Source of the DNA: Corynebacterium faecale
GTDB lineage: Bacteria > Actinomycetota > Actinomycetes > Mycobacteriales > Mycobacteriaceae
Assembly (NCBI RefSeq): GCF_030408735.1
Contig: NZ_CP047204.1
Coordinates: forward strand, 992,001-1,056,000
Direction of reading: 5' to 3'
DNA length: 64,000 bases
This document shows positions 1 through 64,000 of the stretch, one piece after another (within the stretch, counting starts at the first letter, position 1; the number at the start of each line of letters is the position of its first letter). The position numbers and the translations under genes are program-made. The notes under the pieces were generated by a model. It was not told the origin of the DNA. It made no database searches and worked only from the letters and a program-made list of their open reading frames with translations.

Positions 1-2
1 AC

Positions 3-236
3 CGTGCACTGAGCCCCGGTGGTTCGGTGTTGCTCAGCTACTTTGACGGCCCTTGCCTGGAGCCTTTCGACCATCCCATCACCACCGCCTGGACCTGGCC
101 GCTTCCAAATATGACCGCCGTGCTGAATACGGCGGGGTTCCAGGTCATGGAGGTCAACCAACAACCCAACCCGGGGCATTGGTCGCATGCAGCGATCATT
201 GCCGTGAAACAAGAAACAACTCAAGGAGAAAACTAA
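3..236 (+). CDS. Class I SAM-dependent methyltransferase, C-terminal part (truncated by window edge)
   Basis: The reading frame is open from the first bases of the window to TAA at 234-236, so only the last 77 or so residues are visible. They resemble the end of class I methyltransferases: a strand after a Pro-Gly turn (LSPGGSVLLSYFDG), a Trp-Pro helix start and a final strand ending AAIIAVK. The SAM-binding motifs lie outside the window, so substrate cannot be judged. The stop overlaps the start of the next gene (TAATG), which suggests translational coupling with the SDR. Confidence 0.55.
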   Translation, partial: RALSPGGSVLLSYFDGPCLEPFDHPITTAWTWPLPNMTAVLNTAGFQVMEVNQQPNPGHWSHAAIIAVKQETTQGEN

Positions 237-1018
237 TGGCACGCACCATTGTGGTGACAGGTTCAGCTTCCGGAATTGGCAAGGCAACAGCGGACGTACT
301 TGAAAACGCAGGAGACCGCGTGATCCGGGTTGACCTGAAAGAGGGGGATGTCACCGCAGATCTGGGCAGCGCGGAAGGCGTATCCGCTGCGGTGGATCAG
401 ATCGCGGATCTCTCGGGTGGTGTGATCGATGGTCTGGTGGCCAATGCCGGTGTCTCCCACCCAACTGAGTTGTCACTGAAGATCAATTATTTCGGAACAG
501 TGGCGCTGATTGAAGGGCTGCGGCCACTGCTGGCGAAGTCCGAAGCCCCGCGAGTATCCGTGACCACCTCTGCCGCCACACTCCAGGGCAATGATCCGGA
601 ACTGGTGGATCTGATGCTTGCCGGTGAGGAGGAGAAGGCCATCGAGCGTGGCACGGCCCTCACGGCACAGGGGCCCCAGATCGGTTATGCGAACTATTCC
701 AGCTCCAAGCGGGCGATCTCCCGTTGGATCCGTCAGGTGGCACCGACCCGGGAGTATGCAGGTGCTGGCATCGGGATCAACGGTGTCGGACCGGGCCAGG
801 TCTTCACCGGTATGACCACTGATCTCTTCTCCACGGAGGAGGGCAGGAAGATGGCCGCAGATGCGATGCCGACCCCTTACAACGGCATCGCCGAAGCTGA
901 GCATATCGCCGCTGTCCACGAGTTTCTCATCTCTGAGGGCAATGCCCGGATGACCGGTCAGGTCATGTTCGTCGACGGTGGTTATGATGCCCAGTCCCGT
1001 GGCGACAACATCTGGTAA
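236..1018 (+). CDS. SDR oxidoreductase, 3-alpha-hydroxysteroid dehydrogenase/carbonyl reductase-like
   Basis: A 260-aa classical short-chain dehydrogenase/reductase, expected to be a cytosolic NAD(P)-dependent alcohol/ketone oxidoreductase. Visible motifs are the nucleotide-binding TGSASGIG near residue 8, an acidic DLKEGD strand end of the type that binds NAD(H), the NAG motif, a Ser before the active site and the catalytic YSSSK. The spacing and the short DVTADL segment are typical of the 3-alpha-HSD/carbonyl reductase subgroup. ATG 236 overlaps the upstream methyltransferase stop and has AAGGAG 9-14 bases upstream; a start further upstream would lie inside the methyltransferase. Substrate is unknown. 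Confidence 0.8.
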   Translation: MARTIVVTGSASGIGKATADVLENAGDRVIRVDLKEGDVTADLGSAEGVSAAVDQIADLSGGVIDGLVANAGVSHPTELSLKINYFGTVALIEGLRPLLAKSEAPRVSVTTSAATLQGNDPELVDLMLAGEEEKAIERGTALTAQGPQIGYANYSSSKRAISRWIRQVAPTREYAGAGIGINGVGPGQVFTGMTTDLFSTEEGRKMAADAMPTPYNGIAEAEHIAAVHEFLISEGNARMTGQVMFVDGGYDAQSRGDNIW

Positions 1019-1083
1019 CCAAATATAAAAGAAGTGTAATCTGGGCAGCCCAACGCTCAACTCCGACTATTCAAGGAGACATC

Positions 1084-2022
1084 ATGACCGAAACGCACGG
1101 TAGTAACACCGAAAACGCCAATCATGAAACCACTGACCAGCTGACCTTCCAGAACCCGGTCACCCGCTATCCAGAGATTGAACCGCCGGTTCAGGATCAA
1201 CCAGAACCCGGCCTTGATGCCGAACTCGTCCCCAAAACTGACCGTGGAGAATTCTCCTACCGGGGCACAGGTCGACTCGAGGGCAGGCGCGCACTGATCA
1301 CCGGTGGTGATTCCGGTATCGGCGCAGCGGTCGCCGTGGCCTTCGCTCGCGAAGGCGCCGACATCGCCCTCAACTACCTCCCTGCTGAGGAGGAAGACGC
1401 CCAGTGGGTCAAAGAGGTGGTGGATCAGACCGGCAAGAAGATCGTCCTCATCCCGGGTGATCTGGCCGATGCTGAGTTCTGTCGGACCCTGGTCACCGAC
1501 GCCGCTGAGGCACTCGGTGGCCTGGACATCCTGGTTAATAATGCAGGGCGTCAGATCGTCCAGGAGAGCCTGGAGGACCTGACCGATGAGCAGCTGGATG
1601 ACACCTTCAACGTCAATATCCTGGCGATGTTCCGCATCACCCGCGAGGCTCTCAAGCACCTGAAGGCGGGGTCCAGCATCGTGAACACCACCTCTATCCA
1701 AGCCTACCAGCCTTCTGCGAATCTGTTGGACTACGCCTCCACCAAGGCTGCGATCAACAACTTCACCAAGGGACTCGGCCAACAGCTCGCCCCCAAGGGC
1801 ATCCGCGTCAACGCGGTCGCACCGGGGCCTTTCTGGACCCCTCTGCAGGTCTCTGATGGTCAGGAGAAGGAGGACCTGCCTGAGTTCGGTAAGAACACCC
1901 CGCTGGGTCGTGCCGGTCAACCGACGGAACTGGCTCCGGCCTATGTGTTCCTGGCATCCTCTGAATCCAGCTACGTCATCGGTGAAACCCTCAACGTCAA
2001 CGGTGGTACCCCCGCGCCATAG
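1084..2022 (+). CDS. SDR family oxidoreductase of the YghA/YdaD general-stress type
   Basis: A 312-aa SDR with the N-terminal extension of about 45 residues that marks the YghA/YdaD/YhxC subgroup (a Pro-rich lead of the P-x-Y-P-E-I-x-P type), then TGGDSGIG, the NAG motif, catalytic Ser in NTTS and YASTK. Members of this subgroup are often stress-induced, but the physiological substrate is usually unknown. It starts 65 bp after the previous SDR with CAAGGAGA ahead of ATG 1084, so the two may be co-transcribed. Confidence 0.85.
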   Translation: MTETHGSNTENANHETTDQLTFQNPVTRYPEIEPPVQDQPEPGLDAELVPKTDRGEFSYRGTGRLEGRRALITGGDSGIGAAVAVAFAREGADIALNYLPAEEEDAQWVKEVVDQTGKKIVLIPGDLADAEFCRTLVTDAAEALGGLDILVNNAGRQIVQESLEDLTDEQLDDTFNVNILAMFRITREALKHLKAGSSIVNTTSIQAYQPSANLLDYASTKAAINNFTKGLGQQLAPKGIRVNAVAPGPFWTPLQVSDGQEKEDLPEFGKNTPLGRAGQPTELAPAYVFLASSESSYVIGETLNVNGGTPAP

Positions 2023-2088
2023 ACGCCCTAGACAAAGCCCACGAGATAATGCCCCTCAGCTGGGAAAACAGGGTAAGATACTGAATTT

Positions 2089-2451
2089 ATGTCTGATCAA
2101 TTACCCTCATGCCCCCAGTGTGACAGTGAATTCACCTACGAAAACGGTGCCCTGCTCGTGTGCCCCATGTGCGCTCACGAGTGGGTACCCGGCGAGGCGG
2201 AAGCCACTGAAGCTGATGCCACCCCGGTGATCAAGGACTCGGTGGGCAATGTCCTGCAGGACGGGGACAGCGTGTCCATCGTCAAGAGCCTGAAGGTCAA
2301 GGGCGGCGGTGGAAAAGACATCAAGATCGGCACCAAGGTCACCGGCATCCGCCTGATCGAGGGCGGTGGTGTTGATGGCCACGATATCGATGCCACCGTT
2401 CCTGGCTTCGGCAAGATGCAGCTGAAGTCCAGTGTGGTGAAGAAGCTCTAG
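2089..2451 (+). CDS. yjdM: YjdM/PhnA-like zinc-ribbon protein
   Basis: A 120-aa protein of the PhnA/YjdM family. The N-terminus carries a zinc ribbon (CPQC ... CPMC, four Cys within the first 30 residues), followed by the conserved core with VLQDGDSV and the lysine-rich KVKGGGGKDIKIGTKV segment. Despite the old name, family members are not established phosphonate enzymes and the role is unclear. A TAAGAT -10-like hexamer at 2074-2079 lies only 9 bases before ATG 2089 and no Shine-Dalgarno is evident, so the transcript may be leaderless. Its stop codon sits at the insertion point of the adjacent IS element. Confidence 0.85.
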   Translation: MSDQLPSCPQCDSEFTYENGALLVCPMCAHEWVPGEAEATEADATPVIKDSVGNVLQDGDSVSIVKSLKVKGGGGKDIKIGTKVTGIRLIEGGGVDGHDIDATVPGFGKMQLKSSVVKKL

Positions 2452-2452
2452 A

Positions 2453-2470
2453 TGATTGATTCCAAGGGGT
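2453..2470 (+). repeat. IS left terminal inverted repeat
   Basis: TGATTGATTCCAAGGGGT, an exact reverse complement of the right end at 3424-3441. Confidence 0.9.
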
Positions 2471-2515
2471 GTCGCTACCGCTAAAACAAAGCGAGAGTGT
2501 TTAAGGATTGAAGTT

Positions 2516-3424
2516 GTGGACCACAATCTAAACACTCTCGCCCTGGCAGTCTATGTCACCGCTGACGACTTCATCAACACCCACTCACACCTGGTGCCGA
2601 ACCGACCAGCAATCGGGATCCAACCCCAGGTCACCGACGCGGAACTCATCACCCTCGTCATCATGGAAAACCTCCTGGGATTTACCTCCGAACGCCGCTT
2701 CATCCGCTACGCCCACACCCACCTAAACAGCATCTTCCCCTACATCCCACAACAATCCGGATACAACAAACGCCAACGCAAACTCACCGAACTCACCCAC
2801 CACATCATGACCTATCTGGCCGCCTCCACCGGACTACTCGCCGATGATCTCTGGGTGGTCGATTCCACCCCGGTCGAATGCGGTCGATCCCGGGAAACAG
2901 TCAAACGATCCGACCTAGCCGGGTTCGCCGAATACGGTTATTGTGCCTCGCACTCCCGGTTTTTCTGGGGGTTGCGTCTCCACCTGATCACCACATTGCA
3001 CGGGCTGCCTGTTGGGTACGCCCTGACTGGGGCGAAAGCTGACGAACGCCAGGCGCTGGTGTCCATGCTCGATACCGTGCCCGTGCAGGTGGCATCGGGC
3101 CAGGTGATCATGGCGGATAAGGGCTACAACGGTGCGTGGTTGGAAGATGTGCTCAATGATGGTGGTGTGGAGTTGATCCGCCCGGCTAGAAAGGATGAAA
3201 CCCCCAGGTCAGGGAGAGGGTTTCTGAAACCTTTGCGGCAAACCATTGAGTCGGTGTTTGACACGTTGAAAGGACAGTTGGGACTTGAGCTGCATGGTGG
3301 GCGCACGGTGCGTGGGGTGGTCAGTCGGGTGGTGCGACGGTTGTTGGCGTTGACTGCGGTGATCTGGCATAACCATGCCACCGGTCAGCCGGTGCTGCGG
3401 TCATTGATCGCCTATGACCACTGA
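2516..3424 (+). CDS. IS982-family DDE transposase
   Basis: A transposase of about 302 aa that appears intact. The three catalytic acids are visible: Asp in VVDSTPVE, Asp in MADKGYNG and Glu in RQTIESVFDTLK. The stretch CGRSRETVKRSDLAG and the YGYCASHSRFFWGLRLHL block are what I recall of actinobacterial IS982 transposases. The frame is open from within the left repeat (TTG 2456), but that start has no ribosome site; GTG 2516 has AGG 9 bases upstream and gives the usual N-terminus beginning near NTLAxAxYV. No frameshift was found, so the element could still be active. Confidence 0.85.
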   Translation: MDHNLNTLALAVYVTADDFINTHSHLVPNRPAIGIQPQVTDAELITLVIMENLLGFTSERRFIRYAHTHLNSIFPYIPQQSGYNKRQRKLTELTHHIMTYLAASTGLLADDLWVVDSTPVECGRSRETVKRSDLAGFAEYGYCASHSRFFWGLRLHLITTLHGLPVGYALTGAKADERQALVSMLDTVPVQVASGQVIMADKGYNGAWLEDVLNDGGVELIRPARKDETPRSGRGFLKPLRQTIESVFDTLKGQLGLELHGGRTVRGVVSRVVRRLLALTAVIWHNHATGQPVLRSLIAYDH

Positions 3425-3441
3425 CCCCTTGGAATCAATCA
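3424..3441 (-). repeat. IS right terminal inverted repeat
   Basis: ACCCCTTGGAATCAATCA, an exact reverse complement of the left end. Its first base is the last base of the transposase stop codon. Confidence 0.9.
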
Positions 3442-3442
3442 T

Positions 3443-6094
3443 CTAGAACGATCCTCCGCGGCTTGAATTTCCTCGGCGATTGTCGCTACTGGTGACGTTT
3501 TGGCGAGGAGTAGTAGATTTTGGAGAGTATGTGGACTGAGAACTGTCAGCTGCTTTTTCGATCTCCTCAGCCCGCCTACGGCGCCTTTCCTCACGCTTGC
3601 GTCTTTTGTTTTCGCGCTTCTCTTCCGCTCTTTTTTCTTCGGTTGATATTTCCTGTCGGTGCTGATGTAATTCGTTGGTCATCAAGCCTAGAAACGATGC
3701 AGCTCTCAGACCCAGCGCAACAGGCTGTTCGGTTTGTAGTTTTTCCTCGTGGTCCTTGATATCCATATTTGTCTGAGTGGTTGATCGTTGTGCTTCTTGA
3801 GCAGCCTGTTTTACCAATTCATCTGCTAGGGAAATCTGTTTAGTGCGCTCCGCCGTCGCTCGGGATACCAGCGACATTGCATTAGCCAGGTAAATACGTG
3901 CCTGTGCCTTTACCACGGCGTCATGTGAGGAGATCAGATCTTTGGCGATTTGTATCTGGGACCTGGTGTTGGTCAGTTTTTGATCTATTAATTGGAGTTT
4001 ATGGGCGTGCAACTTAACAGATTCACGGGCGGCTTCGAGCTGCTGGGCAAGCAGATCTTCAGTGTCGATGAGGGAGGAGTAAGCGCTCAGTGGGTTAACA
4101 GCTGCTTGTTCCCGAACTCTATCCAGGGATTCAGAGGAATTCGCAACAGTGGAATCTAGAGTTTCCCAATTTATTTCGGCGCCGTGTTCCAGACCCCATG
4201 CTTTGATTTTTTGAGCTTCCTGTATTTTTTCTTCGACTTCTCCGCTTAAAGTTTCAAAACCGTCGTTTGCTGCGGCGATGTTATTGTCCGCGTGTTCGAT
4301 ACCCAGGAGCAGGGGATCAATGAGTCCGAGAGCTTGTTCGGCCCCTCGTATTGCATTGATAACTCCGGCTCGTTGACCCGCCGGTCTTGCATTCTGCTCA
4401 CGACCGATAGACAGTTGACCTTCAGCCTGCTCGAGAGCTGATTCAGCCAGGGATACATTATCGTTTATTGATTCCAGCATTTCCGGGGCATAGCGGGATT
4501 GGAGATCTAGAAGTGATGCTTGTGCTCGTATGATGCGTGTACGAAGAGAAACTGACTGTTGAGTCAATGCACTGAGTTCAGTGCCTGCGTTAGCTATCAG
4601 ATCCCTGAGAGTGGAGAGTCCTGCTCTTTGTTGATTGACAGCTTCTTCTGCGCGACCACACAGGGAGATGATTTGAATGAGATCTGTCTGCTTTTCCGGG
4701 TTAGATTCGTTGATGGATTCCCGAAAGCGGGTATAGCTTTGGATATTCTGCTGGAGCTTCTGGATTCTTAGGCGAAGATCCTGGATTCTTAGACGGAGCC
4801 TTTGGATTCTTAGGCGAAGATTCTGGATTGTTTGTAGAAAAGAACCTCCTTGCCCAGATGGGGTATTAAATCTGGGTGAAGAAGAGGGTTCCTCAAGTGT
4901 AATCCCTGGGTTGGAGAGAGTAATTTTCTGATGAATCTGGAGTGCTTGCTTGAATACACGGTCGGCTTCTTCGGCAGCTTGCTGAATGGAGCGGGTTCGT
5001 AAGGAGCCGAAATCGGCCACAGCAATGTTCAGCTCTTCACGGGACCGGTTCATCAACGCACCAGTAGTAACGATTAGCTCGTCCGCGCGCTTCTCAAGTA
5101 TGTGGACTGGGTAGTCTGCCAATCCTGCATCATTATTGTGCGCGACTTGCCGAACGCTGACTAGTTGTTGCTCTGTGTACTTTTGCCGTCTCTCGGTAAC
5201 TTTACGGAAAAGGTAGACCAGGAGAACGCCCAATAATATGAACACGGAGAAGACTGTGACAAAGGACACCAGGGTGGACCAGAATGAACTCCCACTCTGT
5301 GTGGAATCGGTCCTGGTTGCATTAGCTACGGGCTGCTCGACCTGAACAGGCTCCTCTACTTCGAGGCCTTCTTCGGGTTGGGTGGAATTAGAGGAATCGT
5401 CGCCTTCTGCAAGAGCTACGGGCTGCTCGACCTGAACAGGCTCCTCTACTTCGAGGCCTTCTTCGGGTTGGGTGGAATTAGAGGAATCGTCGCCTTCTGC
5501 AAGAGCTAGGATTTCACCGAGAAAATCATCCCAGGAAAAAGAAGACTCAGCTGACCTCGTGGCTGCATCGACAGCAGCGAAACCGGCCTCTGGCCAATCT
5601 GATTCCACCAGTGAGGGGAGTATTGCATCTTCAATATCGTCAAGATCAGACTCTGACCAGGTTCCGGCGGTGGTATCGGCACTCAGTCCAAATTGTCGGT
5701 CCTCGGTTGCTATAGCCAGAACGAAAGTGTTTCCTCCACCGTTGGCGTCAACGGCCAGTTCAGCCCACTCGGTGTTTCCGAATCCATCGAAAGATGGCAT
5801 GTATATAATGAAAATCGATTTCTGATGCTCTATTAGTAATTGCTGAATTGAGCTTCCAAGTTCGGTGTTTTGTTCGGGTGTCAATACACCAGAGGTGTCA
5901 GTCACTCGCGTCGATAGTTGGCCGGGAGCTATCGTGTATTCCGGTAAAACAGCTGGCTGAGCTAAAGTGATTTCAGAATTTTCTCCCACCTGCAATGTCT
6001 GAGCAGATGCAAGGGGAGCGAACAATAAAAGTCCTGCTAAACCCACGAGGGATACTCCACCAGAGAATGTGGAGCGGAAATGAAATGCTTTCAT
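3443..6094 (-). CDS. Secreted/membrane-anchored TPM-domain protein with long coiled-coil region
   Basis: An 883-aa protein. Residues 1-31 form a signal peptide ending ASA; about 55-180 are a TPM domain (seen in YgcG-like and Psb32-like proteins); 198-257 hold an exact 30-residue duplication rich in Glu; 271-296 are a single membrane helix followed by basic residues; the rest is mostly alpha-helical coiled coil, with 7-residue units of the LRLRIQx type near 418-450 and a highly charged Arg/Glu stretch before a GGSF tail. The layout suggests an extracytoplasmic TPM domain tethered to a large cytoplasmic coil. The gene is visibly richer in A+T than its neighbours. Function is unknown; an envelope-stress or scaffold role would be a guess. 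Confidence 0.75.
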   Translation of the reverse strand: MKAFHFRSTFSGGVSLVGLAGLLLFAPLASAQTLQVGENSEITLAQPAVLPEYTIAPGQLSTRVTDTSGVLTPEQNTELGSSIQQLLIEHQKSIFIIYMPSFDGFGNTEWAELAVDANGGGNTFVLAIATEDRQFGLSADTTAGTWSESDLDDIEDAILPSLVESDWPEAGFAAVDAATRSAESSFSWDDFLGEILALAEGDDSSNSTQPEEGLEVEEPVQVEQPVALAEGDDSSNSTQPEEGLEVEEPVQVEQPVANATRTDSTQSGSSFWSTLVSFVTVFSVFILLGVLLVYLFRKVTERRQKYTEQQLVSVRQVAHNNDAGLADYPVHILEKRADELIVTTGALMNRSREELNIAVADFGSLRTRSIQQAAEEADRVFKQALQIHQKITLSNPGITLEEPSSSPRFNTPSGQGGSFLQTIQNLRLRIQRLRLRIQDLRLRIQKLQQNIQSYTRFRESINESNPEKQTDLIQIISLCGRAEEAVNQQRAGLSTLRDLIANAGTELSALTQQSVSLRTRIIRAQASLLDLQSRYAPEMLESINDNVSLAESALEQAEGQLSIGREQNARPAGQRAGVINAIRGAEQALGLIDPLLLGIEHADNNIAAANDGFETLSGEVEEKIQEAQKIKAWGLEHGAEINWETLDSTVANSSESLDRVREQAAVNPLSAYSSLIDTEDLLAQQLEAARESVKLHAHKLQLIDQKLTNTRSQIQIAKDLISSHDAVVKAQARIYLANAMSLVSRATAERTKQISLADELVKQAAQEAQRSTTQTNMDIKDHEEKLQTEQPVALGLRAASFLGLMTNELHQHRQEISTEEKRAEEKRENKRRKREERRRRRAEEIEKAADSSQSTYSPKSTTPRQNVTSSDNRRGNSSRGGSF
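5324..5503 (-). repeat. Exact 90-bp tandem duplication inside the TPM-protein gene
   Basis: Two head-to-tail 90-bp copies (about 5324-5413 and 5414-5503) that I read as identical. They encode residues 198-227 and 228-257, the acidic linker between the TPM domain and the membrane helix. The reading frame is kept. Confidence 0.92.
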
Positions 6095-6166
6095 GATGCT
6101 GATATTATCCGCCCATCATGCCCCATATTCTGTGTGTGAGCGGAGCGACGCAGGACGGGGGTAGCG

Positions 6167-6424
6167 TCAGGCAAGTGACAGGAACAGCTTCTCCATGGCT
6201 TCGCGTTCCTCGGGGCCGGCGTCATCCTGGAAGCATTTCTCCATGCCGGCAGAGATGATGGTGAAGCCCGCGCGGTCCACCGCCTTGGAAGCTGCTGAGA
6301 GTTGTTGGACGATGGTTTTGCAGTCTTCGCCCTCTTCAAGCATCCGGACCACAGCGTTGAGCTGGCCCTGGGCGCGCTTGAGGCGGTTGATGGCGGGACG
6401 CATCTCTTCAGGATCAAGTTTCAT
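6167..6424 (-). CDS. CsoR/CstR-family repressor with Cys pair but no copper-ligand His
   Basis: An 85-aa DUF156-family DNA-binding repressor with the helix motif NRLKRAQGQ at 13-21. Cys35 and Cys64 have the 29-residue spacing of the two family cysteines, but the position of the copper-ligand His (His61 of M. tuberculosis CsoR) is Gly60. That Cys-x-Cys pattern without His matches the persulfide sensor CstR better than copper-sensing CsoR; this is inference from residues only. ATG 6424 was chosen because it gives the standard N-terminus. A palindrome of the family type lies 12-38 bases upstream, implying autoregulation. The gene follows nadS on the same strand. Confidence 0.85.
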   Translation of the reverse strand: MKLDPEEMRPAINRLKRAQGQLNAVVRMLEEGEDCKTIVQQLSAASKAVDRAGFTIISAGMEKCFQDDAGPEEREAMEKLFLSLA

Positions 6425-6435
6425 AAACGGACACC

Positions 6436-6462
6436 ATACCCCAGGGATACGCCTGGGGGTAT
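6436..6462 (-). promoter_or_regulatory. CsoR/CstR-type operator upstream of the repressor gene
   Basis: ATACGCCTGGGGGTAT at 6447-6462 matches the two sites at 10589 and 10625 (ATACCC-N4-GGGTAT) with one change. A second overlapping half-palindrome, ATACCCCAGGGATAC, starts at 6436. Position just upstream of the start codon fits autorepression. Confidence 0.7.
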
Positions 6463-6521
6463 TGTTGTATTCTTCCGGGCAGTATTTACCTTGGTCGTCG
6501 CAAAGCGCACTGCCGGTCCGC

Positions 6522-7604
6522 CTACAGTGACCGCACCGCGGTGACCGCCTCCAGCACCGCCCGGGCAGCCACTGAGACATCGGCGGCGGTATTGGTGGAG
6601 GAGAAGGTAAACCGCACCGAGGTCCTGGCCAGGTCCTCCGACAGGCCGATGGCCAGCAGGACATGGGGCACCTCGCCCGAACCGCAGGCAGATCCCGGTG
6701 AGCAGATGATTCCGCGCTGCTCCAGCTCCAGAAGAACCGCCTCGCCACCGGTGTTCTCAAACACGAATGAGGCGTGACCGGGGAGCCGCTGGGTGGGATG
6801 GCCGGTGAGGTGTGCGCCGTCGATGGTGAGCACCGTGGTGATGAAGTCACTGAGGTTAGGTGTTTCGTTTTCAGGGGCCAGTGTCAGGGCAGTGGCGAAG
6901 GCGACCGCACCGGCAACGTTCTCCGTGCCGCTGCGTCGGCCGCGTTCCTGCCCGCCGCCGTGAATGAGGGGTTCCAGAGGTAGACGGCACCAGAGCGCAC
7001 CGATGCCTTTTGGCGCACCGATCTTGTGACCGGACAAGCTGATGGCATCCACCCCGAGCCCCGAAAGTGGCAATCCAGCGGCTTGAACCGCATCGGTGTG
7101 GAAAGGTGCGTCGGTGGCTGCGGCGAGCTCCCGGATGGGTTGGATCGTGCCGATCTCATTGTTGGCATAGTGGATGCTCACCAGCGTGGTATCCGGCCGC
7201 GATACCTTCGCCAACTCGGTTGCTGAGACCATCCCCTGGCCATCCGGGGTGAGCCAGGTGACCTCGAAATCATGGAATCGCACCAGATAATCCACGGATT
7301 CCAGGACGGCGGAGTGCTCCAGAGGGGTGGTGATGATGTGCCTGCCACGCGGATTGGCCAGGGCGATGCCCTTGATGGCGAGGTTGTCGGCCTCGGTGCC
7401 GCCGGAGGTGAACACCACCTGTGTGGCGCGCCCACCGACCACTCCGGCCACTGCGCGTCGTGCGGCGGTCAGGCCCGCCGCGGCCGCCTCCCCGACGGAA
7501 TGCGGGCTCGACGGGTTCCCGAAGTGAGTGGTCAGGTACGGCCACATGGCTTCTAAAGCTTCACGACGCACACCCGTTGTCGCCGCATTATCCAGGTAGA
7601 GCAT
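6522..7604 (-). CDS. nadS: Cysteine desulfurase of the NAD operon
   Basis: A 360-aa class V aminotransferase-fold cysteine desulfurase. Features seen are the PLP lysine in SLSGHKIGAPKG and the catalytic Cys loop SPGSACGSGE. In this operon context the enzyme is thought to supply sulfur for the [4Fe-4S] cluster of quinolinate synthase NadA. Its ATG overlaps the nadC stop by one base (TAATG), so translation is coupled. It is the last gene of ndnR-nadA-nadC-nadS. Confidence 0.92.
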   Translation of the reverse strand: MLYLDNAATTGVRREALEAMWPYLTTHFGNPSSPHSVGEAAAAGLTAARRAVAGVVGGRATQVVFTSGGTEADNLAIKGIALANPRGRHIITTPLEHSAVLESVDYLVRFHDFEVTWLTPDGQGMVSATELAKVSRPDTTLVSIHYANNEIGTIQPIRELAAATDAPFHTDAVQAAGLPLSGLGVDAISLSGHKIGAPKGIGALWCRLPLEPLIHGGGQERGRRSGTENVAGAVAFATALTLAPENETPNLSDFITTVLTIDGAHLTGHPTQRLPGHASFVFENTGGEAVLLELEQRGIICSPGSACGSGEVPHVLLAIGLSEDLARTSVRFTFSSTNTAADVSVAARAVLEAVTAVRSL

Positions 7605-8449
7605 TATTCGAAATCGAGTCCCAGATCCAGGGCCCGGACAGAGTGGGTGAGGGCTCCGACGGAGATCACATCAACACCCGTTCGGGCGATGTCTGCCACG
7701 GTGTCCAGATTCACCCCACCGGAGGCCTCAACGATTGCGCGTCCACCGATGATCCGGAGGCCTTCTTTCAGATCCTCATTGGTGAAATTGTCCAACATGA
7801 TGGTGTGGATCCCGGCGGCGAGCACGGGTTCGATCTGGTCGATGCGATCCACCTCCACCTCGATGTGGGTGGTGTGGGGCAGGCGGGTCTTCATCTGGGT
7901 GAGGGCTTCGGTGATGGTCATGCCCTGGGCGAGCACGGCCACCAGGTGGTTATCCTTCACCATCACCGCATCTGACAGGGAGGTGCGGTGGTTGTGGCCA
8001 CCGCCGTCACGTACAGCCTGGCGTTCAACAATCCGCAGGCCGGGAGTGGTTTTGCGGGTGTCCACGATGCGTGCCTTCGTGCCCTTGACGGCCTCCACAT
8101 AGCGGGCGGTCTGGGTGGCGATACCCGACATGCGCTGGGTGAAGTTCAAGGCGATGCGCTCGGCACGGAGCAGCGCGCGCGACGGCCCGGTGATAATGGC
8201 CAGGATGGCACCGCGCTCAAAGGCCTCGCCGTCACTGATATGCAGTTCCACCCGTGTCTGTGGATCAACGAGCCGGAAGGCAGCCTCCAACAGTTGGGTG
8301 CCACTGAACATGCCAGGCTCGCGTGCGACCAGGTGGGCGCGGGAGAGGGCTGCAGCCGGAACGAGGTTATTCGAGGTGATATCGCCCCACGGGGCATCCT
8401 CGTTCAGGGCTGTTTCCACCAGTTTGTCAATGCTTCGCTGATCGCTCAT
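7604..8449 (-). CDS. nadC: Nicotinate-nucleotide pyrophosphorylase (quinolinate phosphoribosyltransferase)
   Basis: A 281-aa NadC that converts quinolinate and PRPP to nicotinate mononucleotide, CO2 and PPi. Family motifs visible include DTRKTTPGLR, the GGGHNHR loop, MVKDNHL, EVEVD, MLDN and the EASGGV / SVGALTHS end. ATG 8449 overlaps the nadA stop (TGATG) and gives a normal N-terminus; the frame is open upstream but would run inside nadA. Confidence 0.95.
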   Translation of the reverse strand: MSDQRSIDKLVETALNEDAPWGDITSNNLVPAAALSRAHLVAREPGMFSGTQLLEAAFRLVDPQTRVELHISDGEAFERGAILAIITGPSRALLRAERIALNFTQRMSGIATQTARYVEAVKGTKARIVDTRKTTPGLRIVERQAVRDGGGHNHRTSLSDAVMVKDNHLVAVLAQGMTITEALTQMKTRLPHTTHIEVEVDRIDQIEPVLAAGIHTIMLDNFTNEDLKEGLRIIGGRAIVEASGGVNLDTVADIARTGVDVISVGALTHSVRALDLGLDFE

Positions 8450-9780
8450 CAGTTGGCACCCTTTCCGGAGGCAACGGACTGGTTCGGCACGACAGCGAGC
8501 ATGCGTTCCAGGGCGACCCGTGCCGGATCTGCCACATCTGAACCCACGCTGATCTGGTTCACCACGCGGCCCTCCACGAGCTCCTCCAATACCCACGCGA
8601 GGTAACCGGGGTGGATGCGGTACATGGTGGAGCAGGGGCAGATGACCGGATCCAGGCAGAAGATGGTGTGCTCGGGATACTGGGCGGCCAGGCGCTGGAC
8701 CAGGTTGATCTCAGTGCCGATGGCGAAGGTGGAGCCGGCCGGTGCGGCCTGGATCGCCTTGACGATGAAGTCGGTGGAGCCGGAGGAATCCGCCGCATCC
8801 ACCACGGGCATCGGGGATTCGGGGTGAACCACCACGTGCACATCCGGGTAGTCGCGACGGGCCTTGTCAATTTGTTCCACCGTGAAACGTTTGTGCACGG
8901 AGCAGAAACCATGCCAGAGCAGCACCTTGGCATCCTGCAACTCTGCTTCGGTGTTGCCGCCCAGGGCCTTGTTCGGGTTCCACATCGGCATCTGTTCGAG
9001 TGGGATACCCATGGCCTTGGCCGTGTTGCGGCCCAGGTGCTGGTCCGGGAAGAACAGGACCCGCTGGCCGCGTTCAAAAGCCCACTCCAGAACGGCTGCC
9101 GCGTTGGAGGAGGTGCACACGATGCCGCCGTGCCTGCCAACAAAGCCCTTCAGGGCGGCAGAGGAGTTCATGTAGGTCACGGGGATGACCGGGGCGCGGC
9201 CCTGCTCATCGGCATCGGTGCCGTAGATCTCCTCGAGCTGCTCCCAGCAGTCTTCCACGGAATCCAGGTCAGCCATATCGGCCATGGAGCAACCGGCGGC
9301 CAGGTTGGGAAGGATCACCGACTGCTCATCGGTGGAGAGCAGATCGGCGGTTTCCGCCATGAAGTGGACACCGCAGAAAACAATGGCTTCCGCCTCGGGA
9401 CGGCCCTTGGCTGCACGTGCCAGCTGGAAGGAATCACCGACGAAATCCGCGTGCTGCACCACTTCATCGCGCTGGTAGAAGTGGCCGAGGATGACCACGC
9501 GATCACTGAGGATCGTTTTTGCGGCACGGATGCGTTCGTGGAGTTCCTCTTCGGTGGCGTGCTGATAGGTCTCAGGCAGCACCTGCTGGCGGGGAGCACC
9601 CAGCGGGAGGGGGTCCAGCTTGGATGCCCCGGGGCCGTAATCCGGGGTGACGGTGGGGGCGTCGAGAAGCCACGGGCCATCTTTAAGCTCCGGGGAGCAG
9701 GAAGAGCCGGCGGTGTCACCGGTGGCGATGAGCTGGAGGACGTGGTCGACAGAAGGGTCGATGGTCTGCTGGTTGGTCAT
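8449..9780 (-). CDS. nadA: Quinolinate synthase A
   Basis: A 443-aa NadA that condenses iminoaspartate and DHAP to quinolinate and carries a [4Fe-4S] cluster. Candidate cluster cysteines are in FCGVHFMAETADLL, CTSSNAAAV and the C-terminal CPCSTMYRI. It carries an N-terminal extension of some 75 residues compared with the E. coli enzyme. It is preceded by ndnR (40 bp gap) and followed without gap by nadC. ATG 9780 was chosen as the first start after ndnR. Confidence 0.95.
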   Translation of the reverse strand: MTNQQTIDPSVDHVLQLIATGDTAGSSCSPELKDGPWLLDAPTVTPDYGPGASKLDPLPLGAPRQQVLPETYQHATEEELHERIRAAKTILSDRVVILGHFYQRDEVVQHADFVGDSFQLARAAKGRPEAEAIVFCGVHFMAETADLLSTDEQSVILPNLAAGCSMADMADLDSVEDCWEQLEEIYGTDADEQGRAPVIPVTYMNSSAALKGFVGRHGGIVCTSSNAAAVLEWAFERGQRVLFFPDQHLGRNTAKAMGIPLEQMPMWNPNKALGGNTEAELQDAKVLLWHGFCSVHKRFTVEQIDKARRDYPDVHVVVHPESPMPVVDAADSSGSTDFIVKAIQAAPAGSTFAIGTEINLVQRLAAQYPEHTIFCLDPVICPCSTMYRIHPGYLAWVLEELVEGRVVNQISVGSDVADPARVALERMLAVVPNQSVASGKGAN

Positions 9781-9820
9781 GATGTTTCTCGCTGAAATAT
9801 TGAGGTGGGGTAAGGGGAAT

Positions 9821-10480
9821 TTAACGCTCGGGGTTGTGGGTGAACCTGTAGAGCTTGGGCGGTCGGTGGGGTGTGCCCGCGAGCACTTCGCCGGTGTCCA
9901 CGAGATCGGGTGAGGTGGCCACGGATCTTCGGAAGTTGGCGGCATCGAGTTTTTGTCCGAGGACAGCCTCGTGGACGGCGCGTAACTGCGCGATGGTGAA
10001 AGTTTCCCCGAGGAAGGAGTGGGCGATATCGGCGTATTCCATCTTTGTGCGCAGGCGTTGGAGCGCGTAGTCCACAATGTGGTTGTGGTCGAAGGCCAGA
10101 TCGGGCAGGTGATCGGCGTGGAACCACTGGACGTTCTCACCGGGTTCGGCGCTTTCCACCTCATCGGCGCGGACCAGTGCCCAGTACACAACGGAGATGA
10201 CGCGGCCGGTGGGGGAGCGGTGGAGGTCGCCGAAGGTGTAGAGCTGTTCGAGGTAGCTCGGGTGGAGGCCGGTGGTCTCCCCGAGGGTGCGGGCAGCCAC
10301 CTCCTCGAGTTGCTCATGTTCTGACAACCAGCCGCCCGGTAAAGCCCATCTGCCCAGGTGGGGGTCGCGGGTGCGGGCGATGAAGGGGGTCCACAGTGCG
10401 GGGAGGTCATTGTGGTCGGGGCGCAGCGCGAAGATGACCGTGGATACGGCCACCTGGATAGAGCTATCAGGCCGGGTCAT
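9821..10480 (-). CDS. ndnR: NrtR-type Nudix-related transcriptional regulator of NAD synthesis
   Basis: A 219-aa two-domain regulator: an N-terminal Nudix-like domain (about 1-140) and a C-terminal winged helix. The Nudix box is degenerate (GGWLSEHEQLEEVAARTLGE, lacking the REUxEE signature), as expected for NrtR proteins that bind ADP-ribose or NAD-related ligands rather than hydrolysing them. In C. glutamicum the homologue NdnR represses this same operon. First gene of ndnR-nadA-nadC-nadS; a partial palindrome sits just upstream of its start. Confidence 0.92.
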   Translation of the reverse strand: MTRPDSSIQVAVSTVIFALRPDHNDLPALWTPFIARTRDPHLGRWALPGGWLSEHEQLEEVAARTLGETTGLHPSYLEQLYTFGDLHRSPTGRVISVVYWALVRADEVESAEPGENVQWFHADHLPDLAFDHNHIVDYALQRLRTKMEYADIAHSFLGETFTIAQLRAVHEAVLGQKLDAANFRRSVATSPDLVDTGEVLAGTPHRPPKLYRFTHNPER

Positions 10481-10486
10481 GGCACC

Positions 10487-10511
10487 CCTTATGGTCAGAA
10501 TGACTTTATGA
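10487..10511 (-). promoter_or_regulatory. Candidate NdnR operator
   Basis: An imperfect palindrome TGGTCA-GAA-TGACTT lies 12-27 bases upstream of the ndnR start, where an autoregulatory NrtR site is expected. The call rests on position and symmetry only. Confidence 0.4.
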
Positions 10512-10584
10512 TGGGGACGATCTTACAGTCGCGGTGACCTGAAGTCGATTGTCTAAACGTGTGGGGGTGGCGCGGGCCCGACGT

Positions 10585-10613
10585 TTGAATACCCTGCGGG
10601 GTATAGGTAGTGT
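10585..10613 (+). promoter_or_regulatory. Candidate promoter of the Cys-rich protein gene
   Basis: TTGAAT (10585-10590) and TAGTGT (10608-10613) are separated by 17 bases. The first operator overlaps the -35 and spacer, the second lies just downstream of the -10. Confidence 0.45.
10589..10604 (+). promoter_or_regulatory. CsoR/CstR-type operator 1 upstream of Cys-rich protein
   Basis: ATACCCTGCGGGGTAT, a 16-bp ATACCC-N4-GGGTAT palindrome of the type used by CsoR-family repressors and closely matching the site before the repressor gene at 6447-6462. Confidence 0.7.
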
Positions 10614-10624
10614 GATTCCAGGTG

Positions 10625-10640
10625 ATACCCGGGAGGGTAT
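10625..10640 (+). promoter_or_regulatory. CsoR/CstR-type operator 2 upstream of Cys-rich protein
   Basis: ATACCCGGGAGGGTAT, the same 16-bp palindrome class, beginning 36 bp after operator 1. Two spaced sites suggest strong or cooperative repression. Confidence 0.7.
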
Positions 10641-10685
10641 TGCTGAGTGTGATTGAACCCCATCACTGCGAAGGAGAATCTCCCC

Positions 10686-10859
10686 ATGTGCCGACCCGTC
10701 ACCTGCAAGGCATGCAACAAGACCACCTGGGCTGGCTGTGGCCAGCACATCGATTCCGTCAAGGCCTCTGTCCCACGTGGCCAGTGGTGCACCTGCACAG
10801 AGGCGCAGAAGGCTGCGGCCAGGAAGAATGGTTCTCTGCTCGGCCGTATTTTCGGTTAA
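10686..10859 (+). CDS. Small cysteine-rich conserved protein, putative metal- or sulfur-binding
   Basis: A 57-aa protein with six cysteines (2, 7, 10, 18, 35, 37) and His21, arranged as CRPVTCKAC, GCGQH and QWCTC. I recognise this as a recurrent small actinobacterial protein of unknown function. The cysteine layout could bind zinc, copper or carry a persulfide. ATG 10686 has GGAG 10-13 bases upstream. Two CsoR/CstR-type operators lie upstream, pointing to control by the repressor at 6167-6424. Its TAA overlaps the convergent DUF488 stop. Confidence 0.8.
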   Translation: MCRPVTCKACNKTTWAGCGQHIDSVKASVPRGQWCTCTEAQKAAARKNGSLLGRIFG

Positions 10860-11392
10860 TCAGTGGCAGGGTAGGTGACTGTGGTGTCATCTGCCTTCTC
10901 CTCCACCACCGCCCCGGAGGTCAAGGTCGCCACCGACGTCTGACCTGGGCCCATGATGTGGATGACCTCGGCGCCCCGGGCCAGAAGATGGTCGGTGATG
11001 ATGCGCCGGTGACACCGCCACCACACCGCCTCTGAACACAGCAGCACACTGCGGGCGGGATCCTGCATGAGGTGAGCCACGGCTTTCATAAAATCCCCCG
11101 ACAAGGCATGGTCCGCGTAATTGTGGAAACTACGGTTCTGCCAGAAACCATTGACCTCAAAGGGCACGGTCCTGCTCACCGGACGGTGACCGGTGAGTGG
11201 CTCGGACCATGCGTAGGCGATCCCCACCTCATCTAATGAAGTGCTGAGTTTTTCCTGATCAAAGTGGGGGAACTTCCTCGACCCGGGAAGTTTGCGCACG
11301 TCAATGAGCTTTTCCACCCCGTTCTCCGCCAGCATATCCAGGAAGGTCTGGAGGTTGTGCGTGGAATGTCCGACGGTGAATACGGTGACCAT
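10856..11392 (-). CDS. DUF488 family protein
   Basis: A 178-aa DUF488 protein. The conserved elements are TVGHST near the N-terminus, LIDVRKLPGSRKFPHF, and the cysteine-containing LCSEAVWWRCHRRII block. No activity is established for the family; the conserved Cys/His cluster suggests a metal or nucleic-acid-related role. ATG 11392 is preferred over GTG 11398 as the more usual N-terminus. It is convergent with the Cys-rich gene (four-base stop overlap TTAA) and divergent from the DMT permease. Confidence 0.8.
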   Translation of the reverse strand: MVTVFTVGHSTHNLQTFLDMLAENGVEKLIDVRKLPGSRKFPHFDQEKLSTSLDEVGIAYAWSEPLTGHRPVSRTVPFEVNGFWQNRSFHNYADHALSGDFMKAVAHLMQDPARSVLLCSEAVWWRCHRRIITDHLLARGAEVIHIMGPGQTSVATLTSGAVVEEKADDTTVTYPATD

Positions 11393-11435
11393 ACCCACCC
11401 AGACTAGTGGGGTAGATCGCGTACTTCAGACTACG

Positions 11436-12368
11436 ATGACGGGAATGTTAGCTGCCCTCTTCGGTGTGTTCGCAGGATCCCTGCTGCCCATTCAGACTTC
11501 GGCGAACAACCGCTTGCGCCGCAGCGTCGGTGCGCCCCTCATGGCATCGTTCCTGTCCTTCCTCATCGGCACCGGCGCGCTCCTGGTCGCCACGTGGATC
11601 ACCAGCGGCCACCCTTTTCCAGCGCTTGCGCAGACGGCGGGGCAGCCGTGGTGGGTGTTCACCGGTGGTGCGCTCGGGGTGATTGTGCTGACGGGAAATA
11701 TCCTGCTCTTCCCGCGTGTGGGCAGTGTCCAGACGGTTATTCTGCCGATTACCGGGCAGATCATCACCGGGTTATTGATCGACACCCTGGGCCTGCTCGG
11801 TGCGCCACAGATACCCCTGAGCTGGCTGCGCCTGCTCGGTGCGGTGCTGGTGCTCATCGGCGCGCTCGCGGCCGTCGGTGCTTTTCGACGCCACACCCCT
11901 GCCACCGCTGATAAACCCCCGGGGGTGTGGCTGTGGCGCATGCTCGGTCTGTTGATGGGAGCGGCCGCCGCAACTCAGATATCTGTGAATGGTCGTCTGG
12001 GTACCGTTTTGGGTTCAGCGGTGGAGGCGGCCCTGGTTTCCTTCAGTGTGGGTGCACTGACGCTTTTTCTCCTGCTGGTTCTCACCCGAACCCCCTGGCG
12101 TGGTGTGTCCCTGTCGGATGAACCCAACCCGTGGTGGATGTGGATGGGTGGTTTCCTGGGTGCCACGGTGGTGTACGGAACTGCGTTCCTGGGGCCGATC
12201 GTGGGTACCGGTATGACGGTGGTGCTCATGCTGTTGGGCATGATGACCGCCAGCCTGCTCATTGACACCCTCGGACTTCTCGGGGCCAACAGGCGACGCG
12301 TGTCCTGGGTGCAGATGATGGGGCTGGTGGTGATCATCGCGGGCGTGGCGATGATCAGGGTGCTCTAG
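11436..12368 (+). CDS. DMT-superfamily permease with two DUF606 (YdcZ-like) repeats
   Basis: A 310-aa integral membrane protein with about ten hydrophobic segments. It consists of two homologous halves, each with a motif of the form GxxxPIQTSxNxRL / GAAAATQISVNGRL near the start and LIDTLGLLGA in the second part. This internal duplication of the DUF606/YdcZ unit fits the drug/metabolite transporter superfamily. The substrate is unknown. ATG 11436 is used; ATG 11445 is an alternative. Its TAG overlaps the stop of the convergent MBL gene in the palindrome CTAG. Confidence 0.8.
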   Translation: MTGMLAALFGVFAGSLLPIQTSANNRLRRSVGAPLMASFLSFLIGTGALLVATWITSGHPFPALAQTAGQPWWVFTGGALGVIVLTGNILLFPRVGSVQTVILPITGQIITGLLIDTLGLLGAPQIPLSWLRLLGAVLVLIGALAAVGAFRRHTPATADKPPGVWLWRMLGLLMGAAAATQISVNGRLGTVLGSAVEAALVSFSVGALTLFLLLVLTRTPWRGVSLSDEPNPWWMWMGGFLGATVVYGTAFLGPIVGTGMTVVLMLLGMMTASLLIDTLGLLGANRRRVSWVQMMGLVVIIAGVAMIRVL

Positions 12369-12997
12369 GTGGGCAATTCATAGGACTCACCAGGTTCCAG
12401 CGGGAGGTGCTCGGATCCGTAAGCGTCTCCGAGTATCCCGAGGATCTTATTATTGAGTGCCCGGCCCGCATCAATGACCATGCCGTCATGGATGCCCATG
12501 AATCTGCGGGGTGGAAACTTCTTCAACCACTGCTCAACATCAAGCATCTTCACCCAGGGGCCATTGACCGGAACCAGTGCAAGATCCACGTTCCTGATCG
12601 GTTGGAACGCATCACCAGGATGTAGAACCCGCCTGTTGATGAGGAAGCCGATGTTCTCCGGGACATCCTGGGCGCGGGTGATCATGGCATGGTCGGAACC
12701 GAGCACCTCCACGTGGAATCCGGCGACATTGAAGGTATCCCCGCGCTGCACGATGTGCACCTCGAAGGGGAGGATCATTGCGAGATGCTGCGGCCCGTAG
12801 ATCGGGAGATGGGGGCGGTTTTCACGGGCCCGGACGAGTGCATCCGCATCCGCGTGATCCGGGTGACTATGGGTGAGCAGCACGGCATCTGTGGTGTTGA
12901 GAGACTCTGGGGCACCGAAATTGCCCGGGTCAATGAGAAGACTTCGATCATTGTGGTGAATTTCCACACAGGCATGGACGTGGCGTGTGATCTTCAT
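12365..12997 (-). CDS. Metallo-beta-lactamase-fold hydrolase (UlaG/YcfU-like)
   Basis: A 210-aa single-domain MBL-fold protein. The zinc motif is THSHPDHAD, with later ligands likely in GSDHAM, HPGDAF and GIHDGM. The order of these motifs resembles the small MBL proteins related to UlaG. Substrate unknown. ATG 12997 (MKITRHVHAC) was chosen because it begins the domain; upstream ATGs at 13006 and 13063 are possible. Stop overlaps that of the DMT permease. Confidence 0.78.
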   Translation of the reverse strand: MKITRHVHACVEIHHNDRSLLIDPGNFGAPESLNTTDAVLLTHSHPDHADADALVRARENRPHLPIYGPQHLAMILPFEVHIVQRGDTFNVAGFHVEVLGSDHAMITRAQDVPENIGFLINRRVLHPGDAFQPIRNVDLALVPVNGPWVKMLDVEQWLKKFPPRRFMGIHDGMVIDAGRALNNKILGILGDAYGSEHLPLEPGESYELPT

Positions 12998-13132
12998 GGG
13001 GACCATTGTTGCTGAATTCGCCCCGTAGTGGCCCATGCATCCCAGTTGGGTGACGTGGCACACAATTCAAGTATGGGGGGAGTATCATCTAAGACTGTGA
13101 TTCACTCCCGATTCGAACCGAGGACTTTCACC

Positions 13133-13582
13133 ATGAGCAAAAACCTGTCCACCTATGTCACCTTCCCCGGAAACGCCGCCGAGGTGTTTGAACACTGGGC
13201 AAAGATCTTTGACGGCGATCTCACCATGATGAAATACGGAGAGATGTCGGCTGAGGGTTTCCCGTTCCAACCTGATCCGGAGAGGGTTGCCCATGCACAG
13301 CTGAAACTGGCGGGCGGCACCATCACCGGCGGTGACAACATGCCGGGAAGCCCAGAAGCACCTCTGCAGGACACCGCCTACTCACTGCTGTATTCCCTGG
13401 ACACCCCTGAAGAGGCAGAACGCCTAATCAAGGGACTCGTCGATGGGGGAGGGCAGCTCGCCATGCCTTTCGAGGAGGCCCCATGGGGTGGCTTCTACGG
13501 GCAGGCCATGGACCGTTTCGGTGTGTTGTGGGCCTTCGATGTTGAAGCACCCGGGCCCACCGTGGAGGACACCAAAATCTAA
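13133..13582 (+). CDS. VOC-family protein of the PhnB type
   Basis: A 149-aa vicinal-oxygen-chelate fold protein with the PhnB pattern: LSTYVTFPGNAAEVFEHW at the N-terminus, a central VAHAQLKLAGGTITGGD strand, and the C-terminal APWGGFYGQAMDRFGVLW. PhnB proteins are widespread and poorly characterised. ATG 13133 begins the family's usual N-terminus. An internally deleted relative of this gene lies at 36194-36380. The stop overlaps the lipoate-ligase stop (CTAA). Confidence 0.85.
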   Translation: MSKNLSTYVTFPGNAAEVFEHWAKIFDGDLTMMKYGEMSAEGFPFQPDPERVAHAQLKLAGGTITGGDNMPGSPEAPLQDTAYSLLYSLDTPEEAERLIKGLVDGGGQLAMPFEEAPWGGFYGQAMDRFGVLWAFDVEAPGPTVEDTKI

Positions 13583-14640
13583 GGAACGCGGTGCGTCCAC
13601 TCATCGGTGCCATAACGCCCGGCCACGAGTTCCTCCGCGGCCGCCAGATCCTCCGGTGAAAGCTCCACCACGGATCCACCATAACGGGCAGCGAAGGTGG
13701 ATTTCATGGTCTCAATGATGCTCTCGCGCGGGGCACCGGTCTGCCGGCGCAGGGGATCCACACGCTTCTTGGCAGAACGCAGCCCCTTGTCGGCGATCTT
13801 CACCTTGCCGATACGCAGCACCTGGGTCATCATGTCCGCGTCAATGTCATAGGACATGGTCACATGGTGCAGGATCGCACCCGCGCGACGTTTCTGTGCA
13901 GCACCACCGATCTTGCCTCCGGTGGAGGTGATGTCATTGATGGGGACATACCAGGCCTCCACACCGTGTTCCTTCAGAGCAGCCAAAACCCAGCGGTCCA
14001 GGTATTCGTAGGAGTCCTCATAGTTCATGCCTGCGACCAGCGAGTCCGGGGCATAGAGGGAATAGGTGATGCAGTTGCCACCCTCCATGAACATCGCACC
14101 ACCACCGGACATACGACGAACCACCGTCACCTCGTGCTCAGAAACACCGTCGGCGTCGATCTCGTTCAGATAGGACTGGAAGGATCCCATGACGATGGCG
14201 CGGTCATCCCATTCCCAGAACCGCAGGGTGGGTGGGCGCTGGCCGGTGGCGACCTGCTCCAGGAGCAGATCATCCAGGGCCACATTCACAGGTGTGGGCA
14301 GGATGCCGGGATGCAGGATCTCCCACTCATGATCGGTGAAATCGGTACCGCCGGTCACCGCGCGACGCACCGCCTGGGCAATATCAGCGGTGGTGAAACC
14401 GTGGAATTCCAGTTCGTCACCGAAGGGTGCGAGGGCAGCATCGAAACGGCGGGTCAACTCGGCTGCAGGATCCTTGACTGATGCGCCTTCGAGCGCGGAT
14501 CCCAGTGCGAGGAACGCCTCATCGGGATCAATGAAAAAATCACCCGAAACCTGCAGCTTGGTGATGGTGTCATTGTCCGTCGTGACATCCACCACCACTA
14601 GTTTTCCGCCGGGTACCTTGATTTCAAAATGGTGCGTCAT
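13579..14640 (-). CDS. lplA: Lipoate-protein ligase A family protein
   Basis: A 353-aa protein with a BPL/LplA/LipB catalytic domain from about residue 115: VVRRMSGGGAMFMEGGNCI (the RRxxGGGxxxH-type loop, here without the His) and the lysine loop TGGKIGGAAQKRR. About 90 N-terminal residues form a separate small domain resembling the LplA accessory domain, moved to the front. It should attach lipoate to E2/GcvH-type domains. ATG 14640 was chosen at the start of that small domain. It lies 58 bp downstream of the TPP enzyme on the same strand. Confidence 0.82.
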   Translation of the reverse strand: MTHHFEIKVPGGKLVVVDVTTDNDTITKLQVSGDFFIDPDEAFLALGSALEGASVKDPAAELTRRFDAALAPFGDELEFHGFTTADIAQAVRRAVTGGTDFTDHEWEILHPGILPTPVNVALDDLLLEQVATGQRPPTLRFWEWDDRAIVMGSFQSYLNEIDADGVSEHEVTVVRRMSGGGAMFMEGGNCITYSLYAPDSLVAGMNYEDSYEYLDRWVLAALKEHGVEAWYVPINDITSTGGKIGGAAQKRRAGAILHHVTMSYDIDADMMTQVLRIGKVKIADKGLRSAKKRVDPLRRQTGAPRESIIETMKSTFAARYGGSVVELSPEDLAAAEELVAGRYGTDEWTHRVP

Positions 14641-14698
14641 ACCGGCCACCCTACGCCCGGTTTGGGGCGGGCGGAGGGGGGCGTCGATAAGCAGCGTG

Positions 14699-16495
14699 TT
14701 AGGAGTAGCGCTCCTCGATCTCGGCGTAGGTTTCCAGCAGGCGCAGGGCGTGCTCGCCTGAAGCGCCTTCAGCGGTGATGCCCTCACGCATGGATTCCAC
14801 CAGTTCACGGCCGTGCGGATAAGGCGGGATCAGCGGGATATCCGGGTCGGTGTTCGCCTCGATGATGATGGGCCGGTCAGCGGTGAACGCTTCCGCGAGC
14901 ACCTCGTCGAGGCCTTCAGGATCATCAACACGAACTCCACGCAGACCGAGCTGCTCGGCAAAGGCCACAAAATCGAAGGCGGGTACCCGCTGCGAGTCCT
15001 CGAAACGGGGCTCGCCCTCAGTTTCCCGCTGCTCCCAACTGACCTCGGACAGATCCCGGTTGGCCAGAACCACCACCACGAAACGGGGATCCGACCAGGA
15101 ACGCCACCTGTCGGCCACGGTGATCAGCTCGTTGATTCCGAGCATCGTCATCGCGCCATCACCCGCCAGCACCACCACGGGGCGCTCCGGGGAGACCTCC
15201 TTGGCACTGATGCCATAAGGAATTCCACATCCCATGGACGCCAACGTGCTGGACAGATGCGCATTGGCCCCGCGGGGCACATTGATATGGCGGACATAGT
15301 GGTAGACGGAGCTACCCACATCGATCGCCAACTGGGTGTCATCCCAGAGCAGGCCATTCACGCCACTGATCACCAGCTCCGGATTGAGCGGATCAGCAGC
15401 CACCAGTGAACGCTCACGGGAAATCGTGCGGGAGTTCGCGATGGCCTCCTCCACACTGGTCTCCCATTCGGATCTTTCGTCATCCTCATCGGTGAGGTCA
15501 GTGGGGAGATGCTCCAACAGCAACGCGATGGTGGGAGCAGACTGCCCCAACAAGCCGACCTCGATGGGGTAGCGGTTCCCCATCGTGGCTGCGTTGACAT
15601 CGATCTGCACCGCGCGCGCCTGGCCCGGTGGCGGATAAAATTCCGTCCACGGGCTGTTGGCACCGATGATCAGCAGGGTGTCACAATTCTGCAAAACCCA
15701 GTTCGCCGAATGGGTGCCCAGGTGCCCCATGTTGCCCGCAGCCAAGCGGTGGGTTTCATCAACAAATGGTTTGCCGAGCAGTGCCGTGGTGATTCCAGCA
15801 CCGAGACGCTCGGCCAATTCGACCAGTTCTTCCTGAGCATCCTGAACACCGCGCCCGGCGAGGATCGCCACCTTCTTTCCCTCGGTGAGTACCTTCACAG
15901 CCTGTGCGAGGTCCTCATCCCGGGGGAGTAGATGGCCACTGCTCCAGTGCACCGCGGTCACCACCTCGCCGTGTTCCTGCCCCAGCTCAGGTTCGGGCTC
16001 CTGCTGGATGTCATGCGGGATGATCACCACCGCCGGGCCGCTGTTGGCCAGAGCCGCCCGGAACGCCCGGTCCAGAACCATGGGAAGCTGCTCCGGTGTG
16101 GTGATGGTCTCCATGAAGGGGGTGGCCACATCGGCGAAGAGATTATGCAGGTCAATCTCCTGCTGATAATCAGATCCCAACACCGATCTGCTCTGTTGCG
16201 CCACCAGGGCCACCACGGGCGCGCTGTCCAACTTGGCGTCATAGAGGCCGTTGAGGAGGTGAACCGCGCCCGGGCCCTGGGTTGCGGTGACAACTCCCAC
16301 CTTGCGGCTGTACTTGGCATCACCGACAGCCATGAAGGCCGCACCCTCCTCATGTCGGGCGGCGATGAAATCGAGGTTCTCTCCCGCGCGACGGATCGCC
16401 CCGAGAAGAGCATTGTTGCCATCGCCGGAATAACCGTAGATCCGGGTTACCCCCCAATCGATGAGGCGGCGGACGATGAGGTCAGAAACGGACAT
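14699..16495 (-). CDS. Thiamine-pyrophosphate-dependent enzyme, pyruvate oxidase/dehydrogenase-like
   Basis: A 598-aa three-domain TPP enzyme of the POX/AHAS family: an N-terminal Pyr domain with the catalytic Glu in ARHEEGAAFMA, a central domain (VAILAGRGVQDA onward), and a C-terminal PP domain with GDGAMTML followed by the Asn of LANRD. It resembles quinone-dependent pyruvate dehydrogenase/pyruvate oxidase most, but it is not evidently the known Pqo and has no obvious C-terminal lipid-binding helix. The substrate is therefore only presumed to be a 2-oxo acid. It is downstream of the zinc dehydrogenase on the same strand (59 bp). Confidence 0.8.
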   Translation of the reverse strand: MSVSDLIVRRLIDWGVTRIYGYSGDGNNALLGAIRRAGENLDFIAARHEEGAAFMAVGDAKYSRKVGVVTATQGPGAVHLLNGLYDAKLDSAPVVALVAQQSRSVLGSDYQQEIDLHNLFADVATPFMETITTPEQLPMVLDRAFRAALANSGPAVVIIPHDIQQEPEPELGQEHGEVVTAVHWSSGHLLPRDEDLAQAVKVLTEGKKVAILAGRGVQDAQEELVELAERLGAGITTALLGKPFVDETHRLAAGNMGHLGTHSANWVLQNCDTLLIIGANSPWTEFYPPPGQARAVQIDVNAATMGNRYPIEVGLLGQSAPTIALLLEHLPTDLTDEDDERSEWETSVEEAIANSRTISRERSLVAADPLNPELVISGVNGLLWDDTQLAIDVGSSVYHYVRHINVPRGANAHLSSTLASMGCGIPYGISAKEVSPERPVVVLAGDGAMTMLGINELITVADRWRSWSDPRFVVVVLANRDLSEVSWEQRETEGEPRFEDSQRVPAFDFVAFAEQLGLRGVRVDDPEGLDEVLAEAFTADRPIIIEANTDPDIPLIPPYPHGRELVESMREGITAEGASGEHALRLLETYAEIEERYS

Positions 16496-16554
16496 CTCGG
16501 TTTACCTTTTCCCTGGGTGTGAGTGGGGGTTGCCAGTGGTTTGTCAGCGGTTTA

Positions 16555-17733
16555 TCACTGAGTTGGATCGAGCACGACCTTGATGCAGCCGTCCTCCTTC
16601 TTCTGGAACTTCTCATAAGCCCCTGGGGCCTCGCTCAGGGGAACCCGGTGTGTGATGAAATCATCAATCCCCAGGGGATCCGTGGAATCCTCCACCAGCG
16701 GAAGGAGATCATCGATCCACGCCTTCACGTTGCACTGACCCATGCGCATCTGAATCTGCTTATCAAACATGGTGAGCATCGGCATGGGGCTGGCTTCGCC
16801 ACCGTAGACACCACTCAGCGACACGGTTCCACCACGCCGGACCAGATCAATGGATCCATGGAGTGCCCCAAGTCGGTCCAACCCACCGTGTTCCATCATC
16901 TTGCGGGCGGCCACGTCGGGCACGAAGCCCATCACATCATGTGCGAGCTTGCCGACGGGTGACCCATGGGCTTCCATACCAACTGCATCCACTACGGCGT
17001 CAGGGCCACGTCCGTCGGTGAGATCGCGGATCGCCGCATGCGCATCCTCACCCATATCGAATACCTCGATGCCGTGCCGGGCTGCCATGGCGCGACGCTC
17101 AGCGACAGGTTCGATACCGAATACGCGGGCCCCCAGGTGACGGCCGATTCTGGCACACATCTGGCCGATGGGTCCGAGTCCGTAAACCGCCAGGGTGTCA
17201 CCCTCGCCGACATCGGCGTACTGCACAGCCTGCCAGGCAGTGGGCAGGACATCGCTGAGGAAGAGGTATCGGTGATCAGGGAGTTCATTGCCAACCTTGA
17301 TCGGTCCGAAGTTGGCGTGTGGAACCCGTAGGTATTCAGCCTGGCCGCCGGGTACTGAGCCATAAAGTCGGGAATAACCGAAAAGGCTGGCCCCGGAGCC
17401 GTATTCCCGGACCTGGGTGGTTTCGCACTGGGAGAACAATCCCCGCTTGCACATCCAGCAGGTGCCGCAGGAGATATTGAAGGGGATGACCACCCGGTCA
17501 CCCACGGTGAGGTTGGAGGCGGGGCCAGCTTCAACCACACGTCCCATGGGTTCATGGCCGACGATATCGCCTTCATCCATGAAAGGGCCGAGCACCTCAT
17601 AGAGGTGCAGATCAGAACCGCAGATTGCGGTTGAGGTGACTTCGATGATGGCATCGTTGTCTGCCTGCAGAACAGGATCAGGAACGGTGTCTACGCTGAG
17701 TTTTCTTTTTCCTTGCCAGGTCAGTGCTCTCAT
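16555..17733 (-). CDS. Zinc-dependent alcohol dehydrogenase, formaldehyde-dehydrogenase-like
   Basis: A 392-aa medium-chain dehydrogenase. The catalytic zinc motifs are ICGSDLHLY and GHEPMG, the structural zinc is held by four Cys in CGTCWMCKRGLFSQC, and the cofactor site is GLGPIG followed by an acidic residue (GIEP), suggesting NAD. The extra segment after GMEAHG is typical of the fdhA-like glutathione-independent formaldehyde dehydrogenase group. ATG 17733 overlaps the CinA-like stop by four bases (ATGA), so the two are coupled. Confidence 0.88.
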   Translation of the reverse strand: MRALTWQGKRKLSVDTVPDPVLQADNDAIIEVTSTAICGSDLHLYEVLGPFMDEGDIVGHEPMGRVVEAGPASNLTVGDRVVIPFNISCGTCWMCKRGLFSQCETTQVREYGSGASLFGYSRLYGSVPGGQAEYLRVPHANFGPIKVGNELPDHRYLFLSDVLPTAWQAVQYADVGEGDTLAVYGLGPIGQMCARIGRHLGARVFGIEPVAERRAMAARHGIEVFDMGEDAHAAIRDLTDGRGPDAVVDAVGMEAHGSPVGKLAHDVMGFVPDVAARKMMEHGGLDRLGALHGSIDLVRRGGTVSLSGVYGGEASPMPMLTMFDKQIQMRMGQCNVKAWIDDLLPLVEDSTDPLGIDDFITHRVPLSEAPGAYEKFQKKEDGCIKVVLDPTQ

Positions 17734-18245
17734 ATGTCCTTCTCCTGATGGTTGATGAGCTCCACCATGGAGTCGTATAAGAGTGCCAGGGCATGGTGTT
17801 CGGTCTGCTCTAGAACTTCCTCGGGATCTCCAGGGAAATGGTGGAGTTCGGTGTGTAATGTTCCTCGAACAAAGGCAGCAATCCAGGTGGTGCCAGGGGG
17901 ATTGCCCTCTTGGCCGTCTGGGCCACCCGCCCCGGACACGGCGACAACCGCGTCAGCGGTCATCAGGTCAGCGACTCCGAGAGCCATTTGACTGACCGCC
18001 TCCTCAGTGAGGACGGGGTCACCTTCGGGGACTTTCAGAACCTCGTACTTGATACGGGTCATGTAGGACGTCACCCCGCCTGCGTACCAGGATGAGGAAT
18101 CCGGTGCTGCGGCCAGTCGACAGGAGATCTTTCCTCCTGTGAGTGATTCCGCAGCAGCGAGGGTGAAATCGTGTTGGAAAGCGATCCGGGAAATATCCTG
18201 CGCAATGGCATCGACATCTGGGTGTGCGTTATCTGTCTTCGACAT
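17730..18245 (-). CDS. CinA C-terminal domain protein (nicotinamide-nucleotide amidohydrolase family)
   Basis: A 171-aa protein made only of the CinA C-terminal domain: AAAESLTGGKISCRLA, a GGVTSYMTRIKYEVL segment, and VSGAGGPDGQEGNPPGT. In E. coli PncC this domain deamidates NMN. ATG 18245 has GGGAGG 12-17 bases upstream; the open frame continues upstream but runs into the small protein. It is the first of three tightly spaced genes (CinA-like, ADH, TPP enzyme) behind the small stress-type protein. Confidence 0.85.
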   Translation of the reverse strand: MSKTDNAHPDVDAIAQDISRIAFQHDFTLAAAESLTGGKISCRLAAAPDSSSWYAGGVTSYMTRIKYEVLKVPEGDPVLTEEAVSQMALGVADLMTADAVVAVSGAGGPDGQEGNPPGTTWIAAFVRGTLHTELHHFPGDPEEVLEQTEHHALALLYDSMVELINHQEKDI

Positions 18246-18269
18246 TGGCGGCTCGGACCTCCCTGTTGG

Positions 18270-18303
18270 TAGTTGGCCGGAGGTGTTAATAGTTGGCCGG
18301 AGG
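18270..18303. repeat. 14-bp direct repeat at the end of the small-protein gene
   Basis: TAGTTGGCCGGAGG occurs at 18270-18283 and 18290-18303, 20 bp apart. The second copy encodes the terminal PPANY residues of the small protein; the first is an untranslated copy behind its stop codon. Confidence 0.85.
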
Positions 18304-18471
18304 GTCACTGCTGGGGAAGGATTCCTCGCCCCATTCATCAACCTTCTCATCGTCGGTGGTGGGGCCACCGGTGGGTACGGTGTCCTTGTCTTCTGAGGTT
18401 CCGGTTTTTGCTACCCGGTCATCCTCGTCCTCTGGCGTGCCAAAAGGGTTGGTGTTGGGAGTGGTACTCAT
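18286..18471 (-). CDS. Small acidic protein with conserved SFPSSDPPANY end
   Basis: A 61-aa hydrophilic, probably disordered protein rich in Asp, Glu, Thr and Pro. Its C-terminus WGEESFPSSDPPANY matches a pattern shared by many small actinobacterial proteins near stress genes (EESFPASDPP type); function unknown. ATG 18471 has AAGGAGATC just upstream. It leads the CinA-ADH-TPP enzyme cluster, 40 bp ahead of the CinA-like gene. Confidence 0.75.
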   Translation of the reverse strand: MSTTPNTNPFGTPEDEDDRVAKTGTSEDKDTVPTGGPTTDDEKVDEWGEESFPSSDPPANY

Positions 18472-18773
18472 CGCTGATCTCCTTAACTATTGGTTTGGAG
18501 CATGGATATCAAGGTCCACATCTTCTGAGTGATTCGGGTCACTCGGTGATTGCGAGAATACTCGTAAATTTCTTATATGTCAGTCAGTGCCGGAGAAAGT
18601 GCTGGTCAGGTGGAGGGATGCCCATGGTTCGTGGGCGGCGCCGTGCACGTGCATGTCATTGTCTGACATGTCTTCAGAAATGCCGGAACCCGCCCCGGTG
18701 GCTTGTCCTTTTCAGGAATCAGTACACGAGAGCGGGTTCGGAATATTACTGCCTGCCCAGGAAGCTTGTCCGG
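18472..18773. other. Intergenic region with no convincing gene
   Basis: About 300 bp between the small protein and the ferredoxin reductase, both on the minus strand. It should hold the promoter of the small-protein cluster (A+T-rich part 18480-18590) and the end of the reductase transcript. Short open frames here lack recognisable composition or homology, and I saw no clear terminator. Confidence 0.5.
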
Positions 18774-19910
18774 TCAGGACACCTGCAGCGCCGACTTGGC
18801 CAGCTTGTGCAGACGTGGCACCGGCATGCGGTAATTGATGGCTGCGGCGGTCCCCAGTGTCGGCCAATGCAACAGGGCGGACCGTTCCGTGAGGGATCCC
18901 TCGACCACGATGGGGTCACCTTCGTGGGGGATCGGGCCACTGATTTTTATATTCAACCCGAACTGATCAGTCCAGAAATAGGGCTGGTAGTTGATGGTGG
19001 GGGCGTCATCACCGTGGAGGAGCGCGGCGGCGGCGATCTTGGCTTCTTCGATGGCGGAGGTCCACACGGGGGAGCGCTGCCCGTTGAACCAGGCCACATC
19101 GCCGGCGGCAACGATATTGTCTGTCACCCTGCCGCGGGTGTCCGTGATCAGGCGTCCGTCCAGGAGGAGGCCTGAGTCTTCCAGCCATTCAGTATTAGGA
19201 GCATCGCCGATGGCGGATACCACGACATCGGAGGTGATGATCTGGCCGTTGTCCAGCTCGACCTGTAATCCCGACGGCGCAGGAGAAAGTGCAGGGGTGA
19301 CCGATCGCACCATCGCATCGATGACCTCAACACCGTTGTCACGTGCGACATCAGTGAGGATCTGGGCGATCACCGGGCCCATCTGCAGCAGCATCGGCAA
19401 GCCGAATTGGATCAGGCGGACCTCGCAGCCGAGTGCACGTGCTCCGGAGGCCACCTCCATGCCGAGTGGGCCACCGCCGATGACGGTGACGGTTGGCTTC
19501 GCCGCCAGGCGCGTGCGGAGCGTGGCCGCCTCATCGAGGGTGCGCAGGGTGTACTCATTCGGGTTGTCGGTGAACCTGCGTGCGCGGGTGCCGGTGGCGA
19601 TAACCAGGCCGTCGTAGGGGACGGTGGTTCCGTCGGCAAGCTCAACGTGCTGTGCAGCGACATCAAGGCCGACCACGGAACCCTGGACCTCAGTGGCTGC
19701 GTGGGTCGCCTCCGGAAGGATGGTGTCCATGAGGTCGGCGTCCGGGTTCAGTGCCGCTTTTGACAGGGCGGGGCGGCTGTAGGTGGGATGGGGGTCCTCA
19801 CCGATGATGGTGAGATCGCCCTGGAACCCCTGTCGTCGGAGAGCATCACCTGCGGTGAGCCCTGCGATTCCGTGGCCGGCAATGACAATTTTTTGCACGG
19901 TGTTCTGCAC
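18774..19910 (-). CDS. Ferredoxin reductase of a P450 system (FAD/NAD(P)H)
   Basis: A 378-aa pyridine nucleotide-disulfide type reductase. The FAD site is VIAGHGIAGLTAGDAL, the NAD(P)H site is VIGGGPLGMEVA, and the second FAD motif is IVAAGDVAWF. It is expected to move electrons from NAD(P)H to the adjacent 3Fe-4S ferredoxin and then to the P450 at 21314. It lies 45 bp downstream of the ferredoxin gene on the same strand. Confidence 0.88.
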   Translation of the reverse strand: MQNTVQKIVIAGHGIAGLTAGDALRRQGFQGDLTIIGEDPHPTYSRPALSKAALNPDADLMDTILPEATHAATEVQGSVVGLDVAAQHVELADGTTVPYDGLVIATGTRARRFTDNPNEYTLRTLDEAATLRTRLAAKPTVTVIGGGPLGMEVASGARALGCEVRLIQFGLPMLLQMGPVIAQILTDVARDNGVEVIDAMVRSVTPALSPAPSGLQVELDNGQIITSDVVVSAIGDAPNTEWLEDSGLLLDGRLITDTRGRVTDNIVAAGDVAWFNGQRSPVWTSAIEEAKIAAAALLHGDDAPTINYQPYFWTDQFGLNIKISGPIPHEGDPIVVEGSLTERSALLHWPTLGTAAAINYRMPVPRLHKLAKSALQVS

Positions 19911-19955
19911 GGTATAAACCCTCTTCCTGGTGCGCTGGGATGATCGACGGGATGG

Positions 19956-20159
19956 TTAAAGGTTCTGTGCGGTCAGGCGCAGCGCTGCGACGGGGCAGAC
20001 GCGGACGGCATCCTGGGCGGCTGGCAGATCAGAATCGTTGATGTTCTCAACGTCGAGGATGAGCTCACCCTCGTCATCCAGGTGCATGAGGTGGGGCGCT
20101 GCTTCCTCGCAGAGTCCGTGGCCTTCGCAGCGGGGGCGGTCGAGTTCAAGATGGTGCAT
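19956..20159 (-). CDS. [3Fe-4S]-type ferredoxin of a P450 system
   Basis: A 67-aa ferredoxin. Ligand residues are Cys11, His14 (in place of the second Cys), Cys17 and Cys55 before Pro: CEGHGLC ... CPVAAL. This CxxHxxC pattern is typical of 3Fe-4S ferredoxins that serve actinobacterial and proteobacterial P450s. ATG 20159 has AAAGGAGTAG upstream. It is divergent from lysR, with a 26-bp LysR-type site between them. Confidence 0.88.
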   Translation of the reverse strand: MHHLELDRPRCEGHGLCEEAAPHLMHLDDEGELILDVENINDSDLPAAQDAVRVCPVAALRLTAQNL

Positions 20160-20252
20160 GGCTACTCCTTTGAAAGAGGGCAGGGATCCCGTTGTGTGAC
20201 CGGGGTCATGTTTCAATGTCTGTAGCGTTCCATGTAACTCTAAATCTGTCCA

Positions 20253-20280
20253 ATGAATAGATGGGATGGGTACTATTCAT
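20253..20280. promoter_or_regulatory. LysR-type operator between ferredoxin and lysR
   Basis: ATGAATAG-N12-CTATTCAT, perfect 8-bp arms (20253-20260 and 20273-20280) in the divergent promoter region. The same 26-bp geometry recurs at 21185-21210 before the P450 gene. Confidence 0.72.
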
Positions 20281-20283
20281 CTC

Positions 20284-21201
20284 ATGAATGAAGAGTTCGG
20301 CAACCTCGCCAATGTGGATCTCAATCTCCTGGTTTCCCTCCATGCGATCCTGGAGGAGGGGTCGGTCACCGCGGCGGCGGATCGGGTGGGTCTTTCGCAA
20401 CCTGCCATGAGCCATGCCCTGCGGAGGATCAGGAAATTGCTCGGTGATGAGATCCTCATCCGTCAGGGGGCTGTCAACGTACTCACCCCGCGGGCTCGCG
20501 ACATGCTCGGGCCGCTCCGTGAAGTCCTGCAGAAAACCACGGGCCTGCTCGGTGGGCAGGTGTTCAATCCGGAGTTCAGTCGCAGAACCCTGACGCTTGC
20601 GATGTCCAGTTCCGTCGCTTATGTCGTTGGCCAGTCGATCTCCCTGCTCATGGAGCGGGAGTCACCGACCATGTCTCTCAGGGTCATCACCACAGATGAT
20701 ATTTCTGATTCAGTGTTCATTGATCAGGGTGCGGATGTGCTGCTGGTGGCGGAGGGGTATGAAGTCCCACACCCTCGCGAGCGGCTTTTTGATGATGAAT
20801 GGGTGGTGGTTGGCGGCCACCCTGAACTGCTGGAGGGGGACGTCATTTCCTGTCTGCAGGACTGGCCGCATGTTGGTCTACAGTCCGCCCGGGCCACCAG
20901 GCCCTATGAGCTCCTCCGTCACCGGGGTCTGGACGTGAAAATGAAGGTGCATGTCACTGATTATCTGGTGGTTCCCCAGTTTGTGGCAGGGGTTCGGAAG
21001 TTGGCTCTCCACAGGCGTCGGGTAGTTGAGCGCATGGCACGGACCCTGCCTGTTTATGTCGCTGATTTCCCTTTTCCCATCCTCGGCCTGGGTGTGGACA
21101 TGGTTCACAATCCATGGCAGCACGACGATGTGTTCCGCAGCTGGGTGGGTGACCTCCTCCATAGGGCCATCGCCATGCATGATGTGAATAGTGGTGATTA
21201 G
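20284..21201 (+). CDS. LysR-family transcriptional regulator of the P450 cluster
   Basis: A 305-aa LysR protein. The N-terminal winged helix is clear (NLLVSLHAILEEGSVTAAADRVGLSQPAMSHALRR broken over residues 14-48), followed by a LysR substrate-binding domain. The form is close to NodD/PcpR-like members. ATG 20284 is chosen because the alternative at 20266 lies within the operator. It sits between the divergent ferredoxin/reductase genes and the downstream P450, and probably controls both; an aromatic acid is a likely inducer (inference). Confidence 0.88.
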   Translation: MNEEFGNLANVDLNLLVSLHAILEEGSVTAAADRVGLSQPAMSHALRRIRKLLGDEILIRQGAVNVLTPRARDMLGPLREVLQKTTGLLGGQVFNPEFSRRTLTLAMSSSVAYVVGQSISLLMERESPTMSLRVITTDDISDSVFIDQGADVLLVAEGYEVPHPRERLFDDEWVVVGGHPELLEGDVISCLQDWPHVGLQSARATRPYELLRHRGLDVKMKVHVTDYLVVPQFVAGVRKLALHRRRVVERMARTLPVYVADFPFPILGLGVDMVHNPWQHDDVFRSWVGDLLHRAIAMHDVNSGD

Positions 21202-21210
21202 AAACATTCA
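21185..21210. promoter_or_regulatory. Second LysR-type operator, upstream of the P450 gene
   Basis: TGAATAG-N12-ACATTCA spans 26 bp like the site at 20254-20279, with five complementary bases per arm. It overlaps the end of lysR (stop 21199-21201) and lies about 105 bp before the P450 start. Confidence 0.6.
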
Positions 21211-21313
21211 TTGGACGTATGTCCTGGGGTCGTTTTAAATGTGACGTAGATCTTATTCACGCAGCCACGCCCAACCGCATCACAGCATGGGCCCCACTTT
21301 GAAAAGAGTTCTG

Positions 21314-22489
21314 ATGACCACTGCAACCACACCGGTATCCGAGCATGATCTCTTCTCCGATCACACCCTCGCCAACACCGAAGAGGTCTACGCCGAACTC
21401 CGCGAACTCGGCACCGTTGTCTACCTCCCAGCCAATGAGTCCTATGCCATCACCCGCTATGAGGCCATCCGGGAAGCCAACTCCGATCCAGCCACCTTCT
21501 CATCCAAGCAGGTTGCCTTCAATCCGCAGATGAATGAGATCCTCTCCGGAACCAGCCTGGCGGCTGACCCACCGGAGCACGGGAAACTGCGCGCCATCCT
21601 CACCGACAACCTCTCGCCACGTGCATTGCGATCCCTCAAGGATGTCATCAACCAGGACGCAGATGCGCTCGTGAAGGAACTTATCCAGAAGGGGACCTTT
21701 GACGGCATGAAGGACCTCGCTGTCGCATTCCCGGTTTCTGTGGTGCTGGATCTTATCGGTGTCCAGGGCGACAAGCGTGACAGCATCCTCCCATGGGGAG
21801 AAGCCGCCTTCAATCTGCTCGGACCGCTCAATCAGCGCGCACAGGAGTCCTTCCCGCTCGCCGGTGAGCTGTTCACCTGGACCCATGAGGACATGAAGGG
21901 CGAGGACCTCGCCGAGGGCAGCATCGGCCGCGCCGTCTGGCAGGCCGCTGAGCGTGGTGAGATCGCTCCGGAGAGCTTCGGTTACCTGGTCCACCAGATT
22001 CTCGCGGCCGGCATGGACACCACCATTGCCACCATCGGCAATGTCATCCAGCTGCTGGCTGAATACCCTGAGCAGTACGCGGCCCTCCGCGAGGATCCGA
22101 AGAAGATCCCCGCAGCGGTGGCGGAGACCCTGCGTTTCCGTACCCCGGCGCCCGCCTTTGGTCGACTGGCCACCCGTGATGTCGAGGTGGATGGCACGAT
22201 CATCCCTGCAGGCAGTCAGGTTGCCCTGCTCTACGGTTCAGGCAACCGCGATGAGCAGAAGTATGAGAATCCGGATGTCTTCGACATCGACCGCAACCCG
22301 GTTGATCACCTCGGTTTCGGCTACGGCATCCACGGTTGTGCCGGTCAGGGCCTGGCCAAGCTCGAGATCAACGGACTCATGGAAGCCTGGCTGCGCAACG
22401 TTGAGAGCTTTACCGTCACCGATGTGGTGCCACGCCTCAACAACTTCTCCCGCCCCTATGACTCCATGCAGGTGACCATCACCAACTAA
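21314..22489 (+). CDS. Cytochrome P450, CYP199-like
   Basis: A 391-aa soluble bacterial P450. Seen are the I-helix AAGMDTTIATI, the ExxR motif ETLR, and the heme-binding GFGYGIHGCAGQGLA with the proximal Cys. The segments ADPPEHGKLR, PWGEAAFNLLGP and RLNNFSRPYDS resemble CYP199A enzymes that hydroxylate or demethylate para-substituted benzoates; the substrate here is inferred only. ATG 21314 follows AAAGAG at a normal distance. Redox partners are encoded next door at 18774-20159. Confidence 0.88.
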   Translation: MTTATTPVSEHDLFSDHTLANTEEVYAELRELGTVVYLPANESYAITRYEAIREANSDPATFSSKQVAFNPQMNEILSGTSLAADPPEHGKLRAILTDNLSPRALRSLKDVINQDADALVKELIQKGTFDGMKDLAVAFPVSVVLDLIGVQGDKRDSILPWGEAAFNLLGPLNQRAQESFPLAGELFTWTHEDMKGEDLAEGSIGRAVWQAAERGEIAPESFGYLVHQILAAGMDTTIATIGNVIQLLAEYPEQYAALREDPKKIPAAVAETLRFRTPAPAFGRLATRDVEVDGTIIPAGSQVALLYGSGNRDEQKYENPDVFDIDRNPVDHLGFGYGIHGCAGQGLAKLEINGLMEAWLRNVESFTVTDVVPRLNNFSRPYDSMQVTITN

Positions 22490-22526
22490 AAACACAAACC
22501 CTGCTTGACGACGAAACCCCGACTGT

Positions 22527-22552
22527 CGCCCACCGTCCTAGGCCGGTGGGCG
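22527..22552. terminator. Hairpin between convergent P450 and YjbR-like genes
   Basis: CGCCCACCG and CGGTGGGCG form a 9-bp stem with an 8-base loop. It overlaps the end of the minus-strand gene and could serve the P450 transcript; no clear T run follows. Confidence 0.5.
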
Positions 22553-22897
22553 CAGGCGTTTGGGAAGTGTCTCCACCACCAACTGGTAGGAATCCTCGAT
22601 CAGTCCCGCCAGCATCTCCTGCGTGATGCCGGGCTCTTCGGTGATGGTGATCCAATGTTTCTTGTTCATGTGATACCCCGGTGTGATTGAGTCAAAGGCC
22701 CGTCGTAGTTCCCCGGACATCTCCGGGTCGCATTTCACCGTCACAATGTCCTGGCCCTGATGTTCAGACACGTACATGAACATCTTGCCCTTCACTTTGA
22801 ATACCGCAGTGTCGGCTCCGAAGGGGAACTCAGGGTTGGAGCCGAGAAAATCCATCGCCACCATGTGCGCATGGGAAACCAGATTCATGTGCACCAT
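22538..22897 (-). CDS. MmcQ/YjbR family protein
   Basis: A 119-aa protein of the MmcQ/YjbR fold. Features include the N-terminal Asn-Leu-Val-Ser helix, FPFGADTAVFKVKGKMF, and the C-terminal MNKKHWITI plus the helix DSYQLVVETLPKRLR. Sometimes labelled DNA-binding because of its fold, but no function is established. ATG 22897 has AAAGG upstream; ATG 22888 is possible. Confidence 0.82.
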   Translation of the reverse strand: MVHMNLVSHAHMVAMDFLGSNPEFPFGADTAVFKVKGKMFMYVSEHQGQDIVTVKCDPEMSGELRRAFDSITPGYHMNKKHWITITEEPGITQEMLAGLIEDSYQLVVETLPKRLRPPA

Positions 22898-23095
22898 GGT
22901 AGAGCCTTTGACATGTCCCACCTGGCGGGCACGGGGGACTCAGTGGTGGTTCCGGGGGTGAAACTACTTTCTGGGGCAAATAAGTGGGGCAGCAGATGTG
23001 TAGTCTTCATTCTTGCTGGGGCTTGGCTGTAGTGAAGCTGGAAGAACCCGGTTGAAAATCTGCATTGTTTGTGGGAAACCAGAATGAAGGAATCT

Positions 23096-24499
23096 ATGAA
23101 CCGCTCGAAGATCATCGCAGCCCTGACCACCGTCAGCCTCGTGACCGCAGCAGTGTCGGTTGCTCCGACCGCCACTGCGGTCCAGTTCTACGGAGAGCAG
23201 AGGAACGATCGCTCCATCTGTGTCTCCCAGTCAACTCCCAATGAAGTACAGGTCACCAAGGATTATTATCAGGCGCAGCTGGATGAGTATCTGGTGATGC
23301 AGGGCGCACTGCGTGCAGCCTTTCCGGAGTTCTCTGTGCACTATGAAAGATTTGATGAATTAAACGCGCAGGGAATCTCGATGGCTGTTTTCCCGTTCGA
23401 GCCACTCCTCGAGGTTGGATTCACCCCGTATGAGGCGAGGTTTTTTGCCGTCGAGGGAACCGATACCTACAAGGGGTTGCAAAGTCTGGTGACAACCGGG
23501 GCCTCCATGGATGTTGAATTCGCACCTGAATGGACCAAGGCACAGATGGGCGCTTATCCGAATTCTGGCGCCCCAGTTGTTCCGATCGGTGCAGACTGGA
23601 CAATGCAGCAAACCAGCCTTCGAGCTGTCGACGCCTATGTTGAACTGACCGCTGGGATGCCGGTGGGAGCATTTCGGCCCAATCTGGATGACGATTCGAA
23701 ACTGCGACCTTTCGTAGAGGCGCGCCTTGAGGTACTTGCTCCGGCAAAGGTAAAATATGACGCGGTCATGTCCCCGACTGCCGTTCTCTGGGCGGCCCAG
23801 AGCTGCCTCACCCTCTACCGGGCAGGTGATCTGCCTGCTGCAGGCCCGGTCACCACAACAACGGTGACGCCCACGACAACGGCCACTGCGCAACCGACAA
23901 CCACCACAGTGACTCCCGCGCCGACCACGACCACTGTGGCACCGGTGACCAGTACTGTCACGGCACCGGTTCTCACCACCACAACCACACCGGCCCCGGT
24001 CACCACTACCGTCGCGCCGGTCACGAGCACCGTCACCGCGCCTGTGGTCACGGTGTCTGAAACCCCGGCTCCGGTCACCACGACCGTGGCTGGAACCACC
24101 ACGACGCAGACTGAAGCACCGGTGACCATCACCGAGGCACCGGTTCTCACCACCACTGTCACGGCACCGGTTCTCACCACCACGGTTACCGCGCCTGTGG
24201 TCACGGTGTCTGAAACCCCGGCTCCGGTCACCACGACCGTGGCCGGAGCCACCACAACGGTGACGGAAGGGCCGGTCACCACCACGGTGCAGTTGCCGGC
24301 AGAAACCGTCACAGAAGTGGCACCCACGGTCACTGTGACAGTGACACCGACCGCCACCGCAACTGACACCCCGGATCCCGGTGATGGGGGAGGAAACAAC
24401 TTCGGCATGGTGGCGGCGATCGTCGCTGTTCTCGCAGCTATTGGCGGTATCGCTGCCTTCTTAGCTAACAACGTTGGACTATTCGCTGGATTCTTCTAG
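23096..24499 (+). CDS. Secreted Thr/Pro/Val-rich repeat surface protein with C-terminal membrane anchor
   Basis: A 467-aa envelope protein. Residues 1-29 are a signal peptide ending TATA; about 30-240 form a globular domain with two Cys; about 240-430 are a low-complexity stalk of TTTVTAPV-like units; the last 35 residues contain a membrane helix (VAAIVAVLAAIGGIAAFLA). Such stalks are usual for O-glycosylated or wall-spanning proteins. ATG 23096 has GAAGGAATC upstream. No catalytic motif was recognised. Confidence 0.75.
   Translation: MNRSKIIAALTTVSLVTAAVSVAPTATAVQFYGEQRNDRSICVSQSTPNEVQVTKDYYQAQLDEYLVMQGALRAAFPEFSVHYERFDELNAQGISMAVFPFEPLLEVGFTPYEARFFAVEGTDTYKGLQSLVTTGASMDVEFAPEWTKAQMGAYPNSGAPVVPIGADWTMQQTSLRAVDAYVELTAGMPVGAFRPNLDDDSKLRPFVEARLEVLAPAKVKYDAVMSPTAVLWAAQSCLTLYRAGDLPAAGPVTTTTVTPTTTATAQPTTTTVTPAPTTTTVAPVTSTVTAPVLTTTTTPAPVTTTVAPVTSTVTAPVVTVSETPAPVTTTVAGTTTTQTEAPVTITEAPVLTTTVTAPVLTTTVTAPVVTVSETPAPVTTTVAGATTTVTEGPVTTTVQLPAETVTEVAPTVTVTVTPTATATDTPDPGDGGGNNFGMVAAIVAVLAAIGGIAAFLANNVGLFAGFF
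24035..24243 (+). repeat. Repeats in the Thr-rich stalk, including an exact 56-bp direct repeat
   Basis: The 56 bp at 24035-24090 recur without change at 24188-24243. Shorter ACGGCACCGGTTCTCACCAC-type units occur around and between them. All copies keep the reading frame. Confidence 0.85.
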
Positions 24500-24515
24500 C
24501 TGATCACCACGCACG

Positions 24516-24562
24516 AGACCCCCTCGTCACAGGATGTGAATCCATGTGGCGAGGGGGTCTTG
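24516..24562. terminator. Bidirectional terminator between surface protein and CocE-type hydrolase
   Basis: AGACCCCCTCG (24516-24526) pairs with CGAGGGGGTCT (24550-24560), an 11-bp perfect stem between two convergent genes. Confidence 0.75.
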
Positions 24563-24580
24563 GCGTCGACAAGCGTGTTT

Positions 24581-26299
24581 TTATGCCTTGGTGAAAGGCA
24601 GCACCAGCCGTGATGGGTGCTGGGCGTCGCGGTAGATCTTGTGGGCTACCGGGCGACCGACCGGAAGGTGGAAAGCATCTGGTGGGAGAAGTGAGTTGTG
24701 GTCATCCACCAGCGGCTCCGCGTTGGAAAGCTCCACGGTGAGCTTATGGCCGGGCTGGAAGGATGCAGCGAATGGGTAGAGGCGGATGACGTATTCCTCG
24801 ATCTTGCCGGGCTCAACCGGAATCTCGCGGGTGTGCGGGTGGTACGGGCTGCCGTGGGTGGTGCGTTCCTCATCCAGTTCGCGGTGGCTGGCCTTGAGGT
24901 AACCGGTGGTGATCAGCTGGCGCTTGCCGTTGGGGGCGTAATCCCAGAGGCGGAGGATGAAGTTGGTGTCCGGCTGGTCGATCTCAGCGAAGATGTGGGC
25001 GGCACCGGTGCCGATCATCTCGGTGGCCTCGGTGAATACCGGGGTGGACCAGGACAGGATCTGCACATCATCAGTGACGGTCAGTGGTGCCTGGTAGAAA
25101 CCATCCGGAGCGGCGTATTCGGTGTTCATGGTTTCCGGCTCGGTGGAGAGCTTGTGGCGGGGGCGCAGGAAGAGATCCTTGTACTCGATCTCCTTGGGTG
25201 GCCACTGGTCGGCGGTGATGGTCTCGCGGGAACCTTCCACGAAAACATCCACCTGGGGTTCATCCATGATGCCGTTGTCGATGCCCTTGAGCCAGTAGTC
25301 GTACCAGGCGAACATCTTGTCGTGCTCTTCGATGAACGGGCGGGACTGCATCGGTGGGTATGCGCCGATGGTGAGCTTCTTCGGGCCCTTGACCTTGTCA
25401 AATACCTCGATGGTGGAATCCAGTGTCCAACCGCGGCCCTGATCCAGCTGGAGCCAGACGGGGATGTCGATGTTGTGCGCGAGTTCATTGGGATTTCTTT
25501 CCTCGTACCACTCGCCATCGAACTGGTTCATCACGATGTCGAACCAGGCCTCATGGTTCTTCGGGTAGTTGAGGGTGTGGACGAGGTTGGGCCAGGCCTG
25601 GATATCGGGATCCTGCAGGCGCTCCTCAACCTTGGCGCGCAGCTCCTCTGGGCTGAACTCCTCGATCATGCGGGATTTCACACCGTCGGTGAAGGCCCAG
25701 CCGGAGTCGCCGCCGCGGCCCTCGCGTGCGGCACGGGGCATGAACCACATGATGCCACCGTGGTAGGTGGTTTCGTAGAAATCATAGTGGCCACCGGAGA
25801 CGAAGATGGCCTTGAGGTGTGGCGGGCGCTCAGCGGCCGCCAGCACCTGCATGGAGCCGAAGTAGGAGATGCCGACCATGCCCACATTACCGTCGCACCA
25901 GGGCTGTTCAGCTACCCACTCGATGAAGTCATAGGCATCCTCGCCGAGGGAGACGCCACCGGCGTTGTAGTTGCCGATGTGTTCGCCTTCGGAAGCACCG
26001 GAACCGCGTAGATCGCCGATGACGTGGACATAATCCTCGGAGACGATGCGGGCGATATCGCCAGCCTCGATGCAACCGTCCCAGAGTGGGGAGGGGCGAC
26101 GCTGGGGTGGGGTGGTCAGGGCGAGTGCCTGGAGTTCCTTGCCGTAGGGGGAGAGGGCAACCAGGGCGGGACGGGGCTTGTCCACATCAGCTTCGTAGGC
26201 ATCGGCGGCAAGCGTGACACCGTCGCGCATGGGGATGGAGAGATCCTTGCGGATGCGGATGTTCTGGCCGCCGGCGTTGAAATAAGTAATTTCGCTCAT
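24581..26299 (-). CDS. CocE/NonD family hydrolase (X-Pro dipeptidyl-peptidase-like)
   Basis: A 572-aa alpha/beta hydrolase of the CocE/NonD family with a C-terminal jelly-roll domain (from about residue 345). The nucleophile elbow is VGISYFGSMQ, the oxyanion region has DLRGSGASEGE, and the N-terminal IPMRDGVTLAADAY is typical. The family cleaves esters or amides, including acyl esters and dipeptides; the substrate here is unknown. ATG 26299 has AAGGAG upstream. Divergent from an MBL-fold hydrolase with which it may share regulation. Confidence 0.85.
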   Translation of the reverse strand: MSEITYFNAGGQNIRIRKDLSIPMRDGVTLAADAYEADVDKPRPALVALSPYGKELQALALTTPPQRRPSPLWDGCIEAGDIARIVSEDYVHVIGDLRGSGASEGEHIGNYNAGGVSLGEDAYDFIEWVAEQPWCDGNVGMVGISYFGSMQVLAAAERPPHLKAIFVSGGHYDFYETTYHGGIMWFMPRAAREGRGGDSGWAFTDGVKSRMIEEFSPEELRAKVEERLQDPDIQAWPNLVHTLNYPKNHEAWFDIVMNQFDGEWYEERNPNELAHNIDIPVWLQLDQGRGWTLDSTIEVFDKVKGPKKLTIGAYPPMQSRPFIEEHDKMFAWYDYWLKGIDNGIMDEPQVDVFVEGSRETITADQWPPKEIEYKDLFLRPRHKLSTEPETMNTEYAAPDGFYQAPLTVTDDVQILSWSTPVFTEATEMIGTGAAHIFAEIDQPDTNFILRLWDYAPNGKRQLITTGYLKASHRELDEERTTHGSPYHPHTREIPVEPGKIEEYVIRLYPFAASFQPGHKLTVELSNAEPLVDDHNSLLPPDAFHLPVGRPVAHKIYRDAQHPSRLVLPFTKA

Positions 26300-26354
26300 G
26301 TGGGGCTCCTTGAGATTGTGAAACCGTTGGGGTGATCCCAAAAGGGTGATAAGG

Positions 26355-26375
26355 GTATATTATTATAATAAAGTG
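26355..26375. promoter_or_regulatory. A+T-rich palindrome in the CocE/MBL divergent promoter region
   Basis: TTATTATAATAA (26360-26371) is a perfect 12-bp palindrome between the two divergent hydrolase genes, probably a promoter element or operator. Confidence 0.45.
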
Positions 26376-26440
26376 ATCCGTGCAAGGTTTTCATCGACTT
26401 TATACTCTGGAACACACCGTCCAATCCAAGGAGAATGACC

Positions 26441-27361
26441 ATGACCCAGTCTGCAGGACAACCCACTCCCATCCATTCCATCTACGCGCCCTGGGGCCGA
26501 TTCGGTCTGTACACGTTTCTCATTGATGCTCCTGAATTGGCACTGGTGGACACCGGCGTCACCGCCACTGCCCAGGGCGTTGCCGATGGCCTTGCAGAAC
26601 TCGGTCGTGACATCAAGGATGTGAAGTGGATTCTGCTCACCCATGGACACATCGACCACCTCGGCGGCACCGTTGCGCTGTGGGAGATGACCGGACGCAA
26701 CGCCAAGGTGGTCATCCACGAAGATGATGTGGACTACCTGCAGCGACGTCGCGCACATGTGGAGAACTACCTCAACCTGCGGGCCAACTACATTGATGAT
26801 CCAGATGCTGAAACCAAACAGACCGCGATGATGGAGCATGCCATCTCCGGGGAGATGACCCCTGATGTGATCGTCAAGGGTGGGGAAGTGCTTGACCTCG
26901 GCGGTGTGAAAGTGCGGGTTGTGCATACCCCGGGCCACACCGGTGGTTCGGTGGCCTACGTGGTTGAGGGACAGAACGATGTTTTCGTCGGCGATGCCGT
27001 ACAGATCCACGGTGCCGCCAATGGTTTCCCGGGTTATGAGGCCCCGGACGCCTACAGGGATTCCCTGCTGCGGATTCAGGAGGAGACCCCGAACCGCATG
27101 TTCCTCGGCCACCCCTTCCGGTCGGCCGCTGGCGATCCGTATCCCGTCGAATTGGACCGGGAACAATCCGCCCGGGTGTTGCAGGAGGCTGTTGATATCG
27201 AAGCCCGCGTCCGCGACGCGGCGCTCACCCTCGGAGCTGCAGCATCGGAGTCCCCCCATTCGCCGTTCGCGGCGATCGCCGATCACCTCGGTTACGAGGG
27301 TGATCCGACTCTGGAGCCCTCGCCTTTCTTCACCACCCTTCACGGGTACCTCAAGGCATAG
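26441..27361 (+). CDS. Metallo-beta-lactamase-fold hydrolase
   Basis: A 306-aa MBL-fold enzyme. The metal motif LLTHGHIDHLGG, the later HTPGHTGGS, the GDAV aspartate and the final LGHPF His give the full two-metal set. Unlike many MBL proteins it has a long insertion after the first motif. ATG 26441 is chosen because AAGGAG (26428-26433) is too close to ATG 26435. Substrate unknown; divergent pairing with the CocE-type hydrolase suggests a shared hydrolytic pathway. Confidence 0.85.
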   Translation: MTQSAGQPTPIHSIYAPWGRFGLYTFLIDAPELALVDTGVTATAQGVADGLAELGRDIKDVKWILLTHGHIDHLGGTVALWEMTGRNAKVVIHEDDVDYLQRRRAHVENYLNLRANYIDDPDAETKQTAMMEHAISGEMTPDVIVKGGEVLDLGGVKVRVVHTPGHTGGSVAYVVEGQNDVFVGDAVQIHGAANGFPGYEAPDAYRDSLLRIQEETPNRMFLGHPFRSAAGDPYPVELDREQSARVLQEAVDIEARVRDAALTLGAAASESPHSPFAAIADHLGYEGDPTLEPSPFFTTLHGYLKA

Positions 27362-27448
27362 GGATGCTTGCCCACGAATAACTCTTCCGTCCCCCCGGAC
27401 TTTCCCATTGCCGAGACAAAGCTGGCAGCCCTCCCTAAACTGACCAGC

Positions 27449-28027
27449 ATGTTTTCCTCGCGTCTTGGCGCCCTGACCATGAGTACCATCGCCGCTGGCA
27501 CAGTGGCCGGTGTCATCTTCGCTGCCACTGTGGTGGGCGATGATGCACCGGTTGACAGTGCGGGAGCGACGAAAGCATCTCCTGCCACCACGCCAACTCC
27601 GATCTCCACCACGGTCCCGGTACCTGTGGTCGAGCAGATTGTTGAACCCGAGATCGTGGAGCCGGTCCCCTTCGATTACGGGGACTGCCCACCGATTGCC
27701 CGGGCATGTGTGGATCTTGATGGCGAACGCGCCTGGCTGCAGGTGGACGGGGAAGTCACCTATGGAGCCGTACCGATCGGGCAGGGAGGCCCGGGTTATG
27801 AAACCCCTCGCGCGAGTTTCCATGTCTCCCGCAAGGTTATCGATGATGTCTCCTATGTATTCAACATGGCACCGATGCCGTATGCGGTGTACTTCACCAA
27901 CGTGGGCCATGCCTTCCATGAGGGCGATCCGGAGGGGGATTCCCACGGGTGTATCCGCCTGGCCCCCGGTGACGCAGAGGTCTACTTCAATAACCTCAAT
28001 GTGGGGGATCTGATCCATATCTACTGA
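27449..28027 (+). CDS. L,D-transpeptidase (YkuD domain), membrane-anchored
   Basis: A 192-aa protein with an N-terminal membrane anchor or signal (about 8-28), a Thr/Pro/Val linker, and a YkuD domain ending in the catalytic HAFHEGDPEGDSHGCIRL motif. It should form 3-3 peptidoglycan cross-links or attach proteins to the wall. ATG 27449 is supported by TAAACT at 27436-27441, a -10-like hexamer seven bases upstream, indicating a leaderless transcript; the upstream TTG 27370 region has no ribosome site. Confidence 0.85.
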   Translation: MFSSRLGALTMSTIAAGTVAGVIFAATVVGDDAPVDSAGATKASPATTPTPISTTVPVPVVEQIVEPEIVEPVPFDYGDCPPIARACVDLDGERAWLQVDGEVTYGAVPIGQGGPGYETPRASFHVSRKVIDDVSYVFNMAPMPYAVYFTNVGHAFHEGDPEGDSHGCIRLAPGDAEVYFNNLNVGDLIHIY

Positions 28028-28047
28028 TACGGATCAGATCCCCCACA
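28000..28047. terminator. Terminator overlapping the L,D-transpeptidase stop codon
   Basis: A 17-bp perfect inverted repeat, TGTGGGGGATCTGATCC at 28000-28016 and its complement at 28031-28047, with a 14-base loop that contains the stop codon. It separates the gene from the convergent permease at 28070. Confidence 0.72.
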
Positions 28048-28069
28048 GCGGATGAAACAACGGGGATGC

Positions 28070-29353
28070 TTACAGCGTGACTGTGGCGTCCTCAGTGGCT
28101 GTCACCTTCGCCTTGCTCGGTGCGGACTCGCGGAGGAACAGTGAGAAGAAGGTGGCCACCAGTGCACCGCCGGAGGAGATGAACAGCGCAGAGGCCAGAC
28201 CATACTGGTCGGCGATGGCACCGGTGATCACGGGGTTGAGGAAGCCACCGACGAATTCACCGATACCCACTGGCAGTCCGACAGCCAAACCGGCGACGGC
28301 TGGTCGAACGGACTCCGCAGGGATCACGGACATCGCCAGACCACCCACACCCATGCCCGCCGCGAAGACGAATACCGCGGCACCCAGCAGGCCCGGGTTG
28401 TCCACATAGACAAAGGAGAGCGGAGCCAGGGTGGAAAGGAGACCGAACATCACGGCGGTTGGCTTACGGCCGATTTTGTCGGAGATCAGGGGAACCACGA
28501 AACCCCAGATGGCGGTGCCCACACCGAAGGCCGCCAGAATGAGGCTCATGGAGCTGGCGGTCCAGCCCCGGATATTGGTCAGGTACAGCGGACCAAAGAC
28601 CTGCAGGGAGATCAGGTAGACCATGAAGCCGGAGAACATCACGATCGACAGCAGTACGTTCCGGTTACGCAGAACTTCTCCCAGACCGCCCTTGTGATCA
28701 GGGTTGGCGTATTCGACTGCCTCGGGGGATACCGCCTCCGGCTCGCGCATGACCTTCCAGATGACAAACGCCATGATCAGGCCGGGGAGAATAGTGAAGA
28801 AGAAGGCGGTGCGCCAGTCGAAGATATTAGCCAGGGCAACGATCACGATGGGGGCGAGCACACCACCGAACAGACCATTGGCGGTATTCATGGTGAAACC
28901 GAGGTTGAATCCACGGCGGTGCGGGGAGGATTCCATGGCCAGCACGGACTGGGTGACCGGAATGGTGGGGCCTTCGAACATGCCCATCATCAGGCGCAGG
29001 ATGATCAGATGGACGAAGGTGCCCACGAAACCCTGGAGGAATGATGCAAGAGAGAAGGCGATGAGGAGGATGACCAGGTAGAGGCGTTTGCTTTTGACCT
29101 TGTCGGAGATTCGGCCACCCACGATGGAGGCGATGGCCCAGGTCAGGGCGGCGGCACCGGCGAGCTGTCCCACCTGTGCGTTGTTCAGTCCCAGGTCTTC
29201 CTGGATGAACGGCATGAGGAAGTTGATGATCAGTCTGTCGAAGAACACCAGGCCCACGGCGAAGAAGAAGACCGTGACCAGTTTGTTTTCATAGCTCCAG
29301 AAACCCTGTTTCGGGGGAGTCTGCGCCAGTGTGGTGGGGGTTGTGGAAGTCAT
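28070..29353 (-). CDS. MFS permease, possibly for the catabolic operon substrate
   Basis: A 427-aa 12-helix major facilitator protein. Loop motifs GGRISDKVKSKR (2-3 loop) and the matching SDKIGRKPTAV in the second half are clear. The RLIINFLMPFIQEDL segment with its charged residue in helix 1 is typical of anion:cation symporter-like permeases for organic acids. It may be the last gene of the minus-strand catabolic cluster, but a 132-bp gap with a stem-loop separates it from the AAHS permease. Confidence 0.82.
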   Translation of the reverse strand: MTSTTPTTLAQTPPKQGFWSYENKLVTVFFFAVGLVFFDRLIINFLMPFIQEDLGLNNAQVGQLAGAAALTWAIASIVGGRISDKVKSKRLYLVILLIAFSLASFLQGFVGTFVHLIILRLMMGMFEGPTIPVTQSVLAMESSPHRRGFNLGFTMNTANGLFGGVLAPIVIVALANIFDWRTAFFFTILPGLIMAFVIWKVMREPEAVSPEAVEYANPDHKGGLGEVLRNRNVLLSIVMFSGFMVYLISLQVFGPLYLTNIRGWTASSMSLILAAFGVGTAIWGFVVPLISDKIGRKPTAVMFGLLSTLAPLSFVYVDNPGLLGAAVFVFAAGMGVGGLAMSVIPAESVRPAVAGLAVGLPVGIGEFVGGFLNPVITGAIADQYGLASALFISSGGALVATFFSLFLRESAPSKAKVTATEDATVTL

Positions 29354-29409
29354 TGAGGGGCTCCGTAGGAGTGAGGGGAAAGCTTCTGGATTTTGGGTGC
29401 AGAAGACCG

Positions 29410-29463
29410 ACGGTTCCTCGGATGCAGGGTAAATAAGGGGTGATTGCGCGTCCGGGGAACCGT
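29410..29463. promoter_or_regulatory. Stem-loop between the two permease genes
   Basis: ACGGTTCCTCGG (29410-29421) pairs with CCGGGGAACCGT (29452-29463), 11 of 12 bases, loop about 30 bases. It may partly terminate, stabilise or separate the upstream operon transcript. Confidence 0.4.
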
Positions 29464-29485
29464 AGGAAAGTGAGGGAATGGGGGG

Positions 29486-30844
29486 TTAGGTAGCCAAAAC
29501 TGGTGCTTCACCTGTTTTAGCGACAGGTACCTGGGTCTCTTGCTTCTTCTTCCTGCTGAGGGGGACGAAGAAGAAGGCGATTGCTGCGATCACACCAGGG
29601 ACCGCAAAGGCGATGAAGTAGGCCGGAACCGGGAGATCATAGGTGAGCAAAACGCCACCAAAGCTGGGTCCGACGATGGCTCCGATCCTTCCGACACCTG
29701 AAGCCATGCCGATCGCGGTGGATCGCATGAAGGACGGATAGTACTGGGATACGAAGGAGTAGGAAATGTTCTGGGCTCCCATCGTGCAAGCGCCGGCAAC
29801 GAACACCAATGCCAGCAGAATGGCCATGCTGCCGCCGAATCCCAGCAGGGTGAGGGAGATGGCGGAGATGAAGAACATCGGAACGAGGACAACCTTGACG
29901 CCGACCTTGTCTGATACCTGACCCATGACCATGGTTCCTACGATGGCGCCGATGTTGAGCACCACCATGAACGTGAGGCTGGAACCGAGTGCAAAACCTG
30001 CAGTGACCATGAGGTTAGGCAACCAGGTGTTGATGCCGTTGACCATCAGCAGGCAACTGAAGAAGGCAATCCAGATCATCAGAGTTGCCAGTGCGCGCCT
30101 GTTTCGGAACAGTGCGCCGATGGGGGAACCCTGTTCGCGCTCCTTCAGTCCGGTGAAGGTGACGTTGTCAGGGATCTGAGCTGTGGGATTCACCGCCAGG
30201 AGGATGTGACGCAGCTTTGCGGTCTGACCGTTCTTGAGCAGTGTCTGAGGGGAATCATAGAAATGCTTCACCATCAGGGGCAGCAATACCAAGGGGATGG
30301 CCGCGACCCAGAAGGTGGCCTGCCAACCGAAAGCCGGAATCAAGATCATCGCGACTCCGGCTGCAAGAATGCCGCCGATGGAGAAGAAACACATGATGAT
30401 TGCCACCATGGTGTTCGCCCGTCCCCGAGGGGCGAAGTCAGTGAGCATGGCGATCACCGTGGGCAGGATTCCGCCGATGCCAAGGCCTGCGATGAAACGC
30501 AGCGCCCCAAAGATGGCGGCTCCCGGTGCCAGCGCGCACAGTGTGGTGGCCAGGGAGAACAGCACCACGCTGGTGATGAGGATCCGGCGGCGACCAAATT
30601 TATCGGCGAGGATACCGAAAACTATCGCACCGAGCATCATCCCGAAGGGGCCCATGCTGCCGATGGAGCCGGCCTGAACGGGGGTCATGCCCCATTCCTG
30701 CATCATCTTGGGTAGTACGGAACCGTAGATAACCAGGTCGTACATGTCGAACATGATGATGAGGCATGACCAGAACAGCATCATGAAGTGAGGCTTGCCC
30801 ATTCGGGTGTCTTCAATAAAGCTGTTGATATCGATAGTTTTCAT
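29486..30844 (-). CDS. Aromatic acid:H+ symporter (AAHS) family MFS permease
   Basis: A 452-aa, 12-helix permease. The helix 1 motif DMYDLVIYGSVLP (AAHS D-G/M-Y/F-D), the loop GILADKFGRRR and the SDKVGVKVV repeat in the second half place it in the AAHS group with BenK, PcaK and MhpT. It probably imports an aromatic acid for the pathway encoded upstream. Its start lies 8 bp after the stop of the alpha/beta hydrolase gene, so it belongs to that operon. Confidence 0.87.
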   Translation of the reverse strand: MKTIDINSFIEDTRMGKPHFMMLFWSCLIIMFDMYDLVIYGSVLPKMMQEWGMTPVQAGSIGSMGPFGMMLGAIVFGILADKFGRRRILITSVVLFSLATTLCALAPGAAIFGALRFIAGLGIGGILPTVIAMLTDFAPRGRANTMVAIIMCFFSIGGILAAGVAMILIPAFGWQATFWVAAIPLVLLPLMVKHFYDSPQTLLKNGQTAKLRHILLAVNPTAQIPDNVTFTGLKEREQGSPIGALFRNRRALATLMIWIAFFSCLLMVNGINTWLPNLMVTAGFALGSSLTFMVVLNIGAIVGTMVMGQVSDKVGVKVVLVPMFFISAISLTLLGFGGSMAILLALVFVAGACTMGAQNISYSFVSQYYPSFMRSTAIGMASGVGRIGAIVGPSFGGVLLTYDLPVPAYFIAFAVPGVIAAIAFFFVPLSRKKKQETQVPVAKTGEAPVLAT

Positions 30845-30852
30845 GGCAGGTT

Positions 30853-31749
30853 TTAGTCCTTGTTCAGGAAGTCTGAGGTGTCATGGAACACCTCGTAGAA
30901 CTCCGGGATCCAGGTGAAGTTGACCACGAAGCCGTGGTTGGCTGAGTCATAACGCTTGAGTTCGGTGTCCACACCGGCCGCGCGGAGCTTCTCGGCATAT
31001 GCTTCGCCTTCATCGCGCAGTGGGTCATAACCGGCGGTGACCACAAATGCCTTGGGCAGGCCGGAGAGGTTCTCACGTTTGATGGGGGAGACCAGCGGAT
31101 CAGCCGGATCGGCACCGCCTTCGAGGTAGAAGGAGTTGAAGGGTGCCAGGCCGTTGTACTCCAGGCCATAACCTTCAGCATTTTCCTTCAGTGACGGCCA
31201 GCGCTCCTGGTCGAAGTCCAGATCCACAGAAGGGTAGTAGAGGATCTGGTGGGTGATGCGGTCGAACTCATCATCCTGTGCCATGAAGGTCACGGCGGCG
31301 ACGAAGTTGCCACCGGAGGAATCACCGGCGATGGCGAGGGGCTCGTCGTGGTTAAGCGTGGCCGCAACCCCGCGCACCACGGCGTAGCACTCATTGAGCG
31401 CAACCGGGAAGGCAACCTCGGGGGAGAGGGAATAGCCGACGGAGACAATCTTCCAACCGGTCTCCTTGGCCAGGGAACGACCGACGTGGTCATGGGTGTC
31501 AAGGCTGCCGGAGAAGAATGCTCCGCCGTGGAAGTACACGATCGTGCCCTTCGGTGCGTCGGAGTCAGCGTAGATCCGTACCGGAACATCCGCGATGATG
31601 GAATCCTCGACGGAGGCGATCGGAGTGCGCTGCTCCAGTGGTGGGACGTTACCGGCCTCAAAAGCACGCATATCCGCAGGGTTCGGTGGGGTGGTGGATG
31701 CCGGTGGGATCTGGGCGACGATTTTCTGGATCTCAGGATGGAGGGTCAT
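30853..31749 (-). CDS. Alpha/beta hydrolase of the hormone-sensitive lipase (HSL) group
   Basis: A 298-aa esterase/lactonase-type enzyme. It has the HSL oxyanion motif YFHGGAFFSG, nucleophile elbow GDSSGGN, catalytic Asp in AGYDPLRDEG and His in SANHGF. It should hydrolyse an ester of a small aromatic or aliphatic acid. ATG 31749 follows AAGGCC; the frame upstream is unlikely to be translated. Located between the flavin monooxygenase and the AAHS permease in the minus-strand operon. Confidence 0.87.
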   Translation of the reverse strand: MTLHPEIQKIVAQIPPASTTPPNPADMRAFEAGNVPPLEQRTPIASVEDSIIADVPVRIYADSDAPKGTIVYFHGGAFFSGSLDTHDHVGRSLAKETGWKIVSVGYSLSPEVAFPVALNECYAVVRGVAATLNHDEPLAIAGDSSGGNFVAAVTFMAQDDEFDRITHQILYYPSVDLDFDQERWPSLKENAEGYGLEYNGLAPFNSFYLEGGADPADPLVSPIKRENLSGLPKAFVVTAGYDPLRDEGEAYAEKLRAAGVDTELKRYDSANHGFVVNFTWIPEFYEVFHDTSDFLNKD

Positions 31750-31889
31750 TGTGTGGCCTTCTTTCTGTAAACGGCGTGCCCTCAGGTGGTGAGGGCGGTG
31801 ATGGCGCCGCCGCACTGTCCAGGTGGGATACCTGTGGGCAGCGGCGACGACGCCATCATAAAGAACTGTCGGAAAGGGGGATCTCCGAC

Positions 31890-33017
31890 TTAGTAGTCGA
31901 TTTTGTCCTTCTCCGGGAAAGCGGTTTCACCGGCGGATTCAGCATTCCAGGATTCGCGGGAGATGCGCTGCAGTTCCTGGACGGGCTCCTTGCGCTGTGC
32001 GGTGTAGAGCGCGAGGGCTTCTGCGACGGTGTCGGCCTCGACGATGCAGTCGGCGAGTGCACCGGCGTCGATGACCGCGGAGTTCGCGCCCTGACCCTGG
32101 TGGTGGAGCATGGCGTGCGCGGCGTCACCGATGAGGACAACGGCGTCGGAGTTCCACTTGTCCTGCGGATCGATATCGGCTGCGGCACGCTGGTTGACCT
32201 GCTCCCAGTCGAGCTTCTCCACGATCTTGATCAGGCGCTCGTCGAAGTTCTTGAGCATCTCCAGCACCTCGTCCTTGGACACGTTTGGGTTCCAGGTGAG
32301 GTCATCGTGGGGGACGGTGATATCGAAGGAGATCTGACCGTTCTCACCGCGGTGGCGCAGCGGCAGGAAGTAGATCATGCGGCCGGTTTCGGCTTCGAGG
32401 TAGAGACGCAGGTTGTCGTCGACAAGCAGGCCTTCGCCCTGCGAGCCGTCAATGACGGCGCGGTAGGCGTGGGCACCCTGCATGACCGGCTGGGAATCAG
32501 ACCACAGGGTGCGGACCTTGGACTTGATGCCATCGGCGCCGACCAGGATGTCAAAGGTCTCCACTTCACCGTTGGTGAACTTCACGGTGGCGGAATCACC
32601 GTTGTCGGTGATCTCCTCAGCCTTGTAACCGTATTGGAGAACGCCCTCTGGCAGCTGGCTGGTCAGGGCATCGATGAAGTCACGACGGTGGATCATGCGG
32701 GTGTTGTGCTTCTCATCGCCCTCGGAGAGGTGTGGCCACTCCTCCAGGTTGATGCGGTTGCCCTGGGCATCCAGGATCTCGAAGTAGTCGGATGGGGAGG
32801 TGACTGCCTCGATGGCAGGGAAGATACCCAGCTTCTTGAACAGCTTGACGGATGCGGGGCGAAGACCGATGCCCGCTCCGACCTCACCGGAGGCATGTGC
32901 CTGCTCGTAGACCTTCACGTTGGCACCGATCTGTGCCAGTGCCAGGCCTGCGGTGGCGCCGGCGTAACCGCCGCCGATAACACCGATCTTCAGGTTCTTG
33001 ATGTCTTCAGTCTTCAT
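31890..33017 (-). CDS. Class A flavoprotein aromatic monooxygenase (salicylate/3-hydroxybenzoate hydroxylase-like)
   Basis: A 375-aa FAD-dependent monooxygenase. Motifs: GxGxxG as IGVIGGGYAGATAG, the DG motif VGADGIKSKVR, and the GD motif VLIGDAAHAM. Such enzymes hydroxylate phenolic acids with NAD(P)H. The sequence is nearest in type to salicylate, 3-hydroxybenzoate or hydroxynicotinate hydroxylases, which I cannot separate by eye. ATG 33017 has AAAGGACAAG upstream. Third gene of the putative five-gene operon. Confidence 0.85.
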   Translation of the reverse strand: MKTEDIKNLKIGVIGGGYAGATAGLALAQIGANVKVYEQAHASGEVGAGIGLRPASVKLFKKLGIFPAIEAVTSPSDYFEILDAQGNRINLEEWPHLSEGDEKHNTRMIHRRDFIDALTSQLPEGVLQYGYKAEEITDNGDSATVKFTNGEVETFDILVGADGIKSKVRTLWSDSQPVMQGAHAYRAVIDGSQGEGLLVDDNLRLYLEAETGRMIYFLPLRHRGENGQISFDITVPHDDLTWNPNVSKDEVLEMLKNFDERLIKIVEKLDWEQVNQRAAADIDPQDKWNSDAVVLIGDAAHAMLHHQGQGANSAVIDAGALADCIVEADTVAEALALYTAQRKEPVQELQRISRESWNAESAGETAFPEKDKIDY

Positions 33018-33073
33018 GGTCTTGTCCTTTTCTTTAAGGCAGCAGGGGGTGAGGATGCAGCTGGGGTGGGGGT

Positions 33074-34051
33074 TTAGTTGCTGGAAGCTGGAACGGTGCC
33101 GGGCTTCTCGGTGAGGAAGTCCTGGGCGTGATCGTTGAAGATCCGGTGGATGACGTCTTCTGCCACACCGTTGCGCTGCAGATCCGGGATGAGGACCTCG
33201 AAGATGTAGTTGATGGTGTGGCCCTTCACACCTGGCCAACCGAGAGGGGAACAGTTCGCATCGGCGGAGGCGAGCAGCTTGGCCTCGTGTCCGGCGTTGA
33301 GTTCACGCATGAAGTGATCCATGCGGTCCTTGCGGGGACGGGCCCAGAAAGGTGGGTCGGGGAGTTCGGTTTCATAACCGAAGGTGTCAAAGCCCAGTCG
33401 GCCACCGACATCGAGGATGCGTGCGGTCGGGGTCTGTGCGTGGTTGACGCCGTCATCGACATGGCCGAAGAGCACGCGGTCCAGATCGAGGCCTTCCTCC
33501 TGGAAGATGGCGATGGCTGGTTCTGCGTCGATAGCCAGGTGGGTCATCACAGGCACACCGGTCTGGACTGCTGCGCGGGCAGCGGCACGGTAGATGCGCT
33601 TGTCCAGGTCGGTCATGCGACCGCCACGGGAGACACCGACCTTGATGATGCCGGCCTTGGCGTTGGTGCCGGCGATGCCGACGGTGATCTCATGGATGAA
33701 CACCTCGGTGAGGTACTCCACGGATGCGTTGGCGAAGTGTGCCAGTGCGGTGTCGCCGCCGACGAAACCGGTGCAGGCGATGATGTGCACGCCGGTCTTC
33801 TCCGACAGGGACTGGTAGTAGGGGAGGTCGCGGCCGTTGCAGATGCCGGTGGCATCCACGAAGGTGCGTCCGCCATATTCGTGGAACTTGCGCAGCTTGG
33901 GAACGGTCTCCTCGTAGCGCTGCTCCGCGGACTTCCACCACTTGGTGTCGAGCTCGGAACCGGGCATGCCGTAACCGATGTGCTCGTGGATGGCCACGAA
34001 TCCCAGTTCTTCCGGCGCGATGGGGCCGAGGACTGTATTTACCTTGGACAT
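33074..34051 (-). CDS. Phosphotriesterase-family metal hydrolase (lactonase-like), complete ligand set
   Basis: A 325-aa PTE-fold protein. All binuclear-metal ligands can be placed: His22 and His24 (IHEH), Lys137 (GIIKVG), His171 (MTHLAI), His197 (FGHVDD) and Asp264 (SADANC). Family members with this pattern are lactonases or organophosphate-type hydrolases. It should be catalytically competent. It lies 15 bp after its degenerate paralogue and 56 bp before the monooxygenase, on the same strand. Confidence 0.88.
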   Translation of the reverse strand: MSKVNTVLGPIAPEELGFVAIHEHIGYGMPGSELDTKWWKSAEQRYEETVPKLRKFHEYGGRTFVDATGICNGRDLPYYQSLSEKTGVHIIACTGFVGGDTALAHFANASVEYLTEVFIHEITVGIAGTNAKAGIIKVGVSRGGRMTDLDKRIYRAAARAAVQTGVPVMTHLAIDAEPAIAIFQEEGLDLDRVLFGHVDDGVNHAQTPTARILDVGGRLGFDTFGYETELPDPPFWARPRKDRMDHFMRELNAGHEAKLLASADANCSPLGWPGVKGHTINYIFEVLIPDLQRNGVAEDVIHRIFNDHAQDFLTEKPGTVPASSN

Positions 34052-34066
34052 GTTGATCCTCTTTCC

Positions 34067-35008
34067 TTATCGGACCGCGAGCAGTTCGCGGGGGTTGGTG
34101 TCAGTGATCTGGGTGATGTCAGCCTGTGAGATACCTGCTGCCAGCAGCTCGGGGACGATATCGGTGAGCACGGTGGTGAACTCGGCTTCCGGTGCGTCAT
34201 GGCCCTTGGCCACGCCGACGGCTCCGGAGCTTAAGATGATGCGGTGCACGTGTCCTGCGTCGATAAGCTCTTTGACCAGCGCCGGCTGCCCGGCGCCGTC
34301 GATGCCCAGCCAGACGCCGCGTGCGGCGATGTCAGAGACAGGCGCTTCTCGACGCCCGATTCCCCGGAGCACCAGTCGTTCCGGCGCGATGCCCTCGTCG
34401 AGGGCGATATCGATCTCTGCCAGTGGATCAGCACCGAAGGTGTGGGACACGGCGACACCGGTGGCCAGGGAGGTACGGACTGCACCGCGCAGGAGACTTT
34501 CGTCCGTGGCGGTCATGCCTGCCTCTGTGGAGAGGGTGACGATCAGGCCAGCCGGGGCGCGACGCTCCACGCGGGGGACCACCATGCCTTCGGTGATCTC
34601 CTTGGTGAACAGATCAGCGAACTTCTCTGCTGGCCACGGGGTGGGGGGATTGGTCTGCGGGGTGAGGAAATAACCGCCCAGCATGTCCTCTGGGCCCATG
34701 CCGGTGGAGGCGATGATGTTGACTCCGGTGGCGGTGGCCAGATTCTCCAGAATGGGGAGTGCGATGGTCAGGTTGCGGCCATGGAACATGCCGGAGGCAT
34801 CCACGATGGTCCGTCCGCCGGCGTTGTGGAAGGCGGTGAGTTTGTCGCGGAGGATCTCGAACACCTCTGCGCGGTTGATGGTGATATCGGGTGCGTATTC
34901 CGCGCCGGGAACCACAGACAGCAACGATGCGTGCACCTCTGTGTAGCCGAGCTGATCTGCCGGAACAGGTCCGAGGACTGTGTTGACCACAAGAGTGTTG
35001 TCAGGCAT
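34067..35008 (-). CDS. Degenerate phosphotriesterase paralogue lacking most metal ligands
   Basis: A 313-aa homologue of the downstream PTE protein: both begin with VNTVLGP, share ELGF/QLGY-T-E/A-H, and contain GGRTxVDAxG and TGVxV. By ungapped local comparison only the first His (His26) is kept; the HxH second His is Ser28, the bridging Lys is Val157, the next two His are Thr190 (a His is one place earlier) and Ile217, and the Asp is Gly262. A hydrolase role is therefore unlikely; it may be a partner subunit or ligand-binding protein. First gene of the operon. ATG 35008 has AAAGG upstream. Confidence 0.85.
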   Translation of the reverse strand: MPDNTLVVNTVLGPVPADQLGYTEVHASLLSVVPGAEYAPDITINRAEVFEILRDKLTAFHNAGGRTIVDASGMFHGRNLTIALPILENLATATGVNIIASTGMGPEDMLGGYFLTPQTNPPTPWPAEKFADLFTKEITEGMVVPRVERRAPAGLIVTLSTEAGMTATDESLLRGAVRTSLATGVAVSHTFGADPLAEIDIALDEGIAPERLVLRGIGRREAPVSDIAARGVWLGIDGAGQPALVKELIDAGHVHRIILSSGAVGVAKGHDAPEAEFTTVLTDIVPELLAAGISQADITQITDTNPRELLAVR

Positions 35009-35175
35009 GGCACTACCTTTCTTCATTGGATCGGGCTGGATGGGGACTTGCCCGGAGAGCCTGTCATTGTGTGGCAGTTGACGTTGAAGAAACAGTGGGC
35101 CAGGAAGCGCTACCTCTGCCGTAGGGGCCGCAGCACACTGTCTTAAGGAATGTGACCTCTCTAACTCGTTTCCCC

Positions 35176-35215
35176 TACTTTTGCATGTTGTTATACCAAA
35201 GTCAACCGATTTGGT
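35176..35215 (-). promoter_or_regulatory. Candidate GntR-controlled promoter of the PTE operon
   Basis: On the minus strand TTGACT (complement of 35200-35205) is followed by a 17-base spacer and AAAAGT. The spacer holds TTGGTATAACAA (complement of 35188-35199), which also occurs with one change at the GntR gene. ACCAAA-N9-TTTGGT (35195-35215) is a further inverted repeat. Confidence 0.5.
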
Positions 35216-35229
35216 GTCCCACCTCACTC

Positions 35230-35272
35230 GGATAACAAAAACCCTGCTCAGGGGGAGATCCTGGGCAGGGTT
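35230..35272 (-). terminator. Terminator of the GntR gene
   Basis: AACCCTGCTCAG (35240-35251) pairs with CTGGGCAGGGTT (35261-35272), one mismatch, loop of nine bases. On the minus strand it is followed by TTTTGTTA, a fair T tract. Confidence 0.72.
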
Positions 35273-35301
35273 CTGGGGGGAGTGGCGTGACTACCCCGCG
35301 G

Positions 35302-36051
35302 TTAACTCGCGGTGATGAAGTGGTATTTGAACTCATCGGAGCGGTGCATGGCCAGACGGTAACCCGCTGGAGCACCACCCGTGGTGATGAAAATCGTCTC
35401 GATTGCCAGCAGTGGGCTACCCACCGCCACCCCGAGGTGATCAGCGGTCTCTTCGGTGGCTGCGGTGGCCCAGGCTTCGTTGTCGGACTGGGTGAGCGTG
35501 ATTCCGAATTGCCGCTCGAGGAGTTCAAACGCGGACGAACCGGCCTCCAGATCCTCCCGGCTGGGATTAAACTCCGCCGGCACCCGCAGGAAGATCCGTG
35601 AATGTGCCACGGGGGTGTCCTCCACCCAGATGAGACGGACGAAGTGCAGGAGTTGTTCATCGCCGTCAAGACTGAGCCGCACCTGGACGGGTTCCGGTGG
35701 GATCACCCGGCTGATCGCGGACACGGCCGTGGAGGTTTTCAGTCCCTGCTCCGTGAGGTGCTGATAGAGGGCACCGGGCCGGACGTTAGCGGCTCGGTCG
35801 ATCCGGCGACCCGGCACCGGGAACGTGCCCTTGCCCTGTTTGCGGTAGACGTATCCCTCATCCGCCAACTCACGTAGTGCCTGTCGGATGGGTGCGCGAC
35901 TGACCCCGAAACGGTCCAATAGCTGCGCCTCGGTCATGGGAGTGCTGGCATCCACCACGCCGCCGGAGATCTCTGCACGCAGAATCTCCTTGATCTGCCG
36001 GTAGAGGGGAACCCCGGTGGTGGGGTCCAGCTCACTCTGGGCTGTAGTCAT
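35302..36051 (-). CDS. GntR-family regulator with UTRA ligand-binding domain (HutC-like)
   Basis: A 249-aa regulator. Residues 14-80 are a GntR winged helix (VPLYRQIKEILRAEI, LLDRFGVSRAPIRQALREL, GKGTFV-like GKGTFP); residues about 95-245 form a UTRA effector domain. It probably represses the PTE/monooxygenase operon and itself, being released by a pathway intermediate. The gene lies upstream of that operon on the same strand but ends in its own terminator. A shared 12-mer in both promoters supports the regulatory link. Confidence 0.88.
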   Translation of the reverse strand: MTTAQSELDPTTGVPLYRQIKEILRAEISGGVVDASTPMTEAQLLDRFGVSRAPIRQALRELADEGYVYRKQGKGTFPVPGRRIDRAANVRPGALYQHLTEQGLKTSTAVSAISRVIPPEPVQVRLSLDGDEQLLHFVRLIWVEDTPVAHSRIFLRVPAEFNPSREDLEAGSSAFELLERQFGITLTQSDNEAWATAATEETADHLGVAVGSPLLAIETIFITTGGAPAGYRLAMHRSDEFKYHFITAS

Positions 36052-36075
36052 GTGGCGGCCTCCCGCGGTTGTCGT

Positions 36076-36115
36076 TTGTTATGCCAATCCTGCATGGCGG
36101 TACCACTGTAGTCAA
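36076..36115 (-). promoter_or_regulatory. Candidate GntR promoter with operator motif
   Basis: Minus strand: TTGACT (complement of 36110-36115), 17-base spacer, CAGGAT (complement of 36087-36092). TTGGCATAACAA (complement of 36076-36087) overlaps the -10 end and matches the PTE-operon motif in 11 of 12 bases. Confidence 0.5.
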
Positions 36116-36193
36116 TTTCTTATTATGACGTGGGTCATACTCGCGATGATGGCACTCATAAATTTTCTTCCCCTTCCGGGTTCGGGAAAGTTC

Positions 36194-36380
36194 ATGGCAG
36201 CAACTATTTCCGCCTATGTGACATTCCACGGATGCACCTCTGAAGTGCTCAAACACTGTCAGGAGGTCTTCGGCGGGGAAGGGACCATGAAATTTGGGGA
36301 GGCACCAAGGGGTGGGGCCTATGGTCAGGTCTTCGACAGATTCGGCGTGATGCGGAGCTTCACCCCGGCCGCAGAAACGG
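36194..36380 (+). pseudogene. Internally deleted PhnB-like VOC gene remnant
   Basis: From ATG 36194 the frame encodes ISAYVTFHGCTSEVLKHCQE and then, after MKFGE, jumps to APRGGAYGQVFDRFGVM. In the intact relative at 13133 these N- and C-terminal parts are separated by about 80 residues. The middle strands and presumed ligand positions are therefore missing. The frame stays open past the homology and ends inside the antisense permease gene. Best read as a decayed gene. Confidence 0.65.
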
Positions 36381-36411
36381 GTGTTCGGCAGGGGGGCGTT
36401 CTACTTGTCTG

Positions 36412-37746
36412 TCAGGACACCGGTGTGTGCACCACCGTGTTCGAGGTTCCGCGCTTGCGCAGGGTGGTGGACGTGGAGAAGATCAGTGCTCCCAGCAGGC
36501 CCACCGCGGCGAAGGCGAAGAAGCCCCAGGGGTAGGCGATGCCCATGCCGACCAGGATGCCGCCGAGCAGCGGGCCGGAGATGGCACCCAGACGACCGAT
36601 ACCTGCGGAGAAGCCCATCGCGGTGGCGCGGATCTGGGAGGGGTGGTTCTCCCCGGTGAAGGCGTAGATGAGCACCTGGGAACTGAAGACGAACACGCCG
36701 GTCATGAAGACCACCACGTACAGGCCCAGCAGGGGCATGCGGACAGCCAGCAGCGCCAGGAATACCGCGGAGATGACAAACCAGAGCAGGGCGGTCTTGC
36801 GTGGGGTGTGGGCGTCTGCGACCCTGCCCGCGATGAGCAGGCCGACCACGGCGCCGATGTTGAGCACCATCAGGAAGCCGAGGGAATTACCCATGTCGTA
36901 ATCAGCCTGGCGCATGATCTGAGGGAGCCAGGTGTTGAGTCCGTAAACCAGGAGCAGGCCCATGAAGGAGGTGCCCCAGATGGCCAGGGTGTTCCGGCGG
37001 AAACTCGGCTTGAACAGTGCGGACAGGGAGGCGGATTCGCTGATCTCCTGTTCGTGTTCACGGTCAAGATCATCATCCAGTGTCAGGCCATACGCGGTGG
37101 CGATCTCCGATGCCTTCTCCACTTCTCCTCTGGCCATCAGGTACTGGGGTGATTCCGGGAGGAAGAAGTAGAGCAACGGCAGCAGGATCAGACCGGGAAC
37201 TGCACCGGTGATGAACATGGAGTGCCAGCCCAGGGGTTCGATGAGCAGGATGCCCAGGAAGGCGGTGGCCACGGCGCCCACGTGGTAACCGGTCATCAAG
37301 GTCGTGGAGGCGGATCCAGCCTTGGTGCCGGGGCGGAACTCAGTAACCATGGCGATCGCCGTGGGCAGGGCTCCACCCAGACCCACACCGGCGATGAAAC
37401 GCCACAAGGTGAACAGGGTGATGTCAGAGGTGAAGGCCAGCAGCAGGGTGAAGATGGAGAAGACCGCCACGGAGAAGATCATCACGCGTCGACGCCCCAG
37501 CTTGTCTGTGAGGAAGCCGATGGTGAGCGCGCCGATCATCATGCCCACCAGTCCGAGGGTGGAGATCTGGGTGGCGCGGGCGGCATCAAGATCCCAGGAG
37601 GGGTCCTGGAGCATGGCCGGGATCGTGGCGCCGAGGACAACAAGGTCAAAACCATCAAGGACGATGGCGAACCAGAGTAATCCGAGTACCACACTGACAT
37701 TCCTTGTGGAACGGGGTGTGGTGGTTACGGGGGAGGTGCTTATCAC
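36412..37746 (-). CDS. pcaK: AAHS-family MFS permease, PcaK-like (4-hydroxybenzoate transporter)
   Basis: A 444-aa, 12-helix permease. The helix 1 signature VLDGFDLVVLGATIP and loop GFLTDKLGRRR are characteristic of PcaK and related aromatic acid symporters. It follows pobA by 40 bp on the same strand, which is how 4-hydroxybenzoate uptake and hydroxylation genes pair in C. glutamicum. The symbol is given on context and signature, not on a full comparison. Confidence 0.8.
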   Translation of the reverse strand: MISTSPVTTTPRSTRNVSVVLGLLWFAIVLDGFDLVVLGATIPAMLQDPSWDLDAARATQISTLGLVGMMIGALTIGFLTDKLGRRRVMIFSVAVFSIFTLLLAFTSDITLFTLWRFIAGVGLGGALPTAIAMVTEFRPGTKAGSASTTLMTGYHVGAVATAFLGILLIEPLGWHSMFITGAVPGLILLPLLYFFLPESPQYLMARGEVEKASEIATAYGLTLDDDLDREHEQEISESASLSALFKPSFRRNTLAIWGTSFMGLLLVYGLNTWLPQIMRQADYDMGNSLGFLMVLNIGAVVGLLIAGRVADAHTPRKTALLWFVISAVFLALLAVRMPLLGLYVVVFMTGVFVFSSQVLIYAFTGENHPSQIRATAMGFSAGIGRLGAISGPLLGGILVGMGIAYPWGFFAFAAVGLLGALIFSTSTTLRKRGTSNTVVHTPVS

Positions 37747-37786
37747 GGAAGGTGGCTCCGGATTCCTGTGAGTGGGTGGTTAGTTA

Positions 37787-38977
37787 TCAGTAGTCGAATC
37801 GGGGCAGATCGCGCCCGACATACTGTTCAGCCAGGTAACGCTGGCCAGCTTCGGAGTCCAGAACGGAACGGAGCTCGGCGAAGCGGCGCTGGGTGGCGAA
37901 GTGGTCCTCGCCGGGAACCGCGTGGAGCATCGAGCTCATCCAGAAGGAGAAGTGCTGCGCCTTCCAGATGCGCGGGACAGCGAGCTTGCTGTAGTCATCG
38001 AGCAGACCGGTGTCATTACGCTTGATGGCACGGGTCAGGCCCGGTGCGAGCACGGACACATCGGCCACCGCCAGGTTGAGCCCCTTGGCCCCGGTGGGCG
38101 GGACGGTGTGCGCGGCATCGCCGGCCAGGAACAGTCGACCCTTCTGCATGGGTTCGGTCACCGCGGAGCGGAAACGCAGCACGGCCTTGTCAAAGATCTT
38201 TCCCTCTGAGACGGTGATGCCGGGGGAGTCAGCGCGCAGGTGCAGCTGCTCCCAGATGCGGTCATCCGGCCACATGTCGGGAGTGTCTTCCGGATCGCAC
38301 TGCAGGTAGTAACGCTGCACAGTGTCGGTGCGGGTGGAGATCAGCGCGAAACCCTCGGGGTGGGTGGCGTAGATGAGTTCCTTCTGGGTCTTCGGAGCCT
38401 CCACGAGGATGCCGAACCATGCATACGGGTATTCATGGCGGGCGCGGATGCCACCATCAGCGGTGACCAGTGAGCGGGAGGGGGAACTGGAACCATCGGC
38501 GGCGACCACATAATCAGCGCTCAGCTGGTGGGTGGTGCCGTCTGCATCGGTGTAGGTGATGGTCGCCGGGCCATCGCCCTGGTAGTTCTCCACGGAATCC
38601 ACGGTGGTTTCAAAGAGCAGTTCCCCTCCGTCGGAGATGCGCTTGGCAATGAAGTCCTTGAGGTACTCATGCTGCGGGTAGATGGCCACCTTGTGGCCGG
38701 TCAGTTCCGTCAGGGGGATGCGGATGTTCTCACCGTTGATGGCGATGTCGATGGCCTCGTCATGGTCAGCTTCGCGTTCCATGCGTTCGCCCACGCCGGT
38801 TTCCCGCATGAGATTCAAGGTGCCCTGCTCCAGAATTCCTGCCCGCACCGTCTCCTCCACAGCCTGGCGGGTGCGGCTTTCAAACACCACCGATTCAATA
38901 CCCTGCAGGTGCAGCAGATGGGCGAGGGTGAGACCGGCCGGTCCAGCACCGATGATGGCTACTGGGACGTGATTCAT
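37787..38977 (-). CDS. pobA: 4-hydroxybenzoate 3-monooxygenase
   Basis: A 396-aa class A flavoprotein hydroxylase that converts 4-hydroxybenzoate to protocatechuate. FAD/NADPH motifs are IIGAGPAGLTLAHLL, the RAGILEQGT segment characteristic of PobA, the DG motif VAADGSSSPSRS, and LFLAGDAAHTVPPTGAKGLNLA. Length matches the family. ATG 38977 begins the FAD motif region directly. First gene of the pobA-pcaK pair. No protocatechuate-cleavage gene lies in the window. Confidence 0.93.
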   Translation of the reverse strand: MNHVPVAIIGAGPAGLTLAHLLHLQGIESVVFESRTRQAVEETVRAGILEQGTLNLMRETGVGERMEREADHDEAIDIAINGENIRIPLTELTGHKVAIYPQHEYLKDFIAKRISDGGELLFETTVDSVENYQGDGPATITYTDADGTTHQLSADYVVAADGSSSPSRSLVTADGGIRARHEYPYAWFGILVEAPKTQKELIYATHPEGFALISTRTDTVQRYYLQCDPEDTPDMWPDDRIWEQLHLRADSPGITVSEGKIFDKAVLRFRSAVTEPMQKGRLFLAGDAAHTVPPTGAKGLNLAVADVSVLAPGLTRAIKRNDTGLLDDYSKLAVPRIWKAQHFSFWMSSMLHAVPGEDHFATQRRFAELRSVLDSEAGQRYLAEQYVGRDLPRFDY

Positions 38978-39275
38978 GGAGGCTCCATTCTTTAAGGCAT
39001 TAAGTGATCTGCGCCTCAACATACGAGTGGTGGGCGCAGTGAAGCAAGGCGTTCATCTGGCGAACAACTGTCATAGTCTATGGCACGCGCCACATCCTGC
39101 GTTATCTCACGCCACGGCATCCAGGCAAGGGTGTACCCAGGGGTGTGGTTAAGGGATTTGGGGGATGGTTCCGGTCACTGTGCTCTGACTACCACAAACC
39201 GACATTGGACAACCCCACCCATCGGTGCGCTAGCATGAATTCCTCGGTACGTGGTGTACCTGAGTACATACATCG
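38978..39275. other. Divergent intergenic region between pobA and the thiamine riboswitch
   Basis: About 300 bp without a gene. It contains GTTC-N7-GAAC at 39051-39065 and CATAGTCTATG at 39072-39082, two small symmetric sites where a pobA regulator could bind. TTGGAC (39205-39210) and TAGCAT (39231-39236) may belong to the riboswitch promoter, though their 20-base spacing is long. Confidence 0.4.
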
Positions 39276-39368
39276 AATTGCACGGGTGTCCGGTGAAAAT
39301 CCGGGCTGAGAGGTGGCGCAGCCACAACCGTTGAACCTGATCCGGGTAATGCCGGCGATAGGGAGGAA
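39276..39368 (+). promoter_or_regulatory. TPP riboswitch (THI element)
   Basis: The sequence shows the conserved TPP-aptamer landmarks in order: GGGTGTCC, GGGCTGAGAGGTGG, ACCGTTGAACCTGATC, GGGTAATGCCGGCGATAGGGA. The last helix abuts AGGGAGGAAAC before the ykoE start, so TPP binding probably blocks translation initiation or extends to transcription control. Confidence 0.93.
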
Positions 39369-39370
39369 AC

Positions 39371-40003
39371 ATGACTGATACACGTCTGCCTTCAACCAGG
39401 GAGGCACAGAAGAAGAACACCAGACACACCTGGCGTGTCATTGACATCGTCATCGCAGCAGTCCTCGGCGTGGCCTGCGGACTGATCTTCGTGGTGTGGA
39501 ACTCGGTGGGCTACGCATGGTTCACCGCCTTCGATGCCCTGACCCCCGGACTTGGCGGGCTGGCAGCCGGCGTCTGGTTACTGGGCGGTGTCCTCGGTGG
39601 TCTGGTCATCCGCAAGCCGGGAGCAGCACTGTTCGTCGAGGTCATCGCAGCGTCCGTCTCCGCGGCGCTGGCCTCACAGTGGGGCATTGAGACCTTATAC
39701 TCCGGCATTGCCCAGGGGCTCGGGGCGGAACTGATCTTCGCACTGTTCCTCTACCGCCGTTTCACCCTCCCGGTGGCGATCCTCGCGGGCATGGGGGCCG
39801 GCGTCGGCGCCTATCTCCTGGAGGCCGTCCTCAGCGCCTACTTCGCCATGTCCCTGGCCTTCAACATCATCTACTTCTCCTGCCTGATGATCTCCGGCGC
39901 GCTGCTCGCCGGTCTCGTGGGTTTCCTCCTGGTGCGTGCGCTCGCCCGCACCGGCGCACTGGATCGTTTCGCCGCCGGCCGCGAGCTGCGCAGGGAGGTT
40001 TAA
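39371..40003 (+). CDS. ykoE: YkoE, S component of an ECF transporter for a thiamine precursor
   Basis: A 210-aa membrane protein with about five to six helices, typical of the YkoE substrate-binding subunit. YkoEDC systems are assigned to hydroxymethylpyrimidine or thiamine uptake because of their TPP riboswitch, which is present here directly upstream. It begins with GGGAGGAAAC-ATG and is followed eight bases later by the ATPase gene. Confidence 0.9.
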   Translation: MTDTRLPSTREAQKKNTRHTWRVIDIVIAAVLGVACGLIFVVWNSVGYAWFTAFDALTPGLGGLAAGVWLLGGVLGGLVIRKPGAALFVEVIAASVSAALASQWGIETLYSGIAQGLGAELIFALFLYRRFTLPVAILAGMGAGVGAYLLEAVLSAYFAMSLAFNIIYFSCLMISGALLAGLVGFLLVRALARTGALDRFAAGRELRREV

Positions 40004-40010
40004 ACCCATC

Positions 40011-41381
40011 GTGACCACCACCATCGGTACCCGCGTGACGGTCAGGGACTTCGGTTACCGCCACGCATCCCGGAAGAAACCCGCTTTCCAGGGCATCAAC
40101 ATGACCATCGAACCGGGGGAGCGGATTCTGCTCACCGGCGATTCCGGTTCAGGTAAATCCACCCTGCTCGCAGCCCTGGCCGGCGTGCTCGGTGATGACA
40201 CCGAGGGCGAGACCTACGGTTCCCTGCTTATCGACGCCGCCGCCGTCGGCCTGGTGCTGCAGGATCCGGACTCCCAGGTCATAGCCTCCCGCATCGGCGA
40301 CGATGTCGCCTTCGGCTGCGAGAACCTCAAGGTTCCGCGGGAACAGATCTGGCCGCGGGTGGAACGGGCCCTGGACATGGTGGGTCTGACCCTGCCACTG
40401 GATCATCCCACCCGGCACCTCTCCGGCGGACAGAAGCAGCGCCTCGCGCTTGCCGGAGTCATCGCCATGGGGGCCAACCTCATCCTGCTTGATGAACCCA
40501 CCGCCAACCTGGATCCGCTGGGTCAGCGGGAGGTGGTCGAGGCCGTCGACCGCGTGGTCGCTGAAACCGGTGCCACTCTCATCGTGGTGGAGCACCGCCA
40601 CCAGCTCTGGTCCGGAACCGTCGACCGCATCCTCCGGCTCGACAATCAGGGCGTTCAGGAGATCACGGCGGGGGAACTCACACGGGTTGCAGATCTACCA
40701 TCCCGCAGGGACCCTGCCGCCGCCTCCGTGATGTCAGCTGAGAACCTGCTCACCCGCTGGGGCCCGGCGCGTTCCTTTGAAATCCCCGAAGCAGCCTCCA
40801 CGGTGATCACCGGTGCCAACGGCTCGGGCAAGACCACCCTGGCCCTGACCATCGGAGGTCTCATTCCACCGAAGGATGGGCAGTTGCACCTCTCGGACAG
40901 TCTCCGTCAGGGGGTGTCCAGGCAACCGCACCAGTGGCGTTCCGCGGATCTCGCCCGGCGCATCGGCACCGTCTTCCAGGATCCGGAGCATCAGTTCGTG
41001 GCCCGCACCGTCCGGGATGAGATCGAGGTCGGACCGAAGATCATGTCCGGTAAACGCAAGGGCACCGTGGATCCGGTGAGCGCCAGCCGCATTGAGGAAC
41101 TGCTTGACCGGTTGCGCCTTCGCCATCTGGAGCATGCCAACCCTTTCACGCTCTCCGGTGGGGAGAAGCGCCGGCTGTCGGTGGCTACCGCACTGGTGGC
41201 GGCCCCGAAGCTGCTCATCCTGGATGAACCCACCTTCGGCCAGGATCCGGTGACGTTCCGGGAACTGGTGTGGATGCTGCGCGAACTCACGGATGCCGGA
41301 ACCACGATCGTCTCGGTGACCCACGATCCGGATTTCATCGCGGCCCTGGGGGATCACCATCTGGAGGTGAGTGCGCGGTGA
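40011..41381 (+). CDS. ykoD: YkoD, double ATPase of the ECF transporter
   Basis: A 456-aa protein with two ABC ATPase domains in tandem. Domain 1 has GDSGSGKST, LSGGQKQR and LLDEPT; domain 2 has GANGSGKTT, LSGGEKRR and ILDEPT. It powers uptake through YkoE and YkoC. GTG 40011 is preferred: GGGAGG lies 12 bases upstream, and the open frame further upstream overlaps ykoE. Confidence 0.92.
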   Translation: MTTTIGTRVTVRDFGYRHASRKKPAFQGINMTIEPGERILLTGDSGSGKSTLLAALAGVLGDDTEGETYGSLLIDAAAVGLVLQDPDSQVIASRIGDDVAFGCENLKVPREQIWPRVERALDMVGLTLPLDHPTRHLSGGQKQRLALAGVIAMGANLILLDEPTANLDPLGQREVVEAVDRVVAETGATLIVVEHRHQLWSGTVDRILRLDNQGVQEITAGELTRVADLPSRRDPAAASVMSAENLLTRWGPARSFEIPEAASTVITGANGSGKTTLALTIGGLIPPKDGQLHLSDSLRQGVSRQPHQWRSADLARRIGTVFQDPEHQFVARTVRDEIEVGPKIMSGKRKGTVDPVSASRIEELLDRLRLRHLEHANPFTLSGGEKRRLSVATALVAAPKLLILDEPTFGQDPVTFRELVWMLRELTDAGTTIVSVTHDPDFIAALGDHHLEVSAR

Positions 41382-42133
41382 ATGTGATTGAAGGTATCAA
41401 CCCGGTCACCCGCATCGCCGCCGTGATAGCGTTGACCACCCCGCTGCTGATCAGCGTGGATGTGGTATCCGCAGCCATTGCGCTTGCCGCCACCATCCTG
41501 CTGGCACCCCTTGCCGGGGTCAGTTGGAGGCAGTTGTTCAAACGCGGTTGGCCGCTGTTTCTCATCGCACCGATCGCCGCGTTGTCCATGGCGCTCTACG
41601 GACGCCCGGAGGGCAGGGAGTACTTCAGTTTCCTGCTCGCCCACGTCACCGACAACTCCCTGTCCCTGGCATTGGCGATCGGTGTGCGTGTGCTCGCCGT
41701 CGGGTTGCCGGTGGTGGTGCTCATCTCCCGGGTGGACCCCACCGACCTTGGTGATGGACTGGCACAGATCGCACGCCTGCCGGAACGGTTCGTCATCGGC
41801 GCCGTCGCCGGTGGTCGGTTGGTGTCGCTGTTCCGCGATGACTGGCAGTCCATGGACCGCTCCCGTCGTGCCCGCGGTATCGCGGATCAGGGGCGGATCC
41901 GTCACTTCTTCACCATGGCCTTCGGGTTATTGGTGTTGTCGCTGCGCCGCGGTTCCAAACTGGCCACCGCCATGGAGGCGCGTGGTTTCGGTCGCCACCG
42001 GGGGAGGACCTGGGCCCGTTCCTCCACCGTCGGGCTTATCGACGCCGCCGTCATCCTCGTGTGCCTGGCCATCTCCGTCACCGCCATCGTGGTGTCGATC
42101 CAGACCGGTTACTTCAGGTTCCTGGGTACATGA
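41378..42133 (+). CDS. ykoC: YkoC, transmembrane (T) component of the ECF transporter
   Basis: A 251-aa CbiQ/EcfT-like membrane protein. Its two conserved cytoplasmic motifs are SRRARGI (about residue 170) and AMEARGF (about 205), which couple T to the ATPases. GTG 41378 overlaps the ykoD stop by four bases (GTGA). Confidence 0.9.
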   Translation: MNVIEGINPVTRIAAVIALTTPLLISVDVVSAAIALAATILLAPLAGVSWRQLFKRGWPLFLIAPIAALSMALYGRPEGREYFSFLLAHVTDNSLSLALAIGVRVLAVGLPVVVLISRVDPTDLGDGLAQIARLPERFVIGAVAGGRLVSLFRDDWQSMDRSRRARGIADQGRIRHFFTMAFGLLVLSLRRGSKLATAMEARGFGRHRGRTWARSSTVGLIDAAVILVCLAISVTAIVVSIQTGYFRFLGT

Positions 42134-42606
42134 TCATCATTTTGATCGACGGGCAGTCCGGTTCCGGCAAAACCACCCTGGCGCGTGAACTCGCCGAGGA
42201 GACCGGATTCCAACTGGTGCACCTCGAGGATTTCTACCCGGGGTGGGCGGGGCTCGCCGCCGCCAGTCAGATGGTGGCCACCGATGTGCTGCACCCTGTC
42301 CAGCCCGGATTCTGGCGGTGGGATTGGGAACGCAACCAGCGCGCCAGGTGGGTGCCGATCCGCGCCCACACAAGCCTCATCATTGAAGGGTGCGGGGCGG
42401 TGACGGGGGCGTCGATAAGCGCAGCTGAGGCAGTGGGCACGGTGATCACCGTGCGGATCCTGGGGCCGGAAACAACGCGGAGGCAGCGCGCCCTGGCGCG
42501 TGACCCGGGGTACGCCCCGTGGTGGGAGATGTGGGCGGCACAGGAGCGTGTGCACTTCTCCGGACCCGGGCATGTGGCGGTGGATCACGTGCTAGGGTTG
42601 GCCTGA
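42130..42606 (+). CDS. P-loop kinase (uridine-kinase-like) co-translated with ykoEDC
   Basis: A 158-aa P-loop protein with Walker A GQSGSGKTT at residues 8-16 and a LEDFYPGW loop resembling the Asp-Phe-Tyr of uridine/pantothenate kinases. A likely Walker B-like segment is LIIEGCGA. ATG 42130 overlaps the ykoC stop (ATGA), placing it in the riboswitch-controlled operon. It could phosphorylate the imported thiamine precursor, but this is inference; similar kinase-like proteins occur in other contexts too. Confidence 0.75.
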   Translation: MIIILIDGQSGSGKTTLARELAEETGFQLVHLEDFYPGWAGLAAASQMVATDVLHPVQPGFWRWDWERNQRARWVPIRAHTSLIIEGCGAVTGASISAAEAVGTVITVRILGPETTRRQRALARDPGYAPWWEMWAAQERVHFSGPGHVAVDHVLGLA

Positions 42607-42624
42607 TCGCGGGACGGCCCGCGA
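42607..42624 (+). terminator. Hairpin after the kinase gene
   Basis: TCGCGGG-ACGG-CCCGCGA is a perfect 7-bp stem with a four-base loop immediately after the operon. There is no T run, so termination efficiency is uncertain. Confidence 0.5.
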
Positions 42625-42677
42625 ACCCACTACCGTTGGGGACGGCCCCGCCGAGTGTTCAAGGAGCGTTGGCGATC

Positions 42678-43745
42678 ATGCCGTCCACACGCCTGGATCC
42701 AATCGATCTCATCCGCATCATCGTCGGGTGGGTCACCGTCGCACTGTTCGCGCTGGTGGCCATTCCGGGGCCACCCGCACTGCTGCTCGCCGTGATCATC
42801 GGCGTGATCCTGTTCTGTTCCTTCGGGGTGGTGAAACAAGCTGAGCGCCTGGCCCATATCCTGGGGGACCCCTATGGTTCCCTGGTGCTGACCTTGTCCA
42901 TCGTCATCATCGAGGTCATTCTCATCGTGGCGGTGCTGCTGGGGCCGGGGGAGTCCGCGACCATCGCCCGGGATTCCGTGATGGCGGTGTCCATGATCAT
43001 CATGGCGCTCGTGGTGGGTATTTCCTTCCTGGTCGGTGGTCTCCGGCATGGAGGGTTGGTGCACAACGGCACCGGGGCACAGACCTACCTGGTGTTGATT
43101 CTGATGCTGTCCGCCGTGGCCTTCGCCGTGCCGGTGTTTCTGGGTGTGGATGGCCAGTATCTACGGGGCCAGGGGATCGCCGTGGCGGTGGCTACCATCG
43201 TGTTGTACGCGTTCTTCCTCTGGCGACAGATGGGGGCCCAGGCCGCTGACTTCCAGGATGCGGCTGCAGCGTTGCCGCAGGGATCCGCCTTCCGTGGTGA
43301 GGTTGTCTTCCGGATGCTCGTGCTCGTGGTGACCGTGCTGCCCATCGTGTGGCTCTCCCATGACATGGCCGGCCTGATGGACATCACCCTGGCTGCCTGG
43401 GGCGCACCGGTGGCACTGGCGGGTGTGGTGATCGCGATGATCGTCTTCCTCCCGGAGACCATCACCACCGTCCGTGCAGCCTGGGGCGCGGAGATCCAGC
43501 GGGTGATCAACCTGGCCCACGGTGCGCTTGTCTCCACCCTGGGGCTGACCATCCCGTCGGTGCTCATCATCGGAGCGGTCACCGGACAACCCGTTGTGCT
43601 GGCTGAGAGCCCGCTCAACCTGCTGATACTGGGGATGACCATCGCGGTGACCGCGGTGACGTTCACCGCCCGCAGGATCACCGCTGTCCACGGTGCGGTC
43701 CTGTTGGTGATCTTCGGCATGTACGTCATGGCGCTGTTCCACTAG
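42678..43745 (+). CDS. chaA: Ca2+/H+ antiporter family protein (ChaA-like)
   Basis: A 355-aa membrane protein of the CaCA superfamily with two homologous halves. Signature repeats are a Glu-containing motif in helix 3 (LSIVIIEVILIVAVLLG) and FLPETITTVRAAW in the second half, as in ChaA. It should export Ca2+, Na+ or K+ in exchange for protons. ATG 42678 has AAGGAG (42661-42666) upstream at a slightly long distance. Confidence 0.83.
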   Translation: MPSTRLDPIDLIRIIVGWVTVALFALVAIPGPPALLLAVIIGVILFCSFGVVKQAERLAHILGDPYGSLVLTLSIVIIEVILIVAVLLGPGESATIARDSVMAVSMIIMALVVGISFLVGGLRHGGLVHNGTGAQTYLVLILMLSAVAFAVPVFLGVDGQYLRGQGIAVAVATIVLYAFFLWRQMGAQAADFQDAAAALPQGSAFRGEVVFRMLVLVVTVLPIVWLSHDMAGLMDITLAAWGAPVALAGVVIAMIVFLPETITTVRAAWGAEIQRVINLAHGALVSTLGLTIPSVLIIGAVTGQPVVLAESPLNLLILGMTIAVTAVTFTARRITAVHGAVLLVIFGMYVMALFH

Positions 43746-43771
43746 CAACATTGATCAGTACCCTGGGCGAC

Positions 43772-44518
43772 ATGACAAACCCGAATGCGGAAACAGTGCA
43801 ACAACTCGAGTGGAGCTCCTGGAAGCGGGTGCTGGTGGTGGTCGCCCACCCCGATGACCCGGAATACGGGCTGTCAGCGGCGGTGCGGGAATGGACGGAT
43901 GCCGGAGTAGAGGTGACCTACCTCCTGCTGACCCATGGTGAGGCGGGAATCCAGGGCATGGATCCGGCAAAGGTCGGCCCGCTGCGCGCCGAAGAGCAGC
44001 GCACGGCATGTGCCTGCGTCGGTGTCTCCGACCTGATCATTCTTGACCACCCGGATTCCATGTTGGTCTACAATCTGGAACTACGCCGGGACATCGCCCG
44101 GGTGATCCGTCAGCGCCGACCCGATGCCGTGATCACCGCGAACTTCGATGTGGAAGCCTACGGCGGATTCAACCAGGCTGATCACCGTGTGGCGGGCCTG
44201 GCCACCATTGATGCCACCCGCGACGCCGCCAACCCGTGGGCACAGCGTGAACTCCTCGATGAGGAGGGGCTGGAACCCTGGAGCGCCTCCAAGATCCTGA
44301 TCGCGGGTGTGCCCAACCCCACCCATGTCACCGGGATCTCACACAGCGCCATGGAATGCGGGGTGGAATCCCTCAAAGCCCACGCTGAGTACCTCCGGGT
44401 GCTTCCCGATCACCCGAAACCGGAGGAGTTCATTCCCGAGATGCTGCGCCTCGGGGCCTCCCAGGCCGTTGGGGTGGACCTGGAATTCGCGGTGGCCTTC
44501 CGGATGTTCGACGCTTAG
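43772..44518 (+). CDS. PIG-L/LmbE family N-acetylglucosaminyl-type deacetylase
   Basis: A 248-aa LmbE-fold zinc hydrolase. The N-terminal VVAHPDDPE and later NQADHRVAG provide the metal ligands. Family members deacetylate GlcNAc-like groups; this is a second LmbE protein in the window besides MshB and its substrate is unknown. ATG 43772 is chosen as the usual N-terminus; an upstream ATG at 43751 is possible. Stop overlaps the UvrA-like stop by four bases. Confidence 0.85.
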   Translation: MTNPNAETVQQLEWSSWKRVLVVVAHPDDPEYGLSAAVREWTDAGVEVTYLLLTHGEAGIQGMDPAKVGPLRAEEQRTACACVGVSDLIILDHPDSMLVYNLELRRDIARVIRQRRPDAVITANFDVEAYGGFNQADHRVAGLATIDATRDAANPWAQRELLDEEGLEPWSASKILIAGVPNPTHVTGISHSAMECGVESLKAHAEYLRVLPDHPKPEEFIPEMLRLGASQAVGVDLEFAVAFRMFDA

Positions 44519-46848
44519 GCCAGATACGCCTTCAGATACCTGCCCGTCGGGGTATCGGCGTTGATCAGTTCAACCGGGGTGCCCTCGAAGATGACCCGGC
44601 CGCCATCGGAACCGGCTCCGGGCCCGACATCGATGATGTGATCCGCATGGGCCAGCACACCCAGGTGGTGGTCGATGATGATGACGGATTTACCGGCCTC
44701 CACCAGAGAATCAAAAAGCGCGAGCAGGGTCTGGACATCAGCCAGGTGCAGGCCGGTGGTGGGTTCATCCAGAATAAAGGTGGTGGCCTTGTCTCCCATC
44801 CGGGTGGCCAGCTTCAAGCGCTGACGCTCACCGCCAGACAACGTGGACAGAGGCTGCCCCAGCGTGATGTACCCCAGGCCCACATCCACCAGGCGCTTGG
44901 CGATCTTCACCGCAGCCGGGATCCTTGACTCCGCGGCTCCGAAAAACTCATGCGCCGACACCGCCGGCATGGCCAGCACCTCGGCGATATTCCGCCCGCC
45001 GAAATGGTAGTCCAACACAGCATCATCAAAACGCCTGCCCTCGCACACCTCACACGGGGAGGACACCCCGGCCATCATGCCCAGATCCACAGTGATCACA
45101 CCGGAGCCCTTACAGGTCGCGCAGGCCCCCTCCGAGTTGGCGGAGAACAGTGCAGGCTTCACATCATTTTCCTTGGCAAAGGCCTTGCGGATGGAATCAA
45201 GCATGCCGGTGTAGGTGGCGGGGTTCGAGCGGTTGGACCCGTGGATGGAGGACTGATCCACCACCACAAAAGATTCATCGCGGAAAATCCCATGGACCAG
45301 AGAAGACTTGCCGGAACCGGCAACGCCACTGATCACTGTCAGAACACCCAGTGGGATATCCACATCAACATCACGCAGGTTGTTGCGGCTGGCACCCCTG
45401 ATCTGGAGTGCGCCGGTGGGGGACCGGAAGGATTCTTTCAGCGTGGCACGGTCGTGGAGATGACGCCCCGTGACGGTATCGGACTCCTCGAGTTCAGCGA
45501 CGGTGCCCTCAAACTGGATCTCACCGCCCTTCCTTCCGGCGCCCGGACCCAGATCAATGACATGATCGGCAATGGCGATGGTCTCCGGTTTATGCTCGAC
45601 CACCAGGACGGTGTTGCCCTTGTCCCGCAGATCCAGCAGGAGCTGGTTCATCCGCTCAATATCCTGAGGGTGAAGGCCCGCGGTAGGTTCATCAAACACA
45701 TAGGTGATATCGGTCAGGGGGGATCCCAGGTGCCGGATCATCCTTGTGCGCTGTGCCTCCCCACCGGACAGGGTGCCGGTAGGCCGGTCCAGCTGCAGGT
45801 ATCCCAGGCCGATCGCCACGAAATTATCCAGTGTTTCCGACAACCCACGCATCAACGGCGCCACCGATGGAGCATCCACCCCCGTGATCCACTCCGCCAG
45901 ATCACGCACCTCCATGGCACATAACTCAGCAATATTCTTCCCATTGATCCGGGAGTCCAATGCATGCTGCGCCAGGCGTGTGCCGCCGCACTCCGGGCAG
46001 TCCACGAAAGTGACAGCCCTGTCCACAAACTCACCGATATGCTTCTGCATACCGGCACGGTCCCTGCTCAGCATGGACTTGGTGATCTTGGGAACCAGCC
46101 CCTCATAGGTGACATTGATGCCACTGAACTTAATTTTCGTCGGTTCCTGGTAGTACAGGGCGTGGCGCTGATCCCCAGTGAAGTCACCGACGGGGATATC
46201 CGCCGGGTACAGACCGGACTCGGCATAGGCCCGCATGCTCCAGGAGCCAGCCTTATAACCGGGGATGAGCAGTGCGCCGTCATTAAGCGACAGCGACTCA
46301 TCCACCATCTGGGTCAGGTCAATATCAGATATCCGTCCCATGCCTTCACACCGGGGACACATGCCGCCGGTACGTGTGAACTCCACCTTCTCCCGTTTGC
46401 CACCGGACTTGCTGAATCCACCGGAGGCACTCACGGACGGCACGTTGAAGGAGTACGCGCCGGGGCCACCGGCACGTGGTTCTGCGATGCGGGAGTAGAG
46501 GATCCTCAACATGGCGGTGGCATCGGTGGCGGTGCCCACGGTGGAACGGGGATTGGCCCCCATCTGTTCCTGGTCCACGATGATCGCGGTGGTGATCCCT
46601 TCGAGCAGATCCACATCCGGGCGGGCCAGCGTTGGCATGAATCCCTGGACAAAGGCACTGTAGGTTTCATTGATCAGACGCTGGGATTCCGCAGCGATAG
46701 TCCCGAACACCAACGAGGATTTTCCTGATCCGGACACTCCGGTGAATACGGTCAGGCGTCGTTTGGGAATATCAACGGAGATATTTTTGAGGTTATTCTC
46801 ATGGGCCCCGTGAACCCGGATCATGTCGTGGGAGTCAGCAGTCTGCAT
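44515..46848 (-). CDS. UvrA-like ABC ATPase (class II, shorter paralogue)
   Basis: A 777-aa UvrA paralogue with two ABC modules: GVSGSGKSS with LSGGEAQR, and GVAGSGKSS with LSGGERQR. Zinc-type CxxC pairs are present (CPRCEG, CATCKG), but the protein is some 170 residues shorter than canonical UvrA, mainly in the UvrB-binding and insertion regions. Such class II proteins are linked to antibiotic tolerance or accessory DNA repair. ATG 46848 begins the MQTADSH N-terminus; divergent from tpx. Confidence 0.87.
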
Positions 46849-46938
46849 GTGGCAAAGTGTACAAAAAGACACCCGTCCGGGAATGCCGGCGTGATGGGGC
46901 GTGGCGGGTGGCGTGCAGTGTCCCATAGGATGGTGCTC

Positions 46939-47436
46939 ATGGCTAACACTCATTTTGATGGCACTGACACCCCTACATCCGGCGACCTCCCTGCAGTGGG
47001 CGACGCACTTCCTGATTTCACCCTGGTGGACACCAACCTCGGAGAGGTCTCCCTGGCTGATCTCAAGGGCAAGAAGGTCGTCCTGAACATCTTCCCCTCC
47101 GTGGACACCGGCATCTGTGCTGATTCCGTCCGTAGGTTCAATGAGGAGGCCTCCAAGCTGGATGACACCGCTGTGCTGTGTGTCTCCAAGGATCTCCCAT
47201 TCGCCCTGGGCCGCTTCTGCGGTGCCGAGGGCCTGGACAATGTCACCGCCGCTTCAGCATTCCGTTCCACCTTCGGTGAGGATTACGGACTGGTTCTGGA
47301 AGGCTCCCCGCTCAAGGGACTGCTGGCACGCACTGTCATCGTCGCCGATGAGGAGGGCAACATTACCTACACCCAGCTGGTCGATGAGATCAAGACCGAA
47401 CCTGATTATGATGCCGCCATCAAGGCACTGGGCTAA
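46939..47436 (+). CDS. tpx: Thiol peroxidase (atypical 2-Cys peroxiredoxin)
   Basis: A 165-aa Tpx that reduces hydroperoxides with thioredoxin. The peroxidatic Cys is in [10 protein letters not shown] and the resolving Cys in GRFCGAEG, about 34 residues apart as in the family. A TAGGAT hexamer at 46926-46931 lies seven bases before ATG 46939, suggesting a leaderless transcript and supporting this start over ATG 46930. Confidence 0.93.
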
Positions 47437-47442
47437 ACCCGC

Positions 47443-49317
47443 TTAACCCTCTCCCTGTTCAACCGTCAAAGGACTTGCGCCCGCCTCTTCAGGCTGGTTC
47501 AGGTCCTTATTATTTTCCTCCTCTGGCGTGTCATCCAGTGGTTCGGTGGTGGCTGACTCTTCAACGGCCCGCTCTGCGGGCTCGTCAGTGGCCCCTGGAA
47601 CACTGTCGCCATAGGTTTCAGTGGCATCATCCGGGGCATCATCCGGGGTTTCTGATGTCGTGGGAGGTGCCGTTGACTCCGGAGGCGGATCCGTTGGCCA
47701 CAGGGGAACCGGGGGATCTTCAATCAGCTCGATGTCAAAGATCTCTGGTCTTAGGGGGAGCTGGGGTGCCTGGGGCGCCTGGGGGTTGGCGGGAGGCGCT
47801 GAAGGTTCCCGGGGTGCGGGGAGTTCGGGTACCGGTGGTTGATAGTCAGTGTCAGAAGTTACGTTCTGGGGAGTCGGCCGTGGCAGCGGGGTCGGATCCG
47901 GACTCCGGGAGGGAGCCATGGGGACGGTGATGTTCTCCCGGGGGAGCACCGCCGGTGGAGCAGTTCTCGGGGTGGTGGCCACCGCGGGAGGCTCCTGCAC
48001 GGGCGTGGGCATCTGGCTGAACTGTGAACGGGTTGGTTGGGGGAGTGATCCGTCGTCGTTGCGCTCCAGGATCTCAGACAGAGGCACCCCGCCATCCCGT
48101 GGATAGGTCTGCAGGGTGGTCATGTGCACACTCGAGGTGGTGGTGGACAACTGTGGGCCGGCGTCATGGAATACACCGATCGTGGCGAAGACCAGGGAGG
48201 GGATCAGCGCGGTCAGCGCCAGAGGTGCCACGGTATTCCAGTGCCGGGGTTGATGACAATGGTCAGTGTCCCGTTGACGGCAGGCCAGAACCCACAGACT
48301 GATCACACAGAGGACAATGCTGACTCCGAAGATACCCACCAGGCCGCGGGCACTGACGCTCTCGAAGAGGAAGACGGGGATGATGCCGAGAACAGCCAGG
48401 AGCAGCAGGAGAGCGGGGCCGGTCTTTCCCAACCAGCCGTGGACCCGGGCCGGGTGTGTCTCAGCACGGGACTGGGCTGATCGGTGCTCATGGATGAAGC
48501 GCTGCATCTCCTGGTGATAATCCTCCGGATCGTCACGGTGCGGGACCAGTGTGGCGAGCGGATTCCTGGGTAACTGAAAATCCCTGCTATCCCAGTCCCT
48601 GATGTTGGAGGCATTGATGTGCAGAGCGACGTGCCCATCGTTCCCGCGGTCAACCCATCCCCGGGCTAGGGCGAGAAGTCCGCTCTCGGTGGCTGTATCC
48701 ACAGCCCCCTTGAGGGCATCTGCGGCATCCATGTCGAGGATGCCGCATTCCACACCATTGAGGTGGATGAAGACCATGTCATTGAGGGCACGAAGCTCCA
48801 CAAGGACGCGGCTCTGGTCTGGGATCTTGCGGAAGGGGGACAGGCGTGTGGGTTCAACGCGCCACATCGTGCCACTCGGTAACAATGTCCACTGGTTTGT
48901 CGGGGGATCGTTAAAGGGGACTCCACCGTCAGAGGCATATAGTGAAATACTGGCGGCCACGCTGGCATTGGGCGTGATCTGCAGTTGGCAGGTCGGGACG
49001 AATCCGGAGGCGTAGACGCGTGCGATCTGGGAATTAAAGATCACGGCGGGATCGGGGACGGTGCCCACCAGGGTTGTGCCGACCATGACCGCGATGGTGC
49101 GGGCATCATTGCTGGGGAGCAGACTTGCCCTCAAGGTGGTGCTGTCCGACTCTGGATGCACCAACTCCTGCAGGGCCTCCCACCGGATGTTGTGCAGCGG
49201 GATATTCCGGATGAATTGCTGCACCTTGGGCTGATCTGAGATCGCCAGAGGGTAAGGGGGGACGCGGGAACAGTCGATGATGAAATCCGGTCTGGGGGAT
49301 CCCTCTGCTTTGGACAT
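47443..49317 (-). CDS. Large membrane protein with cytoplasmic N-terminal domain and Pro-rich C-terminal tail
   Basis: A 624-aa protein of unknown function. Residues 1-295 are soluble; three membrane helices follow at about 300-318, 326-346 and 362-383; residues 395-624 are a low-complexity Pro/Thr/Glu tail (units such as PAPREPSAPP and PQAPQAPQLP). If the N-terminus is cytoplasmic, three helices put the tail outside the membrane, where it could reach through the wall. No family was recognised. ATG 49317 has GGGAGG upstream. Convergent with tpx. Confidence 0.7.
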   Translation of the reverse strand: MSKAEGSPRPDFIIDCSRVPPYPLAISDQPKVQQFIRNIPLHNIRWEALQELVHPESDSTTLRASLLPSNDARTIAVMVGTTLVGTVPDPAVIFNSQIARVYASGFVPTCQLQITPNASVAASISLYASDGGVPFNDPPTNQWTLLPSGTMWRVEPTRLSPFRKIPDQSRVLVELRALNDMVFIHLNGVECGILDMDAADALKGAVDTATESGLLALARGWVDRGNDGHVALHINASNIRDWDSRDFQLPRNPLATLVPHRDDPEDYHQEMQRFIHEHRSAQSRAETHPARVHGWLGKTGPALLLLLAVLGIIPVFLFESVSARGLVGIFGVSIVLCVISLWVLACRQRDTDHCHQPRHWNTVAPLALTALIPSLVFATIGVFHDAGPQLSTTTSSVHMTTLQTYPRDGGVPLSEILERNDDGSLPQPTRSQFSQMPTPVQEPPAVATTPRTAPPAVLPRENITVPMAPSRSPDPTPLPRPTPQNVTSDTDYQPPVPELPAPREPSAPPANPQAPQAPQLPLRPEIFDIELIEDPPVPLWPTDPPPESTAPPTTSETPDDAPDDATETYGDSVPGATDEPAERAVEESATTEPLDDTPEEENNKDLNQPEEAGASPLTVEQGEG

Positions 49318-49641
49318 GTTCCGCGTGCCTCCCTTCTTCAGGTATTCGCTTCAGGTATTCGTAGGTGTAGGGAGAGCGCTATGAAAACGATTGCTGAACC
49401 CTATGTTAGCCGTGAAAACGCCAGGTGGAAAGTGCTTATCTGGGTTTCAGCCTGCTCTTGGAAAAAATCACGATCAGCTGGGGTGTTGCAGAGAATCCTG
49501 AGAAGGATGGTTCACCCAGGGGGAGATTGAGGCGGTGGGTGGAAATTTAAATAAACAGAAGGGGAACGGAGTGCTAATTCTGTGTATCACTCCGGTGACA
49601 TGCCGAAATGGCGCTGATGCACGCTGTCAGATTGCGAAACA
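49318..49641. other. Intergenic region upstream of the Pro-rich membrane protein
   Basis: About 320 bp with no credible gene. It contains a perfect 13-bp tandem repeat CTTCAGGTATTCG (49336-49348 and 49349-49361) just ahead of the membrane-protein start, and a hairpin CGGAGTG...CACTCCG at 49567-49594 that may terminate the DUF808 transcript. Confidence 0.55.
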
Positions 49642-50613
49642 TTACACCCCCGTTATTTGTTTGTCACCCTTCGATGCTGCTACCACTTTCCTCACCAGGG
49701 AGACAATGGCAACCACAACCCCACCCCACAGCGCACCAAACACCAGGGAGCCCGCGGTGTTGCCCAGCCAGCCACCGAAACCGCCGCCGAATCCGGCTAC
49801 AAACTCCTCGAGTCCGTGAACCAATGAATAGGGGAATGCCCAGCCGAGCTCCTCTAAACCGATCACCATGATGTGGCCACCGACCCACAGCATCGCGAAC
49901 ACACCGATGACACTGATGATCTGCAGCACCACGGGCATCGCCTTCACCAGTCCACGTCCGAAGCGGACCGCTCCTGAAGAGGCACCCTCGCGGGACGCCA
50001 TGGCCAGTCCCACATCGTCCATCTTCACCAGGATGGCCACCACACCGTAGACCAGGGCGGTGATGCCCAGGCCGACCGTGACCAGGACACCGGTGCGCAT
50101 CCAGAAGGACTCATCGGCGATCTCATTGAGGGAGATGACCATGATCTCGGCGGACAGGATGAGGTCGGTGGTGATGGCTCCCTTCACCAGCGCATCCTCA
50201 GACTTGGGTCCCTGGTGGGATTTGGGCACCATGCTCTTTTCCTCATGGTGCATCCGGGAGTGGATGGAGTGCCAGATCTTCTCCGCACCCTCGAAACACA
50301 GGTACGTGCCACCGAGCATGAGGATCGGGGTGAGCGCCCACGGGGCAAACGATGACAGCAACAATGCGATCGGAAGAATGATCACAAGTTTGTTCACCAA
50401 TGAACCCTTGGCGATCCGCCAGATCATCGGCAGTTCCCGCGCCGGTTGCACCCCATCCACATACTGCGGGGTCACCGCGGCATCATCCACCACAACGCCG
50501 GCCGCTTTGAGGCTGGTTTTGCCCGCGAGTCCCGCCACATCGTCGACGGTTGCTGCAGCCGCACGTGCAATCGCGGCGACATCATCCAACAGAGCTGCAA
50601 GTCCACCTGCCAT
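49642..50613 (-). CDS. DUF808 family membrane protein
   Basis: A 323-aa protein with the DUF808 (YedI) pattern: a helical N-terminus MAGGLAALLDDVAAIARAAA, KTSLKAAGVVVDDAAVTPQ, the cytoplasmic loop with FEGAEKIWHSIH, and about six membrane segments. Function is not established in the family. It is divergent from the ketopantoate reductase gene with about 90 bp between starts. Confidence 0.87.
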   Translation of the reverse strand: MAGGLAALLDDVAAIARAAAATVDDVAGLAGKTSLKAAGVVVDDAAVTPQYVDGVQPARELPMIWRIAKGSLVNKLVIILPIALLLSSFAPWALTPILMLGGTYLCFEGAEKIWHSIHSRMHHEEKSMVPKSHQGPKSEDALVKGAITTDLILSAEIMVISLNEIADESFWMRTGVLVTVGLGITALVYGVVAILVKMDDVGLAMASREGASSGAVRFGRGLVKAMPVVLQIISVIGVFAMLWVGGHIMVIGLEELGWAFPYSLVHGLEEFVAGFGGGFGGWLGNTAGSLVFGALWGGVVVAIVSLVRKVVAASKGDKQITGV

Positions 50614-50704
50614 GAAGAATCCATCCTTATTGAATGTGGGGGTTTAAGACTTTCCGATTGTATTCCTGTGCGGTTCCCACTGCTACTGGGGCACAATACT
50701 GGCC

Positions 50705-51613
50705 ATGAGGATTGCAATCATCGGTGCTGGTGCCGTGGGAGGATATTTTGGTGCGCTGCTGCATGAGGCGGGTGCAGACGTCACCCTGGTGGCCCGGGGC
50801 GAGACCCTCCGGGTGTTGAACACCCGGGGTGTGCGTGTCAGTGATCAGCGCGGCACCCGCGATGTGCAGGTCGCCGCGGTCGGATCATTACATGATCTCG
50901 ACGCCGCCGATGTGGTGCTGGTGGCCACCAAGGCGCTGGCCGGTTCCACCCCGATGCGGGAGCTTCTCGACGGCCTGCCCCCACGCGCTGTCGTCGCCAT
51001 GACCCAGAACGCGGTGGAAGCGGCGGCGGCTGCAGCGGAAATCGTCGGTGAGGAAAAGGTCTGGCCAGGAGTGGTCCGTGGCTTCTTCGTCCATACCGGG
51101 CCAGCCTCGGTGGAATACCGGGGTGGGCCGTTGTCCTATACCTTCGGCACGTGGGATCGATCAGACTCGGAAACTGCTCGTGGATTTGCCCGCATCCTCG
51201 GCACCGCAGGGATCGACGCTCAGGTCCACCCGAATATCTGGGTGGACATGTGGGAGAAGGCGATGTTTGTCACCACCTTCGGCGGGCTGGGGGCGTTCGT
51301 CGATAAGCCTCTCGGGGTGCTGCGCACCGACTACCGTTCCAGTCTTGAGGCATTGATGTCAGAGGTTGATGCCGTCGCCCGTGCAACGGGCGTTGACCTG
51401 CCTGAAGATGCCGTGAGTCGCACGATGGCGTTCGCAGATCGGATGCCGGCGGCGTCGACAAGCTCCATGCAGCGTGACATCACAGCAGGTGATGCGAGTG
51501 AACTCGATGCCCAGGTGGGTGCCATCGTGCGTGCGGGAACGCGGCTGGGTGTGGATGTGCGCCTGCATGATCTGATCTACACGGGCCTCCGAAATAGGGG
51601 GCGGGAGGGATAA
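50705..51613 (+). CDS. 2-dehydropantoate 2-reductase family protein
   Basis: A 302-aa ketopantoate reductase-like dehydrogenase that would reduce 2-oxo acids with NADPH. The N-terminus IAIIGAGAVGGYFGALL is the Rossmann loop; VLVATKA, MTQNAVEA and the C-terminal domain with the conserved Lys in MWEKAMF and GxxxSSMQRDI are typical. It need not be the pantothenate-pathway enzyme; paralogues with other substrates are common. Confidence 0.87.
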   Translation: MRIAIIGAGAVGGYFGALLHEAGADVTLVARGETLRVLNTRGVRVSDQRGTRDVQVAAVGSLHDLDAADVVLVATKALAGSTPMRELLDGLPPRAVVAMTQNAVEAAAAAAEIVGEEKVWPGVVRGFFVHTGPASVEYRGGPLSYTFGTWDRSDSETARGFARILGTAGIDAQVHPNIWVDMWEKAMFVTTFGGLGAFVDKPLGVLRTDYRSSLEALMSEVDAVARATGVDLPEDAVSRTMAFADRMPAASTSSMQRDITAGDASELDAQVGAIVRAGTRLGVDVRLHDLIYTGLRNRGREG

Positions 51614-51640
51614 ACAGAGTGCGCAGGCTACACTTTCCCC

Positions 51641-52018
51641 ATGATCGTAACCTCTACAGCACGTGTGTCCACTGACCGTCCGGGTCGATACGGCAAGCAG
51701 CTGACGAGTCACCTCAGTGAGAAGCTCACCACCACCTGGGACCCGGAGGCCGGTCGGGGCTCCATCATCCTCAAGGGGCATGGGGTGGATGCCGAGGATG
51801 AGCGTTTCGCCTTCGACGGCTGCGCCTCCTGTGACCTGGTGGCCGGCGATGGTGTCCTGCTTCTCCACATCGAGGCGCCCGGTGAACTGGCCGACCGGTT
51901 GGAATCGGTCATCGGTTCCCACCTGGTTCGCTTCGGCGCCAAGGATGATCTCCGCGTTGCTTTCCGCCGTGGTGATGGCACCGAAGGCAAGGTCTTCGAA
52001 CCTCTCGGCACGCCGTGA
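51641..52018 (+). CDS. DUF2218 domain protein
   Basis: A 125-aa protein matching DUF2218 (ARVSTDRPGRYGKQLTSHLSEK, then a small alpha/beta core with FAFDGCASCDLV and VIGSHLVRFGAKDDLRVAF). The domain often occurs near siderophore-interacting flavoproteins, but no role is known. TACACT at 51629-51634 is six bases before ATG 51641, so the transcript is probably leaderless. Its stop overlaps the Nudix start by four bases. Confidence 0.82.
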   Translation: MIVTSTARVSTDRPGRYGKQLTSHLSEKLTTTWDPEAGRGSIILKGHGVDAEDERFAFDGCASCDLVAGDGVLLLHIEAPGELADRLESVIGSHLVRFGAKDDLRVAFRRGDGTEGKVFEPLGTP

Positions 52019-52440
52019 CACTCACCATCCGCATCGCCGCGGTGGTGTTCCGCAACCACGACGGCGATGTACTCAGCGTCCGCAAAGCCGGCACTGATTC
52101 CTTCATGATGCCCGGCGGCAAAGTGGAACCGGGGGAGCACCCCCTGAGCACCGCAGTGCGTGAAATCGCTGAGGAACTCCACCTCACCCTGGATCCCTCC
52201 AGGCTTGAACACCTCGGCAGGTTTATTGCCCCGGCGGCCAATGAATCCGGTTTCACCGTGGACTGTGATGTTTTCATCTGGCCTAATGTGCTGTCAGAGT
52301 TGCCGCAGGTATTCGATGAGATCGCTGAGGCCTGCTGGGTGCCGGTTAACTCACACGCCCCCTGGGTGGCACCGCTGAGCCGGGACGTGATCTTCCCACG
52401 ACTCAGAACAGCAGAAGCAGAAGCAGCGGGATCGCGGTAA
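52015..52440 (+). CDS. Nudix hydrolase
   Basis: A 141-aa Nudix protein with a full Nudix box (GKVEPGEHPLSTAVREIAEE), so it should hydrolyse a nucleoside-diphosphate-linked compound. GTG 52015 overlaps the DUF2218 stop (GTGA), which fixes the start and indicates coupling. The C-terminus overlaps the convergent DUF3592 gene by 38 bp. Confidence 0.87.
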   Translation: MTLTIRIAAVVFRNHDGDVLSVRKAGTDSFMMPGGKVEPGEHPLSTAVREIAEELHLTLDPSRLEHLGRFIAPAANESGFTVDCDVFIWPNVLSELPQVFDEIAEACWVPVNSHAPWVAPLSRDVIFPRLRTAEAEAAGSR

Positions 52441-52804
52441 CCAGCATGAGGGTGCCGATGAGGTAGTTGAAGGTCCGGATGGTGGTCTGCGTCTGTGCGA
52501 CAGCAGGCATCACCTTTGTTGGATCATCGGGACGGACATACATCGGGATGGTCTCACCGGGTCGCATGATCGGTTCGGGGATGGAATCGGGGAACACCCC
52601 ATGGACTTCGCGGCCGTCGATGTCGATCCGGTACAGCGTGAGATAACGATCCTCATCGTCCTGGGAATGCCCGGTGATCACCGCATCATGCAGTTCGGCG
52701 TGCTGCCGGAATGATCGTTCCTTCAACGTCGAGCGGACGGCAAACCACAGGCAGACCACCCCCACGATGAGAATGAGAACAATAAGGGGAAACGTCGGGG
52801 ACAC
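52403..52804 (-). CDS. DUF3592 family membrane protein
   Basis: A 133-aa protein with a membrane helix at each end and a soluble DUF3592-like core between (RIDIDGREVHGVFPDS, VRPDDPTKVM). GTG 52804 is chosen because GAGGTGA lies six bases upstream; TTG 52810 would be too close. Function unknown. Confidence 0.75.
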   Translation of the reverse strand: MSPTFPLIVLILIVGVVCLWFAVRSTLKERSFRQHAELHDAVITGHSQDDEDRYLTLYRIDIDGREVHGVFPDSIPEPIMRPGETIPMYVRPDDPTKVMPAVAQTQTTIRTFNYLIGTLMLVTAIPLLLLLLF

Positions 52805-52846
52805 AGGCAATCACCTCAAATCGTGTCGTCGAAAGTGGTGGCGCAC

Positions 52847-53722
52847 TCAGTAACTTCCCGCAGCCCAGGTGTTCCAGTTGCCCCAGGCTCCCAGTGCATC
52901 CTCCAACATCGTGCTTCCGGGTACGGGGCTGGGGTGTGTATGGGCCGCCGGGATCCGGGAAGGCTCGGCGGTGGCATCTTTGAGGGGAGACGGATCGCCT
53001 ACTGTACCTGGAACCGCCTTGCCTGTGTTCTGCGCGATCCAGCCGAGGTATTCACTGACCGGTACGAACCATCCCATTGTGCCGTCCTGGGAAGCCACAT
53101 TGGTGGCGGTGGACATGCTCAACACGCCAGCGATCTCACCGTTGACCCACAGGGCCCCGCCGGAATCGCCGGGCAGCAACCTGCCGTTGTAGATGGTGGC
53201 CTCCAGCAGGACAGCACCCCTGTCCGGGCTGGGGAGGTTGATGATGCGACGTTGGATAGTGGCGTCAGCCTGCAGGCCGATCGGCATGTGGCGGCTGGTT
53301 GCGCCACCCCAGCCGGCGACCGTGCCGTAGGTGCCGGGATGTTGATGCCAGCCTGAGAGATTCGCCGTCGCGGCTGCTACTGGTGATGAGAGCCTGACCA
53401 CCGCGAGATCAGCAGACGGATGCCGCCGCCAGTCCACGATGGCTCTTTCTTGACCAACCACGCGCGACCCCACAGAGGCATACCGGTGGGGGCCTTCGCC
53501 GATACAGTGACGGGCGGTGAGAACCCATTCCGGGGTGATCAGTGCTCCGGTACACGCCATCTCGCCGATATGGAGACGGACCAGGGAACCGCCACGGACA
53601 TCACCGCTGACGTGATAACCACCGGTGACCGCGGCTGCTGGGAGTGTGCTTCCGGTGATGACGACAGCCGTCACAAGGACCATCGTGAGAATGGATCGCA
53701 GTAGGGATGTGATGACTGGCAT
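52847..53722 (-). CDS. Secreted trypsin-like serine protease
   Basis: A 291-aa S1-family protease with an N-terminal signal peptide ending near AAAV. Catalytic residues are His in LTARHC, Asp in SADLAVVRL and Ser in LPGDSGGAL. One disulfide is likely between the Cys of MACTG and ARHC. The last 50 residues are a Pro-rich tail with WGNWNTWAAGSY at the end. Probably extracellular or wall-associated. Confidence 0.87.
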   Translation of the reverse strand: MPVITSLLRSILTMVLVTAVVITGSTLPAAAVTGGYHVSGDVRGGSLVRLHIGEMACTGALITPEWVLTARHCIGEGPHRYASVGSRVVGQERAIVDWRRHPSADLAVVRLSSPVAAATANLSGWHQHPGTYGTVAGWGGATSRHMPIGLQADATIQRRIINLPSPDRGAVLLEATIYNGRLLPGDSGGALWVNGEIAGVLSMSTATNVASQDGTMGWFVPVSEYLGWIAQNTGKAVPGTVGDPSPLKDATAEPSRIPAAHTHPSPVPGSTMLEDALGAWGNWNTWAAGSY

Positions 53723-53764
53723 GATCGTGGGCCTCGTGTGATGTGGTGATGGGGATCTAGTAGG

Positions 53765-54112
53765 TTACAGGATCTCATCTATGACAGTAACGGAGGGGCG
53801 GGCGATGCGCGCCCCCTTCTCCGTCACCACGATGGGACGCTGCAGCAGGCGGGGCCGGCTGGCGATGGCGCTGAGCAGTTCCTCCTCCGGGGTATCCGGG
53901 GACAATCCCAGCTCAGCGTAGTCATCCTCACCTGTGCGGATGCCATCGTGGACGGGGATCCCCAGTTGTGTGAAGATCCCACGAAGTTCCTCCGCGGAGG
54001 GGGTGTCCTTCAGATAGTGGATGATGGTGGGTTCAACACCGTCATCCCGGATGTGTTCCAGGGTTTTGCGGGAAGTGGAGCAACGGGGGTTGTGGTAGAT
54101 CGTGACGTCCAT
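53765..54112 (-). CDS. ArsC/Spx-type protein, arsenate-reductase-like
   Basis: A 115-aa thioredoxin-fold protein of the glutaredoxin-dependent ArsC family: YHNPRCSTSRKTL with the catalytic Cys10, the YLKDTPSAEEL helix, and RPIVVTEKGARIARP near the end. Without ars genes nearby it may be a general thiol reductase of the YfgD type. ATG 54112 gives the standard N-terminus. Confidence 0.86.
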   Translation of the reverse strand: MDVTIYHNPRCSTSRKTLEHIRDDGVEPTIIHYLKDTPSAEELRGIFTQLGIPVHDGIRTGEDDYAELGLSPDTPEEELLSAIASRPRLLQRPIVVTEKGARIARPSVTVIDEIL

Positions 54113-54219
54113 GCCTGTCACTCTACCGGTGTGCGTGGGCGGGGCCACATTTGGAAAAGAGACGGACATGCACCATATTTATCTCTTGTTATAAGCCAAG
54201 GAGTAAAGGACGGTAGGCA

Positions 54220-55425
54220 ATGGTGGGACAGGTTGTGAAGGTGGCCCTGGCGTTTGTGGGCATCATTGTCGGAGCGGGTTTCGCGTCCGGGCAGGAAGTG
54301 ATGCAGTACTTCGTGGCATTCGGCATCAACGGCATCTGGGGTGCGGTGATCTCCGCGGTGGTGATGACGGTGATGGCGCTGATCATTCTCCAGCTGGGCA
54401 GCTATTTCCATGCTGATGAGCACGGCGAGGTGTTCCGCCGGGTGAGCCACCCGATCTTCTCCCGGCTTCTTGATATCGGTGTGGTTCTCACCCTGTTCTC
54501 CACCGGTTTCGTCATGTTCGCCGGTGCCGGGGCCAACCTCAACCAGCAGTGGGGGCTGCCGGTCTGGGTGGGGGCGCTGGTGATGGTGGTGTTGGTGCTC
54601 GCCGCGGGCATGCTGGATGTGGACAAGGTGACCACCGTGATCGGTGCGATCACCCCCTTCATCATCGTGTTCATCACGATCGCCTCGATCTACACCATCG
54701 TCGCCGGTGATTTCTCCGGCGTGGAACAGCTGGAGGAGGCCTCTGAGTCCGTGGAGACCACCCTGCCCAACTGGTTTGTGGCGGGCGTGAACTACACCTC
54801 CTTCAACCTGATGGTGGCGGTGTCCATGGCGGTGGTCATCGGTGGCAACATGTTCAACCCACGGGTGGCTGGCAGGGGTGGTCTGCTGGGTGGTCTGATT
54901 TACAGTGGGCTGTTGCTCATCAGCGCCATCACCCTGTTCCTCGCCGTGGAGAAGGTCGGTGCTGATGATATGCCGATGCTGACCATCATCAACGAACTCA
55001 ACCCGGTTCTCGGGCAGGTGATGGCCGTGGTGATCTACGGCATGATCTTCAATACGGCCCTGGGGATGTTCTACGCGCTGGGCAGGCGTCTCACCGCGTC
55101 GCGCCCCACCACATTCAAGCCGATCTACATGCTGACGGTGCTGGCGGGATTCGGTTTGAGTTTCTTCGGCTTCAGGGAGCTGGTGGGTTATGTCTACCCG
55201 ATCCTGGGGTACATGGGTCTCCTGCTGATCGCCGTCATGCTCGTGGCGTGGGCGCGCGCGCGGGTACGCATCTACCGTGAGTCCGAGCGTCGGATGCGGA
55301 TCGTGGACCTGCTGCAGATCGGCACCCATGGCAATCTGAGCCGGGAGGAGGCTGTGGCCCTCGACCGGGAGATTGCGGAATCCAATCTGGATGAACTCCA
55401 GATCAGGTCAGCGGTGCGGGAGTAG
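54220..55425 (+). CDS. YkvI-family membrane permease
   Basis: A 401-aa, about ten-helix permease of the YkvI group within the amino acid/polyamine fold. The first helix VGIIVGAGFASGQEVMQYF is the group's hallmark; the second unit has VNYTSFNLMVAVSM. The last 60 residues are cytoplasmic. Substrate unknown. Confidence 0.8.
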   Translation: MVGQVVKVALAFVGIIVGAGFASGQEVMQYFVAFGINGIWGAVISAVVMTVMALIILQLGSYFHADEHGEVFRRVSHPIFSRLLDIGVVLTLFSTGFVMFAGAGANLNQQWGLPVWVGALVMVVLVLAAGMLDVDKVTTVIGAITPFIIVFITIASIYTIVAGDFSGVEQLEEASESVETTLPNWFVAGVNYTSFNLMVAVSMAVVIGGNMFNPRVAGRGGLLGGLIYSGLLLISAITLFLAVEKVGADDMPMLTIINELNPVLGQVMAVVIYGMIFNTALGMFYALGRRLTASRPTTFKPIYMLTVLAGFGLSFFGFRELVGYVYPILGYMGLLLIAVMLVAWARARVRIYRESERRMRIVDLLQIGTHGNLSREEAVALDREIAESNLDELQIRSAVRE

Positions 55426-55441
55426 GAAAAATCCCTACTCC
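55419..55441. terminator. Bidirectional terminator between YkvI and DUF402 genes
   Basis: GGAGTAGG (55419-55426) and CCTACTCC (55434-55441) form an 8-bp stem containing both convergent stop codons, loop AAAAATC. Confidence 0.6.
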
Positions 55442-55974
55442 GCGGGGACGAGCTGGATCTGGTTGGTATCAGCCCAGGTCAGGTCGATGCCCCTGGAGCG
55501 CAACCACTGCATGGGATCGTCGCCGTTGCGGGTGATGCCCTCCACGGCGTTGAGGGTGGCGTCGATGGCGCGTTCTGCATCGTCGGCGGTGATGAGGCCG
55601 GCGGAGGTCGCTGCGGCGAGCTCATCGATGTCCATGACGGTGACGGGTTCACCGATGACGGAGATCAGATCCACGTAGAGATCCCGGGTGATCCAGACAT
55701 CGTTGTCCACGGTGATCTCCGCGATGTCCAGGTAATAGTCCTGTCGCTCTTCCACGCCGTCACGGAAGTGGAAGATGTTGGCGCGCAGGCCCAGCGTGGG
55801 CAGCAGCCAGCTCTCCAGGTAACCGAACTTCGGGTGGTTGGCGCCGCGGGCCATGTAGAGGCCGAAATCGGTGACGGTGTATGTGTCAACCTCGCGGAGG
55901 AAACCCTTGGGATCGGTGTTGAGGCGATCCGCGGTATTGAAGGTCTCCTGTTTGACGGGGTGTAGGTCAGTCAT
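55435..55974 (-). CDS. DUF402 domain protein
   Basis: A 179-aa protein with a DUF402 core (YYLDIAEITVDNDVWITRDLYVDLI). Related proteins act as nucleoside-phosphate phosphatases or RNA-associated factors, but this one is uncharacterised. It lies 9 bp after the secreted protein gene on the same strand. Confidence 0.8.
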   Translation of the reverse strand: MTDLHPVKQETFNTADRLNTDPKGFLREVDTYTVTDFGLYMARGANHPKFGYLESWLLPTLGLRANIFHFRDGVEERQDYYLDIAEITVDNDVWITRDLYVDLISVIGEPVTVMDIDELAAATSAGLITADDAERAIDATLNAVEGITRNGDDPMQWLRSRGIDLTWADTNQIQLVPAE

Positions 55975-55983
55975 GGTTTTTCC

Positions 55984-56724
55984 TTATCTCACATCGAATA
56001 CGACACCGGTGGGCAGGAACGTGCAGTTCGCGTCGCCGTTGTCGGTTGACGTGGTGAGACCTCCACTGAGCACGGCCACGATGAGACCGTGACCCGTGTC
56101 GGCCACACCTGAGATCGTGGAGGGGCCATCCGGGTTGATGCCGGTGTCGCCCAGGACAGTGGTGCCATGTGTGAAGTTGCTCAGATTCGCCCACTGAACC
56201 CGCATCCCGGCGGTCTGCTGTTGCGCCAGCTCCCCGGTGCCCAGTGCGGTGAACACGAAGGCCGTCTGCCCGGCGTTGACACCGGGGAGGGGGAGTGCTG
56301 CGGGGCCGGGAACCGCGAAGGCACTGCCCACGGAGGCTTCGGTGCCTCCGATGCAGTTATCCGCACGGGTCGGCCAGGCGAACTGGGCGATATCCGGTGC
56401 GTTCTCGGGAATCTCGATGTCGCCGCCGTCGCCGTCTCCGGAAATAAAGCCCAGTGCCTGGTTCACGATGTCCCGGATCTCCTGGGGAACCCACGGCTGG
56501 TTCACCGTGTTCATGATCTGCTGGCGTCCCGCTTCAGTGGGGCGACCCAGGTGATCAATGGGGAGACCGCTGGAGAGATTGCTGGCGATGCCGGTAGAGA
56601 GGTTGTACAGATCCTCCGCCGGATTGGCGGAGGCGGTGGGGGAGGCTACTGCGGCGAGGGCGCCGGTCACCGCGATGGCGGTGAGTGCCCGGAGGCCCCT
56701 GAGGTGTGCGGAGTGCTTGGCCAC
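55984..56724 (-). CDS. Secreted protein of unknown function
   Basis: A 246-aa protein with a signal peptide (Arg-rich start, hydrophobic core, cleavage near ASANP). The mature part has two Cys (ADNCIGG and DANCTFLP) likely to form a disulfide, and a beta-rich C-terminal half with an alternating Gly/Thr pattern. It is similar in layout to secreted proteins conserved in Corynebacteriales but I did not recognise a family. It ends at the DUF402 gene. Confidence 0.65.
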   Translation of the reverse strand: MAKHSAHLRGLRALTAIAVTGALAAVASPTASANPAEDLYNLSTGIASNLSSGLPIDHLGRPTEAGRQQIMNTVNQPWVPQEIRDIVNQALGFISGDGDGGDIEIPENAPDIAQFAWPTRADNCIGGTEASVGSAFAVPGPAALPLPGVNAGQTAFVFTALGTGELAQQQTAGMRVQWANLSNFTHGTTVLGDTGINPDGPSTISGVADTGHGLIVAVLSGGLTTSTDNGDANCTFLPTGVVFDVR

Positions 56725-57146
56725 GATGTTGTACTTGCCTTTCGACGACGGCGAAACCTGAGTGGAGCTTCAAGGGCGAGAATTGGTTAACAGTAGTCAC
56801 AAAAGTAACTTCCGTTAACATTCTTCCCTCCTGTCACAATAATGGCAGAAGATTCACTGTCAATACGATCTGTGGAATTTCCAGGGATTGTTCCCTGAAA
56901 TCATGAGGCCTCACGACAAACGCATGGTGTGCGTTCCCGCAGTGCCTCGTTGTCTTGTCTTTCGGTGCATGAGACTGTTTCGTTACAAAGTCTTTCTGAG
57001 CCTTCGTCAGGCGTACCCCGTCCCCCGGTGTCGTGCGGTGAGATGTGCGCCAAGTGGCATGTACGGGTAGACTTTTAACGTTCTATAACAAGGGATGTAC
57101 GTTTTTGCTACATCCGCCATCTTTACCCGGCAGGAGAATGCCCGCA
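56725..57146. other. Intergenic region upstream of typA
   Basis: About 420 bp containing no convincing gene. TATAAC at 57084-57089 is a possible -10 for typA, leaving a leader of roughly 50 bases. No riboswitch or hairpin pattern was evident by eye. Confidence 0.5.
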
Positions 57147-59060
57147 GTGACCCATCCAGAGTTTCGCAACGTAGCTATCGTCGCGCACGTTGACCACGGA
57201 AAAACCACACTCGTAAACAGTATGCTTGAGCAGTCTGGTGTGTTCGGCGACCACGGCGAAGTTGCAGACCGTGTGATGGACTCCGGTGACCTGGAACGCG
57301 AAAAGGGCATCACCATCCTGGCCAAGAACACCGCCATCCGACGCAAGGGTGAGGGTAAGGACGGCAATGATCTGATCATCAACGTCATCGACACCCCCGG
57401 CCACGCCGACTTCGGTGGCGAGGTTGAGCGTGCGCTGTCCATGGTTGACGGCGTCGTCCTTCTCGTTGATGCCTCCGAGGGACCGCTCCCACAGACCCGC
57501 TTCGTGCTGTCCAAGGCACTGGCCTCCAAGATGCCCGTGATCATCGCGGTGAACAAGACCGACCGCCCCGATGCCCGCATCGACGAGGTTGTTGAAGAAG
57601 CCCAGGATCTCCTCCTCGAGCTGGCCGCAGCCATCGAGGACGAGGAAGCCGCCGCAGCCGCTGAGCAGCTGCTCGACCTTCCTGTTCTCTACACCTCCGG
57701 CCGCGAGGGCAAGGCCTCCACCAAGAACCCGGGCAACGGCAACGTCCCGGATTCCCCTGACCTGCAGCCACTGTTCGACACCCTGCTCCAGGTTCTCCCG
57801 GAGCCTGAGGCCAACATCGACGCGCCTCTGCAGGCTCACGTCACCAACCTGGACTCCTCCTCCTTCCTCGGCCGCATCGGCCTGATCCGCGTCCACGCAG
57901 GTTCCCTGAAGAAGGGCCAGCAGGTCGCCTGGATCCACTATGACGAAGACGGCAACCAGCACACCAAGACCGCTAAGATCGCCGAGCTGCTGACCACCGT
58001 CGGTTTCTCCCGCGTCCAGGCCGAGGAGGTCATCGCCGGTGACATCGCCGCCATCTCCGGCATCGAGAACATCATGATCGGTGACACCCTTGCCGATCCG
58101 GACAACCCCGTTGCCCTGCCACGCATCACCGTTGATGAGCCGGCCCTGTCCATGACCATCGGTGTCAACACCTCTCCGATGGCCGGCCGCGGTGGCGGAG
58201 ACAAGCTGACCGCACGTGTGGTCAAGGCCCGCCTTGACCAGGAGCTGATTGGTAACGTCTCCCTCAAGGTCAAGCCGACTGAACGTCCGGATTCCTGGGA
58301 GGTTCAGGGCCGTGGCGAGATGGCACTGTCCATCCTCGTCGAGACCATGCGCCGCGAAGGCTTCGAGCTGACCGTGGGTAAGCCACAGGTGGTTACCCAG
58401 ACCATCGACGGCAAGCTCCACGAGCCATTCGAGATCATCGTCATCGATGTTCCTTCCGAGTACCAGGGCAATGTCACCCAGCTGCTGGCCAACCGCAAGG
58501 GCCTCATGCAGTCCATGACCACTACCCCGGGCTCCGACTGGATCCGTATGGAATTCCGCATCCCGGCCCGTGGCCTGATCGGTTTCCGTACCCAGTTCAT
58601 GACTGAGACCCGCGGTACCGGCATCGCCAACTCCTACTCTGATGGCCTGGATACCTGGGCCGGCGAGATCAAGGGCCGTGCCCACGGTTCCCTGGTTGCC
58701 GACCGTTCCGGCAAGATCACCGCATTCGCGCTGACCCAGCTGGCAGACCGCGGTAACTTCTTCGTGGAGCCAGGCACCGAAACCTACGAGGGTGTCGTTG
58801 TCGGTTCCAACAACCGCGAAGAAGACATGGACATCAACCCGACCAAGGAGAAGAAGCTCACCAACATGCGTGCAGCTTCCGCCGACACCACCGTCACCCT
58901 GGCCAAGGCCCAGACCCTCTCCCTGGATGAGGCACTGGAGTTCTGTGGCGTCGACGAATGCGTCGAGGTCACCCCAGATGTCCTGCGTATCCGCAAGGTC
59001 ATCCTGAACGCGACCGAGCGTAACCGCGCCCGTTCCCGCGCCAAGAACCTCAACAAGTAG
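57147..59060 (+). CDS. typA: GTP-binding translation factor TypA/BipA
   Basis: A 637-aa translational GTPase. G motifs are AHVDHGKT, DTPGHADFGGEVERAL and NKTDRPDARI; EF-G-like domains III and V and the BipA-specific C-terminal domain follow. It binds ribosomes and helps assembly or stress translation. GTG 57147 is preferred: AGGAG (57132-57136) is ten bases upstream, whereas ATG 57138 is only one base from it. The protein then starts MTHPEFRNVAIVAHVD. Confidence 0.95.
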   Translation: MTHPEFRNVAIVAHVDHGKTTLVNSMLEQSGVFGDHGEVADRVMDSGDLEREKGITILAKNTAIRRKGEGKDGNDLIINVIDTPGHADFGGEVERALSMVDGVVLLVDASEGPLPQTRFVLSKALASKMPVIIAVNKTDRPDARIDEVVEEAQDLLLELAAAIEDEEAAAAAEQLLDLPVLYTSGREGKASTKNPGNGNVPDSPDLQPLFDTLLQVLPEPEANIDAPLQAHVTNLDSSSFLGRIGLIRVHAGSLKKGQQVAWIHYDEDGNQHTKTAKIAELLTTVGFSRVQAEEVIAGDIAAISGIENIMIGDTLADPDNPVALPRITVDEPALSMTIGVNTSPMAGRGGGDKLTARVVKARLDQELIGNVSLKVKPTERPDSWEVQGRGEMALSILVETMRREGFELTVGKPQVVTQTIDGKLHEPFEIIVIDVPSEYQGNVTQLLANRKGLMQSMTTTPGSDWIRMEFRIPARGLIGFRTQFMTETRGTGIANSYSDGLDTWAGEIKGRAHGSLVADRSGKITAFALTQLADRGNFFVEPGTETYEGVVVGSNNREEDMDINPTKEKKLTNMRAASADTTVTLAKAQTLSLDEALEFCGVDECVEVTPDVLRIRKVILNATERNRARSRAKNLNK

Positions 59061-59072
59061 GTTAAGGAAAAC

Positions 59073-59115
59073 AAGGCCCGTTGAATCCCCGAAATGTGGG
59101 GTTCAGCGGGCCTTT
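59073..59115 (+). terminator. Rho-independent terminator after typA
   Basis: AAGGCCCGTTGAATCCCC (59073-59090) pairs with the complementary arm ending at 59114, followed by a short T run. Confidence 0.8.
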
Positions 59116-59152
59116 GCGGTTGTGTCCAGCCCACACAGTAGGATCAACAATC

Positions 59153-60754
59153 GTGAAGAAAAGCCTGCGCATACTGGCACTGGCCATCAGCTCGACCCTG
59201 CTCGGCGGGGCGTTGGTGGCCTGTCAGGCGAGCCCCGGTCCCGCCCCCGTGGAAGAGGTCCCGGAGACCACACAGCAGACCACGCAGCTTGAGTCCACCA
59301 CCACCATGTCCGTGGAACCGGAGGATGAGATCGAACAGGGCCGATCCACGGTCAACATCGGGATTGATCCGCTGCGCAATGGTTTCAACCCGCACCTGAT
59401 GGCGGATGATGCCCAGGTGGTCCGGGATATCTCCGAGCTGGTCCTGCCGAGCACCTTCGACAACGGTGTCATGAACACGGATCTCCTGGTGGCGGCCAAC
59501 GTGGTGGCACCGTCCTCGTCCGCAGTGGCGCAGACCGTCAGCTACACCATCGCCCAGGAGGCACAGTGGAGTGACGGGACTCCCATCACCGGTTCTGACT
59601 TCGAATATCTGCGCCGTTCCATCGTGGACACCCCCGGTACCTTCAACCGCGCGGGTTACCAGGCGATCTCTGCGATCCGGACCTCCGGTGGAGGCAGGAC
59701 GGTGGCCGTTGATTTCACCACACCGGTGGAACAGTGGCAGTCCCTGTTCAACAACCTGCTGCCCAGCCATCTCCTCCTGAGTCAGCAGGACGGGTTCCGC
59801 ACCAGCATGTTTGACTCGATCCCGGCTGCGGGGGGCAGGTACATGGTGCGGTCCATCGACCGGCAGCGCGGCATGATCACCCTCGCCCGCAATGACCGCT
59901 TCTGGGGCGCGCGCCCGGCCCACATTGAATTATTGACCTTCCACGAAGCCCGTTCCACCTCCCGCGCCGGAGAATTCCTCCGCACGGGACAGAGTGCCTT
60001 CATGAACCTGCGTCCCACCGAAACGCTGGTGGACACACTCAGCCTGGTGCCGGGTACCGAGGTGCGCGTCTCTGATACTGACCGCACCCTCGAGGTGGTC
60101 CTCAACACACGGTCCGGGGCGATGGGCACGGCGAAGCGCCGCGCCGGGGTTCTTGAGCTTATCGACGTCCCCCTCACCGCCCGTCTCGCCGCCGGACGCT
60201 CCTCCGAACTGAGTGTTGCTGCGGAAACAGAGTATGTGGTGGCAGATGACGTCGACAAGCAGGAGCTGACCGCAACAACCCCGCTACGCTTCGCCGTGGA
60301 CCCCGCCGATGACCAGGCCGTTGCGGCGGGCCGGACCGTGGTGGACATGCTCGCCGCGGCGGGCATCAAGGCCGTGACCGTTCCCACCGATGTGGCATCA
60401 ATCCTCGCGGAGGGCCTGCCCGCAGGTGATCTGGATGGGGTGATCACCAGAACCAGGAACACCACTGATTCCCTGTCCCTGCTGGAGCGCTACGGTTGTG
60501 ACCTCGCACTCAGTGGTTGGTGTGAGGAGACAACCCAGGATTATCTGGAGCAGGTGCTCGCCGGAGACATTGACTTTGATCCGGACTGGGCCAGGCGGTT
60601 GAATGCACAACAGGCGCTGAGTCTGCCCATCATCACCGAGAACCGGGTGGAGGCGCGCACGGGAGGTATTGTGGGGCCGGCCGGTGATGCGGCGGCCTGG
60701 CCCGGCGGTATCGCGAGCGCACCGAACTGGAGGAAGAATGACACTGAACAATAG
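59153..60754 (+). CDS. lpqW: LpqW-like lipoprotein (solute-binding-protein fold)
   Basis: A 533-aa lipoprotein with lipobox LVAC at residues 20-23 after a signal peptide, a Thr/Glu-rich linker, and a family 5 substrate-binding-protein domain that lacks an associated transporter. Its place between typA and mshB is the same as lpqW in mycobacteria, where LpqW (NCgl1054 in C. glutamicum) guides PIM/lipomannan synthesis. GTG 59153 has AGGA 12 bases upstream. The 3' end overlaps mshB by 17 bp. Confidence 0.85.
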   Translation: MKKSLRILALAISSTLLGGALVACQASPGPAPVEEVPETTQQTTQLESTTTMSVEPEDEIEQGRSTVNIGIDPLRNGFNPHLMADDAQVVRDISELVLPSTFDNGVMNTDLLVAANVVAPSSSAVAQTVSYTIAQEAQWSDGTPITGSDFEYLRRSIVDTPGTFNRAGYQAISAIRTSGGGRTVAVDFTTPVEQWQSLFNNLLPSHLLLSQQDGFRTSMFDSIPAAGGRYMVRSIDRQRGMITLARNDRFWGARPAHIELLTFHEARSTSRAGEFLRTGQSAFMNLRPTETLVDTLSLVPGTEVRVSDTDRTLEVVLNTRSGAMGTAKRRAGVLELIDVPLTARLAAGRSSELSVAAETEYVVADDVDKQELTATTPLRFAVDPADDQAVAAGRTVVDMLAAAGIKAVTVPTDVASILAEGLPAGDLDGVITRTRNTTDSLSLLERYGCDLALSGWCEETTQDYLEQVLAGDIDFDPDWARRLNAQQALSLPIITENRVEARTGGIVGPAGDAAAWPGGIASAPNWRKNDTEQ

Positions 60755-61625
60755 CCTGTCCGGATTCCGGGTGGTGGCGGTGCACGCCCACCCCGATGAT
60801 GAGGCGATCACCACCGGTGGCGCCCTGCATCACCTCGCTGCACGCGGGGCTGATGTGACTGTGGTCACCTGCACCCTCGGTGAACAGGGTGAGGTGATCG
60901 GGGATACCTGGCAGCAGTTGGTTAACGGCGACGCCGACCAGCTCGGGGGTTTCCGGATCCATGAGCTGCTCGCCTCACTTGAGATCCTCGGTGTGCGCGG
61001 ACACTTCCTGGGTGGTGCCGGACGCTGGCGTGATTCTGGAATGGTGGGGGACCCGGCCAATGAGCATCCGCGCGCATTCGTGCGTTCCGGGACAGCGGCG
61101 GAGGATCAGCTGGTGTCGGTGTTTGAACAACTGCGCCCGCATCTGGTGATCACCTACGGCCCCGACGGCGGTTATGGCCACCCGGATCACATCCGTGCCC
61201 ATGAGATCACCCACGGCGCCGCTGCCTGCGTGGAGGGCGTCCAACGCATTGCCTGGGCGGTCACCGGGCGCGCAGACCTTGAGGCGGGACTGGATGCCAT
61301 TGAGGCCATTCCGGACGGCTGGCGGGCTCCTGCGGACGGTGAACTGGCCTGCCTGGACCAGGTTGATTATCAAATGCACCTGGATGATCTTGATTATGCC
61401 GCCAAAGTGGAGTCCATGCGGGTACACGCCACCCAGCTGTGGATCGCGGACGGTTCGGTGTCCATCACCAACCCGCGTGCCGCCGTTGCACGGGCAGAAT
61501 CGACGGTGTTCGCCTTAAGTAATCTGATCGCCCAGCCCATCATGCGCAGGGAACATTATCAGTTGGGTGGGGGAGTGGCGTTCCCCACCGGGGCGGCCGA
61601 ACTCACCGATGGTCTGGAGCGCTAG
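60738..61625 (+). CDS. mshB: N-acetyl-1-D-myo-inositol-2-amino-2-deoxy-alpha-D-glucopyranoside deacetylase
   Basis: A 295-aa PIG-L deacetylase for the second step-group of mycothiol synthesis. It carries AVHAHPDDEAI (metal ligands and catalytic Asp), LGGAGRWRDSGM, the GGYGHPDHIRAH motif and a Tyr-rich C-terminal part, all typical of MshB. Position in the typA-lpqW-mshB-fdxC-dapC block supports the call. ATG 60738 has AGGAAG upstream. Confidence 0.92.
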   Translation: MTLNNSLSGFRVVAVHAHPDDEAITTGGALHHLAARGADVTVVTCTLGEQGEVIGDTWQQLVNGDADQLGGFRIHELLASLEILGVRGHFLGGAGRWRDSGMVGDPANEHPRAFVRSGTAAEDQLVSVFEQLRPHLVITYGPDGGYGHPDHIRAHEITHGAAACVEGVQRIAWAVTGRADLEAGLDAIEAIPDGWRAPADGELACLDQVDYQMHLDDLDYAAKVESMRVHATQLWIADGSVSITNPRAAVARAESTVFALSNLIAQPIMRREHYQLGGGVAFPTGAAELTDGLER

Positions 61626-61630
61626 TTACC

Positions 61631-62029
61631 GTGGAACGTAATAAGAGTTTCATTCACCGGGGACTATCCCGGGGTGAGGTGATCGGTGGTATTTTCTGGC
61701 TCAGTCTCGCGGCTGGGATATCACTGTTGCTGGAGGTGGTGTACCTGGGGACGTGGATCACACTGCCCGGGGGGATGGCCATGGCGTTCCCGTACACGAT
61801 CATCATCGCGTTCTTCTTCAATATGGTCCTGACCAGGACTTCCATGCTGTGGACCGATAGTAGGCCGGTGGCTGCGATCCCCCTGTTCGTGTGGACCCTG
61901 GGCTTTGCCCTGTTCCTCATCTGGCCCCTGGCGGTGGGGGATCAACTGGTGGGCTCGAACATCCGCTCCGTGCTCCTACTTTTTGTTGGTTTGGCCGGGG
62001 GGATTTGGCCCTTGATGAAGGGCACGTAG
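61631..62029 (+). CDS. Conserved small membrane protein of the mshB-fdxC region
   Basis: A 132-aa protein with four predicted membrane helices and a basic N-terminus. A membrane protein occupies the same place after mshB in mycobacteria (Rv1171). GTG 61631 starts five bases after mshB. Function unknown. Confidence 0.75.
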   Translation: MERNKSFIHRGLSRGEVIGGIFWLSLAAGISLLLEVVYLGTWITLPGGMAMAFPYTIIIAFFFNMVLTRTSMLWTDSRPVAAIPLFVWTLGFALFLIWPLAVGDQLVGSNIRSVLLLFVGLAGGIWPLMKGT

Positions 62030-62095
62030 CATAATGAAGCCATTAGGATTGTCATGTTCTTCCATTTATAACGAGCCAGGAGTTTTCGAGTACCA

Positions 62096-62413
62096 ATGAC
62101 CTATACAATCGCACAGCCCTGCGTTGACGTCTTGGACCGTGCCTGCGTTGAAGAGTGCCCCGTCGACTGCATCTACGAAGGCAAGCGCATGCTGTACATC
62201 CACCCGGATGAGTGCGTCGACTGTGGTGCCTGCGAGCCGGCCTGTCCGGTCGAGGCGATCTTCTACGAGGACGATGTTCCAGACGAGTGGCTCGACTACA
62301 ACGATGCCAATGTTGGTTTCTTCGACGATCTCGGTTCCCCGGGTGGCGCGGCGAAGCTCGGACCGCAGGACTTTGATCACCCCCTGATCGCGGCGCTGCC
62401 CCCGCAGGCCTAA
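62096..62413 (+). CDS. fdxC: 7Fe-8S ferredoxin
   Basis: A 105-aa ferredoxin with a 3Fe-4S/4Fe-4S pattern: [17 protein letters not shown] ... [16 protein letters not shown], followed by the long C-terminal tail usual in actinobacterial FdxC. It probably supplies electrons to various enzymes. Next to dapC, as in mycobacteria. Confidence 0.92.
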
Positions 62414-62424
62414 TCTGTACATTC

Positions 62425-63537
62425 ATGACCCGTAAACCCCGCACCCCCTTAGCCACCATCCTCCCGGACTTCCCCTGGGATTCACTAGCCTCCGCGAAAG
62501 CACAGGCGAGTGCGCATCCGGATGGCATTGTGAATCTGTCGGTTGGCACCCCGGTTGATCCGGTCGCCCCCGGAATCCAGATCGCGCTTTCGGAGGCCGC
62601 GGGGTTCTCCGGTTACCCGCAGACCATCGGCACCCCCGAACTGCGGTCTGCGATCCGCGCGGCGCTGCTGCGCCGCTACAACATGACAGCGCTTGTCGAC
62701 GCCTCCGTGATCCCCGTGGTGGGCACCAAGGAGGCGATCGCTCTCCTGCCCACGATGCTCGGCCTCTCCGGGCACACCGTGGTGATCCCGGAGATCGCAT
62801 ATCCGACCTATGAGGTCGCCGCGGTGGCCGCCGGTGCGCGGGTACGTCGTTCGGATTCGTTGCTGAAGCTGGGACCCGAGGTCCCGTCACTGATGTTCCT
62901 CAATTCACCGTCCAACCCGACCGGCAAGGTGCTGGGTATTCCACACCTGCGCAAGGTTGTGGAATGGGCGCGGGACAATGACGTGATCATCGCAGCGGAC
63001 GAATGTTACCTGGGTCTGGGCTGGGATGATGACAATGAGCCCGTCTCCATCCTGGACCCGCGGGTCTGCGATGGTGACCACACCAACCTGTTGGCCATCC
63101 ACTCGCTGTCCAAGACCTCCAACATGGCCTCCTACCGCGCTGGATACATCGTGGGGGACACCTCCCTGGTGGGTGAGCTGACCGAAGCACGCAAGAACCT
63201 GGGTCTCATGGTTCCCCACGCCATCCAGCAGGCGATGATCGCCGCGCTCAATGATGATCTGCAGGAGGCGGGGCAGAAGCTGGTGTATGCACGTCGTCGT
63301 TTAGCGCTGATGAAGGCCCTGATCGGGGCGGGTTTCCGCATCGACAATTCCGAGGCTGGTCTCTACCTCTGGGCCACCCGCGATGAGCCCTGCCGGGACA
63401 CGGTGGACTGGTTCGCCGAGCGCGGCATCCTGGTCGCCCCCGGTGACTTCTATGGTCCACGTGGCGCACTTCATGTCCGCGTTGCCCTCACTGAGGTGGA
63501 CGAGCGTATCGAGGCTGCTGTCACACGCCTTTCCTGA
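62425..63537 (+). CDS. dapC: N-succinyldiaminopimelate aminotransferase
   Basis: A 370-aa fold-type I PLP aminotransferase in the lysine/diaminopimelate pathway. Seen are NSPSNPTGKVL, the aspartate in AADECYLG and the PLP lysine in HSLSKTSNMASYR. TAATCT at 62411-62416 lies eight bases before ATG 62425 and could allow a leaderless transcript in addition to read-through from fdxC. Confidence 0.92.
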   Translation: MTRKPRTPLATILPDFPWDSLASAKAQASAHPDGIVNLSVGTPVDPVAPGIQIALSEAAGFSGYPQTIGTPELRSAIRAALLRRYNMTALVDASVIPVVGTKEAIALLPTMLGLSGHTVVIPEIAYPTYEVAAVAAGARVRRSDSLLKLGPEVPSLMFLNSPSNPTGKVLGIPHLRKVVEWARDNDVIIAADECYLGLGWDDDNEPVSILDPRVCDGDHTNLLAIHSLSKTSNMASYRAGYIVGDTSLVGELTEARKNLGLMVPHAIQQAMIAALNDDLQEAGQKLVYARRRLALMKALIGAGFRIDNSEAGLYLWATRDEPCRDTVDWFAERGILVAPGDFYGPRGALHVRVALTEVDERIEAAVTRLS

Positions 63538-63608
63538 CGGTTTTATCAACACGCCCGCGAAGGGCTAGGATTGAATCCCTAAAACTGTTTTTTGACATTG
63601 GAAGAGGC

Positions 63609-64000
63609 GTGTTGAGTTCCGAAAAACGTGGCTGGGAAACTCGCCTTCGAAGGACGACCCGACAGTTCCTGAAGTTCGGGTTGGTGGGTGGCTCCGGCAC
63701 CGTGGTAAACCTCCTTGTAGCTGCATTGGCGAAGAAAATCGCAGGCTGGACGAGCGGTATCTCCGAGCACGATCCCTTCATGAATCTCCTGGGTACCGAC
63801 TTCAATATCCGCTGGTATCACGTGTTCATGACCATCGCCTTCCTGGTGGCCAATACGTGGAACTACCAGCTCAACCGCATGTGGACCTTCAAGACAAAGG
63901 AGATGCGGTCCTGGTGGCGCGGTTTCTTCCCCTTTCTGGCGACAGGCCTCGTTGCTTTCATCGTCAGTCAGATTGTGACCACCCTGCTGATGAACCCCAG
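63609..64000 (+). CDS. GtrA-family membrane protein, N-terminal part (truncated by window edge)
   Basis: The first 130 residues of a GtrA-like protein, which assist polyprenyl-linked sugar transfer in the membrane. FLKFGLVGGSGTVVNLLV begins helix 1 and NTWNYQLNRMWTF is the conserved mid-motif. GTG 63609 is used; TTG 63612 has a better distance to GGAAG (63600-63604). The end lies beyond the window. Confidence 0.78.
   Translation, partial: MLSSEKRGWETRLRRTTRQFLKFGLVGGSGTVVNLLVAALAKKIAGWTSGISEHDPFMNLLGTDFNIRWYHVFMTIAFLVANTWNYQLNRMWTFKTKEMRSWWRGFFPFLATGLVAFIVSQIVTTLLMNP

Follow-up and report, generated by a model that had tools for sequence, protein, structure and literature searches.

A predicted CstR-type reactive-sulfur regulon of Corynebacterium faecale with a 57-residue Cys-rich protein as a probable member

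The CsoR-family repressor encoded in the stretch of 64,000 nucleotides analysed here (the window) very probably controls a CstR-type reactive-sulfur regulon in which the gene of a 57-aa Cys-rich protein is a member, as judged from operator positions and gene co-occurrence. Its regulator belongs to a known type, and the Cys-rich family is most likely a recurrent member of such regulons. A preliminary description of this DNA had proposed a reactive-sulfur rather than a copper regulon, and this proposal is supported by sites at persulfide-clearing genes, by a separate copper site with another spacing and by the co-occurrence of site, CstR and Cys-rich gene. It had also named the Cys-rich protein as the effector; regulon membership is well supported but the term effector is too strong. 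The placement of the family in a CstR-type regulon provides a concrete role hypothesis together with an inducer to try.

The repressor and its operators in the window

The repressor matches PF02583, the CsoR/RcnR-family fold, with E=2.4e-21, which is above the Pfam cut-off. The features that had been attributed to it, namely two cysteines and a glycine in place of the copper-binding histidine, were all verified in the ORF (Table 1). Position 60, where copper CsoR has its third-ligand His, is Gly and the Cys-His-Cys copper site is absent. This position was observed to be Gly, Ala or Ser in 84/84 CstR-like rows (70 distinct sequences, the window's own repressor included) and His in none.

Table 1. 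Features of the window and their coordinates
Feature	Position	Strand	Remark
cstR-like gene, CsoR-family (DUF156) repressor	6167..6424	-	85 aa; Cys35, Cys64, Gly60
Operator of cstR, ATACGCCTGGGGGTAT, one change from palindrome	6447..6462	.	22 bp before start codon
Candidate promoter TTGAAT-17-TAGTGT of the preliminary description	10585..10613	+	weak; read by eye
Operator 1 of Cys-rich gene, perfect N4 palindrome	10589..10604	.	not retained in relative G205
Operator 2 of Cys-rich gene, perfect N4 palindrome	10625..10640	.	retained in relative G205
Cys-rich gene	10686..10859	+	57 aa; family without Pfam or NCBIfam model

All three palindromes reported earlier were found in their places, the one ahead of cstR with one change. 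When the 16-bp pattern ATACCC-N4-GGGTAT was searched with up to one mismatch, 3 matches were obtained in the 64 kb against 0.05 expected, and 0/100 shuffles of the sequence attained three. The operator at 6447-6462 sits between the end of nadS and the start of cstR, and self-repression is probable. Among the CstR genes listed from relatives, a site (up to one mismatch, within 300 bp upstream) precedes 12 of 29 and is lacking at the other 17.

The gene nadS (6522-7604), a class-V aminotransferase/desulfurase, does adjoin the repressor gene as the preliminary description noted, but its use as support for the regulon fails and was ruled out, the nadS query being matched in 0/80 loci around Cys-rich homologues. 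The DUF488 neighbour (10856-11398) was likewise ruled out as a partner of the Cys-rich gene, with 0/80 loci matched. As for the promoter, the TTGAAT (10585-10590) and TAGTGT (10608-10613) hexamers are present by eye with a spacing of 17 nt, but they were not picked up by a sigma-70 consensus scan of 10480-10900, which gave no promoter-like site. Neither the hexamers nor operator 1 are retained in the one relative compared, G205, whose repressor is the most similar among relatives (87% identity). A GAAGGAG-like ribosome site was seen by eye upstream of the Cys-rich ORF.

Sites across the genome and the one-base difference in spacing

The genome scan for the palindrome that had been proposed as a check returned five perfect sites, and the pattern read backwards gave one. 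Two of the five precede the Cys-rich gene. Another precedes a persulfide-dioxygenase (PDO)-like gene with rhodanese and TauE genes, one a CoA-disulfide-reductase (CoADR)-like/rhodanese fusion gene, and the last an MFS transporter gene, with copper csoR ~0.9 kb away. Since two of the three sites away from the Cys-rich gene precede persulfide-clearing genes, a sulfur rather than a copper regulon is favoured. Operators at rhodanese, persulfide dioxygenase, CoA-persulfide reductase or sulfite-export genes are typical of CstR, and the predicted sites here lie at genes of this kind.

The same genome contains a copper csoR/copA unit (C1:354365-357081) in which the site upstream of copA is N5-spaced, and no perfect N4 site of the five directly precedes copA. 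Furthermore, the two other CsoR-family proteins of this genome retain the third-ligand His and one of them adjoins copA. Because the copper unit has its own N5 site and its own His-bearing type of repressor, these observations also argue for a sulfur regulon. A similar division was observed among relatives, where the genomes at the head of the listing each gave their first site, which is no random draw: 29 N4 loci comprise 20 of sulfur type (one of which, L103, depends on a weak match of 25% over 154 aa), 2 MFS, 1 of copper type and 6 without class, while 30 N5 loci comprise 26 of copper type, 0 of sulfur type and 4 without class. In Corynebacterium genomes, the N4 versus N5 spacing gives a simple criterion by which CsoR-family sites for persulfide can be separated from those for copper.

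Distribution of the Cys-rich family and competing readings of the regulator

Among 80 named actinobacterial loci, 48 have an N4 site in the 300 bp ahead of the Cys-rich gene (42 perfect and 6 with one mismatch). Perfect N4 sites number 48 in the 24 kb of upstream sequence versus 30 in the remaining 877 kb, and the same upstream regions have no match with spacers of 2, 3 or 5-8 bp or with the reversed pattern. A CstR-like gene is present in 54/80 loci. After copies of one shared stretch were collapsed, 75 loci remained, in which 49 have a CstR-like gene, 32 a long CoADR match and 21 a long PDO match, with both long matches in 0/75; long matches were required here because short stretches also match other rhodaneses, and matches of any length occur in 49/80 (CoADR) and 33/80 (PDO) loci. 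Four of the 80 loci have neither a site nor a loose sulfur-gene match.

In a survey of 242 Corynebacterium genomes, the Cys-rich gene was found in 93, CstR in 97 and both in 81, such that CstR is missing from 12/93 genomes with the Cys-rich gene and the Cys-rich gene from 16/97 with CstR. A site within 300 bp upstream was observed for 67/78 Cys-rich genes in genomes with CstR versus 0/12 in genomes without it, counts which cover, by coordinates, 90 of the 98 Cys-rich gene places. The remaining eight consist of two whose perfect site falls inside the 300-bp limit (G167 and G168), a second copy in G036 with two one-mismatch sites, tandem second copies in G203 and G013 with sites 300-363 bp upstream, a gene in G046 cut by a contig end 72 bp upstream, and two without a site (the second copy in G092 and the gene of G218). 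Eleven genes in CstR-bearing genomes are without a direct site: nine of them have the nearest site 0.39-2.2 kb upstream, that of G078 is cut by a contig end (17 bp upstream) and was scored as a miss, and that of G056 C1 has no site in 3.8 kb. Because site, CstR and Cys-rich gene co-occur across Corynebacterium and other Actinomycetota, the gene is assigned to the regulon.

Locus and genome counts are inflated by relatedness. A tree of the short proteins (89 rows, G078 excluded) provides 3 independent supported contrasts between CstR presence and site presence, of which 2.8 agree on average, with none opposing (sign test p=0.25). In a phylum-wide draw the family occurs in 19/198 genomes, and besides the window's own only 7 of these have a CsoR-family gene within ~3 kb, all of the Gly60 type. 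The wider Cys-rich family therefore exists outside CstR contexts.

A copper regulon of the CsoR/RicR type, with a repressor that senses Cu(I) and a metallothionein-like copper-binding role for the Cys-rich protein, would agree with the family of the repressor, with the cysteine content of the product, with the closeness of the MFS gene to copper csoR and with M. tuberculosis CsoR (2hh7) as the top match of a single-sequence PDB search. It is nevertheless very improbable and was ruled out because the repressor has no third-ligand His, the genome encodes a separate copper CsoR and copper-type genes carry N5 sites; the NCBIfam RicR model also gave 31.8 bits against a cut-off of 175. In a profile search of the PDB, in which one of the 22 profile rows was copper-type, entries 7mq3 and 7mq1 scored best by a few bits over other entries. 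They carry the depositors' name copper-sensing csoR and we take them to be S. pneumoniae CstR. As for a sensor of formaldehyde or of nickel/cobalt (FrmR/RcnR type), FrmR is the best NCBIfam model, but its 38.1 bits are far under the cut-off of 133, as are 25.7 bits for RcnR under 138, and no formaldehyde or nickel genes lie directly at the five perfect sites, which makes this assignment extremely improbable. Finally, another factor might read the N4 sites, or both CsoR-family proteins might do so, with shared ecology behind the co-occurrence with CstR. The single base pair between N4 and N5 and the 23 of 253 N4 sites that fall in CstR-less genomes would fit such a reader; it is however very improbable given the absence of the site from all 12 Cys-rich genes of CstR-less genomes, the absence of any perfect N4 site genome-wide in 10 of those 12, and the binding of the same motif by S. 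coelicolor ScCsoR in the account of PMC7533328.

The Cys-rich protein and comparison with known systems

Residues Cys2, Cys7, Cys10, Cys18, His21 and Cys35 were found to be invariant in the Cys-rich family. The window's protein matches 0 families in Pfam and NCBIfam, a Pfam search with 26 family members gave at best E=0.0068 (DUF5651), and a PDB sequence search gave nothing below E=0.14. One profile search collected 3194 database proteins of the family; the best 120 of these have no Pfam domain and their source names, where given, are 'hypothetical' or 'uncharacterized'. No description of the family was found in the open-licence papers searched, where four family peptide strings returned only 2 papers, both of unrelated title. 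The AlphaFold model (pLDDT 81.4, pTM 0.54), for which Foldseek found 0 matches in the PDB, shows, with moderate confidence, C7-C10 lying between a pair of strands and a helix that starts at Cys18/His21.

In the proposed mechanism, the reduced repressor would bind ATACCC-N4-GGGTAT and silence, besides its own gene, the PDO-like/rhodanese/TauE set, the CoADR-like rhodanese fusion, the 57-aa Cys-rich protein and the MFS transporter, four further units in all. A rise in sulfane sulfur would modify Cys35 (with Cys64) and the repressor would leave the DNA. In the collapsed loci the Cys-rich gene is close to a CoADR or a PDO gene but never to both, for which reason its product may feed either the reductive (CoADR) or the oxidative (PDO) disposal enzyme. 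The most likely role of this protein, offered tentatively, is that of a small, probably zinc-structured acceptor or carrier of sulfane sulfur.

A CstR-type regulon in which the protein acts as a buffer of zinc or another metal, or as a structural adaptor, and handles no sulfane sulfur is a serious possibility, although short of an even chance. The invariant C7-x2-C10 and C18-x2-H21 motifs with Cys2/Cys35 resemble metal ligands, their modelled placement is compatible with this, and the family shows weak matches, below any threshold, to DUF702, a zinc-finger domain. On the other hand, six invariant candidate ligands exceed the need of one zinc and would leave thiols over, and persulfide enzymes are frequent neighbours whereas a CopA query was matched in only 2/80 loci. 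Returning to the carrier role, the family could, more speculatively, be a previously unrecognised class of mini sulfur carriers. Each would have a ~35-residue, probably zinc-pinned head and invariant free thiols, be induced through CstR and pass sulfane sulfur to the CoADR or PDO of its locus; the class would have spread in Actinomycetota both through inheritance and on mobile stretches, and a one-base difference in spacing (N5 versus N4) would separate the copper and persulfide regulons of the same genus.

CstR of S. aureus is a CsoR-family two-Cys persulfide sensor. The comparisons with known systems were drawn from portions of PMC7533328, PMC10318464, PMC9405070 and PMC9918477. CstR of E. 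faecalis is a sensor of the same two-Cys kind that controls rhodaneses and a CoA-persulfide reductase (PMC9405070). The present circuit resembles CstR of both species in having such a sensor over rhodaneses and differs in phylum and in its small Cys-rich protein, none being named for CstR in these portions. A close parallel is ScCsoR (SCO0620) of S. coelicolor, a repressor released by sulfane sulfur in experiments. It recognises ATACC-n6-GGTAT, relies on Cys37/Cys66 and keeps pdo, tauE, rhod and its own gene repressed (PMC7533328). Both are CsoR-like actinobacterial repressors that have a pair of Cys set 29 residues apart and 16-bp sites, the self-control and PDO/TauE/rhodanese targets of ScCsoR are predicted for the window's repressor too, and the ScCsoR pdo promoter also has two sites (PMC7533328). 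Release by polysulfide is experimental for ScCsoR and predicted for the window's repressor; the portion of PMC7533328 used describes four genes and names no small Cys-rich protein, CoADR fusion or MFS transporter. In addition, polysulfide bridges between the two Cys are formed in CstR, whereas for ScCsoR these portions report only a Cys37 persulfide.

A spacer of 4 bp is needed in the operator of TTHA1953 of T. thermophilus, a CsoR-family repressor of sulfur genes, with one base more or less shifting the Kd about 10-15-fold; its half sites (TACNNTAC) and its Sox genes are unlike those described here (PMC10318464). The genome's own copper csoR/copA unit shares the repressor family and the half sites with the present circuit, and is distinguished by the His third ligand, the adjacent copA and the 5-bp spacer before it.

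Repressor, operators and their probable target genes

The window spans C1:992001-1056000 in a genome of 3.15 Mb, and its features are collected in the table below with those of related loci. The repressor (CstR) carries Cys35, Cys64 and Gly60, and two further CsoR-family genes of this genome both retain the His. One of the two adjoins copA, which is preceded by an ATACCC-N5-GGGTAT (N5) site. The second His-bearing csoR is found on a smaller contig (G000 C2:88364-103291), where CopA-like matches occur at two of three N5 sites; this is perhaps a copper-resistance island or plasmid.

The ATACCC-N4-GGGTAT (N4) palindromes reported in the preliminary description were observed again, with three occurrences at one mismatch or fewer in the window against 0.05 expected. 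One of them, with a single mismatch, is located upstream of cstR itself, while operators 1 and 2 of the Cys-rich gene start 36 bp apart. The genome scan proposed there for this palindrome has since been run and gave five perfect sites, as against one for the pattern read backwards. The Cys-rich gene owns two of the five. The others precede, with enzymes named here from their domains, a metallo-beta-lactamase/rhodanese protein of the persulfide dioxygenase (PDO) type, with a rhodanese that includes a YgaP-like membrane part, and then TauE, downstream of it; a pyridine-nucleotide disulfide reductase whose C-terminal part is a rhodanese (CoADR type); and an MFS transporter. The MFS unit likewise has a site in Corynebacterium genomes G042 and G056, and its product is a possible exporter of sulfur compounds.

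Features of the window and of related loci
Feature	Location	Strand	Details
Repressor gene (cstR)	6424-6167	minus	85 aa; PF02583 member
Cys-rich gene	10686-10859	plus	57-aa product
Operator 1	10589-10604		upstream of Cys-rich gene
Operator 2	10625-10640		upstream of Cys-rich gene
DUF488 gene	10856-11398		PF04343; convergent with Cys-rich gene
Tandem duplication	5324-5508		perfect, 90-bp unit; inside TPM-domain gene (3443-6094); a 30-residue acidic repeat is thereby present twice in its product
MFS unit, N4 site	L012: 6109-6124
MFS unit, MFS gene	L012: 6206-7486		further MFS loci L269, L270
Shared stretch	L053, L065, L066, L068, L069, L072		one copy on a Microbacterium plasmid

Cys-rich loci across actinobacteria

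A single-sequence search found 182 homologues of the Cys-rich protein and a profile search 3194; among the 120 matches listed for each, none had a Pfam domain and the source names, where given, were hypothetical or uncharacterized. All of 88 aligned rows share Cys2, Cys7, Cys10, Cys18, His21 and Cys35. Short relatives of about 38-46 aa occur at three loci (L265, L266 and L267), with N4-type sites upstream that carry one mismatch in L266; those of L265 and L267 resemble second copies in tandem, and the L266 protein as query matched a fungus-labelled protein (P0191).

We compared 80 named actinobacterial loci, the best 80 of 574, which extend up to 6 kb on each side and are in some cases ended by contig ends. 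An N4 site lies within 300 bp upstream of the Cys-rich gene in 48 of them (42 perfect, 6 with one mismatch). The 24 kb of upstream stretches hold 48 perfect sites against 30 in the other 877 kb, and these stretches contain no site with a spacer of 2, 3 or 5-8 bp and no copy of the reversed pattern. Counting direct sites together with perfect ones up to 2.8 kb upstream, 68 loci have a site; 76 have a site or a match, if only a loose one, to CstR, CoADR, PDO or TauE, and L034, L035, L067 and L074 have neither. The adjacency of the desulfurase gene nadS, previously taken as support, does not recur, as the nadS query matched none of the 80 loci; the DUF488 query matched none of 80 other Cys-rich loci.

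Six loci from five actinomycete genera have in common a stretch of 7-12 kb, 96-99% identical, with genes for CstR-like, Cys-rich, methyltransferase, thioredoxin-domain and CcdA proteins. This stretch, of which one copy is plasmid-borne, is probably mobile, with shared contamination of the assemblies as a less likely alternative. Leaving out five of the six copies, 75 loci contain a CstR-like gene in 49 cases, a long CoADR match in 32 and a long PDO match in 21; at least one of these was present at 58 loci, and no locus had both long matches. On two plasmids the Cys-rich gene stands beside genes whose annotations are thioredoxin, MBL-fold hydrolase, TauE and rhodanese.

Association with CstR and with the N4 spacer

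Among 242 Corynebacterium genomes, 93 have the Cys-rich gene, 97 have CstR (E ≤2.3e-13, the next match being 3.5e-10), 81 have both and 133 neither (Fisher 1.7e-34, a value inflated by relatedness). For the 90 of 98 Cys-rich genes covered by the site test (≤1 mismatch, ≤300 bp), a site was observed near 67 of 78 in CstR-positive genomes versus 0 of 12 in CstR-negative ones. Since the tree of short Cys-rich proteins offers just three independent supported contrasts, of which 2.8 agree on average and none oppose, the association is consistent, short of being proven through independent events.

Of 198 genomes drawn from across the phylum, 19 have the family. With the window's own excluded (compared by place), a CsoR-family gene lies within about 3 kb in seven, all seven of the Cys-Gly-Cys type, and six members have a site (≤1 mismatch) in the 1.5 kb upstream; the remaining members showed no such link within the stretch examined. 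A group of large genomes (f3/g5, seven drawn) gave no Cys-rich matches, and four of the seven have a Cys-Gly-Cys repressor. Given these linkless members and repressors lacking the gene, family and regulon overlap, with neither requiring the other.

N4 sites total 253 in 106 of the 242 genomes and N5 sites occur in 195. Judged by their first listed sites in relatives, 29 N4 loci comprised 20 sulfur-type, two with an MFS match only, one copper-type and six without assignment, whereas 30 N5 loci comprised 26 copper-type, no sulfur-type and four without assignment. Copper-type here means a match to the CopA or copper CsoR of the window's genome, and some CopA matches, at just 27-34% identity, may be other P-type ATPases. 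No mention of this split within one genus was found in the open-licence literature by searches aimed at other subjects.

Proposed role and the ScCsoR precedent

The structure model of the Cys-rich protein suggests that C7-C10 is flanked by two short strands and that a helix begins near Cys18/His21, an arrangement compatible with one bound zinc plus spare thiols. The protein might buffer metal, which we consider about as likely as a part in handing on sulfane sulfur. Because the gene accompanies CoADR at some loci and PDO at others, the best fit is a task common to both and upstream of them, in which the protein would, for example, take up sulfane sulfur and hand it on.

Both the regulator and its operator belong to a known kind; searches of open-licence literature did not turn up this small protein as a recurrent member of actinobacterial CstR-type regulons. 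Paired sites 21-36 bp apart occur in 24 of 90 Corynebacterium promoters, including that of the window. The relative with the most similar repressor (G205, 87% identity) keeps operator 2, and much of its flank is altered together with the promoter earlier suggested before the Cys-rich gene. The tested precedent, from the same phylum, is ScCsoR of Streptomyces coelicolor. According to its description (PMC7533328), it binds ATACC-n6-GGTAT, is persulfidated at Cys37 and requires Cys66, and its targets are pdo, tauE, rhod and its own gene. The pdo promoter of S. coelicolor has sites at -48 and -9, and the Cys-rich gene of the window likewise has two.
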